NCBI GenBank assembly: GCA_937899835.1
Contig: CALCCE010000021.1
Span: 1-64,000 of the forward strand
Source: an uncultured Flavobacteriales bacterium
GTDB taxonomy: Bacteria; Bacteroidota; Bacteroidia; Flavobacteriales_G; Salibacteraceae
Direction: 5' to 3'
DNA: 64,000 nt
Part shown: piece after piece, positions 1-64,000 of the stretch
Layout of the letters: the number at the start of each line of letters is the position of its first letter
How positions within the stretch are numbered: the stretch's first letter is position 1
Notes under the pieces: generated by a model
Seen by the model: only the letters and a program-made list of their open reading frames with translations
What the model was told of the DNA's origin: nothing
The model's database searches: none
Made by a program: the position numbers and the translations under genes

Positions 1-68
1 CAACCGACTTGGTTTAATTTAGAATCCGGTGTTTGGAATTTTCTGCCACCAGGTTGCCTAACTGTTTT

Positions 69-3000
69 ATGTGTATGATTTATCGTTACTTGTTGATTAC
101 AGGTCTTGCCCTTGTAATTTCTTCTCCTCTATTCTCTCAGATTTATACTGGTGCCAAAGCCAGCAAACTGGTGCGCGGAGCCGAAACCGTGCGCCTCAAA
201 CCCCATAGTTCAGTCCCCGATTTTGTGCGCTTCCGCATTGGGAGTGAATTATCTCCCGACGAGGTAGAAGGATGGCTCAAGCAATACACCAAAGGCAATG
301 ATGCCGTTGGTCTTCGGTTGTTGGACAATGAAACGGATCCTTTGGGTTACACCCATTACCGTTTTCAACAAACCTATCGTGGCCTGCCCATCGAACTCAG
401 CCGTTATTTGGTGCACGTGCGCAACGGTAAAGTGGTGAGCATGAATGGGGTGTGGTTCGACGAGTTTCCTGTAAAAGCGGTGGCTTTATCGGAAGGACAA
501 GCCCTTCAGCAAGCCTTGGATTACATCGGAGCTCAAGTATACAAATGGGAAATACCCGCAGAAGAAGAGCATTTGCAGTGGGAAGAGGATGACCACGATG
601 CCAGCTATTTTCCCCGCGGCAGTGCTGTGTTGATTCCACTGGCTGCCAACATGGAAAATCCGGAATTGCGTGCCGCCTGGAAATTCAACATCTACGCACA
701 CCAACCGATGAGCCGCCGGGAAATTTACATTGACGCGGCCGATGGCAGTGTTGTTTTTGAAAACGACCTCATTCACCATGGCGATTCCGTTGGAAGTGCA
801 GTTACCGGATATTCCGGTACACAGACCATCACCGCCGATTACACCGGCAGCACCTTTCGCTTGCGGGAAACCGGACGGGGCAACGGTGTGCAGACCCTCA
901 ACATGCAAAACGGCACTTCTTATAATGCCTCAGTTGATTTCACCGATGCCGATAACTTTTGGAACAACGCCAATGCCAGCGCTGATGAGTTTGCTGGTGA
1001 TGCCCACTGGGGGGCAGAAGTTACTTACGATTACTTCTGGTTGGAGCACAGCCGCAACAGCATCGATGGCAGCGGTTTTCTGCTGCGCAGTTACGTTCAT
1101 TACGACTCCAACTTCGGCAATGCCTTCTGGGACGGCCAACGCATGACCTATGGCGATGGCAACAACGGGAACGCTCCTTTTACGGCCCTCGATATTGCCG
1201 GACACGAAGTAACGCACGGCCTCACTACCTTTTCAGCTGGTTTGATTTACCAAAATGAATCGGGTGCACTGAACGAGTCTTTCAGTGATATTTTTGGTAC
1301 GGCGATCGAATTTTATGGCAAGCCCATGGCTGCCAACTGGACAGTAGGCGAAGACCTCGGTTTCGTAATCCGAAACATGGCCAATCCCAATGCTGCCAAC
1401 GACCCGGATACCTATTTAGGCACCAACTGGTTCACCGGAACGGGTGATAATGGCGGGGTACACATCAACAGCGGGGTGCAAAACTTTTGGTACTACCTGT
1501 TGGTAAACGGTGGTACTGGCACCAACGATATTGGTGACAGTTATGCGGTGACCGCCCTGGGTTTCTCAGATGCCAGTGCTATTGCTTTCCGCAACCTTAC
1601 CGTATACCTCACTCCTTCTTCGAACTATGCAGATGCACGATTTTTCGGCATTCAAGCGGCCATTGACCTGTTTGGTCATTGCTCCCCTGAAGTAGAATCT
1701 ACTACCGATGCATGGCATGCGGTCGGAATTGGTCCGGCTTACACGGCTGGTGTCTCCAGCGACTTTGCAGCTTCGGGAAATGAAAGCTGTGAAGCTCCGT
1801 TTTTAGTAGCATTTTCTAACAATAGCTCCAATGCGAGTTCATTCACCTGGAATTTTGGCGATGGCAACACTTCTTCACAGCCCAATCCCAACCACGTGTA
1901 TTCCAACTACGGCACCTACACCGTTTCTTTGGTAGCCGACGGTGGCAGCTGTGGCATCGATACCTTGATTGAACAGGCATTGATTGTGGTAGATTCTAAT
2001 GGGCCATGTATCGCCGAACTGCCCGAAAATGGCAGTGGTTCCAATCAAGATGGCTGCTTGGGCAAATTGTACGACAACGGAGGCCCTACCGGTGACTACG
2101 ACAACAACACCAATTCGTGGGTCACCATTGCACCGGTGGGAGCAGCAACCGTTACGGTTACCTTTAACTCATTTGACGTAGAGGCAGGAACTACCGGTAA
2201 TCTTTGCGACTTTGATTACATCGAAGTGTTTGATGGGCCAACTACGCAATCCCCCTCACTGGGGCGCTTTTGCAACAATAACCTTCCTCCGGCTTCCATT
2301 ACCTCTACCGGTGGCTCTATCACCATTCTACAGTTTACCGATCAGGGCCTCACATTGCCTGGATTTGAGCTGCAATGGACCTGTAACTTACCGGTAGCTC
2401 CGCCAACTGCTGCTTTTGCCACCAACACCAACGAAACTTGTACGGGCACGGTAGCCTTTACCGACCAATCGAGCAATGCGCCCAATCAATGGCTGTGGAA
2501 CTTTGGCGATGGCAATTCCAGCACCGTACAAAATCCGGTACACACCTATGCTTCGGCAGGAAGCTATACGGTCACACTCACGGCCACCAACAACATTGGT
2601 GTGAGCAACCCTTTGACCCAAACCAACGCCATTAATGTAACAACACCGGCTGCACCAAGTGCCAACAACGCTGCAGGGTGCATTGGTCAATCTTCTGTAC
2701 TTATGGCAACGGGCAATCACCTGCTACGCTGGTACGATCAGGCTACCGGAGGCTCCCCTCTGGATAGTGGCGCCAATTATCAAACTCCTATTTTCAGTGC
2801 TGTAGGGCAAGTAAATTATTACGTAGAAGAGGTGGTGCTATCGCCTACTGCCAGCGCAGGAGCACTGGACAACAACATTGGTGGTGGAGGCAACTTCAAC
2901 AATGGGATTCACCACCTCAAATTTGATGTGTTTGAAACTGCGGTGATCCATACCGTAAAAGTATACGCGGGTAGCCCTGGCGATCGCACCATTGAATTGC

Positions 3001-3602
3001 GCAACAGTGCTGGCCAAGTGTTGCAAGACGCCACCATTTTCCTTTCTGGTGGTGAAGAACGCATTACTCTCGACTTTGATGTGGCGCCTGGTACCGATTA
3101 TGAATTGGGTGTGGACGGCAACGGAACAGTAGACTTATACCGTAATAATAGCGGTGCCAACTATCCATATACCGTACCGGGCATTCTGGAAATCACCCGA
3201 AGCAGTGCCAATTCAAATCCTTTTGGTTTTTACTACTTCTTCTACGATTGGGAGGTACATGAGCCTCACTGTGTGAGTCCCCGTACTCCGGTGACAGTAA
3301 ATATAGAAGACTGCCCTCCGATTGGTATTGCCGATGTAGCAGCAGTATCGGGAGTTGAGGTATTTCCAAATCCAGTAGACGATCTGTTGCAAGTGCAGTA
3401 TGTACTGAACGGCAACCAAAATCTGGAGGTAGCGGTTCTTAACGCCACCGGACAACGTGTCGTACAGGTTTTCCAGGGAACGCAATTGGCTGGTGCACAC
3501 CAAATGCAAATTGCTACCAAAACCCTGGCACCTGGCATCTATTTCCTCGAATTAAGAGGAGAAGGATTACAGCACCGTCAGAAGCTTGTTGTCATGCACT
3601 AA
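69..3602 (+). CDS. Secreted M4 (thermolysin-like) metalloprotease with PKD, CUB and T9SS sorting domains
   Basis: This is a secreted zinc endopeptidase, probably for extracellular protein degradation. The frame is open from a TTG at 33, but ATG 69 (or 75) gives a clean signal peptide ending near PLFSQ. An N-terminal FTP-like propeptide is followed by the M4 catalytic domain. Its HEVTH zinc motif lies at residues 379-383, the third zinc ligand Glu403 in GALNESFSD lies exactly 24 residues after the first His as in thermolysin, and the catalytic His lies in DNGGVHINSG. After this come a PKD domain (WNFGDGNTSSQ), a CUB-like domain (LCDFDYIEVFDG), a second PKD domain (WNFGDGNSST), a beta-sandwich stretch, and a C-terminal T9SS sorting domain starting VFPNPVDD. 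All key catalytic residues are present. The family call is very safe; the substrate is unknown. Confidence 0.95.
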   Translation: MCMIYRYLLITGLALVISSPLFSQIYTGAKASKLVRGAETVRLKPHSSVPDFVRFRIGSELSPDEVEGWLKQYTKGNDAVGLRLLDNETDPLGYTHYRFQQTYRGLPIELSRYLVHVRNGKVVSMNGVWFDEFPVKAVALSEGQALQQALDYIGAQVYKWEIPAEEEHLQWEEDDHDASYFPRGSAVLIPLAANMENPELRAAWKFNIYAHQPMSRREIYIDAADGSVVFENDLIHHGDSVGSAVTGYSGTQTITADYTGSTFRLRETGRGNGVQTLNMQNGTSYNASVDFTDADNFWNNANASADEFAGDAHWGAEVTYDYFWLEHSRNSIDGSGFLLRSYVHYDSNFGNAFWDGQRMTYGDGNNGNAPFTALDIAGHEVTHGLTTFSAGLIYQNESGALNESFSDIFGTAIEFYGKPMAANWTVGEDLGFVIRNMANPNAANDPDTYLGTNWFTGTGDNGGVHINSGVQNFWYYLLVNGGTGTNDIGDSYAVTALGFSDASAIAFRNLTVYLTPSSNYADARFFGIQAAIDLFGHCSPEVESTTDAWHAVGIGPAYTAGVSSDFAASGNESCEAPFLVAFSNNSSNASSFTWNFGDGNTSSQPNPNHVYSNYGTYTVSLVADGGSCGIDTLIEQALIVVDSNGPCIAELPENGSGSNQDGCLGKLYDNGGPTGDYDNNTNSWVTIAPVGAATVTVTFNSFDVEAGTTGNLCDFDYIEVFDGPTTQSPSLGRFCNNNLPPASITSTGGSITILQFTDQGLTLPGFELQWTCNLPVAPPTAAFATNTNETCTGTVAFTDQSSNAPNQWLWNFGDGNSSTVQNPVHTYASAGSYTVTLTATNNIGVSNPLTQTNAINVTTPAAPSANNAAGCIGQSSVLMATGNHLLRWYDQATGGSPLDSGANYQTPIFSAVGQVNYYVEEVVLSPTASAGALDNNIGGGGNFNNGIHHLKFDVFETAVIHTVKVYAGSPGDRTIELRNSAGQVLQDATIFLSGGEERITLDFDVAPGTDYELGVDGNGTVDLYRNNSGANYPYTVPGILEITRSSANSNPFGFYYFFYDWEVHEPHCVSPRTPVTVNIEDCPPIGIADVAAVSGVEVFPNPVDDLLQVQYVLNGNQNLEVAVLNATGQRVVQVFQGTQLAGAHQMQIATKTLAPGIYFLELRGEGLQHRQKLVVMH

Positions 3603-3673
3603 TCGCCCTTGGATTTCGCGGATGAGGCAAGCTGTGCTAACTTGCAGTACCTAACCACGAAACATCCTATACC

Positions 3674-3907
3674 ATGTGGCGCGAAACCGACGAATCGCTG
3701 GAACGCGATTTTGAATTCAAAGACTTTGTGGCCGCCTGGGGATTTCTCTCCCAGGTGGCCATTTTAGCAGAAAAGCACCAGCATCATCCCGAGTGGAGCA
3801 ACGTTTATAACCGGGTTTCCATACGGCTAACGACCCACGATGCGGGCAACACCATCACTGAAAAAGATCGAAAATTGGCAGCTGCAATTGACCAAGTGCT
3901 CCCCTGA
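3674..3907 (+). CDS. 4a-hydroxytetrahydrobiopterin dehydratase (pterin-4a-carbinolamine dehydratase)
   Basis: This small cytoplasmic enzyme (77 aa) dehydrates 4a-hydroxy-tetrahydropterin, which recycles the pterin cofactor of aromatic amino acid hydroxylases. The family signature is visible as EKHQHHPEW, then an aromatic (VYNRV), then the TTHD segment and a downstream acidic residue. The length is slightly short but normal for bacterial PhhB-type proteins. It starts at ATG 3674. Its TGA shares one base with the ATG of the WD40 gene (TGATG), so the two are probably translationally coupled. No aromatic amino acid hydroxylase is visible nearby. Confidence 0.9.
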
Positions 3908-4818
3908 TGGCAGTGAAATTTGAAGCTCTGGCCCGAATGACAGGCCACAATGGAGCTGTTTATGCTTTGTGCAATGGCCGAAAGGCCAATTTCGTACTCA
4001 GCGGTAGTGCGGATAGTATGGTGGCAGAGTGGCACCTGGAAAGTGGGCAAGTTCAACCTTTTGCTATTCGGATGGAGCACACAATTTATTCGCTTTGCCC
4101 CATTCCAGAGAGGCAGCTGTTGTTGATCGGTACCGCCCAAGGCAACGTTCATGTGATTGACTTGGTGGAAAAGAAAGAGGTGCGAAACCTCTCGTTTCAC
4201 CGACAAGGTATTTTCGACCTGATTTGGTCGCCACGTCAGCAACACTTTTTGGCATTCTCCGGGGATGGCAGTTTCACTGTTTGGGACGTAAACGACTTTT
4301 CCCTGATCCGCCAATTGCATTTGTGCGAAGGCAAACTCCGACAGGCAGCCTTCTCCCCTGATCAAAGTCAGTTAGCGGTGGTTGGAGGAGATGGAGTCAT
4401 TCGGGTTTTCTCTTCTATTGATTTTCAACGGATAGCGGAAATAAATGGACACGAACGCTCCGTCAATGCAGTGGCATGGCACCCAACCAAGCCCTTGCTG
4501 CTCAGCGGTGGATACGATGCACACTTGCGTTTTTGGGACACCTCTCAGGGTTTTCAACCGGTGAACGCGATTCCGGCCCATAACTTTGCCATTTATGCCA
4601 TTGCTTTTCATCCAGACGCTTCGTTGTTGGCCACTGCCAGCCGCGACAAAACGGTTAAAATTTGGGAAACCCAGGAATTCAAGGTACTTCAGCGCCTGGA
4701 CAGCAAAGTGGGTGGCCACATCAACTCTGTCAATCGCCTCACCTGGTCTTTGGACGGTAGATTTCTGGTCAGCACGGGAGATGATCGCTCCCTTATTGTG
4801 TGGCAAAAATCCTCTTAA
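3907..4818 (+). CDS. WD40-repeat beta-propeller protein
   Basis: This cytoplasmic protein (303 aa, no signal peptide) is built almost entirely of WD40 repeats, about seven, enough for one complete propeller. Examples include GHNGAVYALCNG, GHERSVNAVAWHP with RFWDTS, and ASRDKTVKIWE. The repeats carry the usual GH and WD landmarks. The start codon overlaps the stop of the pterin dehydratase by one base, so they share an mRNA. Such propellers act as protein-interaction scaffolds. Nothing in the sequence shows a catalytic role, and the link to the dehydratase is only positional. Confidence 0.88.
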   Translation: MAVKFEALARMTGHNGAVYALCNGRKANFVLSGSADSMVAEWHLESGQVQPFAIRMEHTIYSLCPIPERQLLLIGTAQGNVHVIDLVEKKEVRNLSFHRQGIFDLIWSPRQQHFLAFSGDGSFTVWDVNDFSLIRQLHLCEGKLRQAAFSPDQSQLAVVGGDGVIRVFSSIDFQRIAEINGHERSVNAVAWHPTKPLLLSGGYDAHLRFWDTSQGFQPVNAIPAHNFAIYAIAFHPDASLLATASRDKTVKIWETQEFKVLQRLDSKVGGHINSVNRLTWSLDGRFLVSTGDDRSLIVWQKSS

Positions 4819-4924
4819 CCCTTAACGGATGAGAGTTATTCACGGCACCCGGAGTAAAAGTAAGGTCGCAAAGTCCTTAACTTCTTTCCAAAACTTTTAA
4901 TCTTGCACTGTTTCGATTCGAAGC

Positions 4925-6352
4925 ATGCTATTTAATTCCTACATCTTTCTGCTGTTTCTGGTACTGGTGATTCCCACCTACCGGATTTTGAAAGGTAGAA
5001 GCCGGACGTTTTTCTTGCTGGCTTGTAGCTACTTCTTCTACGGCTATTGGGATTGGCGTTTTTGCAGCTTGCTGCTGATTTCTACTGTAGCCGATTTTTT
5101 GATCGGTCAACGTTTGTTTGCCGCTACGGACGATCGCCTTCGCAAGCGATTCCTTTGGTTGAGCATGGGCATCAACCTCGGTATTCTTGGCTTTTTCAAG
5201 TACTTCAATTTTTTTGTCGACAGTTTCGAACCCATGGTGCAATCCCTGGGGGGGCATCTCGACTTTTTGCACCTCAACATCATTTTGCCAGTGGGCATCA
5301 GCTTTTACACGTTTCAAACAATGTCTTACACCATCGACATTTACCGGAAACGCATTGAGCCTACGCGAGACTTTTGGTCGTTTGCCCTATTTGTGGCGTT
5401 TTTTCCTCAGCTGGTGGCCGGTCCGATTGAGCGGGCCGCCGACTTGTTGCCACGGCTGGAAAAATTGGGATTGCCCACCCGCGAACAGTTTCGACAGGGA
5501 ATGGCTCTGATTGTGACCGGGATGTTTAAGAAAGTGATGCTGGGAGATACCACCGGGCGCTTGGTGGATCCGATTTTTGCACAAAGTGAATTGTACCGCT
5601 CCGATGAGTTGTTGTTTGGTCTTTTTCTGTTCTCCATACAGATCTATGCAGACTTTTCGGGGTATTCGAGCATTGCGCGTGGCTTGGCCAAACTATTGGG
5701 GGTAGAATTGATGCACAATTTTCAACAGCCCTACCTCTCCTCCAACATTACCGAGTTTTGGCGCAGGTGGCACATTTCGCTTTCCTCGTGGCTAAAAGAT
5801 TACCTCTACATCAGTTTAGGGGGCAACCGTCAAGGTACCTTTAGAACACACATCAACTTGATGACCACCATGCTGCTGGGCGGCTTGTGGCACGGTTCTA
5901 ACTGGACCTTTGTGATTTGGGGCGGCTTGCATGGCACCTATCTCATTCTTCACAAACTCCTGTTGAAGGGCGCCAAACCCACTACGCATTTTGAATACCA
6001 AAACGCCGGACAGTTGGGCAAGTATGTGTTGAAGGTGGTGGCTACTTTCTTGCTGGTTTTGCTCACCTGGCTGTTTTTTAGGGCTGAGGGTTTGGGACAA
6101 GCCCTGGAGGTGTTGAGCAGCTTTGTGCATTGGGAAACCGGTGAGTTCAGCGGGCGGTTGTTGAAAATTGCGCTGGCCTTTTTGGTGGTTACCATGGCCA
6201 TCGATATTGCGGAGTACTACACTAAAAAACATACTTTCCTGCTAAAGGTGCCCAACGGCATTCGACAGGGAATCATGGTTTCCATGGCTTTGATTACACT
6301 GTTGTATTTGTTTCAAGCCAAGCCATTGCCGTTTGTTTATTTCCAGTTTTAG
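4925..6352 (+). CDS. MBOAT-family membrane O-acyltransferase (AlgI-like)
   Basis: This multi-pass inner-membrane acyltransferase (475 aa) moves acyl, usually acetyl, groups across the membrane onto an exported polysaccharide or similar acceptor. It has many hydrophobic segments and the MBOAT landmarks EFWRRWHISLSSWLKDYLY and GGLWHGSNWTF, the latter holding the invariant catalytic His. Length and layout match the AlgI/DltB-like group. The following gene starts directly after its stop codon and encodes an SGNH-type partner, as in alginate and cellulose O-acetylation cassettes. The true acceptor cannot be read from the window, because no polysaccharide synthase genes lie next to it. Confidence 0.92.
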   Translation: MLFNSYIFLLFLVLVIPTYRILKGRSRTFFLLACSYFFYGYWDWRFCSLLLISTVADFLIGQRLFAATDDRLRKRFLWLSMGINLGILGFFKYFNFFVDSFEPMVQSLGGHLDFLHLNIILPVGISFYTFQTMSYTIDIYRKRIEPTRDFWSFALFVAFFPQLVAGPIERAADLLPRLEKLGLPTREQFRQGMALIVTGMFKKVMLGDTTGRLVDPIFAQSELYRSDELLFGLFLFSIQIYADFSGYSSIARGLAKLLGVELMHNFQQPYLSSNITEFWRRWHISLSSWLKDYLYISLGGNRQGTFRTHINLMTTMLLGGLWHGSNWTFVIWGGLHGTYLILHKLLLKGAKPTTHFEYQNAGQLGKYVLKVVATFLLVLLTWLFFRAEGLGQALEVLSSFVHWETGEFSGRLLKIALAFLVVTMAIDIAEYYTKKHTFLLKVPNGIRQGIMVSMALITLLYLFQAKPLPFVYFQF

Positions 6353-7369
6353 ATGAAAGGCTTGATGAACATATTGAAATTCGGCATCACCACGGTGGTG
6401 GTTTTGTTGGTACTGGAACTTTTTCTCCGCACCACCGAAATTGCACCCACCAAATACACCCGCATTGACGATACATTAGGGCTGGTTTTTCGTCCTAACG
6501 CTCCCCTACTGTTGCTCAATGAAGGTTTCTACCTGGGTAACATCAACGCTGCGGGTTACCTGGGGCCAGTCAGGGCCTCTTCGGAGGTCAAACGTGTGGT
6601 GTTGCTGGGGGATAGCTATGTGGAAGCCTTTCAGGTGTTTGAGCGGGATCATTTCGCAACGCTAACCCAAGCCGAGTTCGATCAAAAGGGTTGGGACATT
6701 CAATTGGAAAACCGGGGCATGAGTGGTTTTGATCTTGGACAGATGTATTGCCGCTACCTACAAACGGTGGTGGAGACCACTCCGGAGCTCACGGTGTTTT
6801 TCATGGCACCAGAAGATTTTGCCGTGGCCTATCAGGTATTGAGCCCCATGCCACAATTAACTCCTGAAGGAGCATTGCGCATTTCCTATCCATTGGAGCG
6901 CAACAGTGGAATTTCAATTCGAAAACAGCTGGAAAATAATTTCATCTATACCTCTTCTACCTTTACCCTACTTAGCAATTGCCGCAAACTGGTGGCCGAA
7001 GGCCAATGGCGGACCATTTTATTCGACAAATTAGCTCCCACCGCTGAAACAGTTGAAGGAGTGCCGAACAAGGAAACAGTGGCAGCACCTCCACTTTCTG
7101 ATTTAGCTATCAAAATATTGGAAGACCTCGCAGGAAAACCCATTGCTTTCGCAACCCTAAAACCTTACCCACCAGCCCTGCGCGCACAACTGAAAAAGTT
7201 GAACTTTCCTATCATTGATTTAATGCCCGAGGTGGATGCATTGCGGAAACAAGGCATTGATCCACAATATTGGGAAGCGACCAACGAGCAGGGCCACTAC
7301 AACCAGCAGGGGCACGCAGCCATTTCTCAATCGCTGGTACGCCAGCTTCCTGCCTTAATTACCAATTGA
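6353..7369 (+). CDS. Membrane-anchored SGNH-hydrolase-like acyltransferase partner (AlgJ/AlgX type)
   Basis: This 338-residue protein has one N-terminal membrane segment (ITTVVVLLVLELFLR, about residues 11-27) and a periplasmic SGNH-like domain. The nucleophile block is VVLLGDSYVEAF, and the C-terminal His lies in NEQGHYNQQGHAAIS, the expected arrangement of the SGNH Ser and His. Its ATG starts at the base after the MBOAT gene's TAG, so the two are cotranscribed and probably cooperate: the MBOAT protein supplies acyl groups and this protein transfers them to the polymer. It could also act as a lipase/esterase, but the context favours the transferase role. Confidence 0.8.
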   Translation: MKGLMNILKFGITTVVVLLVLELFLRTTEIAPTKYTRIDDTLGLVFRPNAPLLLLNEGFYLGNINAAGYLGPVRASSEVKRVVLLGDSYVEAFQVFERDHFATLTQAEFDQKGWDIQLENRGMSGFDLGQMYCRYLQTVVETTPELTVFFMAPEDFAVAYQVLSPMPQLTPEGALRISYPLERNSGISIRKQLENNFIYTSSTFTLLSNCRKLVAEGQWRTILFDKLAPTAETVEGVPNKETVAAPPLSDLAIKILEDLAGKPIAFATLKPYPPALRAQLKKLNFPIIDLMPEVDALRKQGIDPQYWEATNEQGHYNQQGHAAISQSLVRQLPALITN

Positions 7370-7370
7370 T

Positions 7371-7622
7371 TCAGGCTGGTGCGTCTACCAGAAAAGCCCG
7401 GTGCGGCCGTAAGCTATTTTTCACCAGCGGTAAATCTGGTTGTTGAATGATCAAAAAGGCCACCGAATAGTGCTCATCTACCTGCTCTACTCCGGTGGTA
7501 CCTGGGTCCAGAGGTTGTTTTTTCAAAAAGTCTTTCAAATGGATTTCGTGATGTGTAGCGGTTTGGTGTGCTCCTGGCCCACGAAATTCCCAAAGGAGCT
7601 TAATGTATTTGGTGTCTGACAT
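7371..7622 (-). CDS. Small conserved hypothetical protein
   Basis: An 83-residue soluble protein with no signal peptide or membrane segment. ATG 7622 (MSDTKYIKLLWEFRGPGA) is preferred over an upstream TTG at 7649, which would overlap the previous gene. It is rich in His in HQTATHHEIHLKDF, which could bind metal, but no known catalytic motif is visible. It lies 19 bp downstream of the NAD(P)H-dependent FMN reductase gene on the same strand, so it is likely the second gene of that operon. Its function is not recognised. Confidence 0.7.
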   Translation of the reverse strand: MSDTKYIKLLWEFRGPGAHQTATHHEIHLKDFLKKQPLDPGTTGVEQVDEHYSVAFLIIQQPDLPLVKNSLRPHRAFLVDAPA

Positions 7623-7641
7623 GACAAATGGAGTTGTAAGG

Positions 7642-8175
7642 TTATTCAAGCACTGCTTTTTCCATTTGGCGCACCACCTCTATAAGTTGTGCCTTCTCTT
7701 CTGCATGTAACTCTCCTTCCTCTACTTTAGCGAAAAAAGAGCCGACACGGTGTCCCGCAACAATGGCTGCCCCTCGGTAGGGTAAAATGGCATTCAAGTG
7801 TTCAAAAGCCGACTGCGCACCACGCGCACCCGGCGAAGCACTAAGCAACAACATGGGTTTGTTCAAAAAAGGTTTCTTTTCAATCCTCGAAAGCCAGTCG
7901 ATAGCGTTTTTCAAAAAAGCAGGCATGGAACCATTGTGCTCAGGAGTGGAGAGAACAATGCCATCACTGGCCCGAAATTCGTCCATGAGTTGTTGCATGC
8001 TTTCTGGAATGCCCTCGGCCTCTTCCAGGTCGATTCCGTACATGGGAGCGGGGAAATCACGCAAGTCCAACACTTTGACTTCTGCGGCTGTGAAAAGCGG
8101 AGCTACCAGGCGAATCAGGTGTTGGTTGATGGAGCGGGAACTGTTGCTACCAGAAAAAGCAATGATTGTTTTCAT
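7642..8175 (-). CDS. NADPH-dependent FMN reductase family protein
   Basis: This flavodoxin-fold cytoplasmic oxidoreductase (177 aa from ATG 8175) uses NAD(P)H to reduce FMN or a quinone or azo-type substrate. It opens with the FMN phosphate-binding loop in FSGSNSSRSINQHL. It also has the family's PEHNGSMPAFLKNAIDWLSR segment that contacts the isoalloxazine ring, and SPGARGA near the C-terminus. A TTG at 8208 in the same frame would add 11 poor residues, so the ATG just before KTIIAFSGS is chosen. It is followed by a small conserved gene on the same transcript. The physiological substrate is unknown. Confidence 0.9.
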   Translation of the reverse strand: MKTIIAFSGSNSSRSINQHLIRLVAPLFTAAEVKVLDLRDFPAPMYGIDLEEAEGIPESMQQLMDEFRASDGIVLSTPEHNGSMPAFLKNAIDWLSRIEKKPFLNKPMLLLSASPGARGAQSAFEHLNAILPYRGAAIVAGHRVGSFFAKVEEGELHAEEKAQLIEVVRQMEKAVLE

Positions 8176-8260
8176 AGCAGCAAAACAACTGGATTTTTTG
8201 CATTTCAACTAATGAAGAAACCTATTTAGAGCTCCAAATCTGCGTTACTATCCAAAAAAA

Positions 8261-8292
8261 GCGGGGCAATCCCATCTGAGAAGTTGCCCCGC
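8261..8292 (-). terminator. Rho-independent terminator after the small secreted protein gene
   Basis: A perfect 9-bp stem, GCGGGGCAA (8261-8269) with TTGCCCCGC (8284-8292), is followed on the minus strand by a run of seven T. It lies 25 bases downstream of the stop codon of the 8318-8680 gene. Confidence 0.85.
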
Positions 8293-8317
8293 CCCAAAGA
8301 ACGAACCTTAAATACCC

Positions 8318-8680
8318 TTAAGGCCAAATTTCTAAATAGTCGCAGCCATTCCAAATGAATGTGAAGTCTCCGAATCCAGGAGGGCAACCTTCGGTAACCC
8401 TAATGAACTCACAGGTGGACCAACCCATCCAAAAGGGATTTGCTACCAATGTTTGTGCAGCAAGACGATAGGTCGTGGTACCATCGGGATAAGGTAAAAT
8501 GGTAGTTCCGGGACCTATCAGATCCCCCCCGCTCGACCATACTGGTCCACAACCCGACGGCAAATTGGTAGTTTGATACCACACGTTTAAGTTAAAACCT
8601 GTGTTGTTTACGACGGTTAGCTGTGAGAAACCGATAAAACTGATGGCCGAGAAGACCATTACAAAAAAGAACTTTTTCAT
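8318..8680 (-). CDS. Small secreted protein, module partner of a TPR-LuxR regulator
   Basis: A 120-residue exported protein with a clear signal peptide (MKKFFFVMVFSAISFIGFSQ). The mature part opens with VVNNTGFNLNVWYQT and has five Cys, a GPGTTILPYP turn and the end YLEIWP, which suggests a small beta-sandwich. It lies downstream of, and on the same strand as, the TPR-LuxR regulator at 8809-10722, about 130 bp away, and has its own terminator. A similar small secreted protein (12743-13129) sits below the second TPR-LuxR regulator, and a third relative is at 39636-40073. No function is recognised; a role as the regulator's target or ligand is inference. Confidence 0.75.
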   Translation of the reverse strand: MKKFFFVMVFSAISFIGFSQLTVVNNTGFNLNVWYQTTNLPSGCGPVWSSGGDLIGPGTTILPYPDGTTTYRLAAQTLVANPFWMGWSTCEFIRVTEGCPPGFGDFTFIWNGCDYLEIWP

Positions 8681-8808
8681 GGAAATAAGTTTTGGTAATT
8701 AGTTCTCTGCAAGGTGAAAGAAACCACTACTCATTTCCTCATCCAAAAGGCTGAAAACCGGCCTTAGGATGAAACAAATTGGCACAATCATCCATTTGGA
8801 TGAGCAGT

Positions 8809-10722
8809 TCAGGCCGGGGAATTGCCAGAGGGTTGGCGTTGTAGGTTGCTGGCTTTTTTCACCGCTTGAGTGCGGTTTTTTACATCCATTTTCTCGTAGA
8901 TGTTCAACAGGTGGGTGCGTACGGTGTTCACCGATATAAAGAGGGCCTCAGCAATTTCTCGGTTACTTTTGCCTTTACAAAGCTCCTCCAATACCTCCTG
9001 TTCTCTTACCGAAAGCTTCACTTTAAGGACCTCGTTGAGTTGCTCAGTATCCAACTTGGAAGGCACTGGCCCCGCCGATTCAATCAAATGGGTATCCAGT
9101 TGCAGGCGCAGTACTTCCATTTCTTTGAGCAACAACTGGCGGTGACCTTCCGCTTTCTGCTCTTTGGCCAATCGCTGTTGATGCAGGCCGCGGTAGCCCA
9201 ACCAGGCCGACAGCAACACCAACAACAGTCCGGCAATCAAACTAATGATTACAATGGTCTGCAGGCGCTTCTCCTGCTGCAACAAATCGACTTGCTGTTG
9301 CTGCAAGCGCATTTCCTTTTCGTTTTGCGCGATTTGAAAGTCGGTTTCCTGTTGGATGAGCTGACGTTCGAAGCTGGTCCGGTCAAACCGAATTTGTTCT
9401 TCCGCAGCGATACGGGCATATTTCAGGCTCTTTTGATAGTCTCCTTGCTGCTCCAACACCTCTGAATAGAAGTTACTGGCTGGCAACAGCACCTTGTTCC
9501 AGTGTTTTTTCTGAGCCCTCGCCACCGCTTTTTGAAGTAAATCGATGGCTTGCGCTTCTTTTCCTTCTTGCCAGTAAATTTTGGCAAGGTCTACACTCAA
9601 GCGGGCCATCGATTCTCTAAGGAGCACGTTTTTACCCATTTCCATGGCCTGCTGAAAGCTTCCCTTAGCCTTAGATAGCGAATCCTGTCGAAAATAGATA
9701 TTGGCCCTAAACTCCATGGCTTGAGCCTTCCTCAACCAGTTCATAGAATTTTCGGTTATCAGGCGCTTCAATTGGCGATGGCTCTCCCGGCTTTGGTTAA
9801 AATCGTGGAGCTTCAAATGCGTCTCTCCACTGTAGAGGTGGTAATCGAAAGCAACTTCTTTGTTGCCAACTTTTTCGTTGCGCAGCCTGGCGGCTTCATA
9901 CATCTCAAAAGCCTTATCGAAATCTTCCATTCGGGCAAAAATGGTCCCGATTTGCAATTCGCACAGTGCGGCATTGGTGGGCGAATGGATGCTGTCATCA
10001 ATGGCCAAGGCTTTGTAAATTCTGTCAATTGCCTTCTGCATTTCTCCTTGCCTTTCAAACTGAATGGCCATTTGCTTGTGCAACAAGGAAGTAATGGAGC
10101 TAGGAGTGATCTTGAACAATAAAGTATCGGCTTCCAAATAATAGCCCATGGCACTATCAAGATATCCTCTACGCCCTATTTCGTCACCAATGCCAATGAG
10201 GGCCTGGGCCGTACTAAGGGTATCTTTTACTTGTTTGGAAACGGCATAGGCTTTTCGAGTTTGAGCCAGGAAACCATCGCTGTCTCCTTGCCGTTGATAT
10301 GCCCGGCCCAAATAATTGAGTGCTAAACAATGAAACCGTGGTTCTCTTACCGGATCGGTGTGGGCCACAGAAAGCTCCAAAAAATGGGTAGCCGAATCCA
10401 TTTTAGTGTGGGTGAAAAACATGGCTCCCAAATTCCAGTACACTTTGCCTACCTGGCCTTCGTTCGCCATAGACAAGGCTTTGAAGCCATAATGGTGGGA
10501 CTTTGCCGGATCGCGTTGGGCATAGTGCCCACAGAGTTCTACACAGGCACGTACTAAATTGGTATCGGGCTCTTCCTGGTCGGCCAGCTGATGCAGTGAA
10601 TCGAGTACTTCAGGGCTGCGTTTTTTACCTTGGGCAGCTGCTAAAAAGAGGGTTAGAAAAATAAGTAGTAGGAAGTAGCGACCGCTTTTTGGGCGCAAGC
10701 AGTCCGTAGTAATCGAGTCCAT
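8809..10722 (-). CDS. Membrane TPR sensor with C-terminal LuxR-type DNA-binding domain
   Basis: This is a one-component transcription regulator typical of Bacteroidota. From ATG 10722 it has an N-terminal hydrophobic export segment (YFLLLIFLTLFLAAAQG) and a long array of TPR-like helices that should lie in the periplasm. A membrane helix near residue 500 (TIVIISLIAGLLLVLLSAWLG) and a coiled coil on both sides of it follow. A LuxR helix-turn-helix occupies roughly residues 570-630 (LSVREQEVLEELCKGKSNREIAEALF and SVNTVRTHL). A TTG at 10737 is a weaker start. The next gene downstream encodes a small secreted protein, the same arrangement as at 13357-15195/12743-13129. The signal sensed is unknown. 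Confidence 0.88.
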   Translation of the reverse strand: MDSITTDCLRPKSGRYFLLLIFLTLFLAAAQGKKRSPEVLDSLHQLADQEEPDTNLVRACVELCGHYAQRDPAKSHHYGFKALSMANEGQVGKVYWNLGAMFFTHTKMDSATHFLELSVAHTDPVREPRFHCLALNYLGRAYQRQGDSDGFLAQTRKAYAVSKQVKDTLSTAQALIGIGDEIGRRGYLDSAMGYYLEADTLLFKITPSSITSLLHKQMAIQFERQGEMQKAIDRIYKALAIDDSIHSPTNAALCELQIGTIFARMEDFDKAFEMYEAARLRNEKVGNKEVAFDYHLYSGETHLKLHDFNQSRESHRQLKRLITENSMNWLRKAQAMEFRANIYFRQDSLSKAKGSFQQAMEMGKNVLLRESMARLSVDLAKIYWQEGKEAQAIDLLQKAVARAQKKHWNKVLLPASNFYSEVLEQQGDYQKSLKYARIAAEEQIRFDRTSFERQLIQQETDFQIAQNEKEMRLQQQQVDLLQQEKRLQTIVIISLIAGLLLVLLSAWLGYRGLHQQRLAKEQKAEGHRQLLLKEMEVLRLQLDTHLIESAGPVPSKLDTEQLNEVLKVKLSVREQEVLEELCKGKSNREIAEALFISVNTVRTHLLNIYEKMDVKNRTQAVKKASNLQRQPSGNSPA

Positions 10723-10864
10723 AAGACCAATGGGCAATTTTAGTTAGTAAATCGGGTAAAATGGGTAGTAGATGTAATTACATTACACTACTGAGGGCCT
10801 AATATGGCCCATTTTCACCAATTTCCCTATCTGAAAAATTGCACCTTAAACGGCAACAAATGGC

Positions 10865-12577
10865 TTATCGCCTGCCTCTAAAGGATTTACGATTGTTTTT
10901 TCCCTTTGAAAAATTGCCTTTGGGTTTGCCATGGCCGCCTTTGAACTTGGGTTTAGGGCGATTGCCACGTGGTTTAGTGCTCGGTCCTTGATGGTCGCGA
11001 TTGACCCGAATGGGGCGATCCTCCAAAGTTATCCCCTCAAAACGATCGCCAAATCCTGCCGATTGTGAATCGGCTATTTCAAAAAACGCACAGTTCTTTT
11101 TCACGTCTACCTTACCCAAATGCTTCTTTTTGATGCCCGATAGCTCTACCAGCATGCGGGAGAGTTCAGCCCGGTTGAACCCGTCCATCGTACCCACATT
11201 GATGAAAAAGCGGTGGTAGCCGCTATTGCCACCTTCATAGCCTTTGTCTTGGTTGCGGTAGTTGAGGTCGCCGGTTTCTCCCGGACCAGAAATACCTTCC
11301 AACTCCCTGGAAAGGAGTCGCAAAAGCAAGTCTGACTTCTCCTTTCCTTCGAACAAAGGTTCCAACTCCATGAGGTGCGCCTCGGCTTTGGGATCAATCT
11401 CCTGATCGAGCAGCTTTGTAGCCCAATTTTTAAGGCGGGTTTCCAGCAATTCCTCCATAGAGGGCACTTCAGTTTTCTGAAACTTGATGCCGGTTTTCTT
11501 CTCCAATTCGTAGAGCCGACCATTTTCACGGCTATTGATAAACGCCAACGAAATACCTTTTTGCCCCGCACGGCCGGTTCGGCCACTGCGGTGCGTATAA
11601 TACTCTACCTGATCGGGCAAGGTGTGGTGGAGTACGTGGCTCAAATTGTTGACATCAATACCACGCGCAGCTACATCGGTTGCACACAATAGCTGCATAT
11701 CGCGGGTTTTGAAGCGCCTCATCACCGCATCGCGTTGACTTTGAGATAAGTCTCCGTGCAGGGCTTCTACTGAATACCCCAGATTCCCCAGGTCATCGGC
11801 AATTTTTTGGGTTTCCCGTTTGGTACGGCAAAACAGAATACCGCGCATTTCTGGCGATTTATCTAAAAACCGACGGATGGCTGGCACCTTGTTGGTGGTT
11901 TTCGTCACCACATACTGGTGGGTAATGTCGGTATTGGTCTTTTCTACCCGGTTGACGGAAACTTCCCGAGGCGAATCCATGTACTTATGGATGATTTTTC
12001 GGATTTCCGGTGGCATGGTGGCTGAAAACAACCAGGTAACCCGGTTTTCGGGCGTATGGGAAAGAATGCTGTCGATGTCTTCTTTAAAACCCATGTTCAG
12101 CATTTCATCGGCCTCATCGAGTACTACGTATTCTACCGCATTTAGCGAAACTGCTTTGCGCTGAATTAGGTCGAGCAAGCGACCGGGGGTGGCGACCAAC
12201 ACTTGGGGCCGCTTTTTCATGGCCTTTAATTGAGGAACAATGGAAGCACCTCCATACACCACTTCTACTTTGATACCGGGCTGATTTTCAGAAAACCGCA
12301 GCATTTGCTGTGCGGTTTGCTGGCCAAGTTCTCGGGTAGGTGCAAGCACTAGCACCTGTGTAGTTTGTGAATCGGCATCGATCAGGTCGAGCAACGGAAG
12401 CCCAAAAGCTGCTGTTTTACCAGTTCCGGTTTGCGCTAAACCAATAAAATCGGTAGGGTCTTCGCCCAGCAAAATCGGAATGGCTTGTTTTTGAATGGGA
12501 GTTGGGGTCTCAAACCCCATTTGGTCCAGCACTTCCAGGAGCTTACCTGAAAGGCCGAGTTGTTGAAATGATTTCAA
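10865..12577 (-). CDS. deaD: DEAD-box ATP-dependent RNA helicase (DeaD/CsdA-like)
   Basis: This cytoplasmic RNA helicase unwinds RNA duplexes in ribosome assembly, mRNA turnover or cold response. The Q motif region (GFETPTPIQ), Walker A (AQTGTGKTA), PTRELGQQ, DEAD (LDEADEML), SAT (FSATMPP) and the arginine-finger motif (HRSGRTGRAG) appear in order. A DbpA-type RNA-binding domain occupies about residues 450-530, and the tail is very basic (KPKFKGGHGKPKGNFSKGK). The only sensible start is TTG 12577, because the Q motif begins shortly after it and the first internal ATG would delete part of it. The gene stands alone, and its 3' end faces the upstream region of the 10722 regulator gene. Confidence 0.95.
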   Translation of the reverse strand: MKSFQQLGLSGKLLEVLDQMGFETPTPIQKQAIPILLGEDPTDFIGLAQTGTGKTAAFGLPLLDLIDADSQTTQVLVLAPTRELGQQTAQQMLRFSENQPGIKVEVVYGGASIVPQLKAMKKRPQVLVATPGRLLDLIQRKAVSLNAVEYVVLDEADEMLNMGFKEDIDSILSHTPENRVTWLFSATMPPEIRKIIHKYMDSPREVSVNRVEKTNTDITHQYVVTKTTNKVPAIRRFLDKSPEMRGILFCRTKRETQKIADDLGNLGYSVEALHGDLSQSQRDAVMRRFKTRDMQLLCATDVAARGIDVNNLSHVLHHTLPDQVEYYTHRSGRTGRAGQKGISLAFINSRENGRLYELEKKTGIKFQKTEVPSMEELLETRLKNWATKLLDQEIDPKAEAHLMELEPLFEGKEKSDLLLRLLSRELEGISGPGETGDLNYRNQDKGYEGGNSGYHRFFINVGTMDGFNRAELSRMLVELSGIKKKHLGKVDVKKNCAFFEIADSQSAGFGDRFEGITLEDRPIRVNRDHQGPSTKPRGNRPKPKFKGGHGKPKGNFSKGKNNRKSFRGRR

Positions 12578-12688
12578 GAGACTACTTCTAAAATGAGCGG
12601 CAAAGGTAGTATTTTGCCCGTCGACCAGCCTCTTGCCTTTCTTCCTATCTTATTAACAATACTTTACGGCAGTTAAAGGCATAAAAAC

Positions 12689-12715
12689 AAAGGCCGGAAC
12701 AATGCTCCGACCTTT
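12689..12715 (-). terminator. Probable Rho-independent terminator
   Basis: A stem AAAGGCCGGA (12689-12698) with TCCGACCTTT (12706-12715), with one mismatch and a 7-base loop, lies just after the stop of the 12743-13129 gene. On the minus strand a T-rich stretch (TTTGTTTTTA) follows. Confidence 0.7.
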
Positions 12716-12742
12716 GAAATACCTGTAGTGTATCGCTTCCGT

Positions 12743-13129
12743 TTAGGGATAAATGGCCAAAAAGCGATTGTCACATTGAATGAGGTGTGGCCCTTGGCCA
12801 GGTCCACACCCGGGAATGGTTACCTGAAATGGACTGCCACACTGCACACTTACCGTGGCCACGAGGGTACCAAAAATGTCAAACACCCGGAAGACCGTAG
12901 CGTCTACTGAAGTACTCAGCTTGCTGGGCAACAACAGATAAGAAGACATGCCAGCGGGTAAAAAGGCCTCCTGGGTCTCGGTTACATTGCAAGAATAAGG
13001 CGCATCTACATAATCTACTTCTACACGCCATTCGCAATTGGAATAGTTCCAGATCTCAGCCGCTACCTGAGCGTTGGATACAAAAGGAAAACTAAGGGCG
13101 ACCACAAGGGCCAATAAGAGCTTTTTCAA
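12743..13129 (-). CDS. Small secreted protein, second module partner of a TPR-LuxR regulator
   Basis: Starting at TTG 13129 gives a textbook signal peptide (MKKLLLALVVALSFPFVSNA) and a 128-residue protein; an upstream TTG at 13192 would put 21 polar residues in front of it. The mature part has five Cys, begins EIWNYSNCEW, contains AGMSSYLLLP and ends FLAIYP, resembling the layout and end (LEIWP) of the small secreted protein at 8318-8680. It follows the TPR-LuxR regulator at 13357-15195 on the same strand and is followed by a terminator. The function is unknown, and the relationship to the other copy is a visual judgement that needs an alignment. Confidence 0.7.
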   Translation of the reverse strand: MKKLLLALVVALSFPFVSNAQVAAEIWNYSNCEWRVEVDYVDAPYSCNVTETQEAFLPAGMSSYLLLPSKLSTSVDATVFRVFDIFGTLVATVSVQCGSPFQVTIPGCGPGQGPHLIQCDNRFLAIYP

Positions 13130-13356
13130 AATTTTGTTGGTTTTAGGTGAATAAAATGGTGGGTTCAGTATCCGGATTGAAACCTGTTGCAATGATCGAG
13201 ACTACCAGTAGTGCATCCAAGTTTGATCCCCCCTACAAGTTGCCCTACGAACTGGCTGTAGGGTAAATTGTTGTGTGTGACTGATGCCTACCAAAACCTC
13301 AACCGATTATTCAGAAAAACCTATATTACTCATTGATTTTCATTGATGTGGACAAA

Positions 13357-15195
13357 TCAATTTAACGCCAGGGAATGGCCCAGGGAATGCAGGTAGGGCA
13401 CCAGTTCTTGCCGGGCCGTGAGGCTTAGCTTTTTGCGCAAACGGTAGCGGGCCATTTCTACACTGCGCGGGTTGATGTTGAGCAGAGTAGCCAGCTCACG
13501 GTTGTTGAGTCCGAGTTTCAACAATCCACAAAGCTTTTTCTCGTTGCGCGAAAGGTTAGGGAATTGTTCTTCCAACTGTTGAAAGAATTCCTGGTTGGCC
13601 TCATCCATATACAAATAAAGGGCCTGTTGCTCCTGATCAATGCGCAAATGTCCACCCAACCGTTGCAATAGCTTTTTACAAACTGCTTCGGGGCTTTCCC
13701 CCTGCTGAATGGACTTAATACCAGAGGATACTTCCAAAAGCAAATCTTTTTTCAAATGAAGCAAGGTGGCAAAATCTTGCAAGCGTTGGCTTTTGTAGCT
13801 CAGGGTTTGTTTCAAGAGTTTTTTTTCCTGCAATTCTTGTTGCAAGGCTTGCGCATGCATGGCCTCTTCCCGTTGGCGCAATTCCCGCTCCTGCTCCTCA
13901 CGCCTCATAGCGGCCTTGCGATCGCGCAGCAAGCGCATTACCAACACAAGGAGCAAAAGTGTACTTAAACCGGCCAGTCCCACCCACAAACGGAAGGCTT
14001 GCTTTTGGTACTGTTCGGCCTGCTGCGCCAAAACCAGTTCGTGGCTTTTCTGTTCCAACTCAATGCGGGTTAACAACTGCTGTGCATTCAGTTTTGCTTC
14101 TGCATCCATTACTGAATCGCGGAGTTGCAGGAGTTGCTGGCTCTTGGTATAAGCTTCCTGAAAAAGGCCACGGGTCGAATCCACTTTCACCAATTGTTGC
14201 AACACCTGGGCCCGAATTTCTGGCTGATGCTGGTAGGATGCTACCAACAGAGCTGCATGAAGTAAGGAGTCCGCCACCGTCCAATTTTTATAGTGCATCG
14301 CAAGGCGCGCCAAACGCTCCAGGCCTTGCGCTTCAAATACCCGAATGCCAGACTGTTGTATCAATTGAAAGCCTTTTTGGTAATGGCCTTCGGCAATCAC
14401 CATATCTCCACTACGGCCTTGCCACCGTGCGTCTCCCAGGTTGAGGTACAGCGAAATAGCAGCATTGGTACTTTCAATCACGGTGGTGTCTATTGACGAA
14501 AGTCCCTTTTCGTAATAATATATCGCTGAATCAGCTTGCCCTAAATGGTCCGCAAAAACCACCCCGAGGTTGTTGTAGAGTAGCGGCAGGGTTTCCTCTC
14601 TTTGGTGAGTTTTTGCCAGGTTTACCGCTTCTTTTAGCAAGGCTATGGTGGGTGACGGATCGTTCAGTTGCACTTTGATTTGGGCCAATTGCACCAAAGT
14701 GGGAATCTGATACTGTAAAAGCCTTGCATCAGTACGAATCATTTGCAGGGCTTTGTGCGTGTTCTTTTCGGCTTCGAGCCAGTTGGCTACTAAAATGAGG
14801 TAGTTGGATTTGTTGAGGGTAGCCTCTAACATTCCCTTGGTATCATCGATGGAAGCAAACCAATAGCGGGCACTATCGACTTGTGACAGGGCCATGGCCA
14901 ATTGGCCCAATTGTTTGCTGGCAATGGCCAGCGAAAGCAGTGCCCTGGCCTGCAGCTTGCGGTCATCCATCTGGTGGGCAATGCGTTCGGCTTGACGGAC
15001 CAATTCTTGAAAACGATCGGCTGATTTTCCTTGATACGACCGGCCTAATTGCAAAAAGGCCTCGGCTTTTTCGGAAGTATGTGGAAGCACGTGCAAGCTA
15101 TCAACGGCCGGAGATTGAAAGCTCCAGGCCTGAAAAGGGCTTGAAAAAAGAAAAAATGCTAGCCCCATTAGGGTAGCCATCACATTTGGGTACAT
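13357..15195 (-). CDS. Membrane TPR sensor with C-terminal LuxR-like DNA-binding domain
   Basis: This 612-residue one-component regulator has the same architecture as 8809-10722: an N-terminal export segment (MGLAFFLFSSPFQAWSF), TPR-like helices in the presumed periplasmic half, and one membrane helix (LWVGLAGLSTLLLLVLVMRLL, about residue 400). A charged coiled coil and a C-terminal helix-turn-helix follow (about residues 548-600, LSRNEKKLCGLLKLGLNNRE, then PRSVEMARYRLRKKL). The DNA-binding end is more divergent from LuxR than in the first copy. The start is ATG 15195. A small secreted protein gene follows about 230 bp downstream. No ligand or target can be read from the sequence. Confidence 0.85.
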   Translation of the reverse strand: MYPNVMATLMGLAFFLFSSPFQAWSFQSPAVDSLHVLPHTSEKAEAFLQLGRSYQGKSADRFQELVRQAERIAHQMDDRKLQARALLSLAIASKQLGQLAMALSQVDSARYWFASIDDTKGMLEATLNKSNYLILVANWLEAEKNTHKALQMIRTDARLLQYQIPTLVQLAQIKVQLNDPSPTIALLKEAVNLAKTHQREETLPLLYNNLGVVFADHLGQADSAIYYYEKGLSSIDTTVIESTNAAISLYLNLGDARWQGRSGDMVIAEGHYQKGFQLIQQSGIRVFEAQGLERLARLAMHYKNWTVADSLLHAALLVASYQHQPEIRAQVLQQLVKVDSTRGLFQEAYTKSQQLLQLRDSVMDAEAKLNAQQLLTRIELEQKSHELVLAQQAEQYQKQAFRLWVGLAGLSTLLLLVLVMRLLRDRKAAMRREEQERELRQREEAMHAQALQQELQEKKLLKQTLSYKSQRLQDFATLLHLKKDLLLEVSSGIKSIQQGESPEAVCKKLLQRLGGHLRIDQEQQALYLYMDEANQEFFQQLEEQFPNLSRNEKKLCGLLKLGLNNRELATLLNINPRSVEMARYRLRKKLSLTARQELVPYLHSLGHSLALN

Positions 15196-15483
15196 CGGTT
15201 ACTAAAATGATTGCCTACGTTGCTGAGCTGACGTCAGTAGAAGGCCGGTGAATGATGGAACAGGAACTTGTTATCGACCGGGGCGCTGGTAGATCAATGT
15301 GGCAAGAGGTTATCCTGAAGAACTAAGGTAACAAGATCGTAAGTCTTGTAGTGATAAACGCCAGAACTTCAGAAAGAAGTAAATTCTGGAAAAGGATTTT
15401 AAAGTGCCTCATCCAAGGGTTTCGGTTATACTTCACAATCCGGAAAGTTGTTTTTCACCGGCAGAACACGGCTTCAGTGACCG

Positions 15484-16029
15484 TTAGGCCACTAACCACC
15501 ATATCAAAGCCAATACCAAGAGTGGGAAGCTCAAAACGATTTGACACACCGCCACCCAAGCCGCAAAACGCAAGGCAATGCCCAAAGCGGTTGACCGCCG
15601 ATTGGATTGTCGAAGCATGGTTTTGAGCGCTTGCAAATCCATACCCATCAAGGTTTCCTGGCTCTGTGGCAAATCAAACAAGCCTTGGCTTTGGCTGCCC
15701 ACCTTAAACCCGTGCCATACTTCTTTGGGGTACAGCCACAACGAATAGCCCATCGCCCAAAAGCTAAGCAGGCATACTGGAAAGTGTTTCCATACTTGAG
15801 TACCCACTTCTATGCCGGCAATAAAGGCTTCTCCGCGCCAGGAGGTATCACAATCAAACACCACATGTTCGATGTCGTGCAGGTGAACGGCCTTTTTCCG
15901 AAACTCAGGATTGGGCAATCGCAGGGTAATGCCTGCGATCTTAAAGTGAAAGTGATTCAAGTCGGCACCACCTTGGTCGGGCACCCCATTGGCTTTGTAG
16001 AAAGCCAGTAGATGTTCTTGAACGGTCAT
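15484..16029 (-). CDS. Coq4-like protein with C-terminal membrane segment
   Basis: A 181-residue protein. Residues 51-67 carry HDIEH followed by 11 residues and Glu67, which matches the HDxxH-x11-E metal-binding signature of the Coq4 family (a factor in ubiquinone biosynthesis). The N-terminal half has short segments typical of that fold (FKIAGITLRLP), and a middle hydrophobic stretch contains VCLLSFWAMGYSLWLYP. The C-terminus is a hydrophobic helix (VCQIVLSFPLLVLALIWWLVA) that probably anchors it in the membrane. Bacteroidota normally use menaquinone, so a classical ubiquinone role is unlikely. The gene stands alone. The Coq4 link rests on one motif and should be held moderately. Confidence 0.65.
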   Translation of the reverse strand: MTVQEHLLAFYKANGVPDQGGADLNHFHFKIAGITLRLPNPEFRKKAVHLHDIEHVVFDCDTSWRGEAFIAGIEVGTQVWKHFPVCLLSFWAMGYSLWLYPKEVWHGFKVGSQSQGLFDLPQSQETLMGMDLQALKTMLRQSNRRSTALGIALRFAAWVAVCQIVLSFPLLVLALIWWLVA

Positions 16030-16158
16030 ACCGTCAATGGCTATCAGATTTATCGATAGGATAAAGATACAACCTGAATCAGTATCGTGAGAGAAAAACC
16101 TCTTTAAATCAACCCTTAAGTGCGGTTTTTAGTCTTGGCTTCGTGCCATGAGCAAGCC

Positions 16159-17241
16159 TCAATGCCGGTTGTCGCATCGGATGAAAACCGGAGGAGATTC
16201 TTGCGCTAAGAAATGAATGCGCGGACACCCAAAAGACCAACTCATGAATCCCATGATGACGGGTGGCCGGTTGTTGAACAATTGCCCGGTAAACTGCATG
16301 GGTTGGCCCTTGTAGGCCGTATCAATTCCTGATAAGGGATTAAGGTCACAACCTTCAGAATCGATAAAAGCATGACTAAAAATCAATTGTTGACGGGCGG
16401 AATCCAGTACCGCAAGGTGCCGTCCTCCAATACTGGTGTTGCTTCCCAAGTTATTGAGGTAGTAGTGCTTCCCTTCCTGCTCATGGTAAAGAGTGGCAGC
16501 AACGTCTTTTTTATAAATCCGGGAAGAATCTTCCTTAGGAAAGGTAAATCGGGAAAACGGATTTTCTTTGGAAACCTGCCAAACTATCGGTTTCATTTGC
16601 CCTTTTAAAAAGGGATTTTGACGGCCTACATATACCAGGCTTCTTTCATACGACCAACTGGCCATGGCCGCAGCTTCTAGCTGAAAACCCAACAGGTAAT
16701 CCTCTTGCCGCACCTGTCCCTGGGTTCCATAAGGCGTCACAAAAGCCACTACTGATAATTCAGCCACCGTATAGGTAGCGATGGAATCAAGATCAAGGTT
16801 ATACACAAACACCTGATCAGCATCGTCCATTTGGCACCGTTTCAAGAATCGTTTCCGATAAGGGCTATCGAGGGTGTGGTAATTATCGTTTTCGTACTCG
16901 ACCATTCCCAAATAACGGTCGGCAACGGCTTGAGAATCGGGATGCTCGCTCCAACGATAGGCCTCGCAAAGTGGAATAAAAGCAAAAGGGTTATCGCGTT
17001 GAAATGCAACCGGATAACAAGGGTAAATTGCTAAAGGCGTAGACCTGGGAAATGTGTCGATCGGTACCGGCGAAGCTATTGGTCGACCTGCTTCAACAGT
17101 CGAAGTATCTAGATCGGCTATTGGATCACCCGAGTCTTGAGGTTGCATTGGGCTCGTCGTTTGGGATTCAGCCCCAGGGCTACACTGCACACCAACCAGC
17201 ACCATCAGCACCACCGTCACAAACCATCCAAAGTGCTTCAT
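16159..17241 (-). CDS. Probable lipoprotein of unknown function
   Basis: A 360-residue exported protein. The N-terminus is a signal sequence ending VLVGVQCSPG, where the Cys could be lipidated although Gln before it is not standard. After a Thr/Ser/Pro-rich linker to about residue 60 comes a globular region rich in aromatic residues (for example YVGRQNPFLKG and HYYLNNLGSNTSIGG). No catalytic motif or known domain is recognised. It lies 3 bp downstream of the DUF1877-like gene on the same strand, so they form an operon. Confidence 0.8.
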   Translation of the reverse strand: MKHFGWFVTVVLMVLVGVQCSPGAESQTTSPMQPQDSGDPIADLDTSTVEAGRPIASPVPIDTFPRSTPLAIYPCYPVAFQRDNPFAFIPLCEAYRWSEHPDSQAVADRYLGMVEYENDNYHTLDSPYRKRFLKRCQMDDADQVFVYNLDLDSIATYTVAELSVVAFVTPYGTQGQVRQEDYLLGFQLEAAAMASWSYERSLVYVGRQNPFLKGQMKPIVWQVSKENPFSRFTFPKEDSSRIYKKDVAATLYHEQEGKHYYLNNLGSNTSIGGRHLAVLDSARQQLIFSHAFIDSEGCDLNPLSGIDTAYKGQPMQFTGQLFNNRPPVIMGFMSWSFGCPRIHFLAQESPPVFIRCDNRH

Positions 17242-17244
17242 AGT

Positions 17245-17754
17245 TTACCCAACAAAAACCAGGATGTAATGCTCTTCTGCATGGGCCTCCGCTATAAAAA
17301 CTTTTAATTGTTCAATGGCAGTTACTACATGAGAACGGTTAAAAGCCAGATGAGGAGACTCATCGTTGTGCCACGTTTCGGGGTATACACCGTTTTGGTT
17401 CATGTCCTCCGGATCATAAGCGCTAACCATACATTCGTTGGACACGTTTTGCAATACCTCTTCCCATAAGGTTACCCGCTCAGGTGGGTGATATGGGACC
17501 GCTTCTAAGTAATGTTCTTCAATGGAAGCACCAGCTTCCGGTTTTGGTTGTAGCAATGCCTCAGGAGAAAAAAGCAAATGGGCTTTGAGAGATGGGTTGG
17601 CCATGCACTTATCGAGCACATGTTCTACCCCTTCTTGATTTTGGTCAAAAGTGATCCATTGTTCTGCCTGCTTGGGATGAAAGCTGGACGGATCGGCAGT
17701 TAGGGTTTGAAAAGTAAGGGCCGAAACGGCGTAAAACGTAGCACTTAATCCCAT
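17245..17754 (-). CDS. DUF1877 (YfbM-like) family protein
   Basis: From ATG 17754 the protein begins MGLSATFYAVSALTFQTL and is 169 aa, close to the E. coli YfbM length. It has the family's general plan: an N-terminal segment placing the substrate-like pocket, a middle Leu/His-rich block (AHLLFSPEALLQ), a YPETWHND block, then a helix with FNRSHVVTAIEQLKVF and the hydrophobic end ILVFVG. The GTG at 17823 would add 23 residues not expected in the family. The function is unknown. It is cotranscribed with the lipoprotein gene downstream (3-bp gap). The family assignment is by resemblance only. Confidence 0.65.
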   Translation of the reverse strand: MGLSATFYAVSALTFQTLTADPSSFHPKQAEQWITFDQNQEGVEHVLDKCMANPSLKAHLLFSPEALLQPKPEAGASIEEHYLEAVPYHPPERVTLWEEVLQNVSNECMVSAYDPEDMNQNGVYPETWHNDESPHLAFNRSHVVTAIEQLKVFIAEAHAEEHYILVFVG

Positions 17755-17853
17755 AGGTAGTTTCGCAGTTGGCGATTGTGATGGGAAAGGTATATGTTTT
17801 TTAAGGATGCAGCTTTCCTGCACCGTTTGATAAACTCAACAAGTAGAAAAATA

Positions 17854-19266
17854 TCAGAGCTTGATGAGCTTGAGCGGAACTACCGGACGTTGCTCGTCAG
17901 AAATGTGTACCCAATAAGTGCCGGGAGGCAACTGATCCAGGTCCAGGGATTGTTGCCGAACCTCAAAAGCTGCTTGATGCAGTACCAATTGCCCAACGCT
18001 ATTGTAGACTGAAAGCACTACCCGACCGGAACCCATTTCAGTACTTTGCACCTGCAATTCTTCCCTTGCTGGATTGGGATATAGCTTGTAGGTTTTCGCC
18101 GAAGGGAAAGCATGAAAAATGGAAAGTGGGCTTCCACAGTCGTCGGGTGGTTTGTTGACCTCTCTGGCGGCCAGCTGATTCACGGGTTGCCCATTGATCT
18201 GTGAAAATCCACCGGCCACCAATAAAGTATCATTGTAAACTGCTAAATCACTAACAATAGAGCTAAACTCATCGCTGTAGCCACACCAACGTTTGCCGTC
18301 CCACCAGGCTAAATTATTGGCATCGGCGTCTCCAGCGGAAGAGAAAACCCCAACCATCATCAACTTATCGTCAAAGACCATCATGTCCGTAACGATGGGA
18401 TTGGAGAATCCTCCTACTCCACCTTGTAGATCGTCCCAGGTATTGCCATCCCAAGCAATGATTGCATTGCCCGGGCTGCCATCAGCCAAACTGAATAAAC
18501 CGCTGGCATAGAGCCGACCCTGGTAAATTTGCAGCCTGCCTACACTGGACAAACTTCCTCTAATGCCCGAACCTACTGGCTGAAAAGCGTTGCCATCCCA
18601 GCGGGCAATATCGTTTACTGAAAAGTCGGGGGTTCTGAAATTCCCTCCGATATATAAATCTCCCTGATAAAAGGCAGCTGCAGTGACTGTGCTATTGGAG
18701 ACCAGGTTGTTGCTGGTAGCGAAAGGATGCCAATTATTGCCGTCGAAACGAATAATTTGAGGTGAAACAATCCCATTGATATTGGTGAACTCTCCTAAGA
18801 CCCAAAGCGTATCTTGATATTCATAAAAACCGCTAACGGCACCATCAGGCCGAGCGAGGCTGTCCCAAGTACTACCGTTCCAACGGGCAAGGTACTGATC
18901 AGTAATGTTGAAAAAGCCGCCATAGGCATACAGGTCACCTTTATAAACGGTCATCGCCCAAACCGATGATTGTCCGCACCATGCGGCTCCCCCTCCCATG
19001 TCGTCCCAGGTTTGTCCATCCCATTGAGCAATGCAATTACAGGGAGTGTTTCCCGCTTGGGTAAAGTTACCACTGACGTAGAGCAAATTTTGGGCAGAGT
19101 CGACCGCCAGATCGTTGATGACTGAGCCGGTTATTCCTCCTTCGAAAGTTTGGAAGGCCTGTCCGCAAAGGGAAAGGCTGCAACTCACCCAAACACCCAG
19201 CAGCAAGACCACTCGGCAAACAATACTTTGCTGATGTACCATAAAAGTCTCTTGTTTCATCTGCAT
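17854..19266 (-). CDS. T9SS-secreted beta-propeller-like surface protein
   Basis: This secreted or cell-surface protein (470 aa) has a signal peptide (VVLLLGVWVSCSLSLCGQA). About seven repeats of some 45 residues follow, each with a blade pattern such as NCIAQWDGQTWDDMGGG, YLARWNGSTWDSLA and LAWWDGKRWCGY, which should form a propeller. The T9SS sorting domain at the end begins about residue 395 with KLYPNPAREELQV. Its ATG shares one base with the stop of the preceding gene (TAATG), so both are made from one transcript. No enzymatic residues are recognised; adhesion or scaffolding at the surface is the likely role. Confidence 0.85.
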   Translation of the reverse strand: MQMKQETFMVHQQSIVCRVVLLLGVWVSCSLSLCGQAFQTFEGGITGSVINDLAVDSAQNLLYVSGNFTQAGNTPCNCIAQWDGQTWDDMGGGAAWCGQSSVWAMTVYKGDLYAYGGFFNITDQYLARWNGSTWDSLARPDGAVSGFYEYQDTLWVLGEFTNINGIVSPQIIRFDGNNWHPFATSNNLVSNSTVTAAAFYQGDLYIGGNFRTPDFSVNDIARWDGNAFQPVGSGIRGSLSSVGRLQIYQGRLYASGLFSLADGSPGNAIIAWDGNTWDDLQGGVGGFSNPIVTDMMVFDDKLMMVGVFSSAGDADANNLAWWDGKRWCGYSDEFSSIVSDLAVYNDTLLVAGGFSQINGQPVNQLAAREVNKPPDDCGSPLSIFHAFPSAKTYKLYPNPAREELQVQSTEMGSGRVVLSVYNSVGQLVLHQAAFEVRQQSLDLDQLPPGTYWVHISDEQRPVVPLKLIKL

Positions 19267-21935
19267 TAGCGGACCATTAATTTAGAAGTATGTATGCCTT
19301 GGTCACTGTACAATTGAATCAGGTACAAGCCTGAGGCGGCCATTCTCGGTATTTCGATGGTGGTTTGGTTGCCCAATCGCCCTAATTCTCGTTCCAAAAG
19401 CACTTGACCGGTGGGCGTTATGATCACCGCACGGTCAGGCGAGGTAGACACGCCTGACCAATTGATGGTAAACTGACCTTTGGCAGGATTAGGAAACACG
19501 ACAACACTGTTTTCGAGTTGCGCCCGTTCGTCCCAACCCAACAGTTGGTCGATCTCAAACCGCACCAAAAAGCCATCGTCTAACACATTGTTGGTGAACT
19601 GTGGAGTATTCCGACAATATTGGGTGGATGGATCGCATTGGTAGGGAAAATCCTTACCGGTAGTGATTCCACCCATATATAAGGTCCCGTTGGGCTCAGA
19701 GAGCAATACATTGCTGCGTTCGTTTTGCCGGTTGTTATTCGGACGATTGTTGCTGGTAAACTCACCACCGTAGTAAGTAGACCAGCGGTTTTGTCCATCA
19801 CCATCGAAACCCAATACGAAAGGGTCGGTATCGGAAATCCCGCCAAGGTTACCTTGCTGGCCTTGGTAATAAAACCCCCATTTGTAGTTAGTGGAAAAGT
19901 CGGTGCTAAAAGTGGCTCCACTGAGGTAGAGGTTGGAGTTGGCATCCAAGGCAATACCACTACCAAAGTCATCTCCACTACCGCCCCACAAAAAGCCCCA
20001 ATCGTAGTTGCGGTCTGCATCAAAGCGGCTCAAAAACAACTCCTGGCCTCCACTGTTGGAGGTTTGATTGTAAGCCCCGGGACGAAGCGACAATGGAAAG
20101 CCTTGCCCCACAACTGGCGCAGTGCCCATCGGTTGAAATTGGGTAGCTCCTGTACTTCCGTATAAATAAAGGTGATCATTGGGGTCTAAAGCCAGGCCAC
20201 CATAATTGGTATGGAAAGCACCCGGCTCACCAAAAAAAGTGGACCACACCAATTGTCGATTATCGGAAAATTCGGCTATGTAGAGCCTGGCACCCGATTC
20301 CTGGTAGTAATCTTGCGCCCCAGTTGGGTCGCACAGTGGAAACCCTCCGTTGGTGGCTGGCGCGCATCCCTGATCTCCCACCTGAAAGGTAGTAGTGGTG
20401 CCAGCAATAATTAATTCACCAGTGGATTTGCCCACCAAACCCAGAATTTCGCTCTGGCCGCTACCGCCCCAAAAACTGGACCACTGCAAGGCGCAGTTGG
20501 CATCTAATTGAAAAATGAACCCTGTTTGTTGTCCGGCAATATCTTGGTTATAAGCTCCGGCGAAAGTCTGAAGCGGAAAATCGGTACTCTCGGTATGCCC
20601 AACAAGGGTCCAGTTCTTTGCCTGATCTACGTAAGCTCCTCCTTTGGGCAAAAAGTCAAAGCTATTGCCCCCGAGATAACTGCCATACAATTGATTTTCT
20701 CCATCTACACTCATTTTTCCAATGTAGCCTTCTGCCATACCCGAGAAGGCAGGATGCGAATAGCCTTGGCAAAACTGACCAATGGTACTGTCGCAAATCA
20801 GTAGCAAGTCGTGGGAATTGGTTTCTACTGTAAAGTACACCTCCCCATCTTGGTCCTGTACCAAGGAGCGGCCATTTTCGTCAAGGCTCCCGCCCACAAA
20901 GGTGGTCCACAACAGCACCCCATCATCGTCGAAGTAAGAGATGAAGGCATCAGTAAGCGCATTCAAAGACCCATCAAAGGCCGATTGACCGGGAAAGATG
21001 GGAAAGTCCGGTGCTCCAGCGCTACCCGTCACGTACAAATATCCGTTGAGGCCAAGCAGCATATCGTTCACTTCGTCAAAATCGCCAAAGCTGCCGATAT
21101 AGGTCGACCAGCAATTTTGTGGTCCTCCGCTGCGACTGCCGTCTTCGGGCAAGCCCATCAGCAGCACCAGGGTATTGCCAGAGTTGAAATTACTGGTTTG
21201 AAAGCTCAACTCGCCGTTCCCCCAATGCTGCAAAGAAGCCAACCAAGGCAGGAGATGGGTATTGTGTTGGGGATCTACTTCATAAGCGATGAAATGCGAA
21301 AGCAAAAGGTCCCAGTTGGCCAAACTGGCTTTCAGGCCATCTTGTAGCACTTCTATTTTGTCCTGTCCGTTTAGCTTGAGACGAATGTCGTTTGGATCAC
21401 CACCAGGATGAATTACGAAAGCCAGTTTGGGTCCGTTGGCATTGCTGAAGAAATGGACATCAATGTTGGGAAACGCCGATTCGTATATCAATCGCTGGTA
21501 ATTGGGTACTTCAGTAATCCCTTGAGTGCCGGTATGGGTTAGAAAATAGTGGTTGACAAAACTTTTCGGATCTATGGCAGTCAACGAAGGGGTACACCCC
21601 GTTTCGGGCAAGCACTCAAATTCAAGGTCAATGCGGTACCAAGAGTGCATACCGGTACTTTCAGGGGCTTGTTCTAAGGAAACAAAGCTTATTTTATCTG
21701 GTTGAAAAAACTGTAACGGCAGACTGCTGTTGGTGTAGTAGAGAATTTCGGATGCCGGATTTTTATCACTTCGCAATAGTTGTCCTGCATTTTGGATGAA
21801 GGTATAATCACCCGAATAGCCTTCTTCCCAAAGGTCGGGCGGAGGCGATTGCTGTGCGGTTGAGGTAGTAGTATAAAGGCAGGCGAACATGCACCAAATG
21901 GTCGTTATTCCAATTCTTTGCCCCATGTATTGCAT
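19266..21935 (-). CDS. T9SS-secreted protein with SBBP-type beta-propeller repeats
   Basis: An 889-residue secreted protein. After a signal peptide (about residues 1-28) comes an N-terminal domain typical of SBBP-repeat proteins (DYTFIQNAGQLLRSD, then ASEILYYTNSS). Repeated segments follow, such as WSTYIGSFGDFDEVND, WTTFVGGSLDENGRS and WSTYYGGEFTSNN, built around the W-x-T-[YF]-x-G-G blade motif. The last 85 residues are a T9SS sorting domain (VVFPNPAKGQFTINWSG to KLMVR). It starts at ATG 21935 and overlaps the next gene by one base. A role on the cell surface is expected; the ligand is unknown. Confidence 0.88.
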   Translation of the reverse strand: MQYMGQRIGITTIWCMFACLYTTTSTAQQSPPPDLWEEGYSGDYTFIQNAGQLLRSDKNPASEILYYTNSSLPLQFFQPDKISFVSLEQAPESTGMHSWYRIDLEFECLPETGCTPSLTAIDPKSFVNHYFLTHTGTQGITEVPNYQRLIYESAFPNIDVHFFSNANGPKLAFVIHPGGDPNDIRLKLNGQDKIEVLQDGLKASLANWDLLLSHFIAYEVDPQHNTHLLPWLASLQHWGNGELSFQTSNFNSGNTLVLLMGLPEDGSRSGGPQNCWSTYIGSFGDFDEVNDMLLGLNGYLYVTGSAGAPDFPIFPGQSAFDGSLNALTDAFISYFDDDGVLLWTTFVGGSLDENGRSLVQDQDGEVYFTVETNSHDLLLICDSTIGQFCQGYSHPAFSGMAEGYIGKMSVDGENQLYGSYLGGNSFDFLPKGGAYVDQAKNWTLVGHTESTDFPLQTFAGAYNQDIAGQQTGFIFQLDANCALQWSSFWGGSGQSEILGLVGKSTGELIIAGTTTTFQVGDQGCAPATNGGFPLCDPTGAQDYYQESGARLYIAEFSDNRQLVWSTFFGEPGAFHTNYGGLALDPNDHLYLYGSTGATQFQPMGTAPVVGQGFPLSLRPGAYNQTSNSGGQELFLSRFDADRNYDWGFLWGGSGDDFGSGIALDANSNLYLSGATFSTDFSTNYKWGFYYQGQQGNLGGISDTDPFVLGFDGDGQNRWSTYYGGEFTSNNRPNNNRQNERSNVLLSEPNGTLYMGGITTGKDFPYQCDPSTQYCRNTPQFTNNVLDDGFLVRFEIDQLLGWDERAQLENSVVVFPNPAKGQFTINWSGVSTSPDRAVIITPTGQVLLERELGRLGNQTTIEIPRMAASGLYLIQLYSDQGIHTSKLMVR

Positions 21936-22350
21936 ATTTTAAGGTTAGCTTCTGATTTGCTTTTCAAAACAATCGAGGGTAACCAGCCAGAAAATGGGGC
22001 ACTTCTGATGGACCTTTTTGGGGGGCAAAAAAGTCAACGATGCGTCAACAACATCTATTGAAATGGAAAAAAGCAGCTTCTACTTTGACTGAGGCAGGAT
22101 GTTGTGCAAAGCTTACTACTTTCTGGTATGCAATATAGAGCATAGTTCCTTTGGACGCAATGACGTTTCTGTCGGTTATTGGGTATATTACTCATTTTAT
22201 GAGAGTTAGACCGCAATAATATGGGCTCTCAAGACGCAAAGCATGCTATAGTGTGCCTAAATTTTAGCGTGTAAATACGGATATGGATTGCGGCAAGGGA
22301 AAGAAGCCCCTTTAACTATTACTCATTTTTCGAGTAAATGGGTGGTGATT
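21936..22350. other. Intergenic region without a recognised gene
   Basis: This 415-bp stretch separates two minus-strand genes and should hold the promoter of the T9SS pair. I see no credible reading frame or RNA gene. An imperfect hairpin, TTACTC (22319-22324) with GAGTAA (22332-22337), lies close to the end of the symporter gene but has no T-run. Confidence 0.5.
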
Positions 22351-23832
22351 TCAGGCAGAAGCCGGATAAATGCGGCTCACGATCGCACCTACCAACATGG
22401 AAATGAGAAACGAGGGGGCCAATACGTCCAATGCTTCGAAATAAGCTCCAATTCCCTCCATTTCCTGCACAACAAATTTGAAAAATGGTACACAGGCAAA
22501 TCCGGTGATCATGGATGCAATAGCACCTTTTTCGGAATAGCCTTTCCAGAAAAGTGAGAGTATAATGACCGGACAGAATGTGGCGGCAATGCCCGACCAA
22601 CCAAAAATAACGAACCAAAATATGGTCCGGTCGGGCGATAGGGTGGCCACTAAAATGGCGATCGCCAATGAAAAGAGTGCCAACGCCAGGGTGACGTAAC
22701 GCGAAATGCGGGTAAGTTTTTGATCATCAATCTTGGGACGCAGTAATTTTTGATATACATCCCGGGTAATGGAGCTGGAAGCGACCACCAGCAGCGAATC
22801 GATGGTGGACATGATGGCCGAAAGCACTACGGCAATGTAAATGCCAACCAAAACCAAAGGCAACAGGTTTTCTACCATTACAATGAGCAGGTCTTCTCCG
22901 TTGTTTCCCAACACGGCTTCGGGGTCCTGGCCCACTTTGGTAAACAGGTAGCGGCCCAACAGCCCAATGGTTACTGCTGCTCCATCCGTAAGCAGGGTAA
23001 ATACTACAGCTACCCAACGTCCGTATTTGATTTCGCCTTCGTTGCGCACGGCAATGAAACGCACATAGATTTGCGGTGAGCCCAAAAAGCCCAAACCAAT
23101 CATGGCAAACCCCAACAGCGTAGCAACATTCAGCCAAGGATCATCACTGGTACCCCAAACGTTGAGTAGGTTGGGATCGAGGTCGCGTAGTCCTTGCACG
23201 AATTCTCCCCCACTTTCCACCGCAAACCATCCTACCAATGGCAAGAGCATCAAGCCCAGAAACATCATGATTCCTTGAAAAAAGTCGGACCACACTACGG
23301 CTAAGAAGCCGCCGATATAGATGTAGGCTACTACAATCACAAAGCCGATGATGGCGCCAGTGAGGTAATCCATTTGCAACAACGACTCGAAAGCTTTGCC
23401 AGTAGTGTCAATTTGTGCACTTACGTAAATGACTACAAATACCGAAAGGGCGGCAGCTGCTACCCAGCGCAACAAATTGGTTTTGGGTTTAAAGCGCCCC
23501 TCTAAAAAATCGGGAATGGTGATGGCATCGTATTGATCACTGAGTCTTTTGAAGGGTTGGGCCATGAAAAACCACGAAACGGCTACCCCAAGGAGCTCGC
23601 CCAACACCACCCAATAGGCAGAGATTCCGGCCATGGCCCCCATGCCGGTGAGGCCCAGCAGCAACCACCCCGACTCGCCTGTAGCCCGGGCTGAAAAAGC
23701 TACTGCCCAAAAACCGACATTCTTTCCTCCAACATAAAAGTCGCTCATGCCCTTCACCCGGCGTGATGCCACGATACCAATGGCGAACAAGATGCCGAAA
23801 TAGATTGCAAGAATGATGTATTTAGTGAGCAT
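22351..23832 (-). CDS. Sodium:solute symporter (PutP-like)
   Basis: This inner-membrane carrier of the SSS family (493 aa, about 13 membrane helices) imports a small solute with sodium. ATG 23832 places MLTKYIILAIYFGILF as the first helix; the longer frame would add 13 polar residues. The strongest family features are SDFYVGGKNVGFW after the first helix, the FSARATGESGWLLLGLTGMG block resembling the PutP sodium/proline site, and DAITIPDFLEGRF. Proline is the best guess from this block, but related carriers take other substrates. It is not clustered with a proline catabolic gene, so the substrate stays open. Confidence 0.88.
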   Translation of the reverse strand: MLTKYIILAIYFGILFAIGIVASRRVKGMSDFYVGGKNVGFWAVAFSARATGESGWLLLGLTGMGAMAGISAYWVVLGELLGVAVSWFFMAQPFKRLSDQYDAITIPDFLEGRFKPKTNLLRWVAAAALSVFVVIYVSAQIDTTGKAFESLLQMDYLTGAIIGFVIVVAYIYIGGFLAVVWSDFFQGIMMFLGLMLLPLVGWFAVESGGEFVQGLRDLDPNLLNVWGTSDDPWLNVATLLGFAMIGLGFLGSPQIYVRFIAVRNEGEIKYGRWVAVVFTLLTDGAAVTIGLLGRYLFTKVGQDPEAVLGNNGEDLLIVMVENLLPLVLVGIYIAVVLSAIMSTIDSLLVVASSSITRDVYQKLLRPKIDDQKLTRISRYVTLALALFSLAIAILVATLSPDRTIFWFVIFGWSGIAATFCPVIILSLFWKGYSEKGAIASMITGFACVPFFKFVVQEMEGIGAYFEALDVLAPSFLISMLVGAIVSRIYPASA

Positions 23833-23962
23833 GCAACAGAGTTTTGAAGCGATTCGGCCAAATATAGGCAATCTGAAGTTGAGGGTTTAACAGATCTTTC
23901 TGGCCACTACTCCAAGGATTATCTTGATGATTTCACCTTGAAAAACCCGCTGGTGTTTTTCA

Positions 23963-24550
23963 TCAGTCTACGCCAAAGTCATCGGCCAAGCGGTGCCTGA
24001 GCCGAATTTCGTCCACCGGAATACCAAACCCATGATGAATCATTCCAAAAACTACTGCCTTTACCTCTAAGGCGCAACTCATCTTTTCTCGAGGAAGCAG
24101 GGTTTTGAAATGCAGGGCCATCAGCCAATGCACCAGGTCATTTAACGTATGCGCATCTAACGGAATCCGGTCTTTGGTAACCGGACGAAAAATTGCCCGC
24201 CAGGAACTTTGATGGCGCAAGGGCACCCGATCGAGGTGAGGCATTTCCATACCCAAAAACAACCCGACCTGCTGCCATTGGTCATGAGCTGTTTCAAACC
24301 TAAAATAATTGCCCAGCACCTCTTCCGACCCCATAGAATTTTGGCGATGGGGAAAGGTTTGGGAAAAAGCGATTTGCAGTTTTTGAAGCAGTGCCATTTC
24401 TACAGGACTCTGATCCTCGGAAAAGGCATTTCGGCGAACCAGATAATTAACGACCTCCTCTACCCGATACAATTGGGCGGCCTCCCGGTCAGAAATCGGT
24501 CCAAAATAACCTTCCAGGTTTTGAATGAATTCAACGCTGTCTAAGCCCAT
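23963..24550 (-). CDS. Acyl-carrier-protein-like protein with permuted ends
   Basis: This 195-residue protein starts inside what would normally be the middle of an acyl carrier protein: MGLDSVEFIQNLEGYF holds the DS[LV] phosphopantetheine serine at its very start, followed by the rest of an ACP (residues to about 40). The C-terminus (ALEVKAVVFGMIHHGFGIPV to LADDFGVD) looks like the first ACP helix and ends just before the position where the serine should come. About 110 residues of unrelated sequence lie between. ATG 24550 is chosen; a TTG at 24562 is also possible. It directly follows the Nudix gene. Its role, whether carrier or allosteric, is not known. Confidence 0.7.
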   Translation of the reverse strand: MGLDSVEFIQNLEGYFGPISDREAAQLYRVEEVVNYLVRRNAFSEDQSPVEMALLQKLQIAFSQTFPHRQNSMGSEEVLGNYFRFETAHDQWQQVGLFLGMEMPHLDRVPLRHQSSWRAIFRPVTKDRIPLDAHTLNDLVHWLMALHFKTLLPREKMSCALEVKAVVFGMIHHGFGIPVDEIRLRHRLADDFGVD

Positions 24551-24580
24551 ATCCGCTTTCAATTAAAGGTGATGCATTAA

Positions 24581-24991
24581 TTACGGAAGGTTACCGCTGA
24601 TCAAAGCCTTTACAATGGGCCAATCGGGTTGGGAAAACGAAAGTGTGGATAGTTCAGCCGTGGTCAACCATTCGTGGGCATCGTGGTCGTTCCAAACCGG
24701 CTCCCAATGCAACAGGCGACACTCTATGGGCAAGAGGGTTAACCTCATCCGGTCCGATGCAAACCTAACCGGCGGCCACTCCTTCCCTACTTGCACCTCC
24801 ATGCCCAGCTCTTCTCTCAATTCCCGCTGCAAGGCTTTGGTGGGTGTTTCTCCTGGTTCCATCTTGCCACCGGGAAACTCCCATTCCTCTGCATTGCGCT
24901 TCCCAGCTTTTCTTCGGGCTACAAACCATGTGTTCTGCCTTTGCAAGAGTGCACAAACTACCAACAGCGAGGCATTAGGGTCATTTGTCAT
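24581..24991 (-). CDS. Nudix hydrolase (MutT-like)
   Basis: This cytoplasmic pyrophosphohydrolase (136 aa) probably cleans oxidised or non-standard nucleoside triphosphates. The Nudix box is complete: GKMEPGETPTKALQRELREE followed by LGM, with all metal-binding Glu residues. An EWEFPGGK segment comes just before it, as in the MutT/8-oxo-dGTPase group. Length is typical for MutT. It starts at ATG 24991. The ACP-like gene follows after about 30 bp on the same strand. Substrate choice between 8-oxo-dGTP and other nucleotides cannot be read here. Confidence 0.9.
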   Translation of the reverse strand: MTNDPNASLLVVCALLQRQNTWFVARRKAGKRNAEEWEFPGGKMEPGETPTKALQRELREELGMEVQVGKEWPPVRFASDRMRLTLLPIECRLLHWEPVWNDHDAHEWLTTAELSTLSFSQPDWPIVKALISGNLP

Positions 24992-25053
24992 TCGGCTAAA
25001 TATAGGGCAAAAGCCGTATTGAGCGCAGTTGGCTCAGGTACTTACTTCGTACC

Positions 25054-25881
25054 ATGCTTTTTCAACCTTATACCACACCGGTATTTTTGTTTCGGTGTAC
25101 GCTCCTGCTTTTTCTCTTTGCCACTTTTTCGACCCTAAGCGCTCAAACACTCGATGACTTTGAAATGCGCTCAAAAGAATACGACCGGGATTGGTACTTT
25201 GATTTGGGCGTGGCGCACTCCTGGGTACGCAATCCTGATGCTTTTAACAACGAGGCTCATAAAGACCGTGCTACCTCGCTCTACCTCAATGCCTACCGTA
25301 TTCGGATGGCCAAAGGTCAATATTCTTTTCGCTATTACAACCCACAAATTTCTGACATGAGTGTATTGCTCAGTAGGATTTTGCAAAACACCCGATCGGC
25401 CAACCGGTCGGAGGGTACCAGTTTTTCAGCCGGATTGATTGGTTGGAATTACATGGCCTGGAACATTACCGAGCCTAAGAAATTTCAAGCTGCCATTGGA
25501 TTTTCTTTCGCCGACTATTTCTTCGGTTCTACCTATGTGGCCGACACCATCAGCGACCCCGACGGCTGGGCCACTTACGAACCACATGGCTATTACTGGG
25601 CGGCTGGGCCTACCATTATGGGCCGGTTTGCTATCGGTAAAGCCCTGTTGCTCCAAACGTCTTCTCAATACAACTTGAGCTATTGGAAACCGGTTGGCCT
25701 CTCCTACGGAATTGAGATAGAAGGCTATCCATTGCCCCATTGGTGGCACTTCCGGATGGATTTACTTTCTGCCTGGGGCTTCTTTGCCGGCTGGCAAACC
25801 GCTTATTTGATCAACCGTGGCGACCGGCCCAACAATGCCCGAAGATCATCGATGAGTTTGGGCTATCGGTTTCGATTTTAA
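25054..25881 (+). CDS. Exported protein of unknown function, possibly an outer-membrane barrel
   Basis: A 275-residue protein with a signal peptide (RCTLLLFLFATFSTLSAQ). The mature part is rich in Tyr/Trp/Phe with alternating polar residues (for example QYSFRYYNPQ and YYWAAGPTIM) and ends in an aromatic residue (SLGYRFRF), the usual signature of outer-membrane beta-barrels. No domain is recognised by eye. It stands alone, divergent from the Nudix/ACP-like operon with about 60 bp between starts. The barrel assignment is inference from composition and the terminal Phe. Confidence 0.7.
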   Translation: MLFQPYTTPVFLFRCTLLLFLFATFSTLSAQTLDDFEMRSKEYDRDWYFDLGVAHSWVRNPDAFNNEAHKDRATSLYLNAYRIRMAKGQYSFRYYNPQISDMSVLLSRILQNTRSANRSEGTSFSAGLIGWNYMAWNITEPKKFQAAIGFSFADYFFGSTYVADTISDPDGWATYEPHGYYWAAGPTIMGRFAIGKALLLQTSSQYNLSYWKPVGLSYGIEIEGYPLPHWWHFRMDLLSAWGFFAGWQTAYLINRGDRPNNARRSSMSLGYRFRF

Positions 25882-25975
25882 TCCATCCTTCATCACCGTT
25901 GTGATACAAACTATCGGAATGAATTCGTTCTGAGGATACATTCTGCCAATGGTGGCATTGTGCTATCTTTAAAAA

Positions 25976-27427
25976 ATGACAACGCGTACACTTCGTAGCT
26001 TCCTTTTACTCGTCAGTTTCTTTGGTGCTCACCTGGCCAACGGACAACTTATCAAAGACAGCCTCATTGCCGATTTCGACTTCGACGATATTGATTCGAT
26101 TTTTACCGCGGCTGGTGTTTTTCCAAGTTTGGTTTCGCAAGACTATGAAGTGGAAGTTTACCGCATCACCTACTCCACTCCACATCCGCAAGGCGGCACT
26201 ACTACCGCTACCGGTGCCCTGGCGGTACCCAAGGGCAAGGCCTGTAGCCCAATCATGGTGTATGCGCACGGCACCATTGCCGAACGTTTCGATGTTCCTT
26301 CTTATTTGAGTACCGAGTCGGTGATCGGAATCATCTCCGCCACCAGCGGCTATCTGGTGGTGATGCCCGACTACCTTGGTCTGGGTGACGGACCAGGCTT
26401 TCATCCTTACGTGCATGCCGAATCGGAAGCCACCGCAACCCTGGACATGTTGCGGGCCAGCCGTACGTTTTGCACCAACCAACAAATTGGCTACAGCGAA
26501 CAACTGTTTCTCACCGGATATTCCCAAGGTGGACATGCCATTACTGCAGCGCACCAAATGATGCAAGAGCAATTTTCCAACGAATTTCAGGTCACTGCTT
26601 CGGCCCCCATGGCGGGTCCTCACGACCTTAGCGGAGTAATGCAGGATTTGATGACCAGCAACAACGCTTACGACCAGCCGGGTTATGCTCCTTACATTGT
26701 TTTGGGATACCAAGAAGCCTACGGCAACATTTACAACAACCTTTCTGATGTCTTTTTGGCTCCTTATGACAACATCATTGCCAACTTTCTCAACGGTCAG
26801 TTCGATTTATCTGCGGTTAACAGTCAACTGCCGGCGGTGCCCAGAGACATGTTTCAGGCAAGTTGGATCAACGACTTTCAAAACGACAGTTTGCATCCGA
26901 TGCGGGTGGCCCTCCGCGAAAACAATACCTACAATTGGGCTCCGGCAGATTCTATGCGCTTGTACCATTGTAGTGGCGACAATATTGTTCCTTACCAAAA
27001 CAGCACGGTAGCCTTCAACAATTTTGTGGCCAACGGTACTACCACCGTTTCTCAAATCGATGTTAGTGCTACCTTAGATCACGGCCCCTGTGCCGCCATT
27101 GCCTTGCTTGCTGGTAAAATTTGGTTTGACACCATGGTGAACGATAGCTGTGATCCGGTGGTCTCCACCCCTGACGTATCGGTAGCAATTCCAGCGGTGA
27201 AAGTATTTCCTAATCCTACCAAAGGAGCGATTCAAATCACGGGCTACCCCAACAGTAGCATTCCGGTAACTCTCCGCGTATACAACCTTCAAGGTCTGTT
27301 GCTCCATCAAACCAGTGTTTCTGGCAATAACCCTGAAGTTCAACTTGAGCATCTACCCGTTGGCATGTACCTGGTGGAAGTAGCGGGCGAAGCCTTCGTC
27401 TATCGACAAAAAGTGCTTCGACAGTAG
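25976..27427 (+). CDS. T9SS-secreted alpha/beta hydrolase (lipase-like)
   Basis: A 483-residue secreted hydrolase. After a signal peptide (about 1-23) comes an alpha/beta-hydrolase fold: the oxyanion-hole strand YAHGTIAERFD, VVMPDYLGLGDG, the nucleophile elbow GYSQGGH, a probable acid in HCSGDNIVPYQ and the catalytic His in LDHGPCA. This arrangement resembles secretory lipases and serine esterases. The C-terminal 80 residues form a T9SS sorting domain (VFPNPTKGAIQITGYPNSS). Eight bases upstream of ATG 25976 is TATCTTTA, close to the Bacteroidota -7 promoter element, suggesting a nearly leaderless mRNA. The substrate is unknown. Confidence 0.85.
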   Translation: MTTRTLRSFLLLVSFFGAHLANGQLIKDSLIADFDFDDIDSIFTAAGVFPSLVSQDYEVEVYRITYSTPHPQGGTTTATGALAVPKGKACSPIMVYAHGTIAERFDVPSYLSTESVIGIISATSGYLVVMPDYLGLGDGPGFHPYVHAESEATATLDMLRASRTFCTNQQIGYSEQLFLTGYSQGGHAITAAHQMMQEQFSNEFQVTASAPMAGPHDLSGVMQDLMTSNNAYDQPGYAPYIVLGYQEAYGNIYNNLSDVFLAPYDNIIANFLNGQFDLSAVNSQLPAVPRDMFQASWINDFQNDSLHPMRVALRENNTYNWAPADSMRLYHCSGDNIVPYQNSTVAFNNFVANGTTTVSQIDVSATLDHGPCAAIALLAGKIWFDTMVNDSCDPVVSTPDVSVAIPAVKVFPNPTKGAIQITGYPNSSIPVTLRVYNLQGLLLHQTSVSGNNPEVQLEHLPVGMYLVEVAGEAFVYRQKVLRQ

Positions 27428-27464
27428 AACTTCCTTCTCACAATAAATATCATCTAAATGAAAA

Positions 27465-27490
27465 AAGCCGAAGTCTGTAGACTTCGGCTT
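27465..27490 (-). terminator. Terminator of the sigma/anti-sigma operon
   Basis: A perfect inverted repeat, AAGCCGAAGTCT (27465-27476) with AGACTTCGGCTT (27479-27490), is followed on the minus strand by six T. It lies 70 bp beyond the stop of the anti-sigma-like gene. The plus-strand hydrolase gene ends on the other side and may share the hairpin. Confidence 0.85.
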
Positions 27491-27560
27491 GGGCATCCCT
27501 GGGTTATTTTATGTTTCGCCTAACTGATAGTCTAACCGGGATGCGGAGAACATTTAAGGT

Positions 27561-28400
27561 CTATTTGAGAATTTCGGTGGCATGTCCGGAGCCATCAACG
27601 ATCCAGCCAATGGTGCGAATAAAGGTACCTGTTGTTACAATTCGAGAAGTATTGTAACAACGCGACTCCCCAGCATAACCTATCATAAGTTCCATTTTTT
27701 TGATTTCCCCCTTCTTTATCTTCAAGTCGTACCGCATGGTGAGACCAGCTTGGTGGGCTGCTTTTGCAATGGCTTCCAGTTCCTCAAAAGTAGTTTTGTG
27801 GGTAATCACATAAGAAATAGTGATTTCTATGGTTTCTTCCTCTTCTTCAAGGGTGGTGTCTGGCAGTTGAGGTTCTGAATCGGGATCAAGGGCAATGGGC
27901 TCCCATTCTATTTCAGGGATAACATCGGAGGTTTCCAATTTTACTGACTCCAAACCGTCACCTTGGCCACCTTCAGAGCTACGGTGAACGGCCAACTGCT
28001 TCACTTCTATTTGTTCCGTATCGGTTCCGTCAGTCGTTTGTTCATCAGTGCTTGTATCCAAAGGAGCACGAACCTTCTCTTCGGTTGAAAGCGTAGGCAA
28101 ACTGTCCACTTCCATTTGCCAGGAGTAGGTGGAGGTGGTTACCGGTGGTAAAACCTTGTAGCTCGCCGTTGGAATCGCTTCAGAGGCAGAGCTACCCCAC
28201 AAAATGGCAGTAAGTAAGAGTGCAGATGTCGAAAACATAATGATCAGGGTCTTTAGGTTGAACAGTGAAAACCCGGAGGCGAGGCCTCCCGGTTGAATCG
28301 ATTGAAGGAAGGTACCAAATATATCATCAGAAGTAGTTACCGGAGCTTGTTCGCGCGCTCGTTGAAACAACTGTTGTGTATATTGCTCGATGTTATCCAT
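27561..28400 (-). CDS. Membrane partner (putative anti-sigma factor) of the second ECF sigma factor
   Basis: A 279-residue protein with about 48 N-terminal cytoplasmic residues, one membrane helix (LIIMFSTSALLLTAILWG, about 52-69), a long acidic linker and a small C-terminal domain (ITISYVITHKTTFEELEAI to HATEILK) outside the membrane. This is the plan of an anti-sigma factor, although no zinc-binding ASD motif is visible. Its start overlaps the stop of the sigma-factor gene by 8 bp, which shows tight coupling. The outer domain may sense the signal. The anti-sigma role is inferred from topology and position. Confidence 0.7.
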   Translation of the reverse strand: MDNIEQYTQQLFQRAREQAPVTTSDDIFGTFLQSIQPGGLASGFSLFNLKTLIIMFSTSALLLTAILWGSSASEAIPTASYKVLPPVTTSTYSWQMEVDSLPTLSTEEKVRAPLDTSTDEQTTDGTDTEQIEVKQLAVHRSSEGGQGDGLESVKLETSDVIPEIEWEPIALDPDSEPQLPDTTLEEEEETIEITISYVITHKTTFEELEAIAKAAHQAGLTMRYDLKIKKGEIKKMELMIGYAGESRCYNTSRIVTTGTFIRTIGWIVDGSGHATEILK

Positions 28401-28923
28401 GGTTTACCTCCATGCTTTGAGATCCAACTTGGGGAGTTTCACGCAACAATTGATAAAGCTGCTTTCTGCCCCTTTCCAAACGTTTTTTCACCGCAGCCTG
28501 GCTGGCTTCTTGCATGCCGGCGATCTCTTTTATAGAAAACCCATTGATTTCAAACAAAATGAGTGCTTCACGCTGAATTTCCGGCAAGCGGGCCAGTGCC
28601 TTGTACAAAAGGTGGATTTCTGCATCTCGATCGGCACTTTCGCCCGAAGGGCGTTCTTTCAAGAGCGGTTGATCTTCGGTTTTCAATTCTCGTTTCTTTC
28701 GATGGTTCCTGGCGAGCAAGCGTACTGCAATACCAAACAAAAAACCCAAAAACGCCTTCTCGGAGCGCAGGGTGTCCAACTTTTCCCAGGCGACAAGCAA
28801 GGTCTCGTTCATGAGGTCCCGATAGTCCATCTCTCCATAGACTCGTGCACGGCAAAAGCGTTCGAATTGAACGTGTACGGAGTCGTAGAGTTGACGGAAG
28901 TGTTCTTGTTTTCCGGGTTTCAT
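28393..28923 (-). CDS. RNA polymerase ECF-type sigma factor
   Basis: A 176-residue sigma-70-family protein with regions 2 and 4. Region 2 includes DYRDLMNETLLVAWEKLDTL and the segment around FLGFLFGIAVRLLARNHRK; region 4 has LPEIQREALILFEINGFSIK followed by the EIAGMQEASQAAVKKRLERG helix-turn-helix. It is very similar to the sigma factor at 31100-31621, including the start region (MKPGKQEHFRQLYDSVH). It overlaps by 8 bp the gene for a membrane protein that probably sequesters it. Its regulon is unknown. Confidence 0.9.
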   Translation of the reverse strand: MKPGKQEHFRQLYDSVHVQFERFCRARVYGEMDYRDLMNETLLVAWEKLDTLRSEKAFLGFLFGIAVRLLARNHRKKRELKTEDQPLLKERPSGESADRDAEIHLLYKALARLPEIQREALILFEINGFSIKEIAGMQEASQAAVKKRLERGRKQLYQLLRETPQVGSQSMEVNHG

Positions 28924-29003
28924 GGTCGGCTTTCTACCCTTTTAAGGTAAGTGACCTGAAGCGGAAAAAAGTGACAGGCAATCTAATTTTTTTGAGGTGG
29001 CGG

Positions 29004-31103
29004 TCAGAAATCGCTCTCTACCTCACAAACACAGCGAAACCCTAACCAGCATTGCGGTGCTGAGTAAGGGTAATCTTGTTCCCAGCCCACTTCTTCTAGC
29101 AAGTGTTGCCAGGATCCCCCTTTGGCAATGCCTTCTTCATGGATCATTTCTGCTACATTGCCAATAATGTTGCGCAAATGGTATTGGTTTACCGGAAAGG
29201 TGCTCACGGGAGCAGGTTCATTACCACCACCGGTATAGAAGGTATTGTTATTCGAAGGGTTTACGCTGGCTTTCAAGTTGAATTTTGGCTTTTCGGCAGC
29301 CCGGCGTTTGTCCAATCCAGGATAGCCGGCTTTCGCTGCCATTTCCCACTCCTCCCGTGTCGGCAAACGATAACTTACGCTGGGTCGAAATTTTCCATCC
29401 TTTTCCGAAAGTTTATCGAAATATTCGTTTACCCGGTCCGACCGCCATTGGCAAAAAGCAGTGGCTTGTTGATAGCTGACCCCAACTACAGGATAGTCGT
29501 TATAAGCTGAATGCGTATGGTAATAATTGCCGTAAGGCACCGTAGGAGCTTTCTGCCAAACTAAGGTATCAAGCAAAGAAGCTTTGTATTCAGAAGAATT
29601 CGCCCCATGTTGTTTTTTCAACCAATATTGATATTCAGACCAATTAATGTTGCTAATTTCCGTTGCATCCATGTAAAACCCTTCGCGGATGAAGACCGTA
29701 CCGGGTGGACGAAGGCCTTTGTCTTGGCCGATAGCATTAAAAAATGGCCGGAAACCGATGTTGCTGGAGGGAGCGAAAATGCCTTTAAAGCGCTCGGGTC
29801 CTCTGATCAGCAACTCCTCGGGCGAGCTACTCCAACTGCCGCCCTTAGTTCCCGGCCGGTTCATATCGTCCAGGTACCATACCATTTCAGCCACATTGCC
29901 GGCCAGGTTATAAAGACCAAAAGGATTGGGTGCGTAGGAACCCGTTGTAATGGTTAACCAGGCGCCATCTTCGTTCATCGAATTTCGGGCAAATGAAGTC
30001 AAGCTAGCGCTGTCGCAGCAACTGTGATTGGCGAGATAGCAACCTTCAACGGTGGTAAGGGAGTTGACCGGCCAAGGATATTTCAAGGCTTTATCTCCAC
30101 CCTGGGCAGCCCAGATCCACTCACTGTCACTGGGTAGCTTCAAACTCGGAATGGGCTGTTTCAGTTTACCCAGGTAAGCCTTGTTGGTTTCGTTGGTCAA
30201 CCAATAGCAGAACATGAGTGCTCCTTGTCTGCTGATGCCAACTACCGGATAGTGATCGTAGGCAGGATGCGAAAAATACAACTGATCCATAGACTCCAAA
30301 AACCCGGAAGGGTAATCTTCACTCCATACGTTTTGTTTTGGCTTGGCTTTCAGAAACTCCTGCTTCCGATCTTGTATCAAGAGATCGAACAAAAAGGTGC
30401 GGTATTCCAAGTTGGTAACCTCATTGATTTTAGCATAATTGGACTGAACCTTCACCCGTTGGCCATCTTGCTCTAAAACACCTCCCGGAATCAAAGCATA
30501 ATGTTTCTTGTCTTTCTTTGCCAAGGCTTTCATCATGCGGGCCTTCATTTTTATGTTGGCCTTGCGCTCTTCTTTGGTCAAGTTTGGAAAACGGTAGTTG
30601 CTGTCCAGCGTATCCGCCACTATGGAGGGAACCGCCGGAGTAGTCACCTCATCGTTGAAGTGCCGCTCCCTGATAAGCACAGGAGCAGTAGTCGCTTCCA
30701 ACCTTCGTGGAAGATGAGAGGTATTCGGCTCTGAAAACATTAAGGCAGGCATTGCTTTCAACACTTCAATAGCAGGCACGTCCATTTTTAATTGACCCAA
30801 CGCACTGGTACTCCTACCCTCCTTCTCCTCTTCTACAGCAACGGATCCACCGACGTCTTTGGTAGCTTCCGCGGGTATGGATGGTGGTATTTCCGAAGAA
30901 AACCAAAGCATGGTTAATCCACCGGTAACCACCAATAGGATAGCCACAACACTTCCCATCAAGCCATTCGAACGCCACCAAGGGCGTGCCGAAGCAGAAA
31001 GTGATTGTTGAAGAAAACGATCTTGCGCAGCTTCAAAAGGAATATCCGATTTTGCCCCGCGAGCCTGCTCAAAAAGGCGGTTCAGTTCTTCTGCTTCTTT
31101 CAT
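29004..31103 (-). CDS. Membrane protein with two SUMF/FGE-like domains, putative anti-sigma partner
   Basis: A 699-residue protein: short cytoplasmic N-terminus, membrane helix about 48-68 (MGSVVAILLVVTGGLTMLWF), linker, then two formylglycine-enzyme-like (SUMF) domains in the periplasm, about 200-455 and 465-699. Domain 1 shows HYALIPGGVL, YPVVGISRQGALMFCYWL, LPSDSEWIWAAQ, GNVAEMVWYLD and GGSWSSSP. Domain 2 shows YPVVGVSYQQATAFCQW, LPTREEWEMAA, GNVAEMI and GGSWQHL then GFRC. The Cys pair used by catalytic FGE is not visible in either, so these are likely binding domains, as in GldK-type proteins. The start overlaps the sigma gene stop by 4 bp (ATGA). Confidence 0.85.
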   Translation of the reverse strand: MKEAEELNRLFEQARGAKSDIPFEAAQDRFLQQSLSASARPWWRSNGLMGSVVAILLVVTGGLTMLWFSSEIPPSIPAEATKDVGGSVAVEEEKEGRSTSALGQLKMDVPAIEVLKAMPALMFSEPNTSHLPRRLEATTAPVLIRERHFNDEVTTPAVPSIVADTLDSNYRFPNLTKEERKANIKMKARMMKALAKKDKKHYALIPGGVLEQDGQRVKVQSNYAKINEVTNLEYRTFLFDLLIQDRKQEFLKAKPKQNVWSEDYPSGFLESMDQLYFSHPAYDHYPVVGISRQGALMFCYWLTNETNKAYLGKLKQPIPSLKLPSDSEWIWAAQGGDKALKYPWPVNSLTTVEGCYLANHSCCDSASLTSFARNSMNEDGAWLTITTGSYAPNPFGLYNLAGNVAEMVWYLDDMNRPGTKGGSWSSSPEELLIRGPERFKGIFAPSSNIGFRPFFNAIGQDKGLRPPGTVFIREGFYMDATEISNINWSEYQYWLKKQHGANSSEYKASLLDTLVWQKAPTVPYGNYYHTHSAYNDYPVVGVSYQQATAFCQWRSDRVNEYFDKLSEKDGKFRPSVSYRLPTREEWEMAAKAGYPGLDKRRAAEKPKFNLKASVNPSNNNTFYTGGGNEPAPVSTFPVNQYHLRNIIGNVAEMIHEEGIAKGGSWQHLLEEVGWEQDYPYSAPQCWLGFRCVCEVESDF

Positions 31104-31621
31104 TTACTCACGTTTTGGGGATGATGGGGTGAGGTTTCGGTCAGCATACCTTCCAAGGCTTTGCGGCCTCGCTCCAGGCGTTTTTTTACCGCAGAAACAC
31201 TGGCCTTCTGGATAGCGGCAACTTCCTTTACCGAAAAACCATTGATTTCATACAGGATGATGGCTTCTTGCTGTGCATTCGGCAATTGTGCAAGACAGTT
31301 GTAAAGGAAATAAAGGTCTGCTCTTTCATCACTTTTTTCATGGGCCAAAAGATGCAACACGTGTCCCTCATCCAGCGGTACTTCCCGGTGATACTTTTTG
31401 CGATGGTTAGCCATCACCCGAACACTGATACCAATTAAAAATGCCAGAAAGGCTTTTTCCGACCGCAAGTGGTTCATCTTCGAATAGGCAATCAGCAACG
31501 TTTCGTGTAATAAATCTTCGGGAGCCATCCGACCGTGCGCTCTGGCGCTACAAAAACGAGCAAAATCGTCGTGTACAGGTTCGTACAGAGCTAAGAATTT
31601 TTGCTGTTTACGGTCAGGCAT
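31100..31621 (-). CDS. RNA polymerase ECF-type sigma factor
   Basis: A 173-residue sigma factor from ATG 31621 (MPDRKQQKFLALYEPVH), the start that aligns with the start of its relative at 28393-28923; an upstream in-frame start (31687) adds 22 unmatched residues. Region 2 includes PEDLLHETLLIAYSKM and the FLAFLIGISVRVMANHRKK segment; region 4 includes LPNAQQEAIILYEINGFSVK and VAAIQKASVSAVKKRLERG. It is followed with a 4-bp overlap by the SUMF membrane protein. Two related sigma/partner pairs in a row suggest a tandem duplication whose partner genes have diverged. Confidence 0.88.
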   Translation of the reverse strand: MPDRKQQKFLALYEPVHDDFARFCSARAHGRMAPEDLLHETLLIAYSKMNHLRSEKAFLAFLIGISVRVMANHRKKYHREVPLDEGHVLHLLAHEKSDERADLYFLYNCLAQLPNAQQEAIILYEINGFSVKEVAAIQKASVSAVKKRLERGRKALEGMLTETSPHHPQNVSK

Positions 31622-31820
31622 GATCTGGTTAGAAGGTGCGTTCAATGTATAAATGTCTCCAACTGCCATTTGGTGACACCGCAACACAAATTTTTTCTAT
31701 GAGCGCCTCAAAATAGGTACCCATGACTTCCAACTTAAACAAATGTTGAGTGCTGTGGGAGGGGTGCAGAATGCACCCACCCATCTAATTGAACACCGTA
31801 CCTTGGGTGAGCAGGTTTAA

Positions 31821-32225
31821 TTAGGGGTCGGAACTGGTAGTAAGTATAGTGCTCGCAGCGTAGATGGTGGGAACCACCAAAACAATGGCAGCTGTGATGC
31901 CTACTGCGTTCATCACAATTTGATCGGCCGCCTTGGCCATAAACTTCAAAAATCGACCTCGCTCCTTCTTAGCCGACTCTTCCTCAGAAGTTTCTCCGTT
32001 TTGACCCGTGTTGCTGTTTTTACCAGACGGTGCATTTTGTGCTTGTTGCTGCTGAGTAGTTCTGGTGTTAACACGTGTAGGAGCCGGTCGGCCTTTCACT
32101 GGTGCCTGATTTTTAGGCTTTACCACCGTTGGCGCAACTACTGATTGAGGCCTTTCTTCTTCCGTTTGGGCCGTAACAGCCGATGCGAAAGCCAAAAGAC
32201 AACATATAAAAAGGAGGCGTATCAT
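31821..32225 (-). CDS. Small exported protein with C-terminal membrane helix
   Basis: A 134-residue protein: signal peptide (MIRLLFICCLLAFASAVTAQ), a low-complexity Gln/Thr/Asn/Pro linker with basic patches (TRVNTRTTQQQQAQN), a charged segment (EEESAKKERGRFL) and a hydrophobic helix (AVGITAAIVLVVPTIYAASTIL) at the end. It lies about 200 bp upstream of the sigma/SUMF operon on the same strand. No known family is recognised. Confidence 0.65.
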   Translation of the reverse strand: MIRLLFICCLLAFASAVTAQTEEERPQSVVAPTVVKPKNQAPVKGRPAPTRVNTRTTQQQQAQNAPSGKNSNTGQNGETSEEESAKKERGRFLKFMAKAADQIVMNAVGITAAIVLVVPTIYAASTILTTSSDP

Positions 32226-32304
32226 GTTGGAATATCCAAAGATACGAAAGAAACGAAGTGGTAGAATAGAAATTGTAGGCGGCCCCGAAAAGGGGCAAGA
32301 TCGA

Positions 32305-32682
32305 TCAGCGGGTCACCAGCCTAACGTTTTGATCACGCAGGCGATTGGTCATTAATTCAAAGTTTTGGGTGTCTTCCAAACGGTAGTAGAGTTGACGCAA
32401 GGCCATCATCACTGCACGGTTTTCAGGCTCTTTGTCCAAAACTTTCTCAAAACAAATGACAGAAACACGGTAATAAGAAAAAGCGCGCTCTTTATGATTC
32501 CAGTAGTCTGAACGGTTGGGAACCCCGTTCTCGCGGTGCGCAATCTTTACAGAGTCAATTACTTCAACACCACGTTGGTAAAAATGCATTGCCATCGGCA
32601 AAGAGCCTGAATCAGCAATGGTAAAAACTTGTGCCTGTACAGAATAGGAAAGGCATAAAAGTGGGAGGACAAACCATTTCAT
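32305..32682 (-). CDS. Small exported protein with TPR-like helices
   Basis: A 125-residue protein with a signal peptide (MKWFVLPLLCLSYSVQAQ). The rest is mostly helical with a TPR-like pair (YYRVSVICFEKVLDKEPENR, then VMMALRQLYYRLEDTQNF). It sits between the TPR protein gene (32750-33940), from which a terminator separates it, and the small exported protein gene at 31821-32225. The function is unknown; the TPR similarity is by eye. Confidence 0.65.
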   Translation of the reverse strand: MKWFVLPLLCLSYSVQAQVFTIADSGSLPMAMHFYQRGVEVIDSVKIAHRENGVPNRSDYWNHKERAFSYYRVSVICFEKVLDKEPENRAVMMALRQLYYRLEDTQNFELMTNRLRDQNVRLVTR

Positions 32683-32699
32683 GTCTCCTTATTACGCAA

Positions 32700-32729
32700 A
32701 AAAGGGAAACCGGTTTCGGTTTCCCTTTT
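32700..32729 (-). terminator. Terminator after the TPR gene
   Basis: A perfect 12-bp stem, AAAAGGGAAACC (32700-32711) with GGTTTCCCTTTT (32718-32729), has a 6-base loop. Because the stem itself ends in a T-run on either strand it may work both ways. It lies 20 bp beyond the stop of the 32750-33940 gene. Confidence 0.85.
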
Positions 32730-32749
32730 ATTTTTTGTCGTTCGTCGAC

Positions 32750-33940
32750 TTAATTGTTCAACTTCTCGGTAATTTCCTTGTATTTGTCGGTTTGTCCAGT
32801 TCGGGCATACAAGGTTTTCAACGACTGCATGGTGCTCGTATTACTTGGGTCCAGTTCGTGGGCTTTTTCCAAGTAAGGCAATGATTGTTGGAAGTACTTA
32901 TCACCTTCTGCCTTAGCAGCATCGTAATCGTCCTGATCGTCCAACTCAGCAGCAGCATCGTTGCGTTCTACCCCAAGGTTAAAGTACAATGCTCCTAAGT
33001 TGTAGTAAGCATCTGCATAACCGTTGTCAAATTCAATCGCTTTCAAATAGTCTTTTTCAGCGTTTTCAAAGTCTTTCTTGTTGTTGTGGATGGTACCACG
33101 AGCATAATACAAGATCGAATTTTGATTGTCATTTTCAATAGCCAGATTGAGGTTGTTGAGGGCCTCATCCAAGCGGTTGTACTTCAGGTACATGTTGATC
33201 TCCGTGGTCAACAGGTCCTGATCGTTGGGATACTTTTTGCGACCTTCTCCTAATACCTCAAGGGCAGCATCATCATTTTCTTGCTGTTGATAGATGTAAG
33301 CCATATTAGTATACGGACGAGGGCCTTGGTAACCCAATTCGGCACACTTCTTATAATTGACTATCGCTTTGTCATAGTCTTTCATGTTGTCTGCCGACAG
33401 GGCGATATTGAACAAAGCGAGGGTATCGGTTTGCTCAAACTCCATCTTCACATTATAACAACGCTCAAAATACTTGATGGCACGGGGATAGTTCTTTTCA
33501 TTGTACATGTTTACCCCTTCCTGAAAGCAGAGATCAGCCAGCGGGCGATATTCCCTTTTGGTTGCCTCTTCAGATTGGGATTTATTACCCAATTCCAAGG
33601 CTTTTTTAAAGGCCTTGGTTGATTCCAGTAATGGATCAGGATGCAAACCTTTAAATTTATCCTCCTTAGAGAGGTAGATGTCACGATAAATCCAAGCGCG
33701 GTAGAGCCAGGTTTTGCCCTTAACCGAGGTTTTGGGATGAACGGTGGCAGCATCGATGTTTTCTTTTGCCTTGGCCAATTCCTGATCGCCACGGAACATG
33801 TAGGCGTTTTGGACTTTGTTTGGCTGGGCTTTCGCTTCCAGCGAAAAACCTCCTGCCATCATGGCTACCAGCAGCCCGAGGATTCCTCCCCGTTGAGCGA
33901 AATGAAATATTGAATTCATGTTGGAAACAGTAAGTTGCAT
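32750..33940 (-). CDS. TPR-repeat exported protein next to gyrA
   Basis: A 396-residue protein with a signal-like N-terminus (RGGILGLLVAMMAGGFSLEA) and a long TPR array (for example YPRAIKYFERCYNVKM, NYKKCAELGYQGPRPYTNMA, YYNLGALYFNLGVERND). ATG 33919 gives a shorter signal peptide and is about as likely as 33940. It starts 43 bp below the gyrA stop, an arrangement seen in several Bacteroidota. It ends just before a strong terminator, so it is the last gene of the gyrA transcript. TPR proteins of this kind are probably periplasmic protein-interaction partners; the specific role is unknown. Confidence 0.85.
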   Translation of the reverse strand: MQLTVSNMNSIFHFAQRGGILGLLVAMMAGGFSLEAKAQPNKVQNAYMFRGDQELAKAKENIDAATVHPKTSVKGKTWLYRAWIYRDIYLSKEDKFKGLHPDPLLESTKAFKKALELGNKSQSEEATKREYRPLADLCFQEGVNMYNEKNYPRAIKYFERCYNVKMEFEQTDTLALFNIALSADNMKDYDKAIVNYKKCAELGYQGPRPYTNMAYIYQQQENDDAALEVLGEGRKKYPNDQDLLTTEINMYLKYNRLDEALNNLNLAIENDNQNSILYYARGTIHNNKKDFENAEKDYLKAIEFDNGYADAYYNLGALYFNLGVERNDAAAELDDQDDYDAAKAEGDKYFQQSLPYLEKAHELDPSNTSTMQSLKTLYARTGQTDKYKEITEKLNN

Positions 33941-33983
33941 GTTGCGATTGTTCAGTTTTCAATGTGCGCGGCAAATTTAGCCA

Positions 33984-36566
33984 TTATTCCTCACCTTCTT
34001 CAATTTCAGTGCCACTTTGGCCGGTGTCGCCAGTAGTATCATCAGAAGGATTTTCTGCTGTTGTTCCTTCGGCTCCTTCCAATTCCTCTTCCAATTCAGC
34101 TCCCGCATCGGTTTCCACCTTGGCCACAGCCGCAATTTCATCGTTGTCTCTTACCTTAATAAGACGCACACCTTGTGTGGCACGACCCATAACCCTCAAA
34201 TCAGAAAGTGCCAAACGAATGGTAATTCCCGACTTGTTGATTATCATAAGGTCATCATTGTCAGTCACGCATTTGATGGCGATCAATGATCCCGTTTTAT
34301 CTGTGATACTCAGTGTTTTCACACCTTTTCCACCACGGTTGGTGATTCGGTAAACGGGTTCTCCATCCTCAGGATCATCCAGATAGGTGCGCTTTCCATA
34401 TCCTTTTTCCGAAACAACTAAAATGGTTTCGTCGGTTACGTCACTTACGCAGACCATACCTATCACTTTATCTTTCGGCCCACCCAGCGTGATGCCCCGA
34501 ACCCCAGAAGCTCCTCGACCCATGGGCCGAACCTTGTCTTCCGGAAAACGAATGGCACGACCAGAGGCCAGGGCCAGAACCACCTGGCTGTTGCCATTGG
34601 TGAGTTTCGCCTCTAACAACTGATCGCCTTCGCGGATATTGATAGCAATAATTCCGTTTTGACGGGGACGTGAATAAGCTTCCATCGTGGTTTTTTTCAC
34701 CACTCCATTTTGGGTACACATTATAATGTAGTTGTTCTCCAGGAACTCTTGGTCCTTGAGGTCGGCTACATTAATATAAGCCAGCACTTTATCATCTGGC
34801 TCAATGTTGATCATATTTTGAATAGCACGCCCTTTCGAGGTTTTTTGCCCTTCGGGAATTTCGAATACCCGCATCCAGAAACATTTTCCTTTTTGGGTGA
34901 AGACCAACAAATAGTTGTGCGACTTGGATACAAACAAATGTTCCAAAAAGTCTTTGTCACGGGTAGAACTTCCCCTCGACCCCACTCCACCTCGATTTTG
35001 AGTGCGGTATTCAGAAAGTTGGGTGCGTTTCATATATCCCATATGGGAAATGGTAACTACCACATCCTCGTTGGGGATCATGTCTTCAATTCGGAAATCT
35101 TCGGCTGCGTAGACGATTTCTGTCCGGCGTTCATCTCCGTACTTGTCACGCATCTGCACCAATTCGCCTTTGATGATCTCCATGCGTTTGTCTTCGTTCG
35201 AAAGAATGAAGTTTAATTCGTCGATCAACTTCATGAGCTCATCATACTCTTCCTTGATTTTATCACGCTCCAACCCGGTGAGCTTTTGAAGACGCATGTC
35301 CAAAATGGCACGTGCCTGAATCTCGGTAAGCTCAAATTTCTCCATCAGCCCGTTTCGTGCTTCTTCCGGAGTTTGAGAGGCGCGAATTAGCGCAATTACC
35401 TCATCGAGGTGATCGAGTGCAATTAGCAGTCCTTCTAGAATGTGTGCCCGCTCCTCCGCTTTTCGAAGTTCAAACTTGGTTCGGCGAACGACAACTTCAT
35501 GACGGTGCTCCACAAAATAGTGGATCATGTCTTTAAGGTTGAGGGTCTGTGGACGCCCCTTTACCAAAGCAATGTTATTGACTGAAAAAGAAGTCTGTAG
35601 CTGTGTGTACTTAAACAGGTTGTTTAGAACTACATTAGGAATGGCATCCCGTTTCAGATCAAAGACAATGCGCATACCATTTCGGTCGGATTCATCCCGA
35701 ATGTCGGAAATGCCTTCAATCTTTTTATCGTTGACCAACTCGGCGGCTTTGCTCACCAAGTCGGATTTGTTGACCATGTAAGGAATTTCGGAAACGATGA
35801 TCTTCTCACGTCCGTTTTCTTCCTCTACCGTAGCCTGTGCCCGCATCACGACTCTTCCACGGCCTTCGTGAAAGGCACTGCGCACACCTTCATAGCCGTA
35901 AATGATTCCTCCGGTAGGAAAATCGGGAGCTTTCACAAACGCCATCAATCCGTCGATGTCAATCTCGCGGTTGTCGATGTAAGCAATGGTGGCGTTTATT
36001 ACCTCAGTAAGGTTATGAGGAGGCATGTTGGTGGCCATACCAACCGCGATTCCACTTGCCCCGTTGATCAACAGGTTGGGTACTTTAGAAGGAAGCACGG
36101 TGGGCTCCTTCAGCGAATCGTCAAAGTTGAGCTGGAAATCAACCGTTTCTTTTTCGATCTCGTCGAGCATTTCCTCGGCGATTTTCCGCAAGCGCGCCTC
36201 CGTGTAACGCATAGCTGCCGGACTATCACCGTCAACAGAACCAAAGTTACCCTGACCATCTACCATTGGGTAGCGCAGCGACCATTCCTGGGCCATACGT
36301 ACCATGGTATCGTATACCGAAGTGTCGCCATGCGGGTGATACTTTCCAAGTACTTCACCAACAATTCTAGCCGATTTCTTATACGGACGATTGGAATATA
36401 CGCCAAGGTCCATCATTCCATAAAGTACCCGGCGGTGCACGGGTTTCAATCCATCACGAACATCGGGCAAGGCCCGGGAAACAATAACCGACATCGAATA
36501 GTCGATGTAGGCTGATTTCATTTCATCCTCAATATTTATAGGAATGATTTTTTCACCCTCTGCCAT
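33984..36566 (-). CDS. gyrA: DNA gyrase subunit A
   Basis: The catalytic breakage-reunion subunit of the type IIA topoisomerase that supercoils DNA (860 aa, close to the usual size). Seen in order: the N-terminal start [40 protein letters not shown], the quinolone region [17 protein letters not shown] and the active-site Tyr in [10 protein letters not shown]. The coiled tower has [15 protein letters not shown]. The C-terminal wheel carries a GyrA-box form, [10 protein letters not shown], and further beta-pinwheel repeats. The C-terminus is an acidic tail. The position equal to E. coli Ser83 is Thr here. It starts at ATG 36566, divergent from clpC. Confidence 0.98.
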
Positions 36567-36755
36567 ATTGTCAATTTACAAGTTGAATTTCAGTAGATAA
36601 GAAGAATTGCACGGGATTTGCACAAGCGCATTTAATCGAGTCGAAATTAACCATTTTGAGTGGGCTAACACCCCTTCTGAAACCCCCAATTTTGCACAGA
36701 TTTTTGTTGATAAAATGGGCTTTTAAAAGTACCGTTTCGGAGGGGTCGCCGTAAT

Positions 36756-36785
36756 TTTGACAGTAGTGATTATTTACATAATTTG
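36756..36785 (+). promoter_or_regulatory. Possible clpC promoter
   Basis: In the 295-bp gyrA/clpC gap, TTTG at 36756-36759 lies 19 bp before TAATTTG at 36779-36785, similar to the Bacteroidota -33 TTTG and -7 TAnnTTTG elements but one base short of consensus. It would give an mRNA with about 70 untranslated bases before ATG 36862. This is only a match by eye. Confidence 0.3.
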
Positions 36786-36861
36786 CGGTTAAGACTGCCG
36801 TTTTTACAATGTATGGCAGTCGATTCCGACACCATAGGAACCGAAGAACATTAAGAGAGAT

Positions 36862-39441
36862 ATGGAAACCAACTTTTCGCCTCGGGTCAAAGATGTAATC
36901 TCGTTTAGCCGAGAGGAAGCCCTGCGCCTCGGCCACGACTACATCGGTACTGAACATTTCTTGTTGGGAATCATCCGCGAAGGTGAAGGAGTGGCAGTAA
37001 AAATTTTAAAGGGCCTAAACGTGGACCTGATGGAATTGCGCAGAATTATCGAGCAATCCATCAAATCGGAGAGCAGCCCCAAGGCAGTGAGCAACCTGGG
37101 CAACATTCCTCTGGTGAAACAAGCTGAAAAAACCTTAAAGATTACATACCTCGAAGCCAAGCTGTTTAAGAGCAACATCATTGGTACCGAGCACCTGTTA
37201 CTTTCAATCCTAAAAGACGAGAACAACGTAGCAAGCAGGGCGTTAGCCAACTTTAAAGTGGATTATGATATGGTTAGAGAAGAATTAGAAAATATGTTGT
37301 CGCAATCATCGGACAACACTCCTAAAGCTGCCACCGACTTTCCAGGTGGTGGGTCATCGTCGGACGACGACGGAGACGACGACCAGGGAGGATTTAGCGG
37401 AGGCGGATCTAAAAAGCCCTCCGACAGCAAATCTAAAACCCCGGTTCTCGACAACTTTGGGCGTGACCTTACCCGCATGGCCGAAGAAGACAAACTCGAC
37501 CCGATTGTAGGTCGTGAAAAAGAAATTGAGCGGGTATCACAAATTCTTAGTCGGAGAAAGAAAAACAACCCCATCCTAATTGGTGAGCCCGGTGTGGGTA
37601 AATCGGCCATTGCCGAAGGCCTTGCCCTGCGCATTGTGCAGCGCAAAGTGAGCCGGGTTTTGTTCAACAAACGGGTAGTAACCCTCGACCTGGCTTCTTT
37701 GGTGGCCGGCACGAAATACCGCGGTCAGTTCGAAGAGCGGATGAAAGCGGTGATGAACGAATTGGAAAAATCACCCGATGTTATTCTCTTCATTGACGAA
37801 ATACACACCATTATTGGTGCAGGTGGAGCCTCAGGGTCTTTGGATGCATCCAACATGTTTAAGCCCGCTTTGGCCCGTGGCGAAATTCAATGCATCGGTG
37901 CTACTACACTCGATGAATACCGCCAGTATGTAGAAAAAGATGGAGCGCTCGAACGCCGTTTTCAAAAGGTATTGGTAGAACCTACTACTCCGGAAGAAAC
38001 CATTCAGATCCTGCACAACATCAAAGAAAAGTACGAGGATCACCACAACGTGAATTACACCGACGAAGCCATCTCTTCCTGTGTTTCCCTCACCGATCGC
38101 TACATCAGCGACCGTCACTTGCCCGATAAAGCCATTGATGCTTTGGATGAGGCTGGTTCGCGCGTTCACATCACCAACATCAATGTTCCCAAAAACATCA
38201 TCGAGACCGAAAAGAAGATCGAGAATGTGAAAGAGGAGAAAAATAAAGTGGTGCGCAGCCAAAAGTATGAAGAGGCCGCACGACTTCGGGATACGGAGCG
38301 GCAACTGATGGAGCAACTGGAAACCGAGAAGAAACGTTGGGAAGAAGAAACCCGCAGTCATCGCGAAGAAGTAAGCGAAGAAAACGTAGCTGAAGTGGTG
38401 GCCATGATGACCGGTGTTCCGGTGCAACGCATCGCACAAAACGAAAGCGAGCGCCTGGTGAACATGAACGAAGAACTGGAAGGTGCGGTTATTGGTCAGG
38501 ATAATGCTATCGCTAAAGTGGTCAAGGCCATCCAGCGGAACCGTGCTGGTTTAAAAGATCCCAACAAACCGATTGGTACTTTTATCTTCTTAGGCCCCAC
38601 TGGTGTTGGTAAAACCCAATTGGCCAAGGAGCTTTCCCGTTATTTGTTCGATAAAGACGATTCGCTCATTCGAATTGACATGAGTGAATACATGGAGAAG
38701 TTTGCAGTTTCGCGCTTGATCGGTGCCCCTCCCGGATACATTGGCTATGAGGAAGGTGGACAATTGACTGAGAAAGTACGCCGTCGTCCTTACTCGGTGG
38801 TGCTCCTGGATGAAATTGAAAAAGCCCACCCAGACGTTTACAACTTGTTGCTGCAGGTTTTGGACGATGGTCAGATTACGGACAGCCTGGGTCGTCGGAT
38901 AGATTTCCGAAATACCATTATCATCATGACCTCCAACATTGGTTCACGCCAGTTGAAAGACTTTGGACTGGGTGTTGGCTTTAGCACCTCTGCCCGGAAA
39001 GATGCTGCGGATGATGTTACCAAAGGAGTAATTGAAAAAGCATTGCGCAAAACCTTTGCTCCTGAGTTTCTCAACCGGATTGATGATGTGGTGCTGTTCA
39101 ATACCTTGAAACAAGACGACATCTTTAAAATCATTGACATTGAACTGAAGCACCTGTATGGTCGTGTGGAAACGATGGGCTACAACATCTCGTTGACCGA
39201 AACGGCTAAAAAGTACATTGCTGAAAAAGGATATGACGAGCAATTTGGAGCACGTCCGCTAAAAAGGGCCATTCAGAAGTACTTGGAAGATCCTATGGCA
39301 GAAGAGATTATTAAATCCAACATCAACGAAGGCGATACCCTGGTAGTAGACCTCGATGAGAAAAAGGAGGAAGTAATCATCAAAGTGCAAAAAGCACGTA
39401 AAAAGCGTAAGAAAACCGAAGAAGAAGGCGAAGGCGAGTAA
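36862..39441 (+). CDS. clpC: ClpC-type AAA+ unfoldase subunit of the Clp protease
   Basis: A cytoplasmic two-ring ATPase that unfolds proteins for ClpP and other partners (859 aa). It has the N-terminal double Clp domain (GHDYIGTEHFLLGIIREGEG and SNIIGTEHLLLSILKDE), AAA ring 1 with Walker A GEPGVGKSA and the pore loop GTKYRGQFEER. The middle UVR segment that defines ClpC is RSQKYEEAARLRD. Ring 2 has Walker A GPTGVGKTQ and GYIGYEEGGQL, and the gene ends with a basic/acidic tail. A Gly/Asp/Ser-rich linker precedes ring 1. It is divergent from gyrA. Confidence 0.97.
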   Translation: METNFSPRVKDVISFSREEALRLGHDYIGTEHFLLGIIREGEGVAVKILKGLNVDLMELRRIIEQSIKSESSPKAVSNLGNIPLVKQAEKTLKITYLEAKLFKSNIIGTEHLLLSILKDENNVASRALANFKVDYDMVREELENMLSQSSDNTPKAATDFPGGGSSSDDDGDDDQGGFSGGGSKKPSDSKSKTPVLDNFGRDLTRMAEEDKLDPIVGREKEIERVSQILSRRKKNNPILIGEPGVGKSAIAEGLALRIVQRKVSRVLFNKRVVTLDLASLVAGTKYRGQFEERMKAVMNELEKSPDVILFIDEIHTIIGAGGASGSLDASNMFKPALARGEIQCIGATTLDEYRQYVEKDGALERRFQKVLVEPTTPEETIQILHNIKEKYEDHHNVNYTDEAISSCVSLTDRYISDRHLPDKAIDALDEAGSRVHITNINVPKNIIETEKKIENVKEEKNKVVRSQKYEEAARLRDTERQLMEQLETEKKRWEEETRSHREEVSEENVAEVVAMMTGVPVQRIAQNESERLVNMNEELEGAVIGQDNAIAKVVKAIQRNRAGLKDPNKPIGTFIFLGPTGVGKTQLAKELSRYLFDKDDSLIRIDMSEYMEKFAVSRLIGAPPGYIGYEEGGQLTEKVRRRPYSVVLLDEIEKAHPDVYNLLLQVLDDGQITDSLGRRIDFRNTIIIMTSNIGSRQLKDFGLGVGFSTSARKDAADDVTKGVIEKALRKTFAPEFLNRIDDVVLFNTLKQDDIFKIIDIELKHLYGRVETMGYNISLTETAKKYIAEKGYDEQFGARPLKRAIQKYLEDPMAEEIIKSNINEGDTLVVDLDEKKEEVIIKVQKARKKRKKTEEEGEGE

Positions 39442-39523
39442 GCTTCTCCACTACTTCACCGAATATTTATCAGCGGTAGCCACACATTATGGGCAACAGC
39501 TTTTATTATGCTTTGATCCAAAA

Positions 39524-39574
39524 AAACGTGCCCTTCAAACACGCACCATTGGGTAGCGCTCGACGGGCACGTTT
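39524..39574 (-). terminator. Probable terminator between clpC and the small secreted protein gene
   Basis: A perfect 10-bp stem, AAACGTGCCC (39524-39533) with GGGCACGTTT (39565-39574), with a 31-base loop, is followed on the minus strand by six T. It lies about 60 bp past the stop of the 39636-40073 gene, and could also close clpC from the other side. Confidence 0.7.
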
Positions 39575-39635
39575 AACAATTCAGCTTAAAATTGATTCAA
39601 AAGCTTAAAACTCTTGAGGGTCTGTTGGTGGTAGA

Positions 39636-40073
39636 TTATTCGCCGTCGTAAATACAAGCGAAATTGCGGTTGATCCAAATTAAATTGGTCGGGGGACCGA
39701 ACGCGTTGCCCACATCGTCTGTCGTACTCAATCCTGGACATATTCCTACTACACCATTGTTGCTACCTCCACTTCCATCAATCACAATGATGGCGCTCAC
39801 TTCGAAGCCTGGAGGAACGTTGTTGATGGTGTAGTTGTTGGCCCCCGGGTTCACTACGCTCGTTGGAGAAATATCACTTGGATCTGCGATGTAGCAATCA
39901 CTCGGATTATTGACGTCACAAAGTTTGAACAACACCTGAGGATAGGGATTGGCAGTGGTGTTCTCAATCGTAAAATTGAGCGTGGTCTGAGCTTGTACGT
40001 GCGTTGCTGCCATTAAGCTCAAAACCAGAGCGAGGGCTGGAATAAAACGGGTAAAAAATTTGAAGTTTTGCAT
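39636..40073 (-). CDS. Small secreted protein, third copy of the family
   Basis: A 145-residue exported protein from ATG 40073 (signal peptide FIPALALVLSLMAATHVQAQ); a TTG at 40094 is less likely. The mature part is beta-rich with NFTIENTTANPYPQVLFKL, a Cys-containing loop (DVNNPSDCYIADPS), a Gly/Asn turn with PGANNYTINNVPPG and a late block with ICPGLSTTD. The layout (Asn/Thr opening strand, PG turn, late Cys) resembles the small secreted proteins at 8318-8680 and 12743-13129, but here no TPR-LuxR gene is adjacent. The function is unknown and homology needs an alignment. Confidence 0.7.
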   Translation of the reverse strand: MQNFKFFTRFIPALALVLSLMAATHVQAQTTLNFTIENTTANPYPQVLFKLCDVNNPSDCYIADPSDISPTSVVNPGANNYTINNVPPGFEVSAIIVIDGSGGSNNGVVGICPGLSTTDDVGNAFGPPTNLIWINRNFACIYDGE

Positions 40074-40290
40074 TTTTGTTTGGGTTGTTGCCAAGATTGT
40101 ATTCCCAGCATTTTTAAAAGTTTAACATATTTACTGAATTGTTTTACACAAAATTACAATAGCAATACTATCCATAATCCCCACTTTATACGGAAAATGA
40201 AATTGTGGAAAATGCGGTTTTATACTCAGGGAAACCCCTCACTATAGTGTTTGTAGCACACACCATCAAAAACGAATATCAGCCACAAAA

Positions 40291-40319
40291 AAGCCCCGCT
40301 AAACAATTTAGCGGGGCTT
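40291..40319 (-). terminator. Rho-independent terminator of recQ
   Basis: A perfect 13-bp stem, AAGCCCCGCTAAA (40291-40303) with TTTAGCGGGGCTT (40307-40319), has a 3-base loop and is followed on the minus strand by six T. It lies 22 bp past the recQ stop codon. Confidence 0.92.
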
Positions 40320-40341
40320 AAGAAAAGGTTGTGGCATTTTA

Positions 40342-42552
40342 TCAATTGCCCATCTCAGACATAAACTTGATGCGCATGAGTCGTATTTCGTCTTCCGAAT
40401 ACTCATCATCTCCCAGTTCTTCGATTGCGGCTTCTACCGAATCGGTGGTAGCGTCTTCGCGAAAATAATCGTAGACTTCGTCTTGGTGGTCTTCGTCGAG
40501 CACATCGTTGATGTAGTAATTGATGTCGACTTTGGTACCAGAATAAACAATGTTTTCAATTTCGGTGATCAGCGCGCCCAATGAGAGGCCTTTCGCATCG
40601 GCAATGTCTTCCAGTGGCACTTTCCGGTCGATGCTTTGAATGATGTAAACCTTTTGTCCGGATTTGTTCACCACCGATTTGACCACCATATCCTGAGGCC
40701 GTTCGATGTTGTTATCTTCTACGTATTGCTTTATGAGTTCCAAAAAGGGCTTGCCAAACTTAATGGCTTTCCCAGCCCCTACTCCTACGATGTTTTTCAA
40801 TTCCTCCATGTCGATGGGAAATTGATTGGCCATGTCTTCCAAAGAAGGGTCTTGAAACAAGACAAAAGGTGGTAGATTCTTTTGTCGGGCAATCTTTTTG
40901 CGCAACTCTTTCAAGAGGTTGAACAAGGCCTTGTCAGCTACCTGATTGCAATGCTTTTGGTTTTGGGCCAATGCTGAATTCGCCTGTAGTTGATCATAAT
41001 CATGATCGCGGATGATCATGAACGAACGAGGAGTAGCCAAAAACTGCTGACCCTTTTCCGTGATTTTAAGGCAGCCGTAAGATTCAATGTCTTTGTTGAT
41101 CAACCCGGCTACGGTAGTTTGCCGCACTACAGCCATCCAGAATTTGTCGTCATGATCTTTGCCTGATGCGTAAAGCGGCAGCTGATCGTGCTTATAGGAT
41201 ATAGCTTCGGAAGTACCTTTCCCCATCACTACATCTAAAATGTGCTTGGCCTTGAACCGCTCTTTTAGGGTACCAATGGCCTGCAACAGCAACACTACCT
41301 GATCACGTCCTTCGACCTGTTCCTTCGGGTTGGTGGCATTATCGTCCATTTTGGCACCTTCTCCGTGCTCCTCATCAAATTCTTCTCCGAAATAGTGGAG
41401 CAAAAACTTTCTGCGCGACATGGCGGTTTCAGCGTAAGCCACTACTTCTTGCAGCAGTTGGCGACCTACTTCTTGTTCGGCCACTGGTTTGCCCTGCATG
41501 AACTTCTCTAGCTTTTCAATGTCTTTGTAGTCGTAGAAGGCTACGCAATGACCTTCGCCACCGTCCCGGCCGGCACGTCCGGTTTCCTGATAGTATCCTT
41601 CCAGACTTTTGGGCATGTCAAAATGAATCACGAAACGCACGTCGGGCTTGTCAATACCCATACCAAAGGCAATGGTGGCCACAATTACGTCCACTTCTTC
41701 CATCAAAAACTGGTCTTGATTGTTGGCACGGGTGGCGGCATCGAAACCGGCATGGTAAGGCAAGGCCTTGATGCCGTTGACAATAAGGGTTTGGGCTATT
41801 TCCTCTACTTTTTTCCGGCTCAGGCAATAGATAATGCCCGATTTGCCTGATTTCCCTTTAATGAACTTGATGATTTCTTTAAGGGCATTGATCTTGGGAC
41901 GTACCTCGTAAAAAAGGTTGGGCCGGTTGAAAGAAGATTTGAAAGCGCTGGCACGCGCCATTCCCAAATTTTTCTGAATGTCTTGCTGTACCTTGGGCGT
42001 AGCCGTTGCCGTAAGGGCTATGATCGGTGTGTTTTCATCGATGCCCCGGATCATCTCTTTGATCCTTCGGTATTCCGGTCGAAAGTCGTGGCCCCACTCC
42101 GAAATGCAATGTGCTTCATCTACGGCAACAAACGATACTTTGATGCCGCGCAGAAAGTCAATGTTTTCTTGCTTGGTAAGTGATTCGGGAGCGACATATA
42201 GCATTTTGGTATACCCCGCTACGATATCGGATTTTACACGTTGAATCTCTCCCTTGGAGAGGGATGAATTCATAAAGTGTGCAATCGAATCGTTGGTATG
42301 GAAACCGCGCACGGCATCCACCTGATTTTTCATCAGCGCAATGAGGGGAGATATGATGACGGCAGTACCTTCACTAATGAGGGCCGGCAGTTGATAACAA
42401 AGGGACTTTCCTCCGCCAGTAGGCATTATAACGAAGGTGTCGTTGCCATTCAACAAATTTTGGATGATCTCCTCTTGCTCGCCTTTGAATTGGTCGAAAC
42501 CAAAATGCCGCTTAAGCGCATCTGCAAGGGAAACATCTTCACCAATAATCAT
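40342..42552 (-). CDS. recQ: RecQ ATP-dependent DNA helicase
   Basis: A 3'-5' superfamily-2 DNA helicase for recombination and replication-fork repair (736 aa). Motifs in order are the Q-like start FGFDQFKGEQEEIIQNLL, Walker A MPTGGGKSLCYQLPAL, DEAH box DEAHCISEWGHDFRPEYRRI, TATATPKVQQDI, and the C-terminal helicase lobe with DKPDVRFVIHFDMPKSLEGY and QETGRAGRDG. A RecQ C-terminal winged-helix region (REL to RKFLLHYFGEEF) and an HRDC domain (LFNLLKELRKKIARQKNLPP) follow. It ends with an acidic extension (EAAIEELGDDEYSED) that makes it longer than E. coli RecQ. It starts at ATG 42552 and is divergent from kdsD. Confidence 0.97.
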   Translation of the reverse strand: MIIGEDVSLADALKRHFGFDQFKGEQEEIIQNLLNGNDTFVIMPTGGGKSLCYQLPALISEGTAVIISPLIALMKNQVDAVRGFHTNDSIAHFMNSSLSKGEIQRVKSDIVAGYTKMLYVAPESLTKQENIDFLRGIKVSFVAVDEAHCISEWGHDFRPEYRRIKEMIRGIDENTPIIALTATATPKVQQDIQKNLGMARASAFKSSFNRPNLFYEVRPKINALKEIIKFIKGKSGKSGIIYCLSRKKVEEIAQTLIVNGIKALPYHAGFDAATRANNQDQFLMEEVDVIVATIAFGMGIDKPDVRFVIHFDMPKSLEGYYQETGRAGRDGGEGHCVAFYDYKDIEKLEKFMQGKPVAEQEVGRQLLQEVVAYAETAMSRRKFLLHYFGEEFDEEHGEGAKMDDNATNPKEQVEGRDQVVLLLQAIGTLKERFKAKHILDVVMGKGTSEAISYKHDQLPLYASGKDHDDKFWMAVVRQTTVAGLINKDIESYGCLKITEKGQQFLATPRSFMIIRDHDYDQLQANSALAQNQKHCNQVADKALFNLLKELRKKIARQKNLPPFVLFQDPSLEDMANQFPIDMEELKNIVGVGAGKAIKFGKPFLELIKQYVEDNNIERPQDMVVKSVVNKSGQKVYIIQSIDRKVPLEDIADAKGLSLGALITEIENIVYSGTKVDINYYINDVLDEDHQDEVYDYFREDATTDSVEAAIEELGDDEYSEDEIRLMRIKFMSEMGN

Positions 42553-42742
42553 CTTTGTATACGGGTTGTTTTTTTATCGCTTACGTTCCGCAAACTTCAA
42601 GGCTTGATTGGTTTAGCAATCAAAGGCTTTTTCGATGCGGTTCCCAATAAATGGAATGTAGAAAATTGGGTCGGTAGGCAAGCGGTGTTTCTGGGGATGA
42701 TCCGATCCGACTCAAAAAAGAGCCGTAACGATAATTTTAGGA

Positions 42743-42750
42743 TAAATTTG
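42743..42750 (+). promoter_or_regulatory. Possible kdsD promoter -7 element
   Basis: TAAATTTG fits the Bacteroidota -7 consensus TAnnTTTG exactly and lies 75 bp before the kdsD start. No clear TTTG element is seen about 20 bp upstream, so this is weak. Confidence 0.3.
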
Positions 42751-42824
42751 TAAACTAAATATACAACAAACCTAGCGGTTGGGTTGCGATTGGGAGGCAC
42801 TTTTTTTCAACCGAAATTACGATT

Positions 42825-43787
42825 ATGAACAAGTTAGAAATCAGGGAATCGGCACAGCGAACCTTGCGACTCGAAGCGGAGGCAATCCAAGGCGTAATCG
42901 AATCGGTAGACGATCAATTTGTAGCAGCGGTAGAAATGGTTTTTAGCAGCCAAGGTCGTTTAGTAGTAACCGGAATCGGAAAAAGTGCCAACATTGCCAA
43001 TAAGATAGTAGCTACCTTGAATTCTACCGGTACCCCTGCGGTTTTCATGCATGCCGCCGATGCTATTCACGGAGACCTGGGAAACATACAACGCAACGAT
43101 GTGGTGATGGCTCTTTCTAAAAGTGGCAACACGCCCGAAGTGAAAGCCCTGGTTCCTTTGATTAAAAATATGGGCAACAAGCTCATTGCCCTATCGGGCA
43201 ACGCCCAGGGATACCTGGCGCAACACGCCGACTACTTTTTGAATGCTTCGGTTACCAAGGAGGCTTGCCCCAACAACCTTGCCCCTACTACCAGCACCAC
43301 CACCCAATTGGCCATTGGAGATGCTTTTGCGGTTTGTTTGCTTGAGATGCGTGGCTTTTCCAGTCAAGATTTTGCGCGCTATCATCCCGGAGGAGCATTG
43401 GGCAAGCGTTTGTTTTTAAGGGTTCGTGACCTCTTGCACAAGGAAGACAAACCCTCAGTAGCACCCAACACCCCCATGCAAGAGGTGATCTTAGAGATTT
43501 CTTCCAAGCGTTTGGGAGTTACTGCCGTAGAAAACGAGGGCCAACTGGTAGGTGTCATCACCGATGGAGACCTCCGGCGAATGCTGGAAAAAGGAGGTGA
43601 CTTGCAACAGTTAAAAGCGGAGGCCGTCATGGGGCACAACCCCAAAACGGTGCAAGCTGATGCACTGGCGGTGAGTGCACTCCAACTCATGGAGCAACAC
43701 AACATCACGCAGGCACTGGTGGTAGAAGATCATCAATACATTGGCGTGGTGCACCTGCATGACTTGTTGCGTGAAGGAATTCACTGA
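42825..43787 (+). CDS. kdsD: D-arabinose 5-phosphate isomerase (KdsD/KpsF type)
   Basis: This cytoplasmic isomerase (320 aa) makes arabinose 5-phosphate from ribulose 5-phosphate, the first step to KDO for lipopolysaccharide. The SIS domain includes VVTGIGKSANIANKIVATL and ALSKSGNTPEVKALVPLIK, with the metal-near His region HAADAIHGDLGNI and ARYHPGGALGKRL. Two CBS domains follow (about 205-320). Length and layout match E. coli KdsD. It starts at ATG 42825, divergent from recQ; no other KDO genes lie beside it. Confidence 0.94.
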   Translation: MNKLEIRESAQRTLRLEAEAIQGVIESVDDQFVAAVEMVFSSQGRLVVTGIGKSANIANKIVATLNSTGTPAVFMHAADAIHGDLGNIQRNDVVMALSKSGNTPEVKALVPLIKNMGNKLIALSGNAQGYLAQHADYFLNASVTKEACPNNLAPTTSTTTQLAIGDAFAVCLLEMRGFSSQDFARYHPGGALGKRLFLRVRDLLHKEDKPSVAPNTPMQEVILEISSKRLGVTAVENEGQLVGVITDGDLRRMLEKGGDLQQLKAEAVMGHNPKTVQADALAVSALQLMEQHNITQALVVEDHQYIGVVHLHDLLREGIH

Positions 43788-43957
43788 GCCCAATTCCCCC
43801 AATACCTTTCAGGAGTTACTGCTAAAAGCCGTTCCTTTTGGACGGTTCAATAAGTGCTAGTTCTTTTCGTCAGCTCGGTTGTACCCTACCGGGAAAATGA
43901 AAAAATGATGGCCGTAGTTACAAAAACGAGGAGAAAGATAGACAGCGTCTTGCTCAA

Positions 43958-44050
43958 AAGGTGTTGCACCTCAAAGTGGTCTCCAATTACCAAAGACCAA
44001 TAGCTATAAAAACAACCTACTGGCAATGCTCAGCAGAGCATTTGTTTTTT
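43958..44050 (+). other. Hairpin-rich stretch ending in an intrinsic terminator, possible small RNA
   Basis: Three hairpins follow each other: AGGTG/CACCT (43959-43963/43967-43971), TGGTCT/AGACCA (43977-43982/43994-43999) and AATGCTC/GAGCATT (44025-44031/44036-44042). The last is followed by TGTTTTTT on the plus strand. It lies 240 bp beyond kdsD and close to the end of the convergent repeat-protein gene. It may be kdsD's terminator or the 3' end of an independent RNA; no clear promoter was found. Confidence 0.35.
44025..44050 (+). terminator. Intrinsic terminator, plus strand
   Basis: A perfect 7-bp stem AATGCTC/GAGCATT with an AGCA loop is followed by TGTTTTTT. It closes the plus-strand kdsD transcript or a short RNA in the gap. 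Confidence 0.65.
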
Positions 44051-44075
44051 AAGCCATATCTACGATTGGAAGGGA

Positions 44076-47000
44076 TTACTTAACGGTTTCTGTGTTGAAG
44101 ACGAATTCAGAAATGGATTCACCGTTTTTAAAGAAGAATTTCCCGCCCCAATTGTGAACCACCTTTTTGTATTCGTCTCCCTTGCCATCGCGAACCACGA
44201 TTCGGGTGATGATCGTTTTGGTGGCTTCTTTGGTTATTTCTTCCGTTACACCTTCGGGGTATTTTTGGGCCAACTCGTCCACAAACTTTTCTTCTTTGGT
44301 TTCGGAGTCAGTCTCTTTGGGCTTGGTGGTTCCCATAGCAGCGATCAGTTCCCCAATTTCATCCAACCGCTTTTGGGGATAATCTTCCTCTGGCTTCACC
44401 TTTTTGGCCTCTAAATAATCCCGTTTAGCCGCACCGTATTGTTTGTTGTCAAAAGATCCGTCAGCAGCTGCAATCAACCGGTCATATTTTTCCTGACGGG
44501 CTTTTTCGCGCTCGGCCGCAATGCGTTTTTCTTCTGCTTCCCGAGCCATAGCGGCCTTTCTTTTGGCTATCTCGCTTATCTTTTCCCGAGGATATGCTTC
44601 TTTGGGCTTGATGTCTATTGCCATTTGATAGCTGGCTTTGGCCTGCTCGAATTCATTGCTGGCCAACAAGCCATCGGCCTTCGAAATAAGGTCTTTATAC
44701 TCTTGTTCCTTTTGAAGTTCGGCATCTTTGGCCGCTTGGTTGGCTTTTTCTTTGGCCGCAATGTCAGCCAAAATGCCTTCAATCTCCTTAATCTTCCGGG
44801 GGGGATAAGGCGCATCTGTTTTCACCTTAAGTGCGGCTTCGTAACCCGATTTAGCTTGGACATATTCTTTCGCACCAAAATCTTTATCGGCCTGGGCAAT
44901 GAGGCGTTGGTACTCTTGCTCTTTTTCTTTTGCTGCTTTTGCTGCGGCTTCTTTATCCGCCATTTCAGCCAGTAAGCCATCAATTTCAGCAATACGGGTT
45001 CCCGGGTAAGGCTCTTCCGACATTACCCCTTGCGCTTGTTGGTAAAGACCTTTTGATTGGGCATACTCCTTTTTCTCAAATGCCTTGTCAGCATCGGCAA
45101 TAAGCGACTGGTATTGCTCCTGCTTTTTGGCTAGCTCAGCCGCTTCAGCAGCCGCTTTTTCTTGTTCATCCAACAAATTAGCAATAGCGGTAATTCGCTC
45201 TTGTGGATAGTCTTCGTCGGGCTTGGCATCACGTGCCGCCGTGTATTGTTTCCGGGCTTCTTTCCAATCTTCGTTATCGAAAGCAGCATCGGCCAACTGT
45301 ATAAATTTCTGATACTTCGCTTCTTTCTCTGCGGCCAACTTTGCCGCTTCTTCTGCCGAGGCTTTTTCGGCGATCATTTCATCAATCTTGCGGATACGCT
45401 CTAGCGGATAGCCCGCATTTTCTTTCATTTTTAGCGCCTCCTGATAGCTGGCACGAGCTACCTGAAGCTGATCTTTATCAAACTCACCGTCGGCTTTGGC
45501 AATTTGCGCATCGTACTGTTCCTGAATGCGTTTAGCTTCGGCCTCAGCTTCTGCTTTGGCAGCTTTGTCTGCCGCCATCTCGGCCAATAACCCTTCAATT
45601 TCGTCGAGTCGCTTTTGTGGATACTTTTCTTCCTCCCTCACTCCCAAGGCCTTGCGATAGCCATCTTGAGCGGTTTCATAATCCTGCGAATCAAAGGCGG
45701 CATCAGCAGTAGTAATGAGGTCCTGGTATTGCCTTTCTTCCGCTTCGGCAGCAGCTTCAGCAGATTTCCGATCTACAATAATTTTGTCAATAGCAGCAAT
45801 TTGCTCGTTGGGATAGGTTTCGTCGGGTTTTACGCCCAAAGCCTCGCGGTAGGCCGCTTTGGCAGCGTCAAATGATTCATCTTTAAATGCTTTATCGCCA
45901 TCGTCAATGAATTTTTGATACTGTGCGTCTTTTTCCGCCAGTGCATCGGAAGCAATGATCCGATCGATTTCCTTGAGTTGCAAAGTGGGATGCTCGGCGT
46001 TGGATCGCATGGCCAGCGCATCCCGGTACCCATTGCGAGCGGTTTCCCAGTCACGTTCTTTGAAGGCCTTGTCGGCATCTGCAATAAGGTTGTTGTAGAA
46101 TTCATCGGCCTTTTCTTTGGCCGCATTGGCAATGGCCTCGTCGATGGCTGCCAATTGTGCAGTAGGATAACTTTCTCCCGGGCGCTTGGCCAAGGCATTG
46201 TTGTATTCGCTTTTGGCAGCTTCCCATTCCTGTGCTTTGAACGCCTTGTCGGCCTTGTCGATGATGGCTTGGTACTCGGCATCAGCGGCAGCTTTTTCGG
46301 CATCGGCCAGCGCGGAATCAATGGCTTTCAACTGGTCCGCTGGATAGGTCTCCGACTCCTTCACTGCCAAAGCGTCTTTATAAGCCACCCTGGCCGTTTC
46401 CCAATCTTTGGCGCGAAAGGCTTTGTCGGCACGATCAATGGCTTCCTGGTATTTTTCAGCAAGAGCAGATTCTGCTCGGGCTTCTTCTTCCAACACCCCA
46501 ATTGCCTTGAGCTGGTTGGTTGGTCTGGGGGCATCGGCTTTTATCTCCAATGCAGCCTCGTATCCTTTTTTGGCGAGATCGTAGTTTTTGTCCTTGAAGG
46601 CATTGTCGGCATCGGTCACCAATTGTTTGAACTTCTCTTCCTGGGCACGCACATCGGCTTCTTCCTTTGCCAAGGCTGCTTGCTGCTCTTTTAACTCTTT
46701 GAGTTTTTTGTCAATCTCGCTGATCTTCTCCTTCGGATACTTTTCCTTAGGCTTTACGGTCGAAGCTTCTTGGTAAGTCAAACGGGCGTCATCGTAAGAT
46801 TCAGAGCCCAACAAGCCATCCGCTTTGGTGATCAGGTCGTCGTATTTCTTTTGAGTAGCTTCAGAATCAGATTCCAACTTATCGAGCTTAGTCAGCTGGT
46901 TGGTTGGATATTTTTCCTCCGGTTTCAACTTCAAAGCGGCTTCGTATTGAATGCGAGCGTTAAAGTAGTCACCGTCTTTCAGTGCCCGATCTCCGTCCTC

Positions 47001-47552
47001 AATAGAAGTAATGTAGTTGTCTTCCAACTCGGCTTTCGCATTCTCCAGCTCATTGATCATTTCTGCCAGCCGTTGCTGGATTTCGGCAGTGTAAGTGGCA
47101 TCGTGGGTAAACTCCTTTTTGTCTTCGTTGTACTTCACAAAACCGATCGGTTCGTTGAGTACACTCATATCGAAACCAGGAATCTTCTTAAACAGTCCAA
47201 CTCCACACTTGAACTCAAAGCCAAAAGCCCCCCGATCAGAGGGTACGTTGCGCGTGTCGAACTTGAGTTTTTTAGATGCGTAGCCATTTTTAGCGAATAC
47301 TACCGTGTAGTCGTTTTCAAAATCGAGGATCACCTCAAAACTTCCATCGTCTACGGGTACCTTGTCCACCAGTTTATTGCCCACATACACCAGCACTTCG
47401 GCACCGGCCAGTTTCGACTTTTCTTCTTTGATGGAGCCGTGAATACGCAGCTTGCCTTCTACTTGCGAAAGTACCTTTTGCACCGTGGCACTGCACATAA
47501 GCAGAAAGACCATTAAGAGCAGTCTTACAAAGTATGTAGGTAATTTTCTCAA
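44076..47552 (-). CDS. Exported protein with 14 TPR-like repeats
   Basis: A 1158-residue protein. A TTG start at 47552 gives the signal peptide (LPTYFVRLLLMVFLLMCSA); the next ATG in frame would shorten it to a poor one. Residues 30-150 form a small beta domain of the CarboxypepD_reg type (LRIHGSIKEEKSKLAGAEVL). Residues 180-1073 are 14 copies of a helical repeat around YQxLIxxADxAFxxKxYxxA and ALxxKPxExYPxxxIxEID, joined by Ala/Glu/Lys coiled linkers. The last 85 residues form a separate conserved-looking domain (KFVDELAQKYPEGVTEEI to SEFVFNTET). A long cell-envelope scaffold is the likely role; it is not recognised more precisely. Confidence 0.85.
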   Translation of the reverse strand: MRKLPTYFVRLLLMVFLLMCSATVQKVLSQVEGKLRIHGSIKEEKSKLAGAEVLVYVGNKLVDKVPVDDGSFEVILDFENDYTVVFAKNGYASKKLKFDTRNVPSDRGAFGFEFKCGVGLFKKIPGFDMSVLNEPIGFVKYNEDKKEFTHDATYTAEIQQRLAEMINELENAKAELEDNYITSIEDGDRALKDGDYFNARIQYEAALKLKPEEKYPTNQLTKLDKLESDSEATQKKYDDLITKADGLLGSESYDDARLTYQEASTVKPKEKYPKEKISEIDKKLKELKEQQAALAKEEADVRAQEEKFKQLVTDADNAFKDKNYDLAKKGYEAALEIKADAPRPTNQLKAIGVLEEEARAESALAEKYQEAIDRADKAFRAKDWETARVAYKDALAVKESETYPADQLKAIDSALADAEKAAADAEYQAIIDKADKAFKAQEWEAAKSEYNNALAKRPGESYPTAQLAAIDEAIANAAKEKADEFYNNLIADADKAFKERDWETARNGYRDALAMRSNAEHPTLQLKEIDRIIASDALAEKDAQYQKFIDDGDKAFKDESFDAAKAAYREALGVKPDETYPNEQIAAIDKIIVDRKSAEAAAEAEERQYQDLITTADAAFDSQDYETAQDGYRKALGVREEEKYPQKRLDEIEGLLAEMAADKAAKAEAEAEAKRIQEQYDAQIAKADGEFDKDQLQVARASYQEALKMKENAGYPLERIRKIDEMIAEKASAEEAAKLAAEKEAKYQKFIQLADAAFDNEDWKEARKQYTAARDAKPDEDYPQERITAIANLLDEQEKAAAEAAELAKKQEQYQSLIADADKAFEKKEYAQSKGLYQQAQGVMSEEPYPGTRIAEIDGLLAEMADKEAAAKAAKEKEQEYQRLIAQADKDFGAKEYVQAKSGYEAALKVKTDAPYPPRKIKEIEGILADIAAKEKANQAAKDAELQKEQEYKDLISKADGLLASNEFEQAKASYQMAIDIKPKEAYPREKISEIAKRKAAMAREAEEKRIAAEREKARQEKYDRLIAAADGSFDNKQYGAAKRDYLEAKKVKPEEDYPQKRLDEIGELIAAMGTTKPKETDSETKEEKFVDELAQKYPEGVTEEITKEATKTIITRIVVRDGKGDEYKKVVHNWGGKFFFKNGESISEFVFNTETVK
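44334..47015 (-). repeat. Protein-coding tandem repeat array (14 units)
   Basis: The region encodes residues 180-1073 of the 1158-residue protein. I count 14 units of about 45 residues, separated by Ala/Glu/Lys-rich linkers of variable length. Each unit ends with a Tyr-Pro and an Ile-Asp or similar pair. Units differ in sequence, so the array is old rather than a recent expansion. Confidence 0.75.
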
Positions 47553-47785
47553 CGATTGAAGTTCGGTTGGTCGAGATTCAGATGAGTTTTACGTGGGGGC
47601 TGCTTAACGAGGTTATTTTCCGTCTTAACAAATCTGATGCCGCTATCACAAACAAAGTTAACCTAAACAATAGAATTGAACACGAACAGAAGGCATTGGA
47701 AGGTAGAAGTCGAAATTGGCAAGGACTTTTATAATGCTTCTTTGGTTTAGTTTCACTCAATAAACGTTTGGATGTGGGTTTTCGT

Positions 47786-48403
47786 TTATTGGTTTTCAGG
47801 GTTTTCGTCCACCGCTTCCTCCTTCTCCTCCGGTTCTTTTTTCTTTTTTCGTTTTGCCTTCCGTTGCTCCCGGGCAATTTCGAGTATTTGATATTCCACT
47901 TCGTACCGCCGGTTTTCGGACCGCAGCGCTTCGGGATAAAAACCAGGCGGCCCATGGGGAACATCTGGTATTGCTTGCCAAGCCAAAAAGCCTATGGGGT
48001 CGACCACAAAGTTTTCGTCTACCCCCGATGAGGTAGGAAAAAGTTTTACATTGATGGAAAGCCGCTGCGGTTTTTCGGGCAGCAATTCAAGTGAAGCATT
48101 TCGGGTATCAACTTGGATTGTTTTACCAACAAATTCGGGGTAAACTAAACGAATCCAATACACCGAATCATAGGCCAACACCAGGGTAATACTCGAATCG
48201 AAGGTTTGCACTGGTTGCCGATCTTGCATCAAGGTATCCCACAAATGGCATTTTCCTTGCAAGATGGGTTCGTCTGCCCCCGGCAGCTGCACTTGAACAT
48301 TGATTTGCAATTGAAGCGCAGTATCGCTCTGCCCCAATAGCTCCAGCGAGAAGGTAAGCGAAAGAATCGCTAATATTGACCGAAAGCAGTTGTTGAAATG
48401 CAT
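47786..48403 (-). CDS. Exported protein of unknown function
   Basis: A 205-residue protein with a signal peptide (about 1-25, ILAILSLTFSLELLGQ). The mature part is beta-rich (QLQINVQVQLPGADEPILQG and TIQVDTRNASLELLP) and resembles in outline the N-terminal domain of the neighbouring repeat protein (both have VDTRN or DTRN after a strand). It ends in a very charged Lys/Glu tail (EQRKAKRKKKKEPEEK). It lies about 230 bp upstream of that gene on the same strand. No known domain is recognised. Confidence 0.7.
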   Translation of the reverse strand: MHFNNCFRSILAILSLTFSLELLGQSDTALQLQINVQVQLPGADEPILQGKCHLWDTLMQDRQPVQTFDSSITLVLAYDSVYWIRLVYPEFVGKTIQVDTRNASLELLPEKPQRLSINVKLFPTSSGVDENFVVDPIGFLAWQAIPDVPHGPPGFYPEALRSENRRYEVEYQILEIAREQRKAKRKKKKEPEEKEEAVDENPENQ

Positions 48404-48438
48404 GGGGTGGTTCTACCCCGAAAAAATACTCAAATCAC

Positions 48439-49581
48439 ATGGGATCAGAAGCAAAGGTGATGGTTTTGGGTGCCGGTATGGTCGGTCATGTAATGGCCCT
48501 GGACCTGGCACCGCACTTTCAGGTAGTCGTACTCGATCATGATACCGGGCGGTTGAAGCCCCTGGAAGCACGAGGACTAAGTACTCAGGTGGTGGACTTT
48601 AAGCAGACGCAAGCACTGAAAACTGCCGTTACCGAAGCTGATGTAGTGGTTGGGGCCGTTCCGGGATACCTGGGTTTTGAAACCCTGAAAGCGGTTCTGG
48701 AAACCGGTACACCAGTGGTAGACATTTCTTTCTTTCCTGAAAATGCTTCGGAGCTCCATGCACTGGCAGTAGAAAACCAAACTACTGCTTTGGTAGATTT
48801 TGGTGTAGCTCCTGGTATGGACAACCTTATTCTTGGGTATTGGTCACAACGGGCCAACATTGAAAAATTTGAATGCCTGGTAGGCGGACTGCCCCGACAG
48901 CGCAACTTACCTTACGAGTACAAAGCTCCTTTCTCTCCCATCGATGTGATAGAAGAATACACCCGGCCGGCTCGTTTTCGCAGATTGGGTCAAGAAATCG
49001 TGAAAGAGGCTCTATCAGAACCCGAAATGCACCATTTTGAAAAGGTAGGACACCTCGAAGCTTTTCTGACGGACGGTTTGCGGTCATTGCTAAGCTCCTA
49101 TCCTCAAATACCAAACATGGTAGAAAAGACCTTGCGCTATCCCGGTCATCGGGCCAAAATGGAAACCCTGCGCGATGGCGGATTTTTTAACAATCAACCC
49201 ATAAAAGTGGGCAATCAGGAAATAATTCCACTGGAGGCCACCGCTGCCTTGCTCTTGAAGCAGTGGGAATTGGGTCCTCAAGAGGAAGAGTTTACGGTAA
49301 TGCGGGTTTCGGTTGCCGGACAAAAAGCAAATCAGGCCTGGAAGACCGTATATGACCTATACGATGAACGCGATTCGAAAACCGGCTTCTCCTCCATGGC
49401 ACGAACGACTGGCTTTACTTGCGCTGCTGGCGTTCACCTCTTTCTTTCCAAGCGTTTTACCGACTACGGAGTTTTCCCTCCCGAAAAAGTGGGCGAAAAG
49501 ACGGGATGTTTTGAATTTGTTTTGGAGTATTTGGCCGAACGTGGAGTACACTACCAACTGAGCGAAACGGTGGCTGGTTAA
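48439..49581 (+). CDS. Saccharopine-dehydrogenase-family oxidoreductase
   Basis: A 380-residue NAD(P)-dependent oxidoreductase with a Rossmann fold at the N-terminus (VMVLGAGMVGHVMALDLA). It shows the saccharopine-dehydrogenase C-terminal layout, including DVVVGAVPGYLGF, VDISFFPENASEL, DFGVAPGMDNLILG and the C-terminal FSSMARTTGFTCA region. Members make or break the saccharopine link in lysine metabolism or act as lysine 6-dehydrogenase-like enzymes. Length fits the single-domain lysine dehydrogenase group. Its stop overlaps that of the convergent B12 gene by 4 bp. The true substrate is not readable. Confidence 0.85.
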   Translation: MGSEAKVMVLGAGMVGHVMALDLAPHFQVVVLDHDTGRLKPLEARGLSTQVVDFKQTQALKTAVTEADVVVGAVPGYLGFETLKAVLETGTPVVDISFFPENASELHALAVENQTTALVDFGVAPGMDNLILGYWSQRANIEKFECLVGGLPRQRNLPYEYKAPFSPIDVIEEYTRPARFRRLGQEIVKEALSEPEMHHFEKVGHLEAFLTDGLRSLLSSYPQIPNMVEKTLRYPGHRAKMETLRDGGFFNNQPIKVGNQEIIPLEATAALLLKQWELGPQEEEFTVMRVSVAGQKANQAWKTVYDLYDERDSKTGFSSMARTTGFTCAAGVHLFLSKRFTDYGVFPPEKVGEKTGCFEFVLEYLAERGVHYQLSETVAG

Positions 49582-50618
49582 GGATAGAAGACAATTCTTC
49601 CTGGAATGATGCCGGTGGAAAAACTGCCTAACAAGGTTCCATCGGTAGCACACCGCAATACCTCACCTTCCTGTAGGTAATCTTTGGCATCTCCCAAATA
49701 TACCTCTCCCGTATTGGGTGCCACTTCAATGCTGTAAAACCGGGTGCCGGTTGCGGGAGCAACAAAGGGTTCTTCGATGAGCTGAGGGCTACTGATCTCG
49801 AAACGGCTCACCGTCTTGGAGAGCAAGTAAACCCAATTGTTGGTGGAATCGATGGCCAACCAGGCAATGGGCTGATCGTTGGATATTTCTATAGAATCGG
49901 TCACCTGTTGAGAACTTTGATCGATGCGGTAAAGCATGGTGTTGTAATCCGGTGCTTCTTTGGTACCGCAAACCCAAATGGTATTTTTATCATCCAACAG
50001 TATATCGTTCGGGTCAACCCCTAAAGGAATCGCACTTTCTATCTGATCGTTGTCAGGATTTAAGATCAATACCTCCCGATTCCCGTCTTTGTGGCACGCC
50101 CAAATTTTATCTTCTACCACAATCATTTTCTCCACCCATCCATTTACTGGAATGGTGGCGGCAATGTCAAGTGAGGAGAGGCGTACCTTGTAAATTTGGT
50201 CTTCATACAAATCGGACACATAGCCGAAAGTTGCTCCAAACGGCAACAGGTAGCGAGGAGAATTGAATCCAGTTCCAGTAAGCTCTACGGTAAAGGTGTT
50301 GAGGTCGATTTTCTCAATCTTTTGGCTGTTGTTGACCACCAGATAGCCGGTTTGATCAACAATGGTAAGCGATTGGGCCACATCACCAGGCCCTACCCCG
50401 TTGGACGCCTCGAATATGGTTTGCCACACTTCTCCATTGGTCGGATTAAAATAAGTGACACTGGCATTGCCAAAAGTGAAATTGCCCTCGTTAAGCACAA
50501 AAACGCTACCCGGCTGAAAGTCTCCTTCGGGTACACAAGGCGGAGCACCATCGTCTGGATTGCAACCGAGCAAAGCCAGCAGCACCATCGATAGTCCAAA
50601 GAAAGTTTTCCAATTCAC
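49578..50618 (-). CDS. YncE/BtuG-like surface lipoprotein beta-propeller of the B12 operon
   Basis: A 346-residue lipoprotein: signal ending ALLGCNPDD gives the lipidated Cys. The rest is a YncE-type beta-propeller with blade repeats such as SVFVLNEGNFTFGNASVTYF, IWACHKDGNREVLILNPDND and NTIWVCGTKEAPDYNTMLYR. It is the third gene of the operon behind the cobalamin riboswitch. Its GTG start overlaps the receptor stop by 4 bp. In other Bacteroidota, such propellers (BtuG) bind B12 outside the cell with very high affinity and sit on the BtuB receptor, so the same role is likely here. Confidence 0.85.
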   Translation of the reverse strand: MNWKTFFGLSMVLLALLGCNPDDGAPPCVPEGDFQPGSVFVLNEGNFTFGNASVTYFNPTNGEVWQTIFEASNGVGPGDVAQSLTIVDQTGYLVVNNSQKIEKIDLNTFTVELTGTGFNSPRYLLPFGATFGYVSDLYEDQIYKVRLSSLDIAATIPVNGWVEKMIVVEDKIWACHKDGNREVLILNPDNDQIESAIPLGVDPNDILLDDKNTIWVCGTKEAPDYNTMLYRIDQSSQQVTDSIEISNDQPIAWLAIDSTNNWVYLLSKTVSRFEISSPQLIEEPFVAPATGTRFYSIEVAPNTGEVYLGDAKDYLQEGEVLRCATDGTLLGSFSTGIIPGRIVFYP

Positions 50619-52612
50619 GACTTACCGAATTGATAGCGAAGGGAAATGGCATACTGCCTGCCGGGCATCGGCCGGTTGAGAATCGCCTGGTAATTGACAT
50701 TCAACACATTGCGCACTTCTCCCCTTAATTGCCAGTGGCCAATTTTACTTTTCCAGTTCCGATGGGCACTGAGGTGCAGCAATTGAAAAGCGGGTAAGCC
50801 ATCGGTATTGGCATTGTTGGTAAACCGTTCGCCGGTGAACTGCCAATGGACGTTCATTTGATAAGCTTTGCGCTGAAGGCCAAACCGTTGATTGAATTGA
50901 TGGACCGGAACATAAAGCAATTGCTTTCCTTCAGCTGCATCACCCGGAAAAGCCGGCTCCCGGTTGACAGCCCGGGTGTACGCATAATTTCCGCTCCAAA
51001 CGAATTGGTAAACGCCCCAATCAAGGTTCCAATTCAACTTGGTCTCTATGCCATAGTGATCTACCGTCCGTAAATTTTGGGGCGACCAAAAACCACTTTC
51101 CAAAGGCGACCACAGAATCCAGTCGCGGATGACCCCATAAAATCCAGCTACTTCGAAATCGAGTTCGGTTGGCCCCTTCGATGGCCTCCAAAGCCAATTG
51201 GAAGCCAATTCGTAATGCCACCCCACTTCAGTTCTTAAATTAGGATTGCCTCCGGGATTCCAGTACAAATCGTTGAGACTGGGGATACGTAACGTGCGGG
51301 TGGCGTTTCCTCGAATCTGCCAGGCAGGTCGCAACCGATAGTTAATACCGACTGCAGGTTGTAGCGGAAGTCGCTCTTCGTTGTTCCACTCCTGGCGCAC
51401 CAGGGTATTTAGCGAAAGCCGATGGTGAGCTTGCCACTCCCCTTGAATTTGACCTCCGGGCCGCACTTGTTGCTGGCGGCTGCCAATGCCGGTGGAACTC
51501 GCCTGAAAGTAGTCGAGGTTGGCTTTGGCCTTCAAGGTCCAGTTTTGCAGGCCGGTATACTGGGCTTGCAACGTGGGATGAAAACCATCGGTAGCGAAGC
51601 GCGAAAAAATTTGTGCACTGCGGTCCTGGTATTGCAGCTGATCGTGTGTGTAACCGGTACGTGCCAACCACCGCCAATCGGTCATCGCGGTATTTTCCCA
51701 TTCAGCCATGGCGCGGTGCACCTGGTCTTGCTGATCCTGCTGGCTAATGGCCGTGGAAGTTAGCAACCCGGGAAGTTGACGGTCGCTGCCCGCATACATA
51801 TAGCGCACAGCCACACGGTTGGTAGACGACGGCCGCCAATAGAGTTCTTGCTGCAGGCCGGATTGCTCCAACCCTGCGTGCTCCATTTCTTCTACCGGCT
51901 CATTGATGCGGCTAGTGTTGCGGTACTCAAAATTGTTTTCTGCCTGGATAGCATACCAGCGGGTAACCGCCTGTAGTTTTCCTTTGCCGTACCGCAACTG
52001 GGTCGATACCCGGTGATCGCCAAAGCTGGCCGTGCGCAAAAACACCTGGCCACGAAAACCGTCATCAAAACGCGTGTTGCCTTTGAGGTTAACGGCTCCC
52101 CCCAATCCTCCGCTGCCCAAACCAAGGCTGGCTCCGCCATGGCCCAGGTACAATTGATCGGCGAAAGCAATTGGCACCAAGGCCAAATCGGTGTGCCCCA
52201 ACGTAGGTGTGTTGGCCGGAATACCGTTCCAAAATAGTTGAGTATGAGAGGCTCCCGTGCCCCGAAAAGAAACGGTAGCAAGGGAGCCTATGCCATAAGA
52301 TTTTACAAAAACCGGTGTAGTCTCGCTCAAGACGTCGGCAACCGATTGCCCTTGATAAGCATTGAGCGTAACCGAATCTAATTTTGTGCCAGTGAATCCG
52401 TTGAGGTGCTCTGCTCCTAAAAAACTGTTGGCCACCACCATGCCTTGAGGCAGCAAGATGGTATCGTTCAAACCGCCTACCGAATCGGTTTCGGCTTGTG
52501 CCCAACCCTTCGTGCTCACCAGGGAGAACAGACCCATACATAGCCCACAGCAAAGCGGGAAAAGCAATCGGCCGGATCGACCTTTAATTAAGAGCAGGAG
52601 CGGATTTCTCAA
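50615..52612 (-). CDS. btuB: BtuB-like TonB-dependent outer-membrane receptor
   Basis: A 665-residue outer-membrane transporter. After a signal peptide from a TTG start at 52612 (MGLFSLVSTKGWAQ is the end of it) comes the plug domain (QGQSVADVLSETTPVFVKSY, SVSFRGTG as TVSFRGTGASHTQLFWNG, then GGLGGAVNLKGN) and a large barrel ending in aromatic-type residues (YAISLRYQFGKS). The plug layout is that of vitamin B12 receptors. The gene is preceded 6 bp upstream by a riboswitch-controlled propeller gene and overlaps the lipoprotein gene downstream by 4 bp. Specificity for B12 is inferred from the riboswitch. Confidence 0.87.
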   Translation of the reverse strand: MRNPLLLLIKGRSGRLLFPLCCGLCMGLFSLVSTKGWAQAETDSVGGLNDTILLPQGMVVANSFLGAEHLNGFTGTKLDSVTLNAYQGQSVADVLSETTPVFVKSYGIGSLATVSFRGTGASHTQLFWNGIPANTPTLGHTDLALVPIAFADQLYLGHGGASLGLGSGGLGGAVNLKGNTRFDDGFRGQVFLRTASFGDHRVSTQLRYGKGKLQAVTRWYAIQAENNFEYRNTSRINEPVEEMEHAGLEQSGLQQELYWRPSSTNRVAVRYMYAGSDRQLPGLLTSTAISQQDQQDQVHRAMAEWENTAMTDWRWLARTGYTHDQLQYQDRSAQIFSRFATDGFHPTLQAQYTGLQNWTLKAKANLDYFQASSTGIGSRQQQVRPGGQIQGEWQAHHRLSLNTLVRQEWNNEERLPLQPAVGINYRLRPAWQIRGNATRTLRIPSLNDLYWNPGGNPNLRTEVGWHYELASNWLWRPSKGPTELDFEVAGFYGVIRDWILWSPLESGFWSPQNLRTVDHYGIETKLNWNLDWGVYQFVWSGNYAYTRAVNREPAFPGDAAEGKQLLYVPVHQFNQRFGLQRKAYQMNVHWQFTGERFTNNANTDGLPAFQLLHLSAHRNWKSKIGHWQLRGEVRNVLNVNYQAILNRPMPGRQYAISLRYQFGKS

Positions 52613-52618
52613 ACACCA

Positions 52619-54226
52619 TTAGTTTTTCACCAAACGCACTGTTTTGGCCTGGCCTTCGGAGCGCAATTCCAACAGGTAAACGCCAGCCGACCAATCGGCT
52701 ACATTCAAAGTTACGGAATTGCCCAGCCCCAAGTTGGCCGACTGGTGGTGCAGCAAACGACCGGAAACATCGCGAATCAGAATTTGAGCGTTGGGAGCAT
52801 TCAAACCGCCAACTACCCAAAAGTTAGCCGCAGGATTCGGAAACACCTGAAGGGCTTCCAACGAATATTCTTCCACACCGATAGGATTGTTGATGTTGAT
52901 TACCAAAGTAGCAGTATCACAAAGGGAAGGGCTACCGTTATCACAAATGCTGTAGTCGATGTTTTGGGTGGCCGTGGTTCCTACAAAAGCTACAAACTCG
53001 ATGCTATCTCCATTCAAAACGGTGGCATTGCCAAAAGCGAGGGCTGTACTAATAATACTGGTCGTAAGGTCGTCTCCATCTACATCAAAATCATTGGCTT
53101 GCACATCAAATACTTTGGTGATGATGTTGGTGCTCACCGTATCGTTGAAAGCATAAGGTTGTGCATTTCCTTGACGGTAAAAAATACCAATGGCCTCTGG
53201 CGAAAAGCCGGCTTGTAGTGGCATGAGGTAGCTTCCTCCTTCGAAAATGGCTCCGGTATTGAAGGTTACAAAATCGGATTGCGTCAGATACTGGCGGTCG
53301 TTGATCGTATCGACCGCAAAGGCCAAAATGTTGGAATCCATGGCCACGGTGCTGGTAATTTGCTGGGTGGTGAGGTCCCAAACTCCGATACTGTCCATGC
53401 CAACCTGTCCGAATCCGTAGTTGCCACCGTAGCGGAAATACAATTCATTGCCATCGATGTACGCCTGGGAGCCGTAAGGGTTGGTGCTCACATTGGCTGG
53501 AATAGATACCGTGCTGGATGCCTGCGTCATTACATCATAGGAGGTAAGGCTGTTGCTGCCTTCATTCACACCGTAAATCGTGTTGCCTTCCACCAACAAA
53601 CGACCAAGGCCTTCCCCATTATTGCTGAAGGTAATGTCTCCAGCCTGTTGCAGTGTGGTGAGGTCTACCTTGGTGAGGTAACCGGCTGAATCCTGAAAAG
53701 AGGAAGAAGTAAAATTGCGCGCAATGTAAGCGGTGTCGCCAATGACAACGATATCTTTTACCGGTTCGGGAATATCAACTGAATCCACAAAAGCCAGGGT
53801 GTTTTTATCGAAAACACGCAGGTTGTGGCCCGTGATGGTGCCCCCAAATGGTCCAAACCAGTTTCCTACCAATACGTAGTTCGCACTTACCGCAATGCTG
53901 ATGGCACTTTCGGCACCGGGAGTGGTAAATTTGTTGGCCGCTACCCGTTGGCGCGTATTCAAGTTGTAAGATACGATCGAATCCTGAGCCGATACGTACA
54001 GCATAGCGTCTTCAATCGCAATGTTCTGTACCGATTGGGTTTGAATCGTATCAATGGTTTCATAAATGTCGAGCACCGGATCGTATAGTGTGATGTTGAC
54101 ATTTTCTAAAGGATCACCAAACCGCCCGCCATTGGCAATCACAATTTGGTTGACGGAAACCTGGGCCAACGCCCATTGTCCGATTAACAGGAAAACACAA
54201 GTGTAAGCAAAGGATGAAATCCTCAT
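52619..54226 (-). CDS. T9SS-secreted beta-propeller with Ig-like domain, B12 operon first gene
   Basis: A 535-residue secreted protein: signal peptide ending QWALAQ, a YncE-like propeller (about 25-360, with blades such as RVFDKNTLAFVDSVDIP and LGRLLVEGNTIYGVNEGSN). An Ig/cadherin-like domain follows (VQANDFDVDGDDLTTSI, then YSICDNGSPSLCDTATLVI). The T9SS sorting domain at the end begins LQVFPNPAANFW. It is the first gene after the cobalamin riboswitch, so it should be made when B12 is scarce. Two propellers, one lipidated and one T9SS-secreted, around one receptor is unusual; a capture role for B12 is inference. Confidence 0.85.
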   Translation of the reverse strand: MRISSFAYTCVFLLIGQWALAQVSVNQIVIANGGRFGDPLENVNITLYDPVLDIYETIDTIQTQSVQNIAIEDAMLYVSAQDSIVSYNLNTRQRVAANKFTTPGAESAISIAVSANYVLVGNWFGPFGGTITGHNLRVFDKNTLAFVDSVDIPEPVKDIVVIGDTAYIARNFTSSSFQDSAGYLTKVDLTTLQQAGDITFSNNGEGLGRLLVEGNTIYGVNEGSNSLTSYDVMTQASSTVSIPANVSTNPYGSQAYIDGNELYFRYGGNYGFGQVGMDSIGVWDLTTQQITSTVAMDSNILAFAVDTINDRQYLTQSDFVTFNTGAIFEGGSYLMPLQAGFSPEAIGIFYRQGNAQPYAFNDTVSTNIITKVFDVQANDFDVDGDDLTTSIISTALAFGNATVLNGDSIEFVAFVGTTATQNIDYSICDNGSPSLCDTATLVININNPIGVEEYSLEALQVFPNPAANFWVVGGLNAPNAQILIRDVSGRLLHHQSANLGLGNSVTLNVADWSAGVYLLELRSEGQAKTVRLVKN

Positions 54227-54344
54227 AAGTTTGGTTTTGGGTGCCGAAACACCGAGTTTAAAATGTTACACAAGCGGGAAGGGAGGAAATACCCAACAAA
54301 GGGAAGATTTCGACCTTGCTTTTATCCCGAAAGCATAGTTGAAT

Positions 54345-54557
54345 TGGTTTTTCGGCAGGTCTTCTGACTTCTCCCCCTACTAAGAGCACCTTCCCATTCC
54401 AAAAACGGAACAGTGGCCTAACGCTCAATCGGGTTGGCGAACCGAAGTTCACCGTGGATTTCACAGCTGCGGGAACAGTACCGGAATTGCTTTGAGGGCG
54501 CACCGGTTTCCCTTTTAATCCTGTCTATGAAAACAACAGGAACCGGAAAACGGGTGC
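54345..54557 (-). promoter_or_regulatory. Cobalamin (adenosylcobalamin-type) riboswitch
   Basis: Read on the minus strand, the segment shows the conserved blocks of the B12 riboswitch in order: AAAAGGGAAACCGGTG, AATTCCGGTACTGTTCCCGC with AGCTGTGA, the GCCACTG element and GGGAAGG. The closing B12 box AGTCAGAAGACCTGCC lies at 54354-54369. It lies about 120 bases before the start of the first propeller gene. Binding of cobalamin should shut off the three genes behind it. It is on the strand and in the position expected for control of the BtuB-like receptor operon. Confidence 0.95.
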
Positions 54558-54620
54558 AAATATAGCTTTATTTAAATCTATAACAAGCACCAGAAGCAGC
54601 TTAACGATTGAGGCGATGGA

Positions 54621-56300
54621 TTAGCGGAGAATTTTACGTACAAATGCTACCGTAAAGTAAGACATCAGAAAGAGGCCGATCCAGCCTTCTACACTGGAAA
54701 TCCAACGGACGTGGCCTTGCGGAAAGTGGTCGCCATAACCGATGGTGAGGAAAGTGATGGCACTGTGGTAAAAGGATTTGCCTACCAGACTCACTTCATC
54801 GGGCACCGAGGCAACAATGTCTCCTCCACCGCCCAATATGACCAATACATATAAAATACTGAAAACAATGTAGACGAAAATGGAGCTGGAAAGTACCCGC
54901 AGAGGGTCGGTGGCAAACAAGCCCATCTTATCAAAAACCAACCATTGAAATCCCATAGAGGGATACACCCACAGGGCGTTTAAAGACCGTTCTTTTAGTT
55001 TTTGCTCTTTCCAGGCCTTGAGTTCGCTCCGCTTGAACAAGACGTACACTTTGTCTTCGTCGATGTATTGGCCCGAGGTCCGCAGGTCTTCTTTCAGTAG
55101 CCGGTATTGTTCTGCTTTTTGCGCGGCAGTGGTATCGGGCTGTTCTCCAATCAGTCGGTCAATGCCATTCAATTGATAGTCGAGGTTCAAGCGCCCCAAA
55201 TTTCGCATGCGTTTCAAATACAACAACTTTACGTCTACGGCGGCTTCTCCGGGCTGAAAATCGACCAGATCGCGGACTACCGCATAAGACAGATCGATGA
55301 CTTGTGCTTTTGCTACCCTCAAGTCGGCATAACCATTTAAGGTAGCAGCGGTAAGGGTAATGCGCTTGGCTTTTGCTCTCAAAAAAGAGAGCTTGCCCTG
55401 ACCAAAGGTGGCCCGTTCGAACAGCACTTCGTTTGGACCAAAATCTACCCGGTCAAAAAACACGGCCCCTCTTCCGTAAAGCGTGGAGGTGAAATTGATT
55501 TTTCCCTTGCCAAACTCCGACTCACTGAAAATCACTTCTCCATCTCCAAAGTCACAACGCCTGAAGTCGGCTTTGCCTTCTCCAAACTCACACTTGCCAA
55601 AGTTGATGCGCTTGCCGCGAAAAACTGCTTTATCAAAAGAGATTCCCCCTTTGCGAAAGCGTGAAAAATGAAAATCGGTATCGCCAGTACCAAAATTGGT
55701 GTTTCGAAAACTCACCTTACCTTCTTTGAATAAGGCATTGACGAAGAATACATTTCCACCCTGAAAAATGGCGCTTTCAAAAGTGGCGGTGCCCTTGCCA
55801 AATTCGGCAAAACGAAAATCAACACTGCCTTTGCCAAAATAGACCCGCGAGAAGTCTACATCTCCTTCTTTAAAAAGACACTTATTGAAATTGATGTGTC
55901 CTGATCCAAAAGTGGCGTTATCGAATTGCACATTGCCTTGGAACTCAGCTCCAGAAAAATCGGTGGTGCTGTCGGATTCAAAAAAGGCGCGGTGCGCATT
56001 GAAATTGCGCAAAATCACCGGGTCGGTGTTCTCCATGTTTTGCCGCATGCGAAAAGTAGAAAGCGACAAACCCGACACGTAGCAGTGGTTGAAATCTACC
56101 TCGGTATCGGAGAGTAACCGTTGGTAAATGTCTTCTTCGGTAAGCAAGGCATAATCTTGCGAGGCCACAATGTTGCCATTTGCATCGATAAACGACACCG
56201 CAATGGTTTGCTTCGACAACACTTGATGATCGATCATAAAAGGTTGATCGATGATGGAGGTCTTGTAAGTAGAAGGTATTTGATCCAGGAGGCCGATCAT
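54621..56300 (-). CDS. Potassium-channel-like protein with a 12-residue Phe-repeat beta-helix domain
   Basis: A 559-residue membrane protein. Residues 126-317 form 16 units of exactly 12 residues, with Phe at position 1 (126, 138, up to 306) and Phe or Tyr at position 6, usually followed by a Gly pair (FNKCLFKEGDVD, FSRVYFGKGSVD, FRFAEFGKGTAT). This is a pentapeptide-repeat relative that should coil as a beta-helix. After a helical linker (about 360-450) come two membrane helices with the pore signature TIGYGD at 519-524, the selectivity filter of K+ channels. The N-terminal 115 residues are a small separate domain. It probably opens on a signal sensed by the repeat domain. Confidence 0.87.
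   Translation of the reverse strand: MIGLLDQIPSTYKTSIIDQPFMIDHQVLSKQTIAVSFIDANGNIVASQDYALLTEEDIYQRLLSDTEVDFNHCYVSGLSLSTFRMRQNMENTDPVILRNFNAHRAFFESDSTTDFSGAEFQGNVQFDNATFGSGHINFNKCLFKEGDVDFSRVYFGKGSVDFRFAEFGKGTATFESAIFQGGNVFFVNALFKEGKVSFRNTNFGTGDTDFHFSRFRKGGISFDKAVFRGKRINFGKCEFGEGKADFRRCDFGDGEVIFSESEFGKGKINFTSTLYGRGAVFFDRVDFGPNEVLFERATFGQGKLSFLRAKAKRITLTAATLNGYADLRVAKAQVIDLSYAVVRDLVDFQPGEAAVDVKLLYLKRMRNLGRLNLDYQLNGIDRLIGEQPDTTAAQKAEQYRLLKEDLRTSGQYIDEDKVYVLFKRSELKAWKEQKLKERSLNALWVYPSMGFQWLVFDKMGLFATDPLRVLSSSIFVYIVFSILYVLVILGGGGDIVASVPDEVSLVGKSFYHSAITFLTIGYGDHFPQGHVRWISSVEGWIGLFLMSYFTVAFVRKILR
55350..55925 (-). repeat. Twelve-residue protein repeat, 16 units
   Basis: These bases encode residues 126-317 of the channel-like protein as 16 units of 12 residues. 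Position 1 is Phe in all units; position 6 is Phe in all but one (Tyr), apart from the degenerate last unit. Period is 36 bases throughout, without slips. Confidence 0.85.
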
Positions 56301-56348
56301 GAATTCGAAAGATACAAAAACCTGACAGCAAATCGCCCCCTGTAAAAG

Positions 56349-56828
56349 TTAGAGCGCAATTACCGGATCGTCGAGCGCAATACAACCACCGGAAACGATG
56401 CGGGCCGTTATGCCGCCATGCCCCCGCATCGCATTGTAACCACCGGGGCCGAGGTTTTCTTCCATTCGCGAACAGGGATGGGCCAATCCGGTACCTTCTA
56501 AAACAACCCCACCAATGCTAAAGCTTCGGTTTTTCAGCGCCAACAAGTTGATTTGGCGCACCACAATGTTTCTACGAATCAACCCTGGATCAAGCGTATC
56601 CCTGTGCATTAGACTCGCCACGGTATCCAGGTGCTCACCCTGAATGAGGGTGACCTCCCGCCTGGTGGAAGAACGGGCCATGAACCGATCGCCCTCTAAG
56701 CCTTCACCGGGAGTGGCTTTTACTTTCGAACAGGCTACTAAGGCCGCTCTGCGTGCCGGGCGCAATCCTATCCAGGTAACGACTCCCGGTTGGGGAAAAC
56801 GCCCCATCAACTCGTCCAGATTTTCCAT
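56349..56828 (-). CDS. MOSC-domain protein
   Basis: A 159-residue cytoplasmic protein made almost entirely of a MOSC domain (sulfur carrier related to the molybdenum-cofactor sulfurase C-terminus). The family features are visible: GEGLEGDRFMA at the start, EVTLIQGEHL, LIRRNIVVRQINLLAL, and LEGTGLAHPCSRMEENLGPG with the conserved Cys, then GHGGITARIVSGG. The size is that of small stand-alone MOSC proteins such as YiiM relatives. It is adjacent to, and on the same strand as, the channel-like gene (48 bp between). No molybdenum-cofactor genes are near, so the substrate is open. Confidence 0.9.
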   Translation of the reverse strand: MENLDELMGRFPQPGVVTWIGLRPARRAALVACSKVKATPGEGLEGDRFMARSSTRREVTLIQGEHLDTVASLMHRDTLDPGLIRRNIVVRQINLLALKNRSFSIGGVVLEGTGLAHPCSRMEENLGPGGYNAMRGHGGITARIVSGGCIALDDPVIAL

Positions 56829-57144
56829 GTGCGCTTTGGGTTTATAGAGGTAGAAATGTACTTAGCAATCCTGTCACTTCTCGATACCAGCTTCCTGCAG
56901 AAGCTCACTCGAAGTAACAGACACTTTTAAAGTACTGATATACAGAAATATAAAACCTTTTATCGCCGAAATTCACAGCTCCAAAATTCAACTTCAAAGG
57001 AGGTTAACGGATGGTATTTAATAAAAGAGAATTATAGTGGTAGGCTGCTCCAACGAGGTATAATTTGATTCAAAGGTAACACAGGCGGTAAATTTCCCTA
57101 AAGTGAGTTCGTTAATGTTGCACTTCTCCCACTCCACTACCCCA
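56829..57144. other. Intergenic region without a recognised gene
   Basis: Between the MOSC gene and the next small plus-strand gene (about 316 bp) I see no convincing protein or RNA gene. AAAGGAGGT at 56996-57004 is a strong Shine-Dalgarno sequence before ATG 57011, but that frame is only eight codons. Confidence 0.5.
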
Positions 57145-57363
57145 ATGAACCCCATAGCCTTATTTCTGGTGTTGTACCTCCTAAACCACCTGAGTGTTGG
57201 CTTGGTTCGAGCCCAACTCCGACACCGAAGGTACCGCTACCTCAAAGCTACCCACTTTGGTGTTTCGCTAAAACGCAGGATGTTTCGGAGCGGCACCTTT
57301 CTCTGGGCTATTTTCTTCACGGCAAGCGAATATTTACTGCTTTATCCCTCCCTTTTGTTTTAG
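57145..57363 (+). CDS. Small membrane protein
   Basis: A 72-residue candidate protein from ATG 57145 (PIALFLVLYLLNHLSVGLV) with two hydrophobic segments around a basic stretch (LRHRRYRYLK), the second being FLWAIFFTASEYLLLYPS. An upstream start in frame (57103) adds a less likely 14 residues. No family is recognised. The balance of hydrophobic helices and a basic loop supports a real small membrane protein more than chance, but the evidence is limited. Confidence 0.4.
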   Translation: MNPIALFLVLYLLNHLSVGLVRAQLRHRRYRYLKATHFGVSLKRRMFRSGTFLWAIFFTASEYLLLYPSLLF

Positions 57364-57489
57364 ACCAGGCACCACACCTTAGAAAGGCAATTCTCTTCTA
57401 CAGTCATTTTTTTCACTCCCTACTGACACAGGGTTGTCACCTCGCCTCCGTTGATTTGCTCAAAATCACAAAATCAACCCACTACTACT

Positions 57490-57948
57490 ATGAGTACTAC
57501 CACGCTTGAAGCATTTCCAGTAATCGGTATTTCTGTAAGAACGAGCAACCAAGATAACCGTGCGATGAAAGACATTCCTGCCTTGTGGCAACGCTTTCAG
57601 CAGGAAAACGTGCTTCAAAACATTCCCAACATGGCCAGCGGGGAAGTGTATTGCATCTACACCGAATACGAAGGCGACCACATGCAACCTTACACGGTGG
57701 TGATCGGCTGCCAGGTTTCGAACCTGGAAGAAGTTCCCGAAGGAATGACCAGCCTCACCATCCAAGCAGGCAGTTACGAAAGGTTCGAGGCCAAAGGAAA
57801 TATGTTGGAAGGGGCAGTTGCGCAGGCCTGGTACGCCATTTGGACTTCAGAACTTGACCGTTGCTATCAAACCGATTTTGAAGTATACGGTGAAGATGCA
57901 CGAGACATGACCAATGCCCGAGTCGATGTAATGGTCGGCGTGAAATAA
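57490..57948 (+). CDS. GyrI-like effector-binding domain protein
   Basis: A 152-residue cytoplasmic protein from ATG 57490 (STTTLEAFPVIGISVRTSN); the longer TTG frame at 57451 adds an unlikely polar tail. It matches the GyrI-like (AraC effector-binding) fold: PVIGISVRTS, IPALWQRFQQENVL, VYCIYTEYEG, the long VIGCQVSNLEEVP strand and the C-terminal DFEVYGEDARD. Members bind small lipophilic or cationic molecules or inhibit DNA gyrase. It stands alone here; the ligand is unknown. Confidence 0.85.
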   Translation: MSTTTLEAFPVIGISVRTSNQDNRAMKDIPALWQRFQQENVLQNIPNMASGEVYCIYTEYEGDHMQPYTVVIGCQVSNLEEVPEGMTSLTIQAGSYERFEAKGNMLEGAVAQAWYAIWTSELDRCYQTDFEVYGEDARDMTNARVDVMVGVK

Positions 57949-58007
57949 ACCAACCATGGTGTCTTTAAAACCATGACCAGTGGCCTATCTAATGTTTACG
58001 ATTAAGG

Positions 58008-58030
58008 ATAGGGCGTGAAAAGCGCCCTAT
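58008..58030 (-). terminator. Terminator-like hairpin between convergent genes
   Basis: An 8-bp stem ATAGGGCG (58008-58015) with CGCCCTAT (58023-58030) and loop TGAAAAG overlaps the stop codon of the 58027-58584 gene. No strong T-run follows on either strand, so it may mark transcript ends only weakly. Confidence 0.4.
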
Positions 58031-58584
58031 TCTTCTAAAGGAGGCACCTTAGCCAATACACCCTTGGCCTGTTGGTGAAACGTATGGCTGGTATCGGCGG
58101 CCATCATTGCCCAAAGTCGGTGTGCATTGGGCCGGTCATCTCCCAGGAAATAGGACAAACTGGCCCACCATTGGGCCTCCTTCTGGTGCGGTGAGGGTAG
58201 TTTACCCGCTTCGTTGAGGGTATTTGCCGCATCAAGGGGCTGTGGTGGCGATTGGTACAATTGGCTGAGGCCCAACAGAAGCTGCTGCTGGGGTTTCAGC
58301 TGCCCTTTTGCTTGCATTGCCTCCAGCATTTGCCGCGACTCCACATACTTTTCTTGCTGATAGAGCTCAAAACTGGCCTGCCAATCCTCTTCCAAGGTAC
58401 CGGGTTGTTTGTAAGCTTCCATGCTTTCGGAATAAGGTTTCAACAAGTAATCTGCCACCGGATGTGGCGTGGACAAAATGGGCGAAAGCACGAAAAATGC
58501 AATGCCAGGGAGACCAATCAACAGAAAGGCACCGAGCAATAATTTCCAGCCTGCGGTAGAATTTTTAGGGAATTCGTCTGCCAT
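58027..58584 (-). CDS. Membrane-anchored TPR-like protein
   Basis: A 185-residue protein with one N-terminal membrane segment (GWKLLLGAFLLIGLPGIAFFV) and a periplasmic helical part with TPR-like pairs (ASFELYQQEKYVESRQMLEA and QQQLLLGLSQLYQSPPQPLD). It lies 13 bp downstream of the STAS gene on the same strand, so they form an operon. No family is recognised beyond the TPR-like pattern. Confidence 0.7.
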   Translation of the reverse strand: MADEFPKNSTAGWKLLLGAFLLIGLPGIAFFVLSPILSTPHPVADYLLKPYSESMEAYKQPGTLEEDWQASFELYQQEKYVESRQMLEAMQAKGQLKPQQQLLLGLSQLYQSPPQPLDAANTLNEAGKLPSPHQKEAQWWASLSYFLGDDRPNAHRLWAMMAADTSHTFHQQAKGVLAKVPPLEE

Positions 58585-58597
58585 AAGGCGGCAGGAA

Positions 58598-58942
58598 TCA
58601 ATTCATGCTGTTGAAAGCAGATTCCAGGTTTTCAGCAATTTGAATGATGGAATCAAGACGGGTGAGCTTGAGAATTTGCATCACCTTGGGTTGCACATTG
58701 CAAAGCGCCAACTTACCGCCACCGTTGGTGACCGAGGTATAGGAAGAGATAACCTCGCCAATACCGGTAGAATCCACCAATTGCAGGCCTTCCATATCCA
58801 GAATCAACTTGTTTTGCCCTTCACTCAAACAATTTTGAACGGCTTTTCGTAGGTTATTTTGACTATGCGCGATGGTTAGTTTTCCCGACAGGTCGAGAAT
58901 GGTAACATCGTTCATTTGGCGGCTCTGAATATCAAAAGACAT
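58598..58942 (-). CDS. STAS-domain protein (anti-sigma-factor antagonist family)
   Basis: A 114-residue single STAS domain with the classic order of elements: NDVTILDLSGKLTI, NKLILDMEGLQLVDSTGIGE and GGKLALCNVQPKVM. The Ser in VDSTGIG is the position phosphorylated in SpoIIAA/RsbV-type proteins. Such proteins switch partner proteins, often anti-sigma factors, by phosphorylation. No kinase or phosphatase gene is next to it, so its partner may be elsewhere. It lies 13 bp above the membrane TPR-like gene. Confidence 0.9.
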   Translation of the reverse strand: MSFDIQSRQMNDVTILDLSGKLTIAHSQNNLRKAVQNCLSEGQNKLILDMEGLQLVDSTGIGEVISSYTSVTNGGGKLALCNVQPKVMQILKLTRLDSIIQIAENLESAFNSMN

Positions 58943-59060
58943 AGGAAATGGAATTTGGCGCTAAATTAGGATAATTACTTCAGCTGACGAACGGTATGTT
59001 TTAGCCAATACGGCGGCATTAAGTACCTTAGCGGCCTTTAGTCCTTCAATTTCAGCGCTT

Positions 59061-59168
59061 ATGTTCTACGGTAAGTTTCCCAAGCTATCCACCAAAGACC
59101 ACATTTTCAGAGCTATTCTATTGGTGGTGGTTGTGGCGCTGTGTGTGCTTTATTCCAAACATTGCTAA
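59061..59168 (+). CDS. Candidate very small membrane protein
   Basis: A 35-residue frame starting at ATG 59061: a polar N-terminus (MFYGKFPKLSTKDH), then one hydrophobic helix (FRAILLVVVVALCVLYS) and a short end. It sits alone on the plus strand between two minus-strand genes. One-helix peptides of this kind are found in many bacteria, but there is no conservation evidence here, so the call is tentative. Confidence 0.35.
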   Translation: MFYGKFPKLSTKDHIFRAILLVVVVALCVLYSKHC

Positions 59169-59188
59169 ACGTAGCGCACGGTAGTGAT

Positions 59189-61921
59189 CTATTGGCGCAA
59201 CCATTTCAGCAATTGGCGTTTGCTCTGGAGGTCTTCAAAGAGCCAACTGCTGTAGGCCAAAGGAAAAACGGGTAGGCCGGCCCGTAAAAAACTGGAATAT
59301 CGTTGCAGCGGTATCGCCTCAAAGGTGGGCCCGGGATATCCTACCAAGTCAATACCTTTCGTTTTTCCCTGGTAGCTCACCACCAAATCCAACTCTCCGC
59401 CACCCAATCGGTAACCGGTGATCACCGTGGCTTTTTTTCCTTGAAGATAGCCGGACACTTCTTCCAAAAAGCGATCTTTTTCAGGAAACTCCTCCCGATT
59501 TCCTGATGCTTCAGGCACCGCGGGCGTTTGCTCAATAAACTTTCGAATCAGCCATTCATTGCTCAAACGAGCCGGATTGAAGGAATAAAATACCTTTTGA
59601 AAATCGCGCGCTCGGGTAATGGCTACATTCAACACATCGGGACGATTCAAGTGCCGCCATGCGCTGGGATGGGCATCGTCATCGAGCGCCAGAGAAAGCA
59701 ACATGATGTCGCGCTCCTCCCCTTGAAAAGCATACGGTGTGCCTATAAATATGCGGTGCTTGGTTTGATCGTTGTATTCGATCACTCCAAACAGCTTTTT
59801 TCTCAAATAATCGGTTTGATCGGTAAAAGGAGACAAAATGCCAATGCTTGGTGCCGCATGTCCGGTGTACTTGCTGTGCCGCTCCACAATTTGCTGCAGC
59901 ATTTGCAGCAACCGATCCGCTTCCCGGGCATTGACACCCTTCTCGTTCCGGGTACCTGCCACCTTAATGAAACGCAAGCCAATGTCTCGTTCCTTGCCAG
60001 GAACGTGGGTCATGATCTTGATGTTCGACCCGTAAAACTGTTCGTTGCTAAAGCGGATGATCTCAGGTTTTGACCGAAAGTGCTCGTCCAAAGCATTGAC
60101 CTGGTCTCCACGTTCTAAGCGGCTCAGGCACACATCCAGCAGACTTTTTTCACGGTAATTGTGAATAAAATCACCTTTAAAGTTCAAGCCATAATATTTT
60201 CTCAGGTGTGCCTGCCGTTCGGTGGAGACAAATGAAAGGTGGCGCAATTGATTGGGATCGCCTACGACCAAAACCCGTTTGGCACGTTGCAAAGCAGGCA
60301 ATACTGAAGCCATATCGCATTGCGTAGCCTCATCGATAATGACCAGATCGAAGAGTTCTTTTTGGAGCGGTAGGGCCTCATTGAGTTCGGTATGGTTCAC
60401 CAGCCAAATCGGAAAGGCTTTCAATATGGATTCCCAATTGACCTTGTCAAAAAAGGCTTCCCTTTCCGCCAATCGGCGTGTCATTAAACCTTTGTAAAAA
60501 TGGCTAAAGGCTTCGTAGTTATTATAATGTTCGCGCTTACGCAGGTATCTTACCTTGAGCCTCAAGTATTCCAACTGGGCATGCCTGAGTTCTTTTTGCA
60601 GCTGCAACCATTGTCCTAACACCTTTGGTAACATGAGTGACAAAGGAGAGGTGATTTTCAACTTCCACCTTTTGAAACGAGTATGGAGACTGCTTCGGTT
60701 TTCTAACTTAGACCACGATTTACCCCAGTTTAGGTCTTTTTGCGCCTCTTTGTCAAAACGGTTAAACACCGCATTAACATCCTTATTCAAGGAAACCATA
60801 GAAGCTTCCTGACGCTTTAGTTCAGCTTTAGCCTGCGAAACTGAAATGGCTGGATAACCGCTAATTAGCTGCTTAACCATCCTGCGAAGCGGTACAATTC
60901 GATTGCCCTTCCCACCGACTACAGCCACTTTGGCTAAGCCAATGTCAGCTTCAATTTTCCGGACCACTACATCGATTGCGGGATCTTTCTTAGCGCAAAT
61001 CAACACACTTTCACCAACCGAAAGGTGCTCTACTGCCACCGCAGCAATTGTAAAAGACTTGCCAGTGCCCGGTGGACCGATGGCCACCGACAATGGAGAT
61101 TTCGAAGCCGTGGCCACGATATTCTGTTGAGGCTGGCTCAAGCTCACAGGCACCACTCCCCTCCTTACCATTCTGGGTGAACTCGCTGCTTTGTTCAGCA
61201 ATATTTTGAGCGGTAGCGAATGGTCCTTCAGTTGCCCTAAAAGATCCAATTCATGCAACACACCCAGCGCACCCGTAGGCTTTCGAACCAAACCAAAGCC
61301 TCCAACCGGCAACACTTTCCCGTGCCACCGTTGAATTTCGTCGGGGTGAATGGAAGCTCGTAAACGTTTATCGGAATACAACTTGGGGTAGAGCCGCAAT
61401 TCTTCGGCATTAAGGCCCGGAGCGTATTGCTCTAAGGCCCGGACCAGGTTTCCGATGTTTCCAAAATCAGCTTTTCCCTCCAGCGAGCCCACCAACTTCA
61501 GTTCGCTACCGGCATCGAGCCAATCTTTGCTCTGCAACCACTTAAGCAACGGAAAATTCCAGATCCGGCGGTCCAAATCCACCTTAATGAAATAGTCTTC
61601 TTCTTTTGCTTCTATGCTGGCAGGGTGAAAAAACAAGGGAGCACAAGTGCGCTGGCTTTTGGTCAGGTTGCCATTGCCCGGACCAATCACTACCGAAGAG
61701 AAATAAAGCAACTCTTTTTCGCCGGCATAGAGTTGCAGCTTCTCATAGATTTTCTCGCCCTTTTTGTGCGGCACCGGTAGCAGGGGCATTTCACCGTTCA
61801 GCAATTCCTCTTTTACGTAGAGGTGCCGGTGCTCCACCTTTCGGTCATAAAGGTCCCAAACCGCAGTTTCGCGGTTGTCGGCCTGGTAACAGGCCTTGAA
61901 ATAATTGATGCTTGCCTGCAA
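59189..61921 (-). CDS. UPF1/DNA2-like SF1 helicase with C-terminal Vsr/DUF559-like nuclease fold
   Basis: A 910-residue protein. After an unassigned N-terminal domain (about 1-260) comes an SF1 helicase of the AAA_11/AAA_12 type: Walker A GPPGTGKS at 282-289, IIDEATQCDMASVLPALQ, VVGDPNQLRHLSF, EHFRSKPEIIRFSNEQFYGS, IGILSPFTDQTDYL and YAFQGEERDIMLLSLA with VLNVAITRARDF. The last 85 residues (GGGELDLVVSYQGKTKGIDL, then PVFPLAYSSWLFEDLQ) look like the Vsr/DUF559-type nuclease fold often fused to such helicases, but the usual Glu and following Asp-Gly of the active site are altered. The start is TTG 61921, 4 bp after the previous stop. It is the last gene of the operon. Confidence 0.88.
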   Translation of the reverse strand: MQASINYFKACYQADNRETAVWDLYDRKVEHRHLYVKEELLNGEMPLLPVPHKKGEKIYEKLQLYAGEKELLYFSSVVIGPGNGNLTKSQRTCAPLFFHPASIEAKEEDYFIKVDLDRRIWNFPLLKWLQSKDWLDAGSELKLVGSLEGKADFGNIGNLVRALEQYAPGLNAEELRLYPKLYSDKRLRASIHPDEIQRWHGKVLPVGGFGLVRKPTGALGVLHELDLLGQLKDHSLPLKILLNKAASSPRMVRRGVVPVSLSQPQQNIVATASKSPLSVAIGPPGTGKSFTIAAVAVEHLSVGESVLICAKKDPAIDVVVRKIEADIGLAKVAVVGGKGNRIVPLRRMVKQLISGYPAISVSQAKAELKRQEASMVSLNKDVNAVFNRFDKEAQKDLNWGKSWSKLENRSSLHTRFKRWKLKITSPLSLMLPKVLGQWLQLQKELRHAQLEYLRLKVRYLRKREHYNNYEAFSHFYKGLMTRRLAEREAFFDKVNWESILKAFPIWLVNHTELNEALPLQKELFDLVIIDEATQCDMASVLPALQRAKRVLVVGDPNQLRHLSFVSTERQAHLRKYYGLNFKGDFIHNYREKSLLDVCLSRLERGDQVNALDEHFRSKPEIIRFSNEQFYGSNIKIMTHVPGKERDIGLRFIKVAGTRNEKGVNAREADRLLQMLQQIVERHSKYTGHAAPSIGILSPFTDQTDYLRKKLFGVIEYNDQTKHRIFIGTPYAFQGEERDIMLLSLALDDDAHPSAWRHLNRPDVLNVAITRARDFQKVFYSFNPARLSNEWLIRKFIEQTPAVPEASGNREEFPEKDRFLEEVSGYLQGKKATVITGYRLGGGELDLVVSYQGKTKGIDLVGYPGPTFEAIPLQRYSSFLRAGLPVFPLAYSSWLFEDLQSKRQLLKWLRQ

Positions 61922-61925
61922 GCAA

Positions 61926-62324
61926 TCAGTCCATTAAAGTGCTGAAGGCATCAAATTCCAGGGTTCCTCCCTGCTCTACCAATACCTTCAGCGCCCGGTT
62001 TACTTTAGAGGATTCTAAGCCCAGTTTAAGGCCCAATTCCTGGCAAAACGACAATTCTTCGGGATGGGTTTTCAAGTCCATTTGCATCATCATCAAGGCC
62101 TGGTAGAACCGTTTACGGTTTTCCATTTCGTCGTATGACCGGCGAAACATCACCATATCGGGATTGGCTACCACTTTGGTAAATTCTTCGGGAGCAATGC
62201 CGAGGTGCATGGCTACATTTTTTACCAATACCGCCTCGTGGGCATCTACCTGTCCGTCGGCTTTGGCCAGTTCAATAAGTTCAGCCAGTTGGCTTTTCTT
62301 TACTTCTAAATCGGTGCTTGACAT
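61926..62324 (-). CDS. TerB-like domain protein
   Basis: A 132-residue soluble helical protein. The N-terminal half resembles the TerB/DjlA domain family: SQLAELIELAKADGQVDAHE with the acidic pair, then VLVKNVAMHLGIAPEEF. The rest is helical (MMMQMDLKTHPEELSFCQEL). TerB-like domains are often found with nucleases, phage-resistance and metal-stress proteins. It lies 4 bp before the helicase and 57 bp after the PLD-family gene on the same strand, so all are cotranscribed. The function in the operon is not known. Confidence 0.85.
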   Translation of the reverse strand: MSSTDLEVKKSQLAELIELAKADGQVDAHEAVLVKNVAMHLGIAPEEFTKVVANPDMVMFRRSYDEMENRKRFYQALMMMQMDLKTHPEELSFCQELGLKLGLESSKVNRALKVLVEQGGTLEFDAFSTLMD

Positions 62325-62381
62325 GTTGTTGTAAATTAGGGGTTAATGATTGGGAAACCAGTTGTGGTTTCCAGGATGTAA

Positions 62382-63071
62382 TCAATAGTCTTCGGTAGTA
62401 TTCCACAGCTTTTCAAATTCCGCTTCCAAGGTGCGGACTGCTTTGGGGTCATCGGAAAAAAAGAGGTTTTCCCAATTGTATTCGGCAGCACTTCGGGTCC
62501 AGTTGTAGCTACCGCTCAAGAGGGTGTAGCGATCGAAAATCGCAAACTTGTGGTGCATGTGGTGGTCGGAAACATCCATACGCACCGGCACTCCCGCCTG
62601 GGCCATGCGGGCGATGTCGGAGCCTTTGTCCAGCGACTTTTCATTGTCGGTAATGATGCGGACCTTCACGCCGAAGCGGTGCCGTTCCATAATTACCTCG
62701 ACCAGTCGGTTGTCGCTAATGGTAAAAACGCAAATATCAATTCGGGTGCGGGCTGCCTTGAGTTGAGCAATGATGGCATCTCTGCATTCAGGCCCCGGGC
62801 TGGTGTAAACGCGTAGCGAAGGCCCTTTTTGCCGAGAGGGCAACAAGATTTTGTTGGCCTCTTCCAGCCATTGAATGACTTCGAGGGTGCTGTGTTCTTT
62901 GGTTTTGGCGCGCGCCAGGTCAAAAATCTGTGCCCGGATAACGCCCAGTTCTTGTAGATCGGGGCTTTGCTCCCTCACCAATTCGCGCAAGGCTTTGCGT
63001 TCGCCACGGCTCAACCAACCGTCTTCAAACGATTGCTCAAAATAGTGCAGTAGTTCTTCTCTTGGGGTCAT
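62382..63071 (-). CDS. PLD-family nuclease-like protein with TerB-like N-terminus
   Basis: A 229-residue protein from ATG 63071 (TPREELLHYFEQSFEDGWLS); a TTG at 63110 is less likely. Residues 1-80 are helical and TerB-like (GWLSRGERKALRELVREQSP). Residues 85-229 form a phospholipase-D fold with one HKD motif: HHKFAIFD at 173-180, followed by SGSYNWTRSAAEYNWEN as in Nuc/PLD nucleases. One HKD per chain implies that two chains make one active site. Members cut DNA or RNA; a role on nucleic acid fits the helicase in the same operon. It starts 51 bp after the repressor stop. Confidence 0.88.
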   Translation of the reverse strand: MTPREELLHYFEQSFEDGWLSRGERKALRELVREQSPDLQELGVIRAQIFDLARAKTKEHSTLEVIQWLEEANKILLPSRQKGPSLRVYTSPGPECRDAIIAQLKAARTRIDICVFTISDNRLVEVIMERHRFGVKVRIITDNEKSLDKGSDIARMAQAGVPVRMDVSDHHMHHKFAIFDRYTLLSGSYNWTRSAAEYNWENLFFSDDPKAVRTLEAEFEKLWNTTEDY

Positions 63072-63122
63072 GAGTGGTTCAAAAATAGGAAGGACAGTTC
63101 GCCTGCCCAACGGTACTCGGAA

Positions 63123-63908
63123 TCATTTGCCGGCTTTCAATTCCTGGATCGAAGCTTCTAATCGGGCCATCCGGTTCATGAGTTCTTCCACGCCATTGCT
63201 GCTTTCGGGCTGCAACTGCAGCACACCATTGATACGCCATACCTCTTTCACCAATTTCCAGGACAACTTTTCGGATCCATGGTCTGGGTGATCGGCTTGC
63301 AGTTCAACACTGGAACCTTGATGGTGCAGTCTCCTTATTATTATGGTATCCTCCAACACCCACACGTAGCGGTGATTTTCGGGCAATTGTTTCCATTCTT
63401 TTGTGGGAACGGGTTCTCCGAACACCAAATCGCCATGCTGTAAGCCTGCATTACCCACCGCCATTTCGTGCCCACGTACCTCTAAAGCTCTGGTGGCGGC
63501 TACGATGGGGAAAGGCATTTGCAAAGGGGCCAAAGTGGCCAAATAAGCTTCTTCGTTATAATGACGGCAATACCGTTGTACCTCGTGGGGAAGTACCACC
63601 CGAACCACCGGGGGCTGGTCCTCCGCTGCGGTGTTGGTCATGCTGGAAATGCTTTCCGAATTCCAACCTTTGGAGAAGGGTGCGAAGCCCGCCAGCTGGT
63701 TGACGGTAATCTCTTTAGTTAGCAAAACCTCCAAGGGTATACTAAAATGGTTAGCTATTCGTGTAGACAAGTCTAATTTTGGCTCGGCTCTCCCCTCTTC
63801 GTAGGCTCCGATATTAGCACGCTTAATCTCAAATATTTCGGCAAAAGCAGCCTGAGACAAGCCTTTAACCGTTCTTATTTTGCGGATGTTCTTTCCAATA
63901 GATGACAT
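63123..63908 (-). CDS. XRE-family repressor with S24/LexA-like C-terminal domain lacking the catalytic Ser/Lys
   Basis: A 261-residue transcription regulator. The N-terminal helix-turn-helix (about 5-62) has GLSQAAFAEIFEIKRANIGA. The C-terminal part (about 138-225) follows the S24 peptidase plan: ALEVRGHEMAVGNAGLQHGD corresponds to the nucleophile block, but GHEM replaces the usual GDSM, so the Ser is Glu148. DTIIIRRL corresponds to the Lys block and has Arg. A short coiled coil (VEELMNRMARLEASIQEL) ends the protein. It is therefore probably a ligand-binding, not self-cleaving, repressor. It is the first gene of the four-gene operon and likely controls it. Confidence 0.87.
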   Translation of the reverse strand: MSSIGKNIRKIRTVKGLSQAAFAEIFEIKRANIGAYEEGRAEPKLDLSTRIANHFSIPLEVLLTKEITVNQLAGFAPFSKGWNSESISSMTNTAAEDQPPVVRVVLPHEVQRYCRHYNEEAYLATLAPLQMPFPIVAATRALEVRGHEMAVGNAGLQHGDLVFGEPVPTKEWKQLPENHRYVWVLEDTIIIRRLHHQGSSVELQADHPDHGSEKLSWKLVKEVWRINGVLQLQPESSNGVEELMNRMARLEASIQELKAGK

Positions 63909-63917
63909 AGAACGAAA

Positions 63918-63979
63918 TTTGCTAATTTTATTAGGATATATAAAATATTTTAGTATATTTGTTAAACAAATTTAGCAAA
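63918..63979. promoter_or_regulatory. Candidate operator region upstream of the repressor operon
   Basis: TTTGCTAA (63918-63925) and TTAGCAAA (63972-63979) are inverted copies of one 8-bp sequence, and between them lies the near-palindrome TTTGTT-A-AACAAA (63958-63970). The stretch is very A/T-rich and lies just before the repressor start at 63908. TATATTTG at 63954-63961 matches the Bacteroidota -7 element for a gene running rightwards out of the window. Repressor binding here is inference. Confidence 0.45.
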
Positions 63980-64000
63980 ACAATCCAATTGACAACCCCA

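What the first reader, a model, noticed from the sequence alone, without database searches (positions are those of the whole stretch)
59189..63908. Four-gene repressor-TerB-PLD-helicase operon, candidate defence or DNA-repair system
Seen: four genes in one direction with gaps of 51, 57 and 4 bp: an XRE/S24-fold repressor, a TerB-like/PLD-type nuclease, a stand-alone TerB-like protein and a UPF1-type helicase with a Vsr/DUF559-like end. Known: helicase-nuclease fusions, PLD nucleases and TerB domains each recur in phage-defence or stress loci. Inferred: a nucleic-acid-processing system held off by a repressor that senses a signal without self-cleavage. It does not match DISARM, restriction-modification or any named system I know, because no methylase or specificity subunit is present.
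Basis: partly seen in the sequence, partly recalled or inferred. Interest (0 to 1): 0.8.

Follow-up and report, generated by a model that had tools for sequence, protein, structure and literature searches.

The report
Repressor-controlled arm of PspA membrane-stress locus
The four genes are real and lie in one row, but they are not a stand-alone defence system: they are one arm of a two-way membrane-stress locus whose repressor faces a conserved three-site switch, with an otherwise solitary helicase-nuclease attached at the end.

Summary
Confirmed: four same-strand genes with gaps of 51, 57 and 4 bp: XRE regulator with degenerate S24 domain, single-HKD PLD hydrolase, TerB-like protein, and UPF1-like SF1 helicase with a C-terminal MTES_1575 (Vsr-like) domain. 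The four-gene system claim fails its own refutation test: the helicase was found in 13 further genomes (two as split halves), never beside XRE or PLD. Just past the window, divergent from XRE, lie CesT/Tir-like, PspA, YqiJ-like and flotillin genes, a published kind of phage-shock-protein (PSP) operon. In a phylum-wide survey all 9 other same-class CesT-PspA loci carry a divergent XRE relative, against 0 of 14 in other classes. Palindromes (TGCTAAN5TTAGCA) occupy the shared promoter region and hold up in held-out loci (21 sites against 2.1 in shuffles; control 2 against 1.3). PLD adjoins XRE in four other genomes; TerB lies at the far end of the same locus in relatives. Best reading: XRE represses both arms of a membrane-stress locus; PLD and TerB are recurrent accessories; the helicase is a local addition, probably co-transcribed. 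What PLD and helicase do is unproven; phage defence is neither shown nor excluded. New variant of a known kind.

The parts
63123..63908 (-). XRE regulator: HTH_3 plus degenerate Peptidase_S24-like domain and C-terminal coiled coil-like tail
   Evidence: Pfam; conserved HTH R..IGAYEEGRAEPK in 14 relatives, no conserved S24 Ser
62382..63071 (-). PLD-family hydrolase with one HKD motif and a helical N-terminal extension
   Evidence: Pfam PLDc_2; HxK and GSYNWT invariant in 9 relatives; solved relatives MitoPLD, Nuc, NucT
61926..62324 (-). stand-alone TerB-like protein
   Evidence: Pfam TerB 2e-7; relatives at the far end of the same locus in G001, G003, G028
59189..61921 (-). UPF1-like SF1 helicase, 910 aa, TTG start
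   Evidence: Pfam, PDB matches SEN1/UPF1, family alignment
59192..59539 (-). C-terminal MTES_1575 (Vsr-like PD-(D/E)xK) domain of the helicase, with atypical D..IDLIGYPG motif
   Evidence: 7 of 8 family members match Pfam MTES_1575; alignment
63920..63936 (.). operator-like palindrome O1, TGCTAATTTTATTAGGA (11/12)
   Evidence: motif confirmed in held-out loci
63939..63955 (.). operator-like palindrome O2, TATAAAATATTTTAGTA (8/12, weak on its own)
   Evidence: position conserved across relatives
63961..63977 (.). operator-like palindrome O3, GTTAAACAAATTTAGCA (8/12, weak on its own)
   Evidence: position conserved across relatives
63954..63961 (+). TATATTTG, a match to the Bacteroidota -7 element TAnnTTTG, facing the CesT-PspA arm
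   Evidence: pattern match; consensus from own knowledge
62353..62372 (-). 8-bp hairpin GGAAACCA-CAAC-TGGTTTCC in the PLD-TerB gap, without a T run
   Evidence: read from the gap sequence

Best explanation
The genes are the left arm of a divergent membrane-stress locus. XRE binds palindromes in the about 230-bp shared promoter region and represses both arms (the sites are shown by conservation and a held-out test; binding and repression are inferred). The right arm makes a CesT/Tir-like chaperone, PspA, a YqiJ-like membrane protein and a flotillin; the DUF3686 AAA+ ATPase that follows in relatives lies on another short contig here. A stress signal or partner acting on the degenerate S24-like domain releases XRE without self-cleavage (inferred). 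The left arm then also makes PLD and TerB, recurrent accessories of this locus, and, so far in this genome only, a helicase-nuclease of an otherwise solitary family (co-transcription inferred from the 4-bp gap). Most likely job: membrane maintenance with an added hydrolase; the helicase's contribution is open.
For: A survey seeded only by the CesT_Tir_1 family: 9 of 9 other same-class loci have a divergent XRE relative, 0 of 14 in other classes. Palindromes: discovery set 25 against 2.5 in shuffles; held-out 21 against 2.1, largest of 500 shuffles 8; loci without XRE 2 against 1.3. XRE-PLD adjacent in G001, G003, G028, G029, each divergent from CesT-PspA-YqiJ-flotillin-ATPase. TerB beside the ATPase in G001, G003, G028. 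Ravi et al. describe this operon and a PLD gene in it in some Proteobacteria (PMC11237479).
Against: No binding or expression data. O2 and O3 are weak in the window's own sequence. PLD stands away from XRE in G200, G220 and G401. Several same-class loci lack PLD. A hairpin in the PLD-TerB gap could limit read-through. Helicase membership rests on one genome.
Confidence: 0.7

Rival explanations
1. A four-gene anti-phage or DNA-repair system: the repressor senses infection or damage, and PLD nuclease plus helicase-nuclease degrade invading or damaged nucleic acid, working like Mokosh (helicase plus PLD) or DISARM.
For: PADLOC and NCBIfam matches to MkoA/MkoC, ProA and Hhe helicase cores and to DrmC, DpdK and MkoB PLD domains; helicase family patchy.
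Against: Matches cover only shared cores, not whole proteins. The four genes are together in no other genome examined. No named defence genes among the scanned neighbours. XRE and PLD travel with PspA genes instead.
Confidence: 0.1
2. The helicase is an unrelated neighbour that happens to sit 4 bp after TerB; only XRE, PLD and TerB belong to the stress locus.
For: In 13 other genomes the helicase has other neighbours, and PLD loci in relatives lack it.
Against: A 4-bp gap on the same strand with no TAnnTTTG element upstream of TerB or the helicase; G612 has it 55 bp after a PrkA-DUF444-SpoVR-PrkA row, so stress operons may recruit it.
Confidence: 0.45
3. Within the same locus, the PLD acts on phospholipid such as cardiolipin and not on nucleic acid.
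For: Best solved relatives are MitoPLD/Zucchini, deposited as cardiolipin hydrolase; its conserved company is membrane genes.
Against: The nucleases Nuc and NucT also match, and Zucchini itself is known as a nuclease.
Confidence: 0.35

Closest known systems
CesT/Tir-PspA operon with band-7/flotillin, YqiJ and AAA+ ATPase (Ravi et al. 2024, PMC11237479); Pseudomonas bac cluster (PMC10948618)
   Same: CesT/Tir-like, PspA, YqiJ-like, flotillin and large AAA+ ATPase genes; PLD reported in some Proteobacteria.
   Different: Here a divergent XRE regulator with palindromic sites, a PLD and TerB on the other arm, and a helicase; the words XRE, S24 and helicase do not occur in the main text of that paper.
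CoCoNuT type III-B (PMC11090510)
   Same: UPF1-like helicase fused to a Vsr-like domain.
   Different: No McrB/McrC-type genes among the genes scanned near the helicase; the helicase lies by unrelated genes elsewhere.
Mokosh
   Same: A helicase core and a PLD domain that match its models.
   Different: Only cores match; no other genome examined pairs this helicase with this PLD.
DISARM (DrmC)
   Same: PLD-family protein and a helicase.
   Different: Helicase is UPF1-type; no methylase or DrmAB found.
Ter stress systems
   Same: TerB domain; helicase relatives near TelA (L016) and PP2C (L010).
   Different: No TerC, TerD or TerY kinase-phosphatase triad identified here.

Membership tests
CesT/Tir-PspA-band-7 PSP operon | adjacent CesT/Tir-like and PspA genes | tested here: met
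   CesT_Tir_1 at C21:64139-64531 followed by a PspA gene; relatives score CesT_Tir_1 5e-53 and PspA_IM30 4e-37
CesT/Tir-PspA-band-7 PSP operon | flotillin/band-7, YqiJ-like and AAA+ ATPase genes in the row | tested here: met
   YqiJ-like and start of flotillin on C21; ATPase on contig C249, so its linkage in this draft is inferred from relatives
CesT/Tir-PspA-band-7 PSP operon | role in envelope stress | not testable with these tools
   needs experiment
CoCoNuT type III-B | UPF1-like helicase fused to Vsr-like nuclease | tested here: met
CoCoNuT type III-B | McrB GTPase and McrC partner genes | tested here: not met
   none among the annotated neighbours in the window or the helicase flanks scanned; not every gene was scanned
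DISARM | DNA methylase with DrmA/DrmB | tested here: not met
   only DrmC-like PLD similarity, well under its cut-off
Mokosh | full-length MkoA plus MkoB, or MkoC | tested here: not met
   matches cover the helicase core and part of MkoB/MkoC only
Self-cleaving S24 (LexA/CI) repressors | catalytic Ser | tested here: not met
   His in the window's copy; A, E, T or S in relatives
Ter system | TerB with TerC/TerD or TerY-P partners | tested here: inconclusive
   TerB only among genes scanned

The most novel reading that the evidence does not exclude
A PSP membrane-stress response with a repressor-controlled nucleic-acid-processing arm: membrane damage, for example by a phage, turns on a PLD nuclease and a UPF1-Vsr helicase-nuclease together with PspA repair, so one switch couples membrane rescue to nucleic-acid destruction.
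Probability: 0.15. Interest if true: 0.7.

Novelty: new variant of a known kind. Interest (0 to 1): 0.42.

Why it matters
It names a probable regulator and its binding sites for the CesT-PspA kind of envelope-stress locus in one bacterial class, for which the papers read here name none, and so makes that switch directly testable. It also records a solitary UPF1-Vsr helicase family with changing neighbours, several of them stress genes, and it corrects a tempting defence-system call.

Tried and rejected
Defence-island reading: rejected as the main account. Mobile origin of the helicase: one full-length plasmid relative (Persicobacter megaplasmid); only partial core matches in phages and viral contigs; GC of the four genes matches the window. 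TerB-like N-terminus of PLD: not significant. PDB profile search with the helicase C-terminus: chance-level hits only. AlphaFold model of the helicase from three sequences: mean pLDDT 32, unusable, so no fold search was made. Wider regulon: 13 places with at most one mismatch in the genome, fewer than the reversed-pattern control of 24, so none shown. Sigma-70 promoter and terminator scans: no excess over shuffles. Anantharaman et al. 2012 on Ter systems was not held.

Full report
What is there. The four genes are on the minus strand in the order XRE, PLD, TerB, helicase, with gaps of 51, 57 and 4 bp. Pfam gives HTH_3 with a weak Peptidase_S24 match, PLDc_2, TerB, and the AAA_11/AAA_12 pair of UPF1-type helicases. 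The helicase end matches MTES_1575 in seven of eight family members, with an unusual motif (D...IDLIGYPG, no ExK), so its activity is uncertain. The PLD keeps HxK and GSYNWT in all nine sequences aligned. The XRE has His where a self-cleaving S24 protein has Ser, and its relatives vary there.

The four are not a unit elsewhere. The helicase family occurs in 6 of 35 genomes of the family including the window's own, 4 of 392 phylum genomes including its own, two Tenacibaculum loci, a Persicobacter megaplasmid and, in the class sample, also G612 and G621. That is 13 genomes besides this one: G001, G002, G003, G004, G008, G192, G225, G402, G612, G621, two Tenacibaculum and Persicobacter; in G002 and G621 it is split over two contigs. 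No XRE or PLD relative lies in the flanks fetched around any of them; some flanks are short because contigs end. Tenacibaculum has a TerB about 8 kb away. Neighbours differ: TelA in G008 and PrkA-DUF444-SpoVR-PrkA directly upstream in G612, PP2C in Tenacibaculum, a vWA protein and an L,D-transpeptidase in G003 and CreD in G004. Several are stress genes, but I have no background rate, so this is only suggestive.

What XRE and PLD do travel with. Divergently from XRE, starting at contig position 64139, lie a CesT_Tir_1 gene, PspA, a YqiJ-like gene and a flotillin gene running off the contig. In relatives the row continues with a DUF3686 AAA+ ATPase and TerB genes. Ravi et al. 2024 describe this CesT/Tir-PspA-band-7-YqiJ-AAA+ operon and note a PLD gene in it in some Proteobacteria (PMC11237479). 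A survey seeded only by the CesT_Tir_1 family found it in 24 of 392 phylum genomes, own included; all nine other same-class loci have a divergent XRE relative and none of the 14 from other classes does, within 1.5 kb. PLD follows XRE directly in G001, G003, G028 and G029, but has no XRE relative within 1.5 kb in G200, G220 and G401. A tandem TerB pair follows the ATPase in G001 and G003 and one TerB lies beside it in G028; the ATPase fragment of the window's genome (contig C249) is not followed by a TerB. That TerB moved to the other arm here is a fair inference, not shown.

The switch. Reading ten XRE/CesT intergenic regions showed palindromes TGCTAAN5TTAGCA, usually three at similar positions: 25 matches of at least 9/12 against 2.5 in shuffles. 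Because I picked that motif from these same sequences, that comparison alone is biased, so I tested it on nine loci from the survey not used to pick it: 21 against 2.1 (largest of 500 shuffles 8), eight of nine significant alone; eleven loci without XRE gave 2 against 1.3. Some held-out loci are close relatives of each other, so they are not nine independent tests, and some of those regions have only two sites. In the window O1 is strong (11/12), O2 and O3 weak (8/12); O2 and O3 touch a TATATTTG element. No TAnnTTTG element directly precedes TerB or the helicase, which suits co-transcription but does not prove it. A hairpin in the PLD-TerB gap might reduce read-through.

How it most likely works. 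XRE holds down both arms; membrane stress, through an unknown ligand or partner of the degenerate S24 domain, releases it; PspA, chaperone and flotillin mend the membrane, and the left arm adds a PLD hydrolase and TerB. Whether PLD cuts lipid or nucleic acid is open: its solved relatives include MitoPLD and the nucleases Nuc and NucT. The helicase is either a local recruit or a chance neighbour; the evidence does not decide, and I rate the two about equal.

Limits. Everything here is comparative sequence evidence. The genome is a draft of 307 contigs. Neighbour annotation covers the genes I scanned, not every gene.

Noticed in passing
G000:C252:98551-98567 (L133:1501-1517): The only perfect TGCTAAN5TTAGCA elsewhere in the genome lies about 30 bp upstream of a 105-aa gene that looks YbjQ-like (by eye); one perfect match is within chance for a genome this size.
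   Followed up: partly
L100:1015-11034: In G612 the helicase follows a tight PrkA-DUF444-SpoVR-PrkA row with a 54-bp gap.
   Followed up: partly
L016:8894-13370: In G008 the helicase has a C-terminal extension (1072 aa) and is convergent with a TelA gene.
   Followed up: partly
L117 intergenic region: In G200 the sites appear changed to CGCTCAAAGCTTGAGCA, perhaps a co-evolved operator.
   Followed up: no
window 54621-56300: Pentapeptide-repeat protein fused to an Ion_trans_2 channel domain.
   Followed up: no
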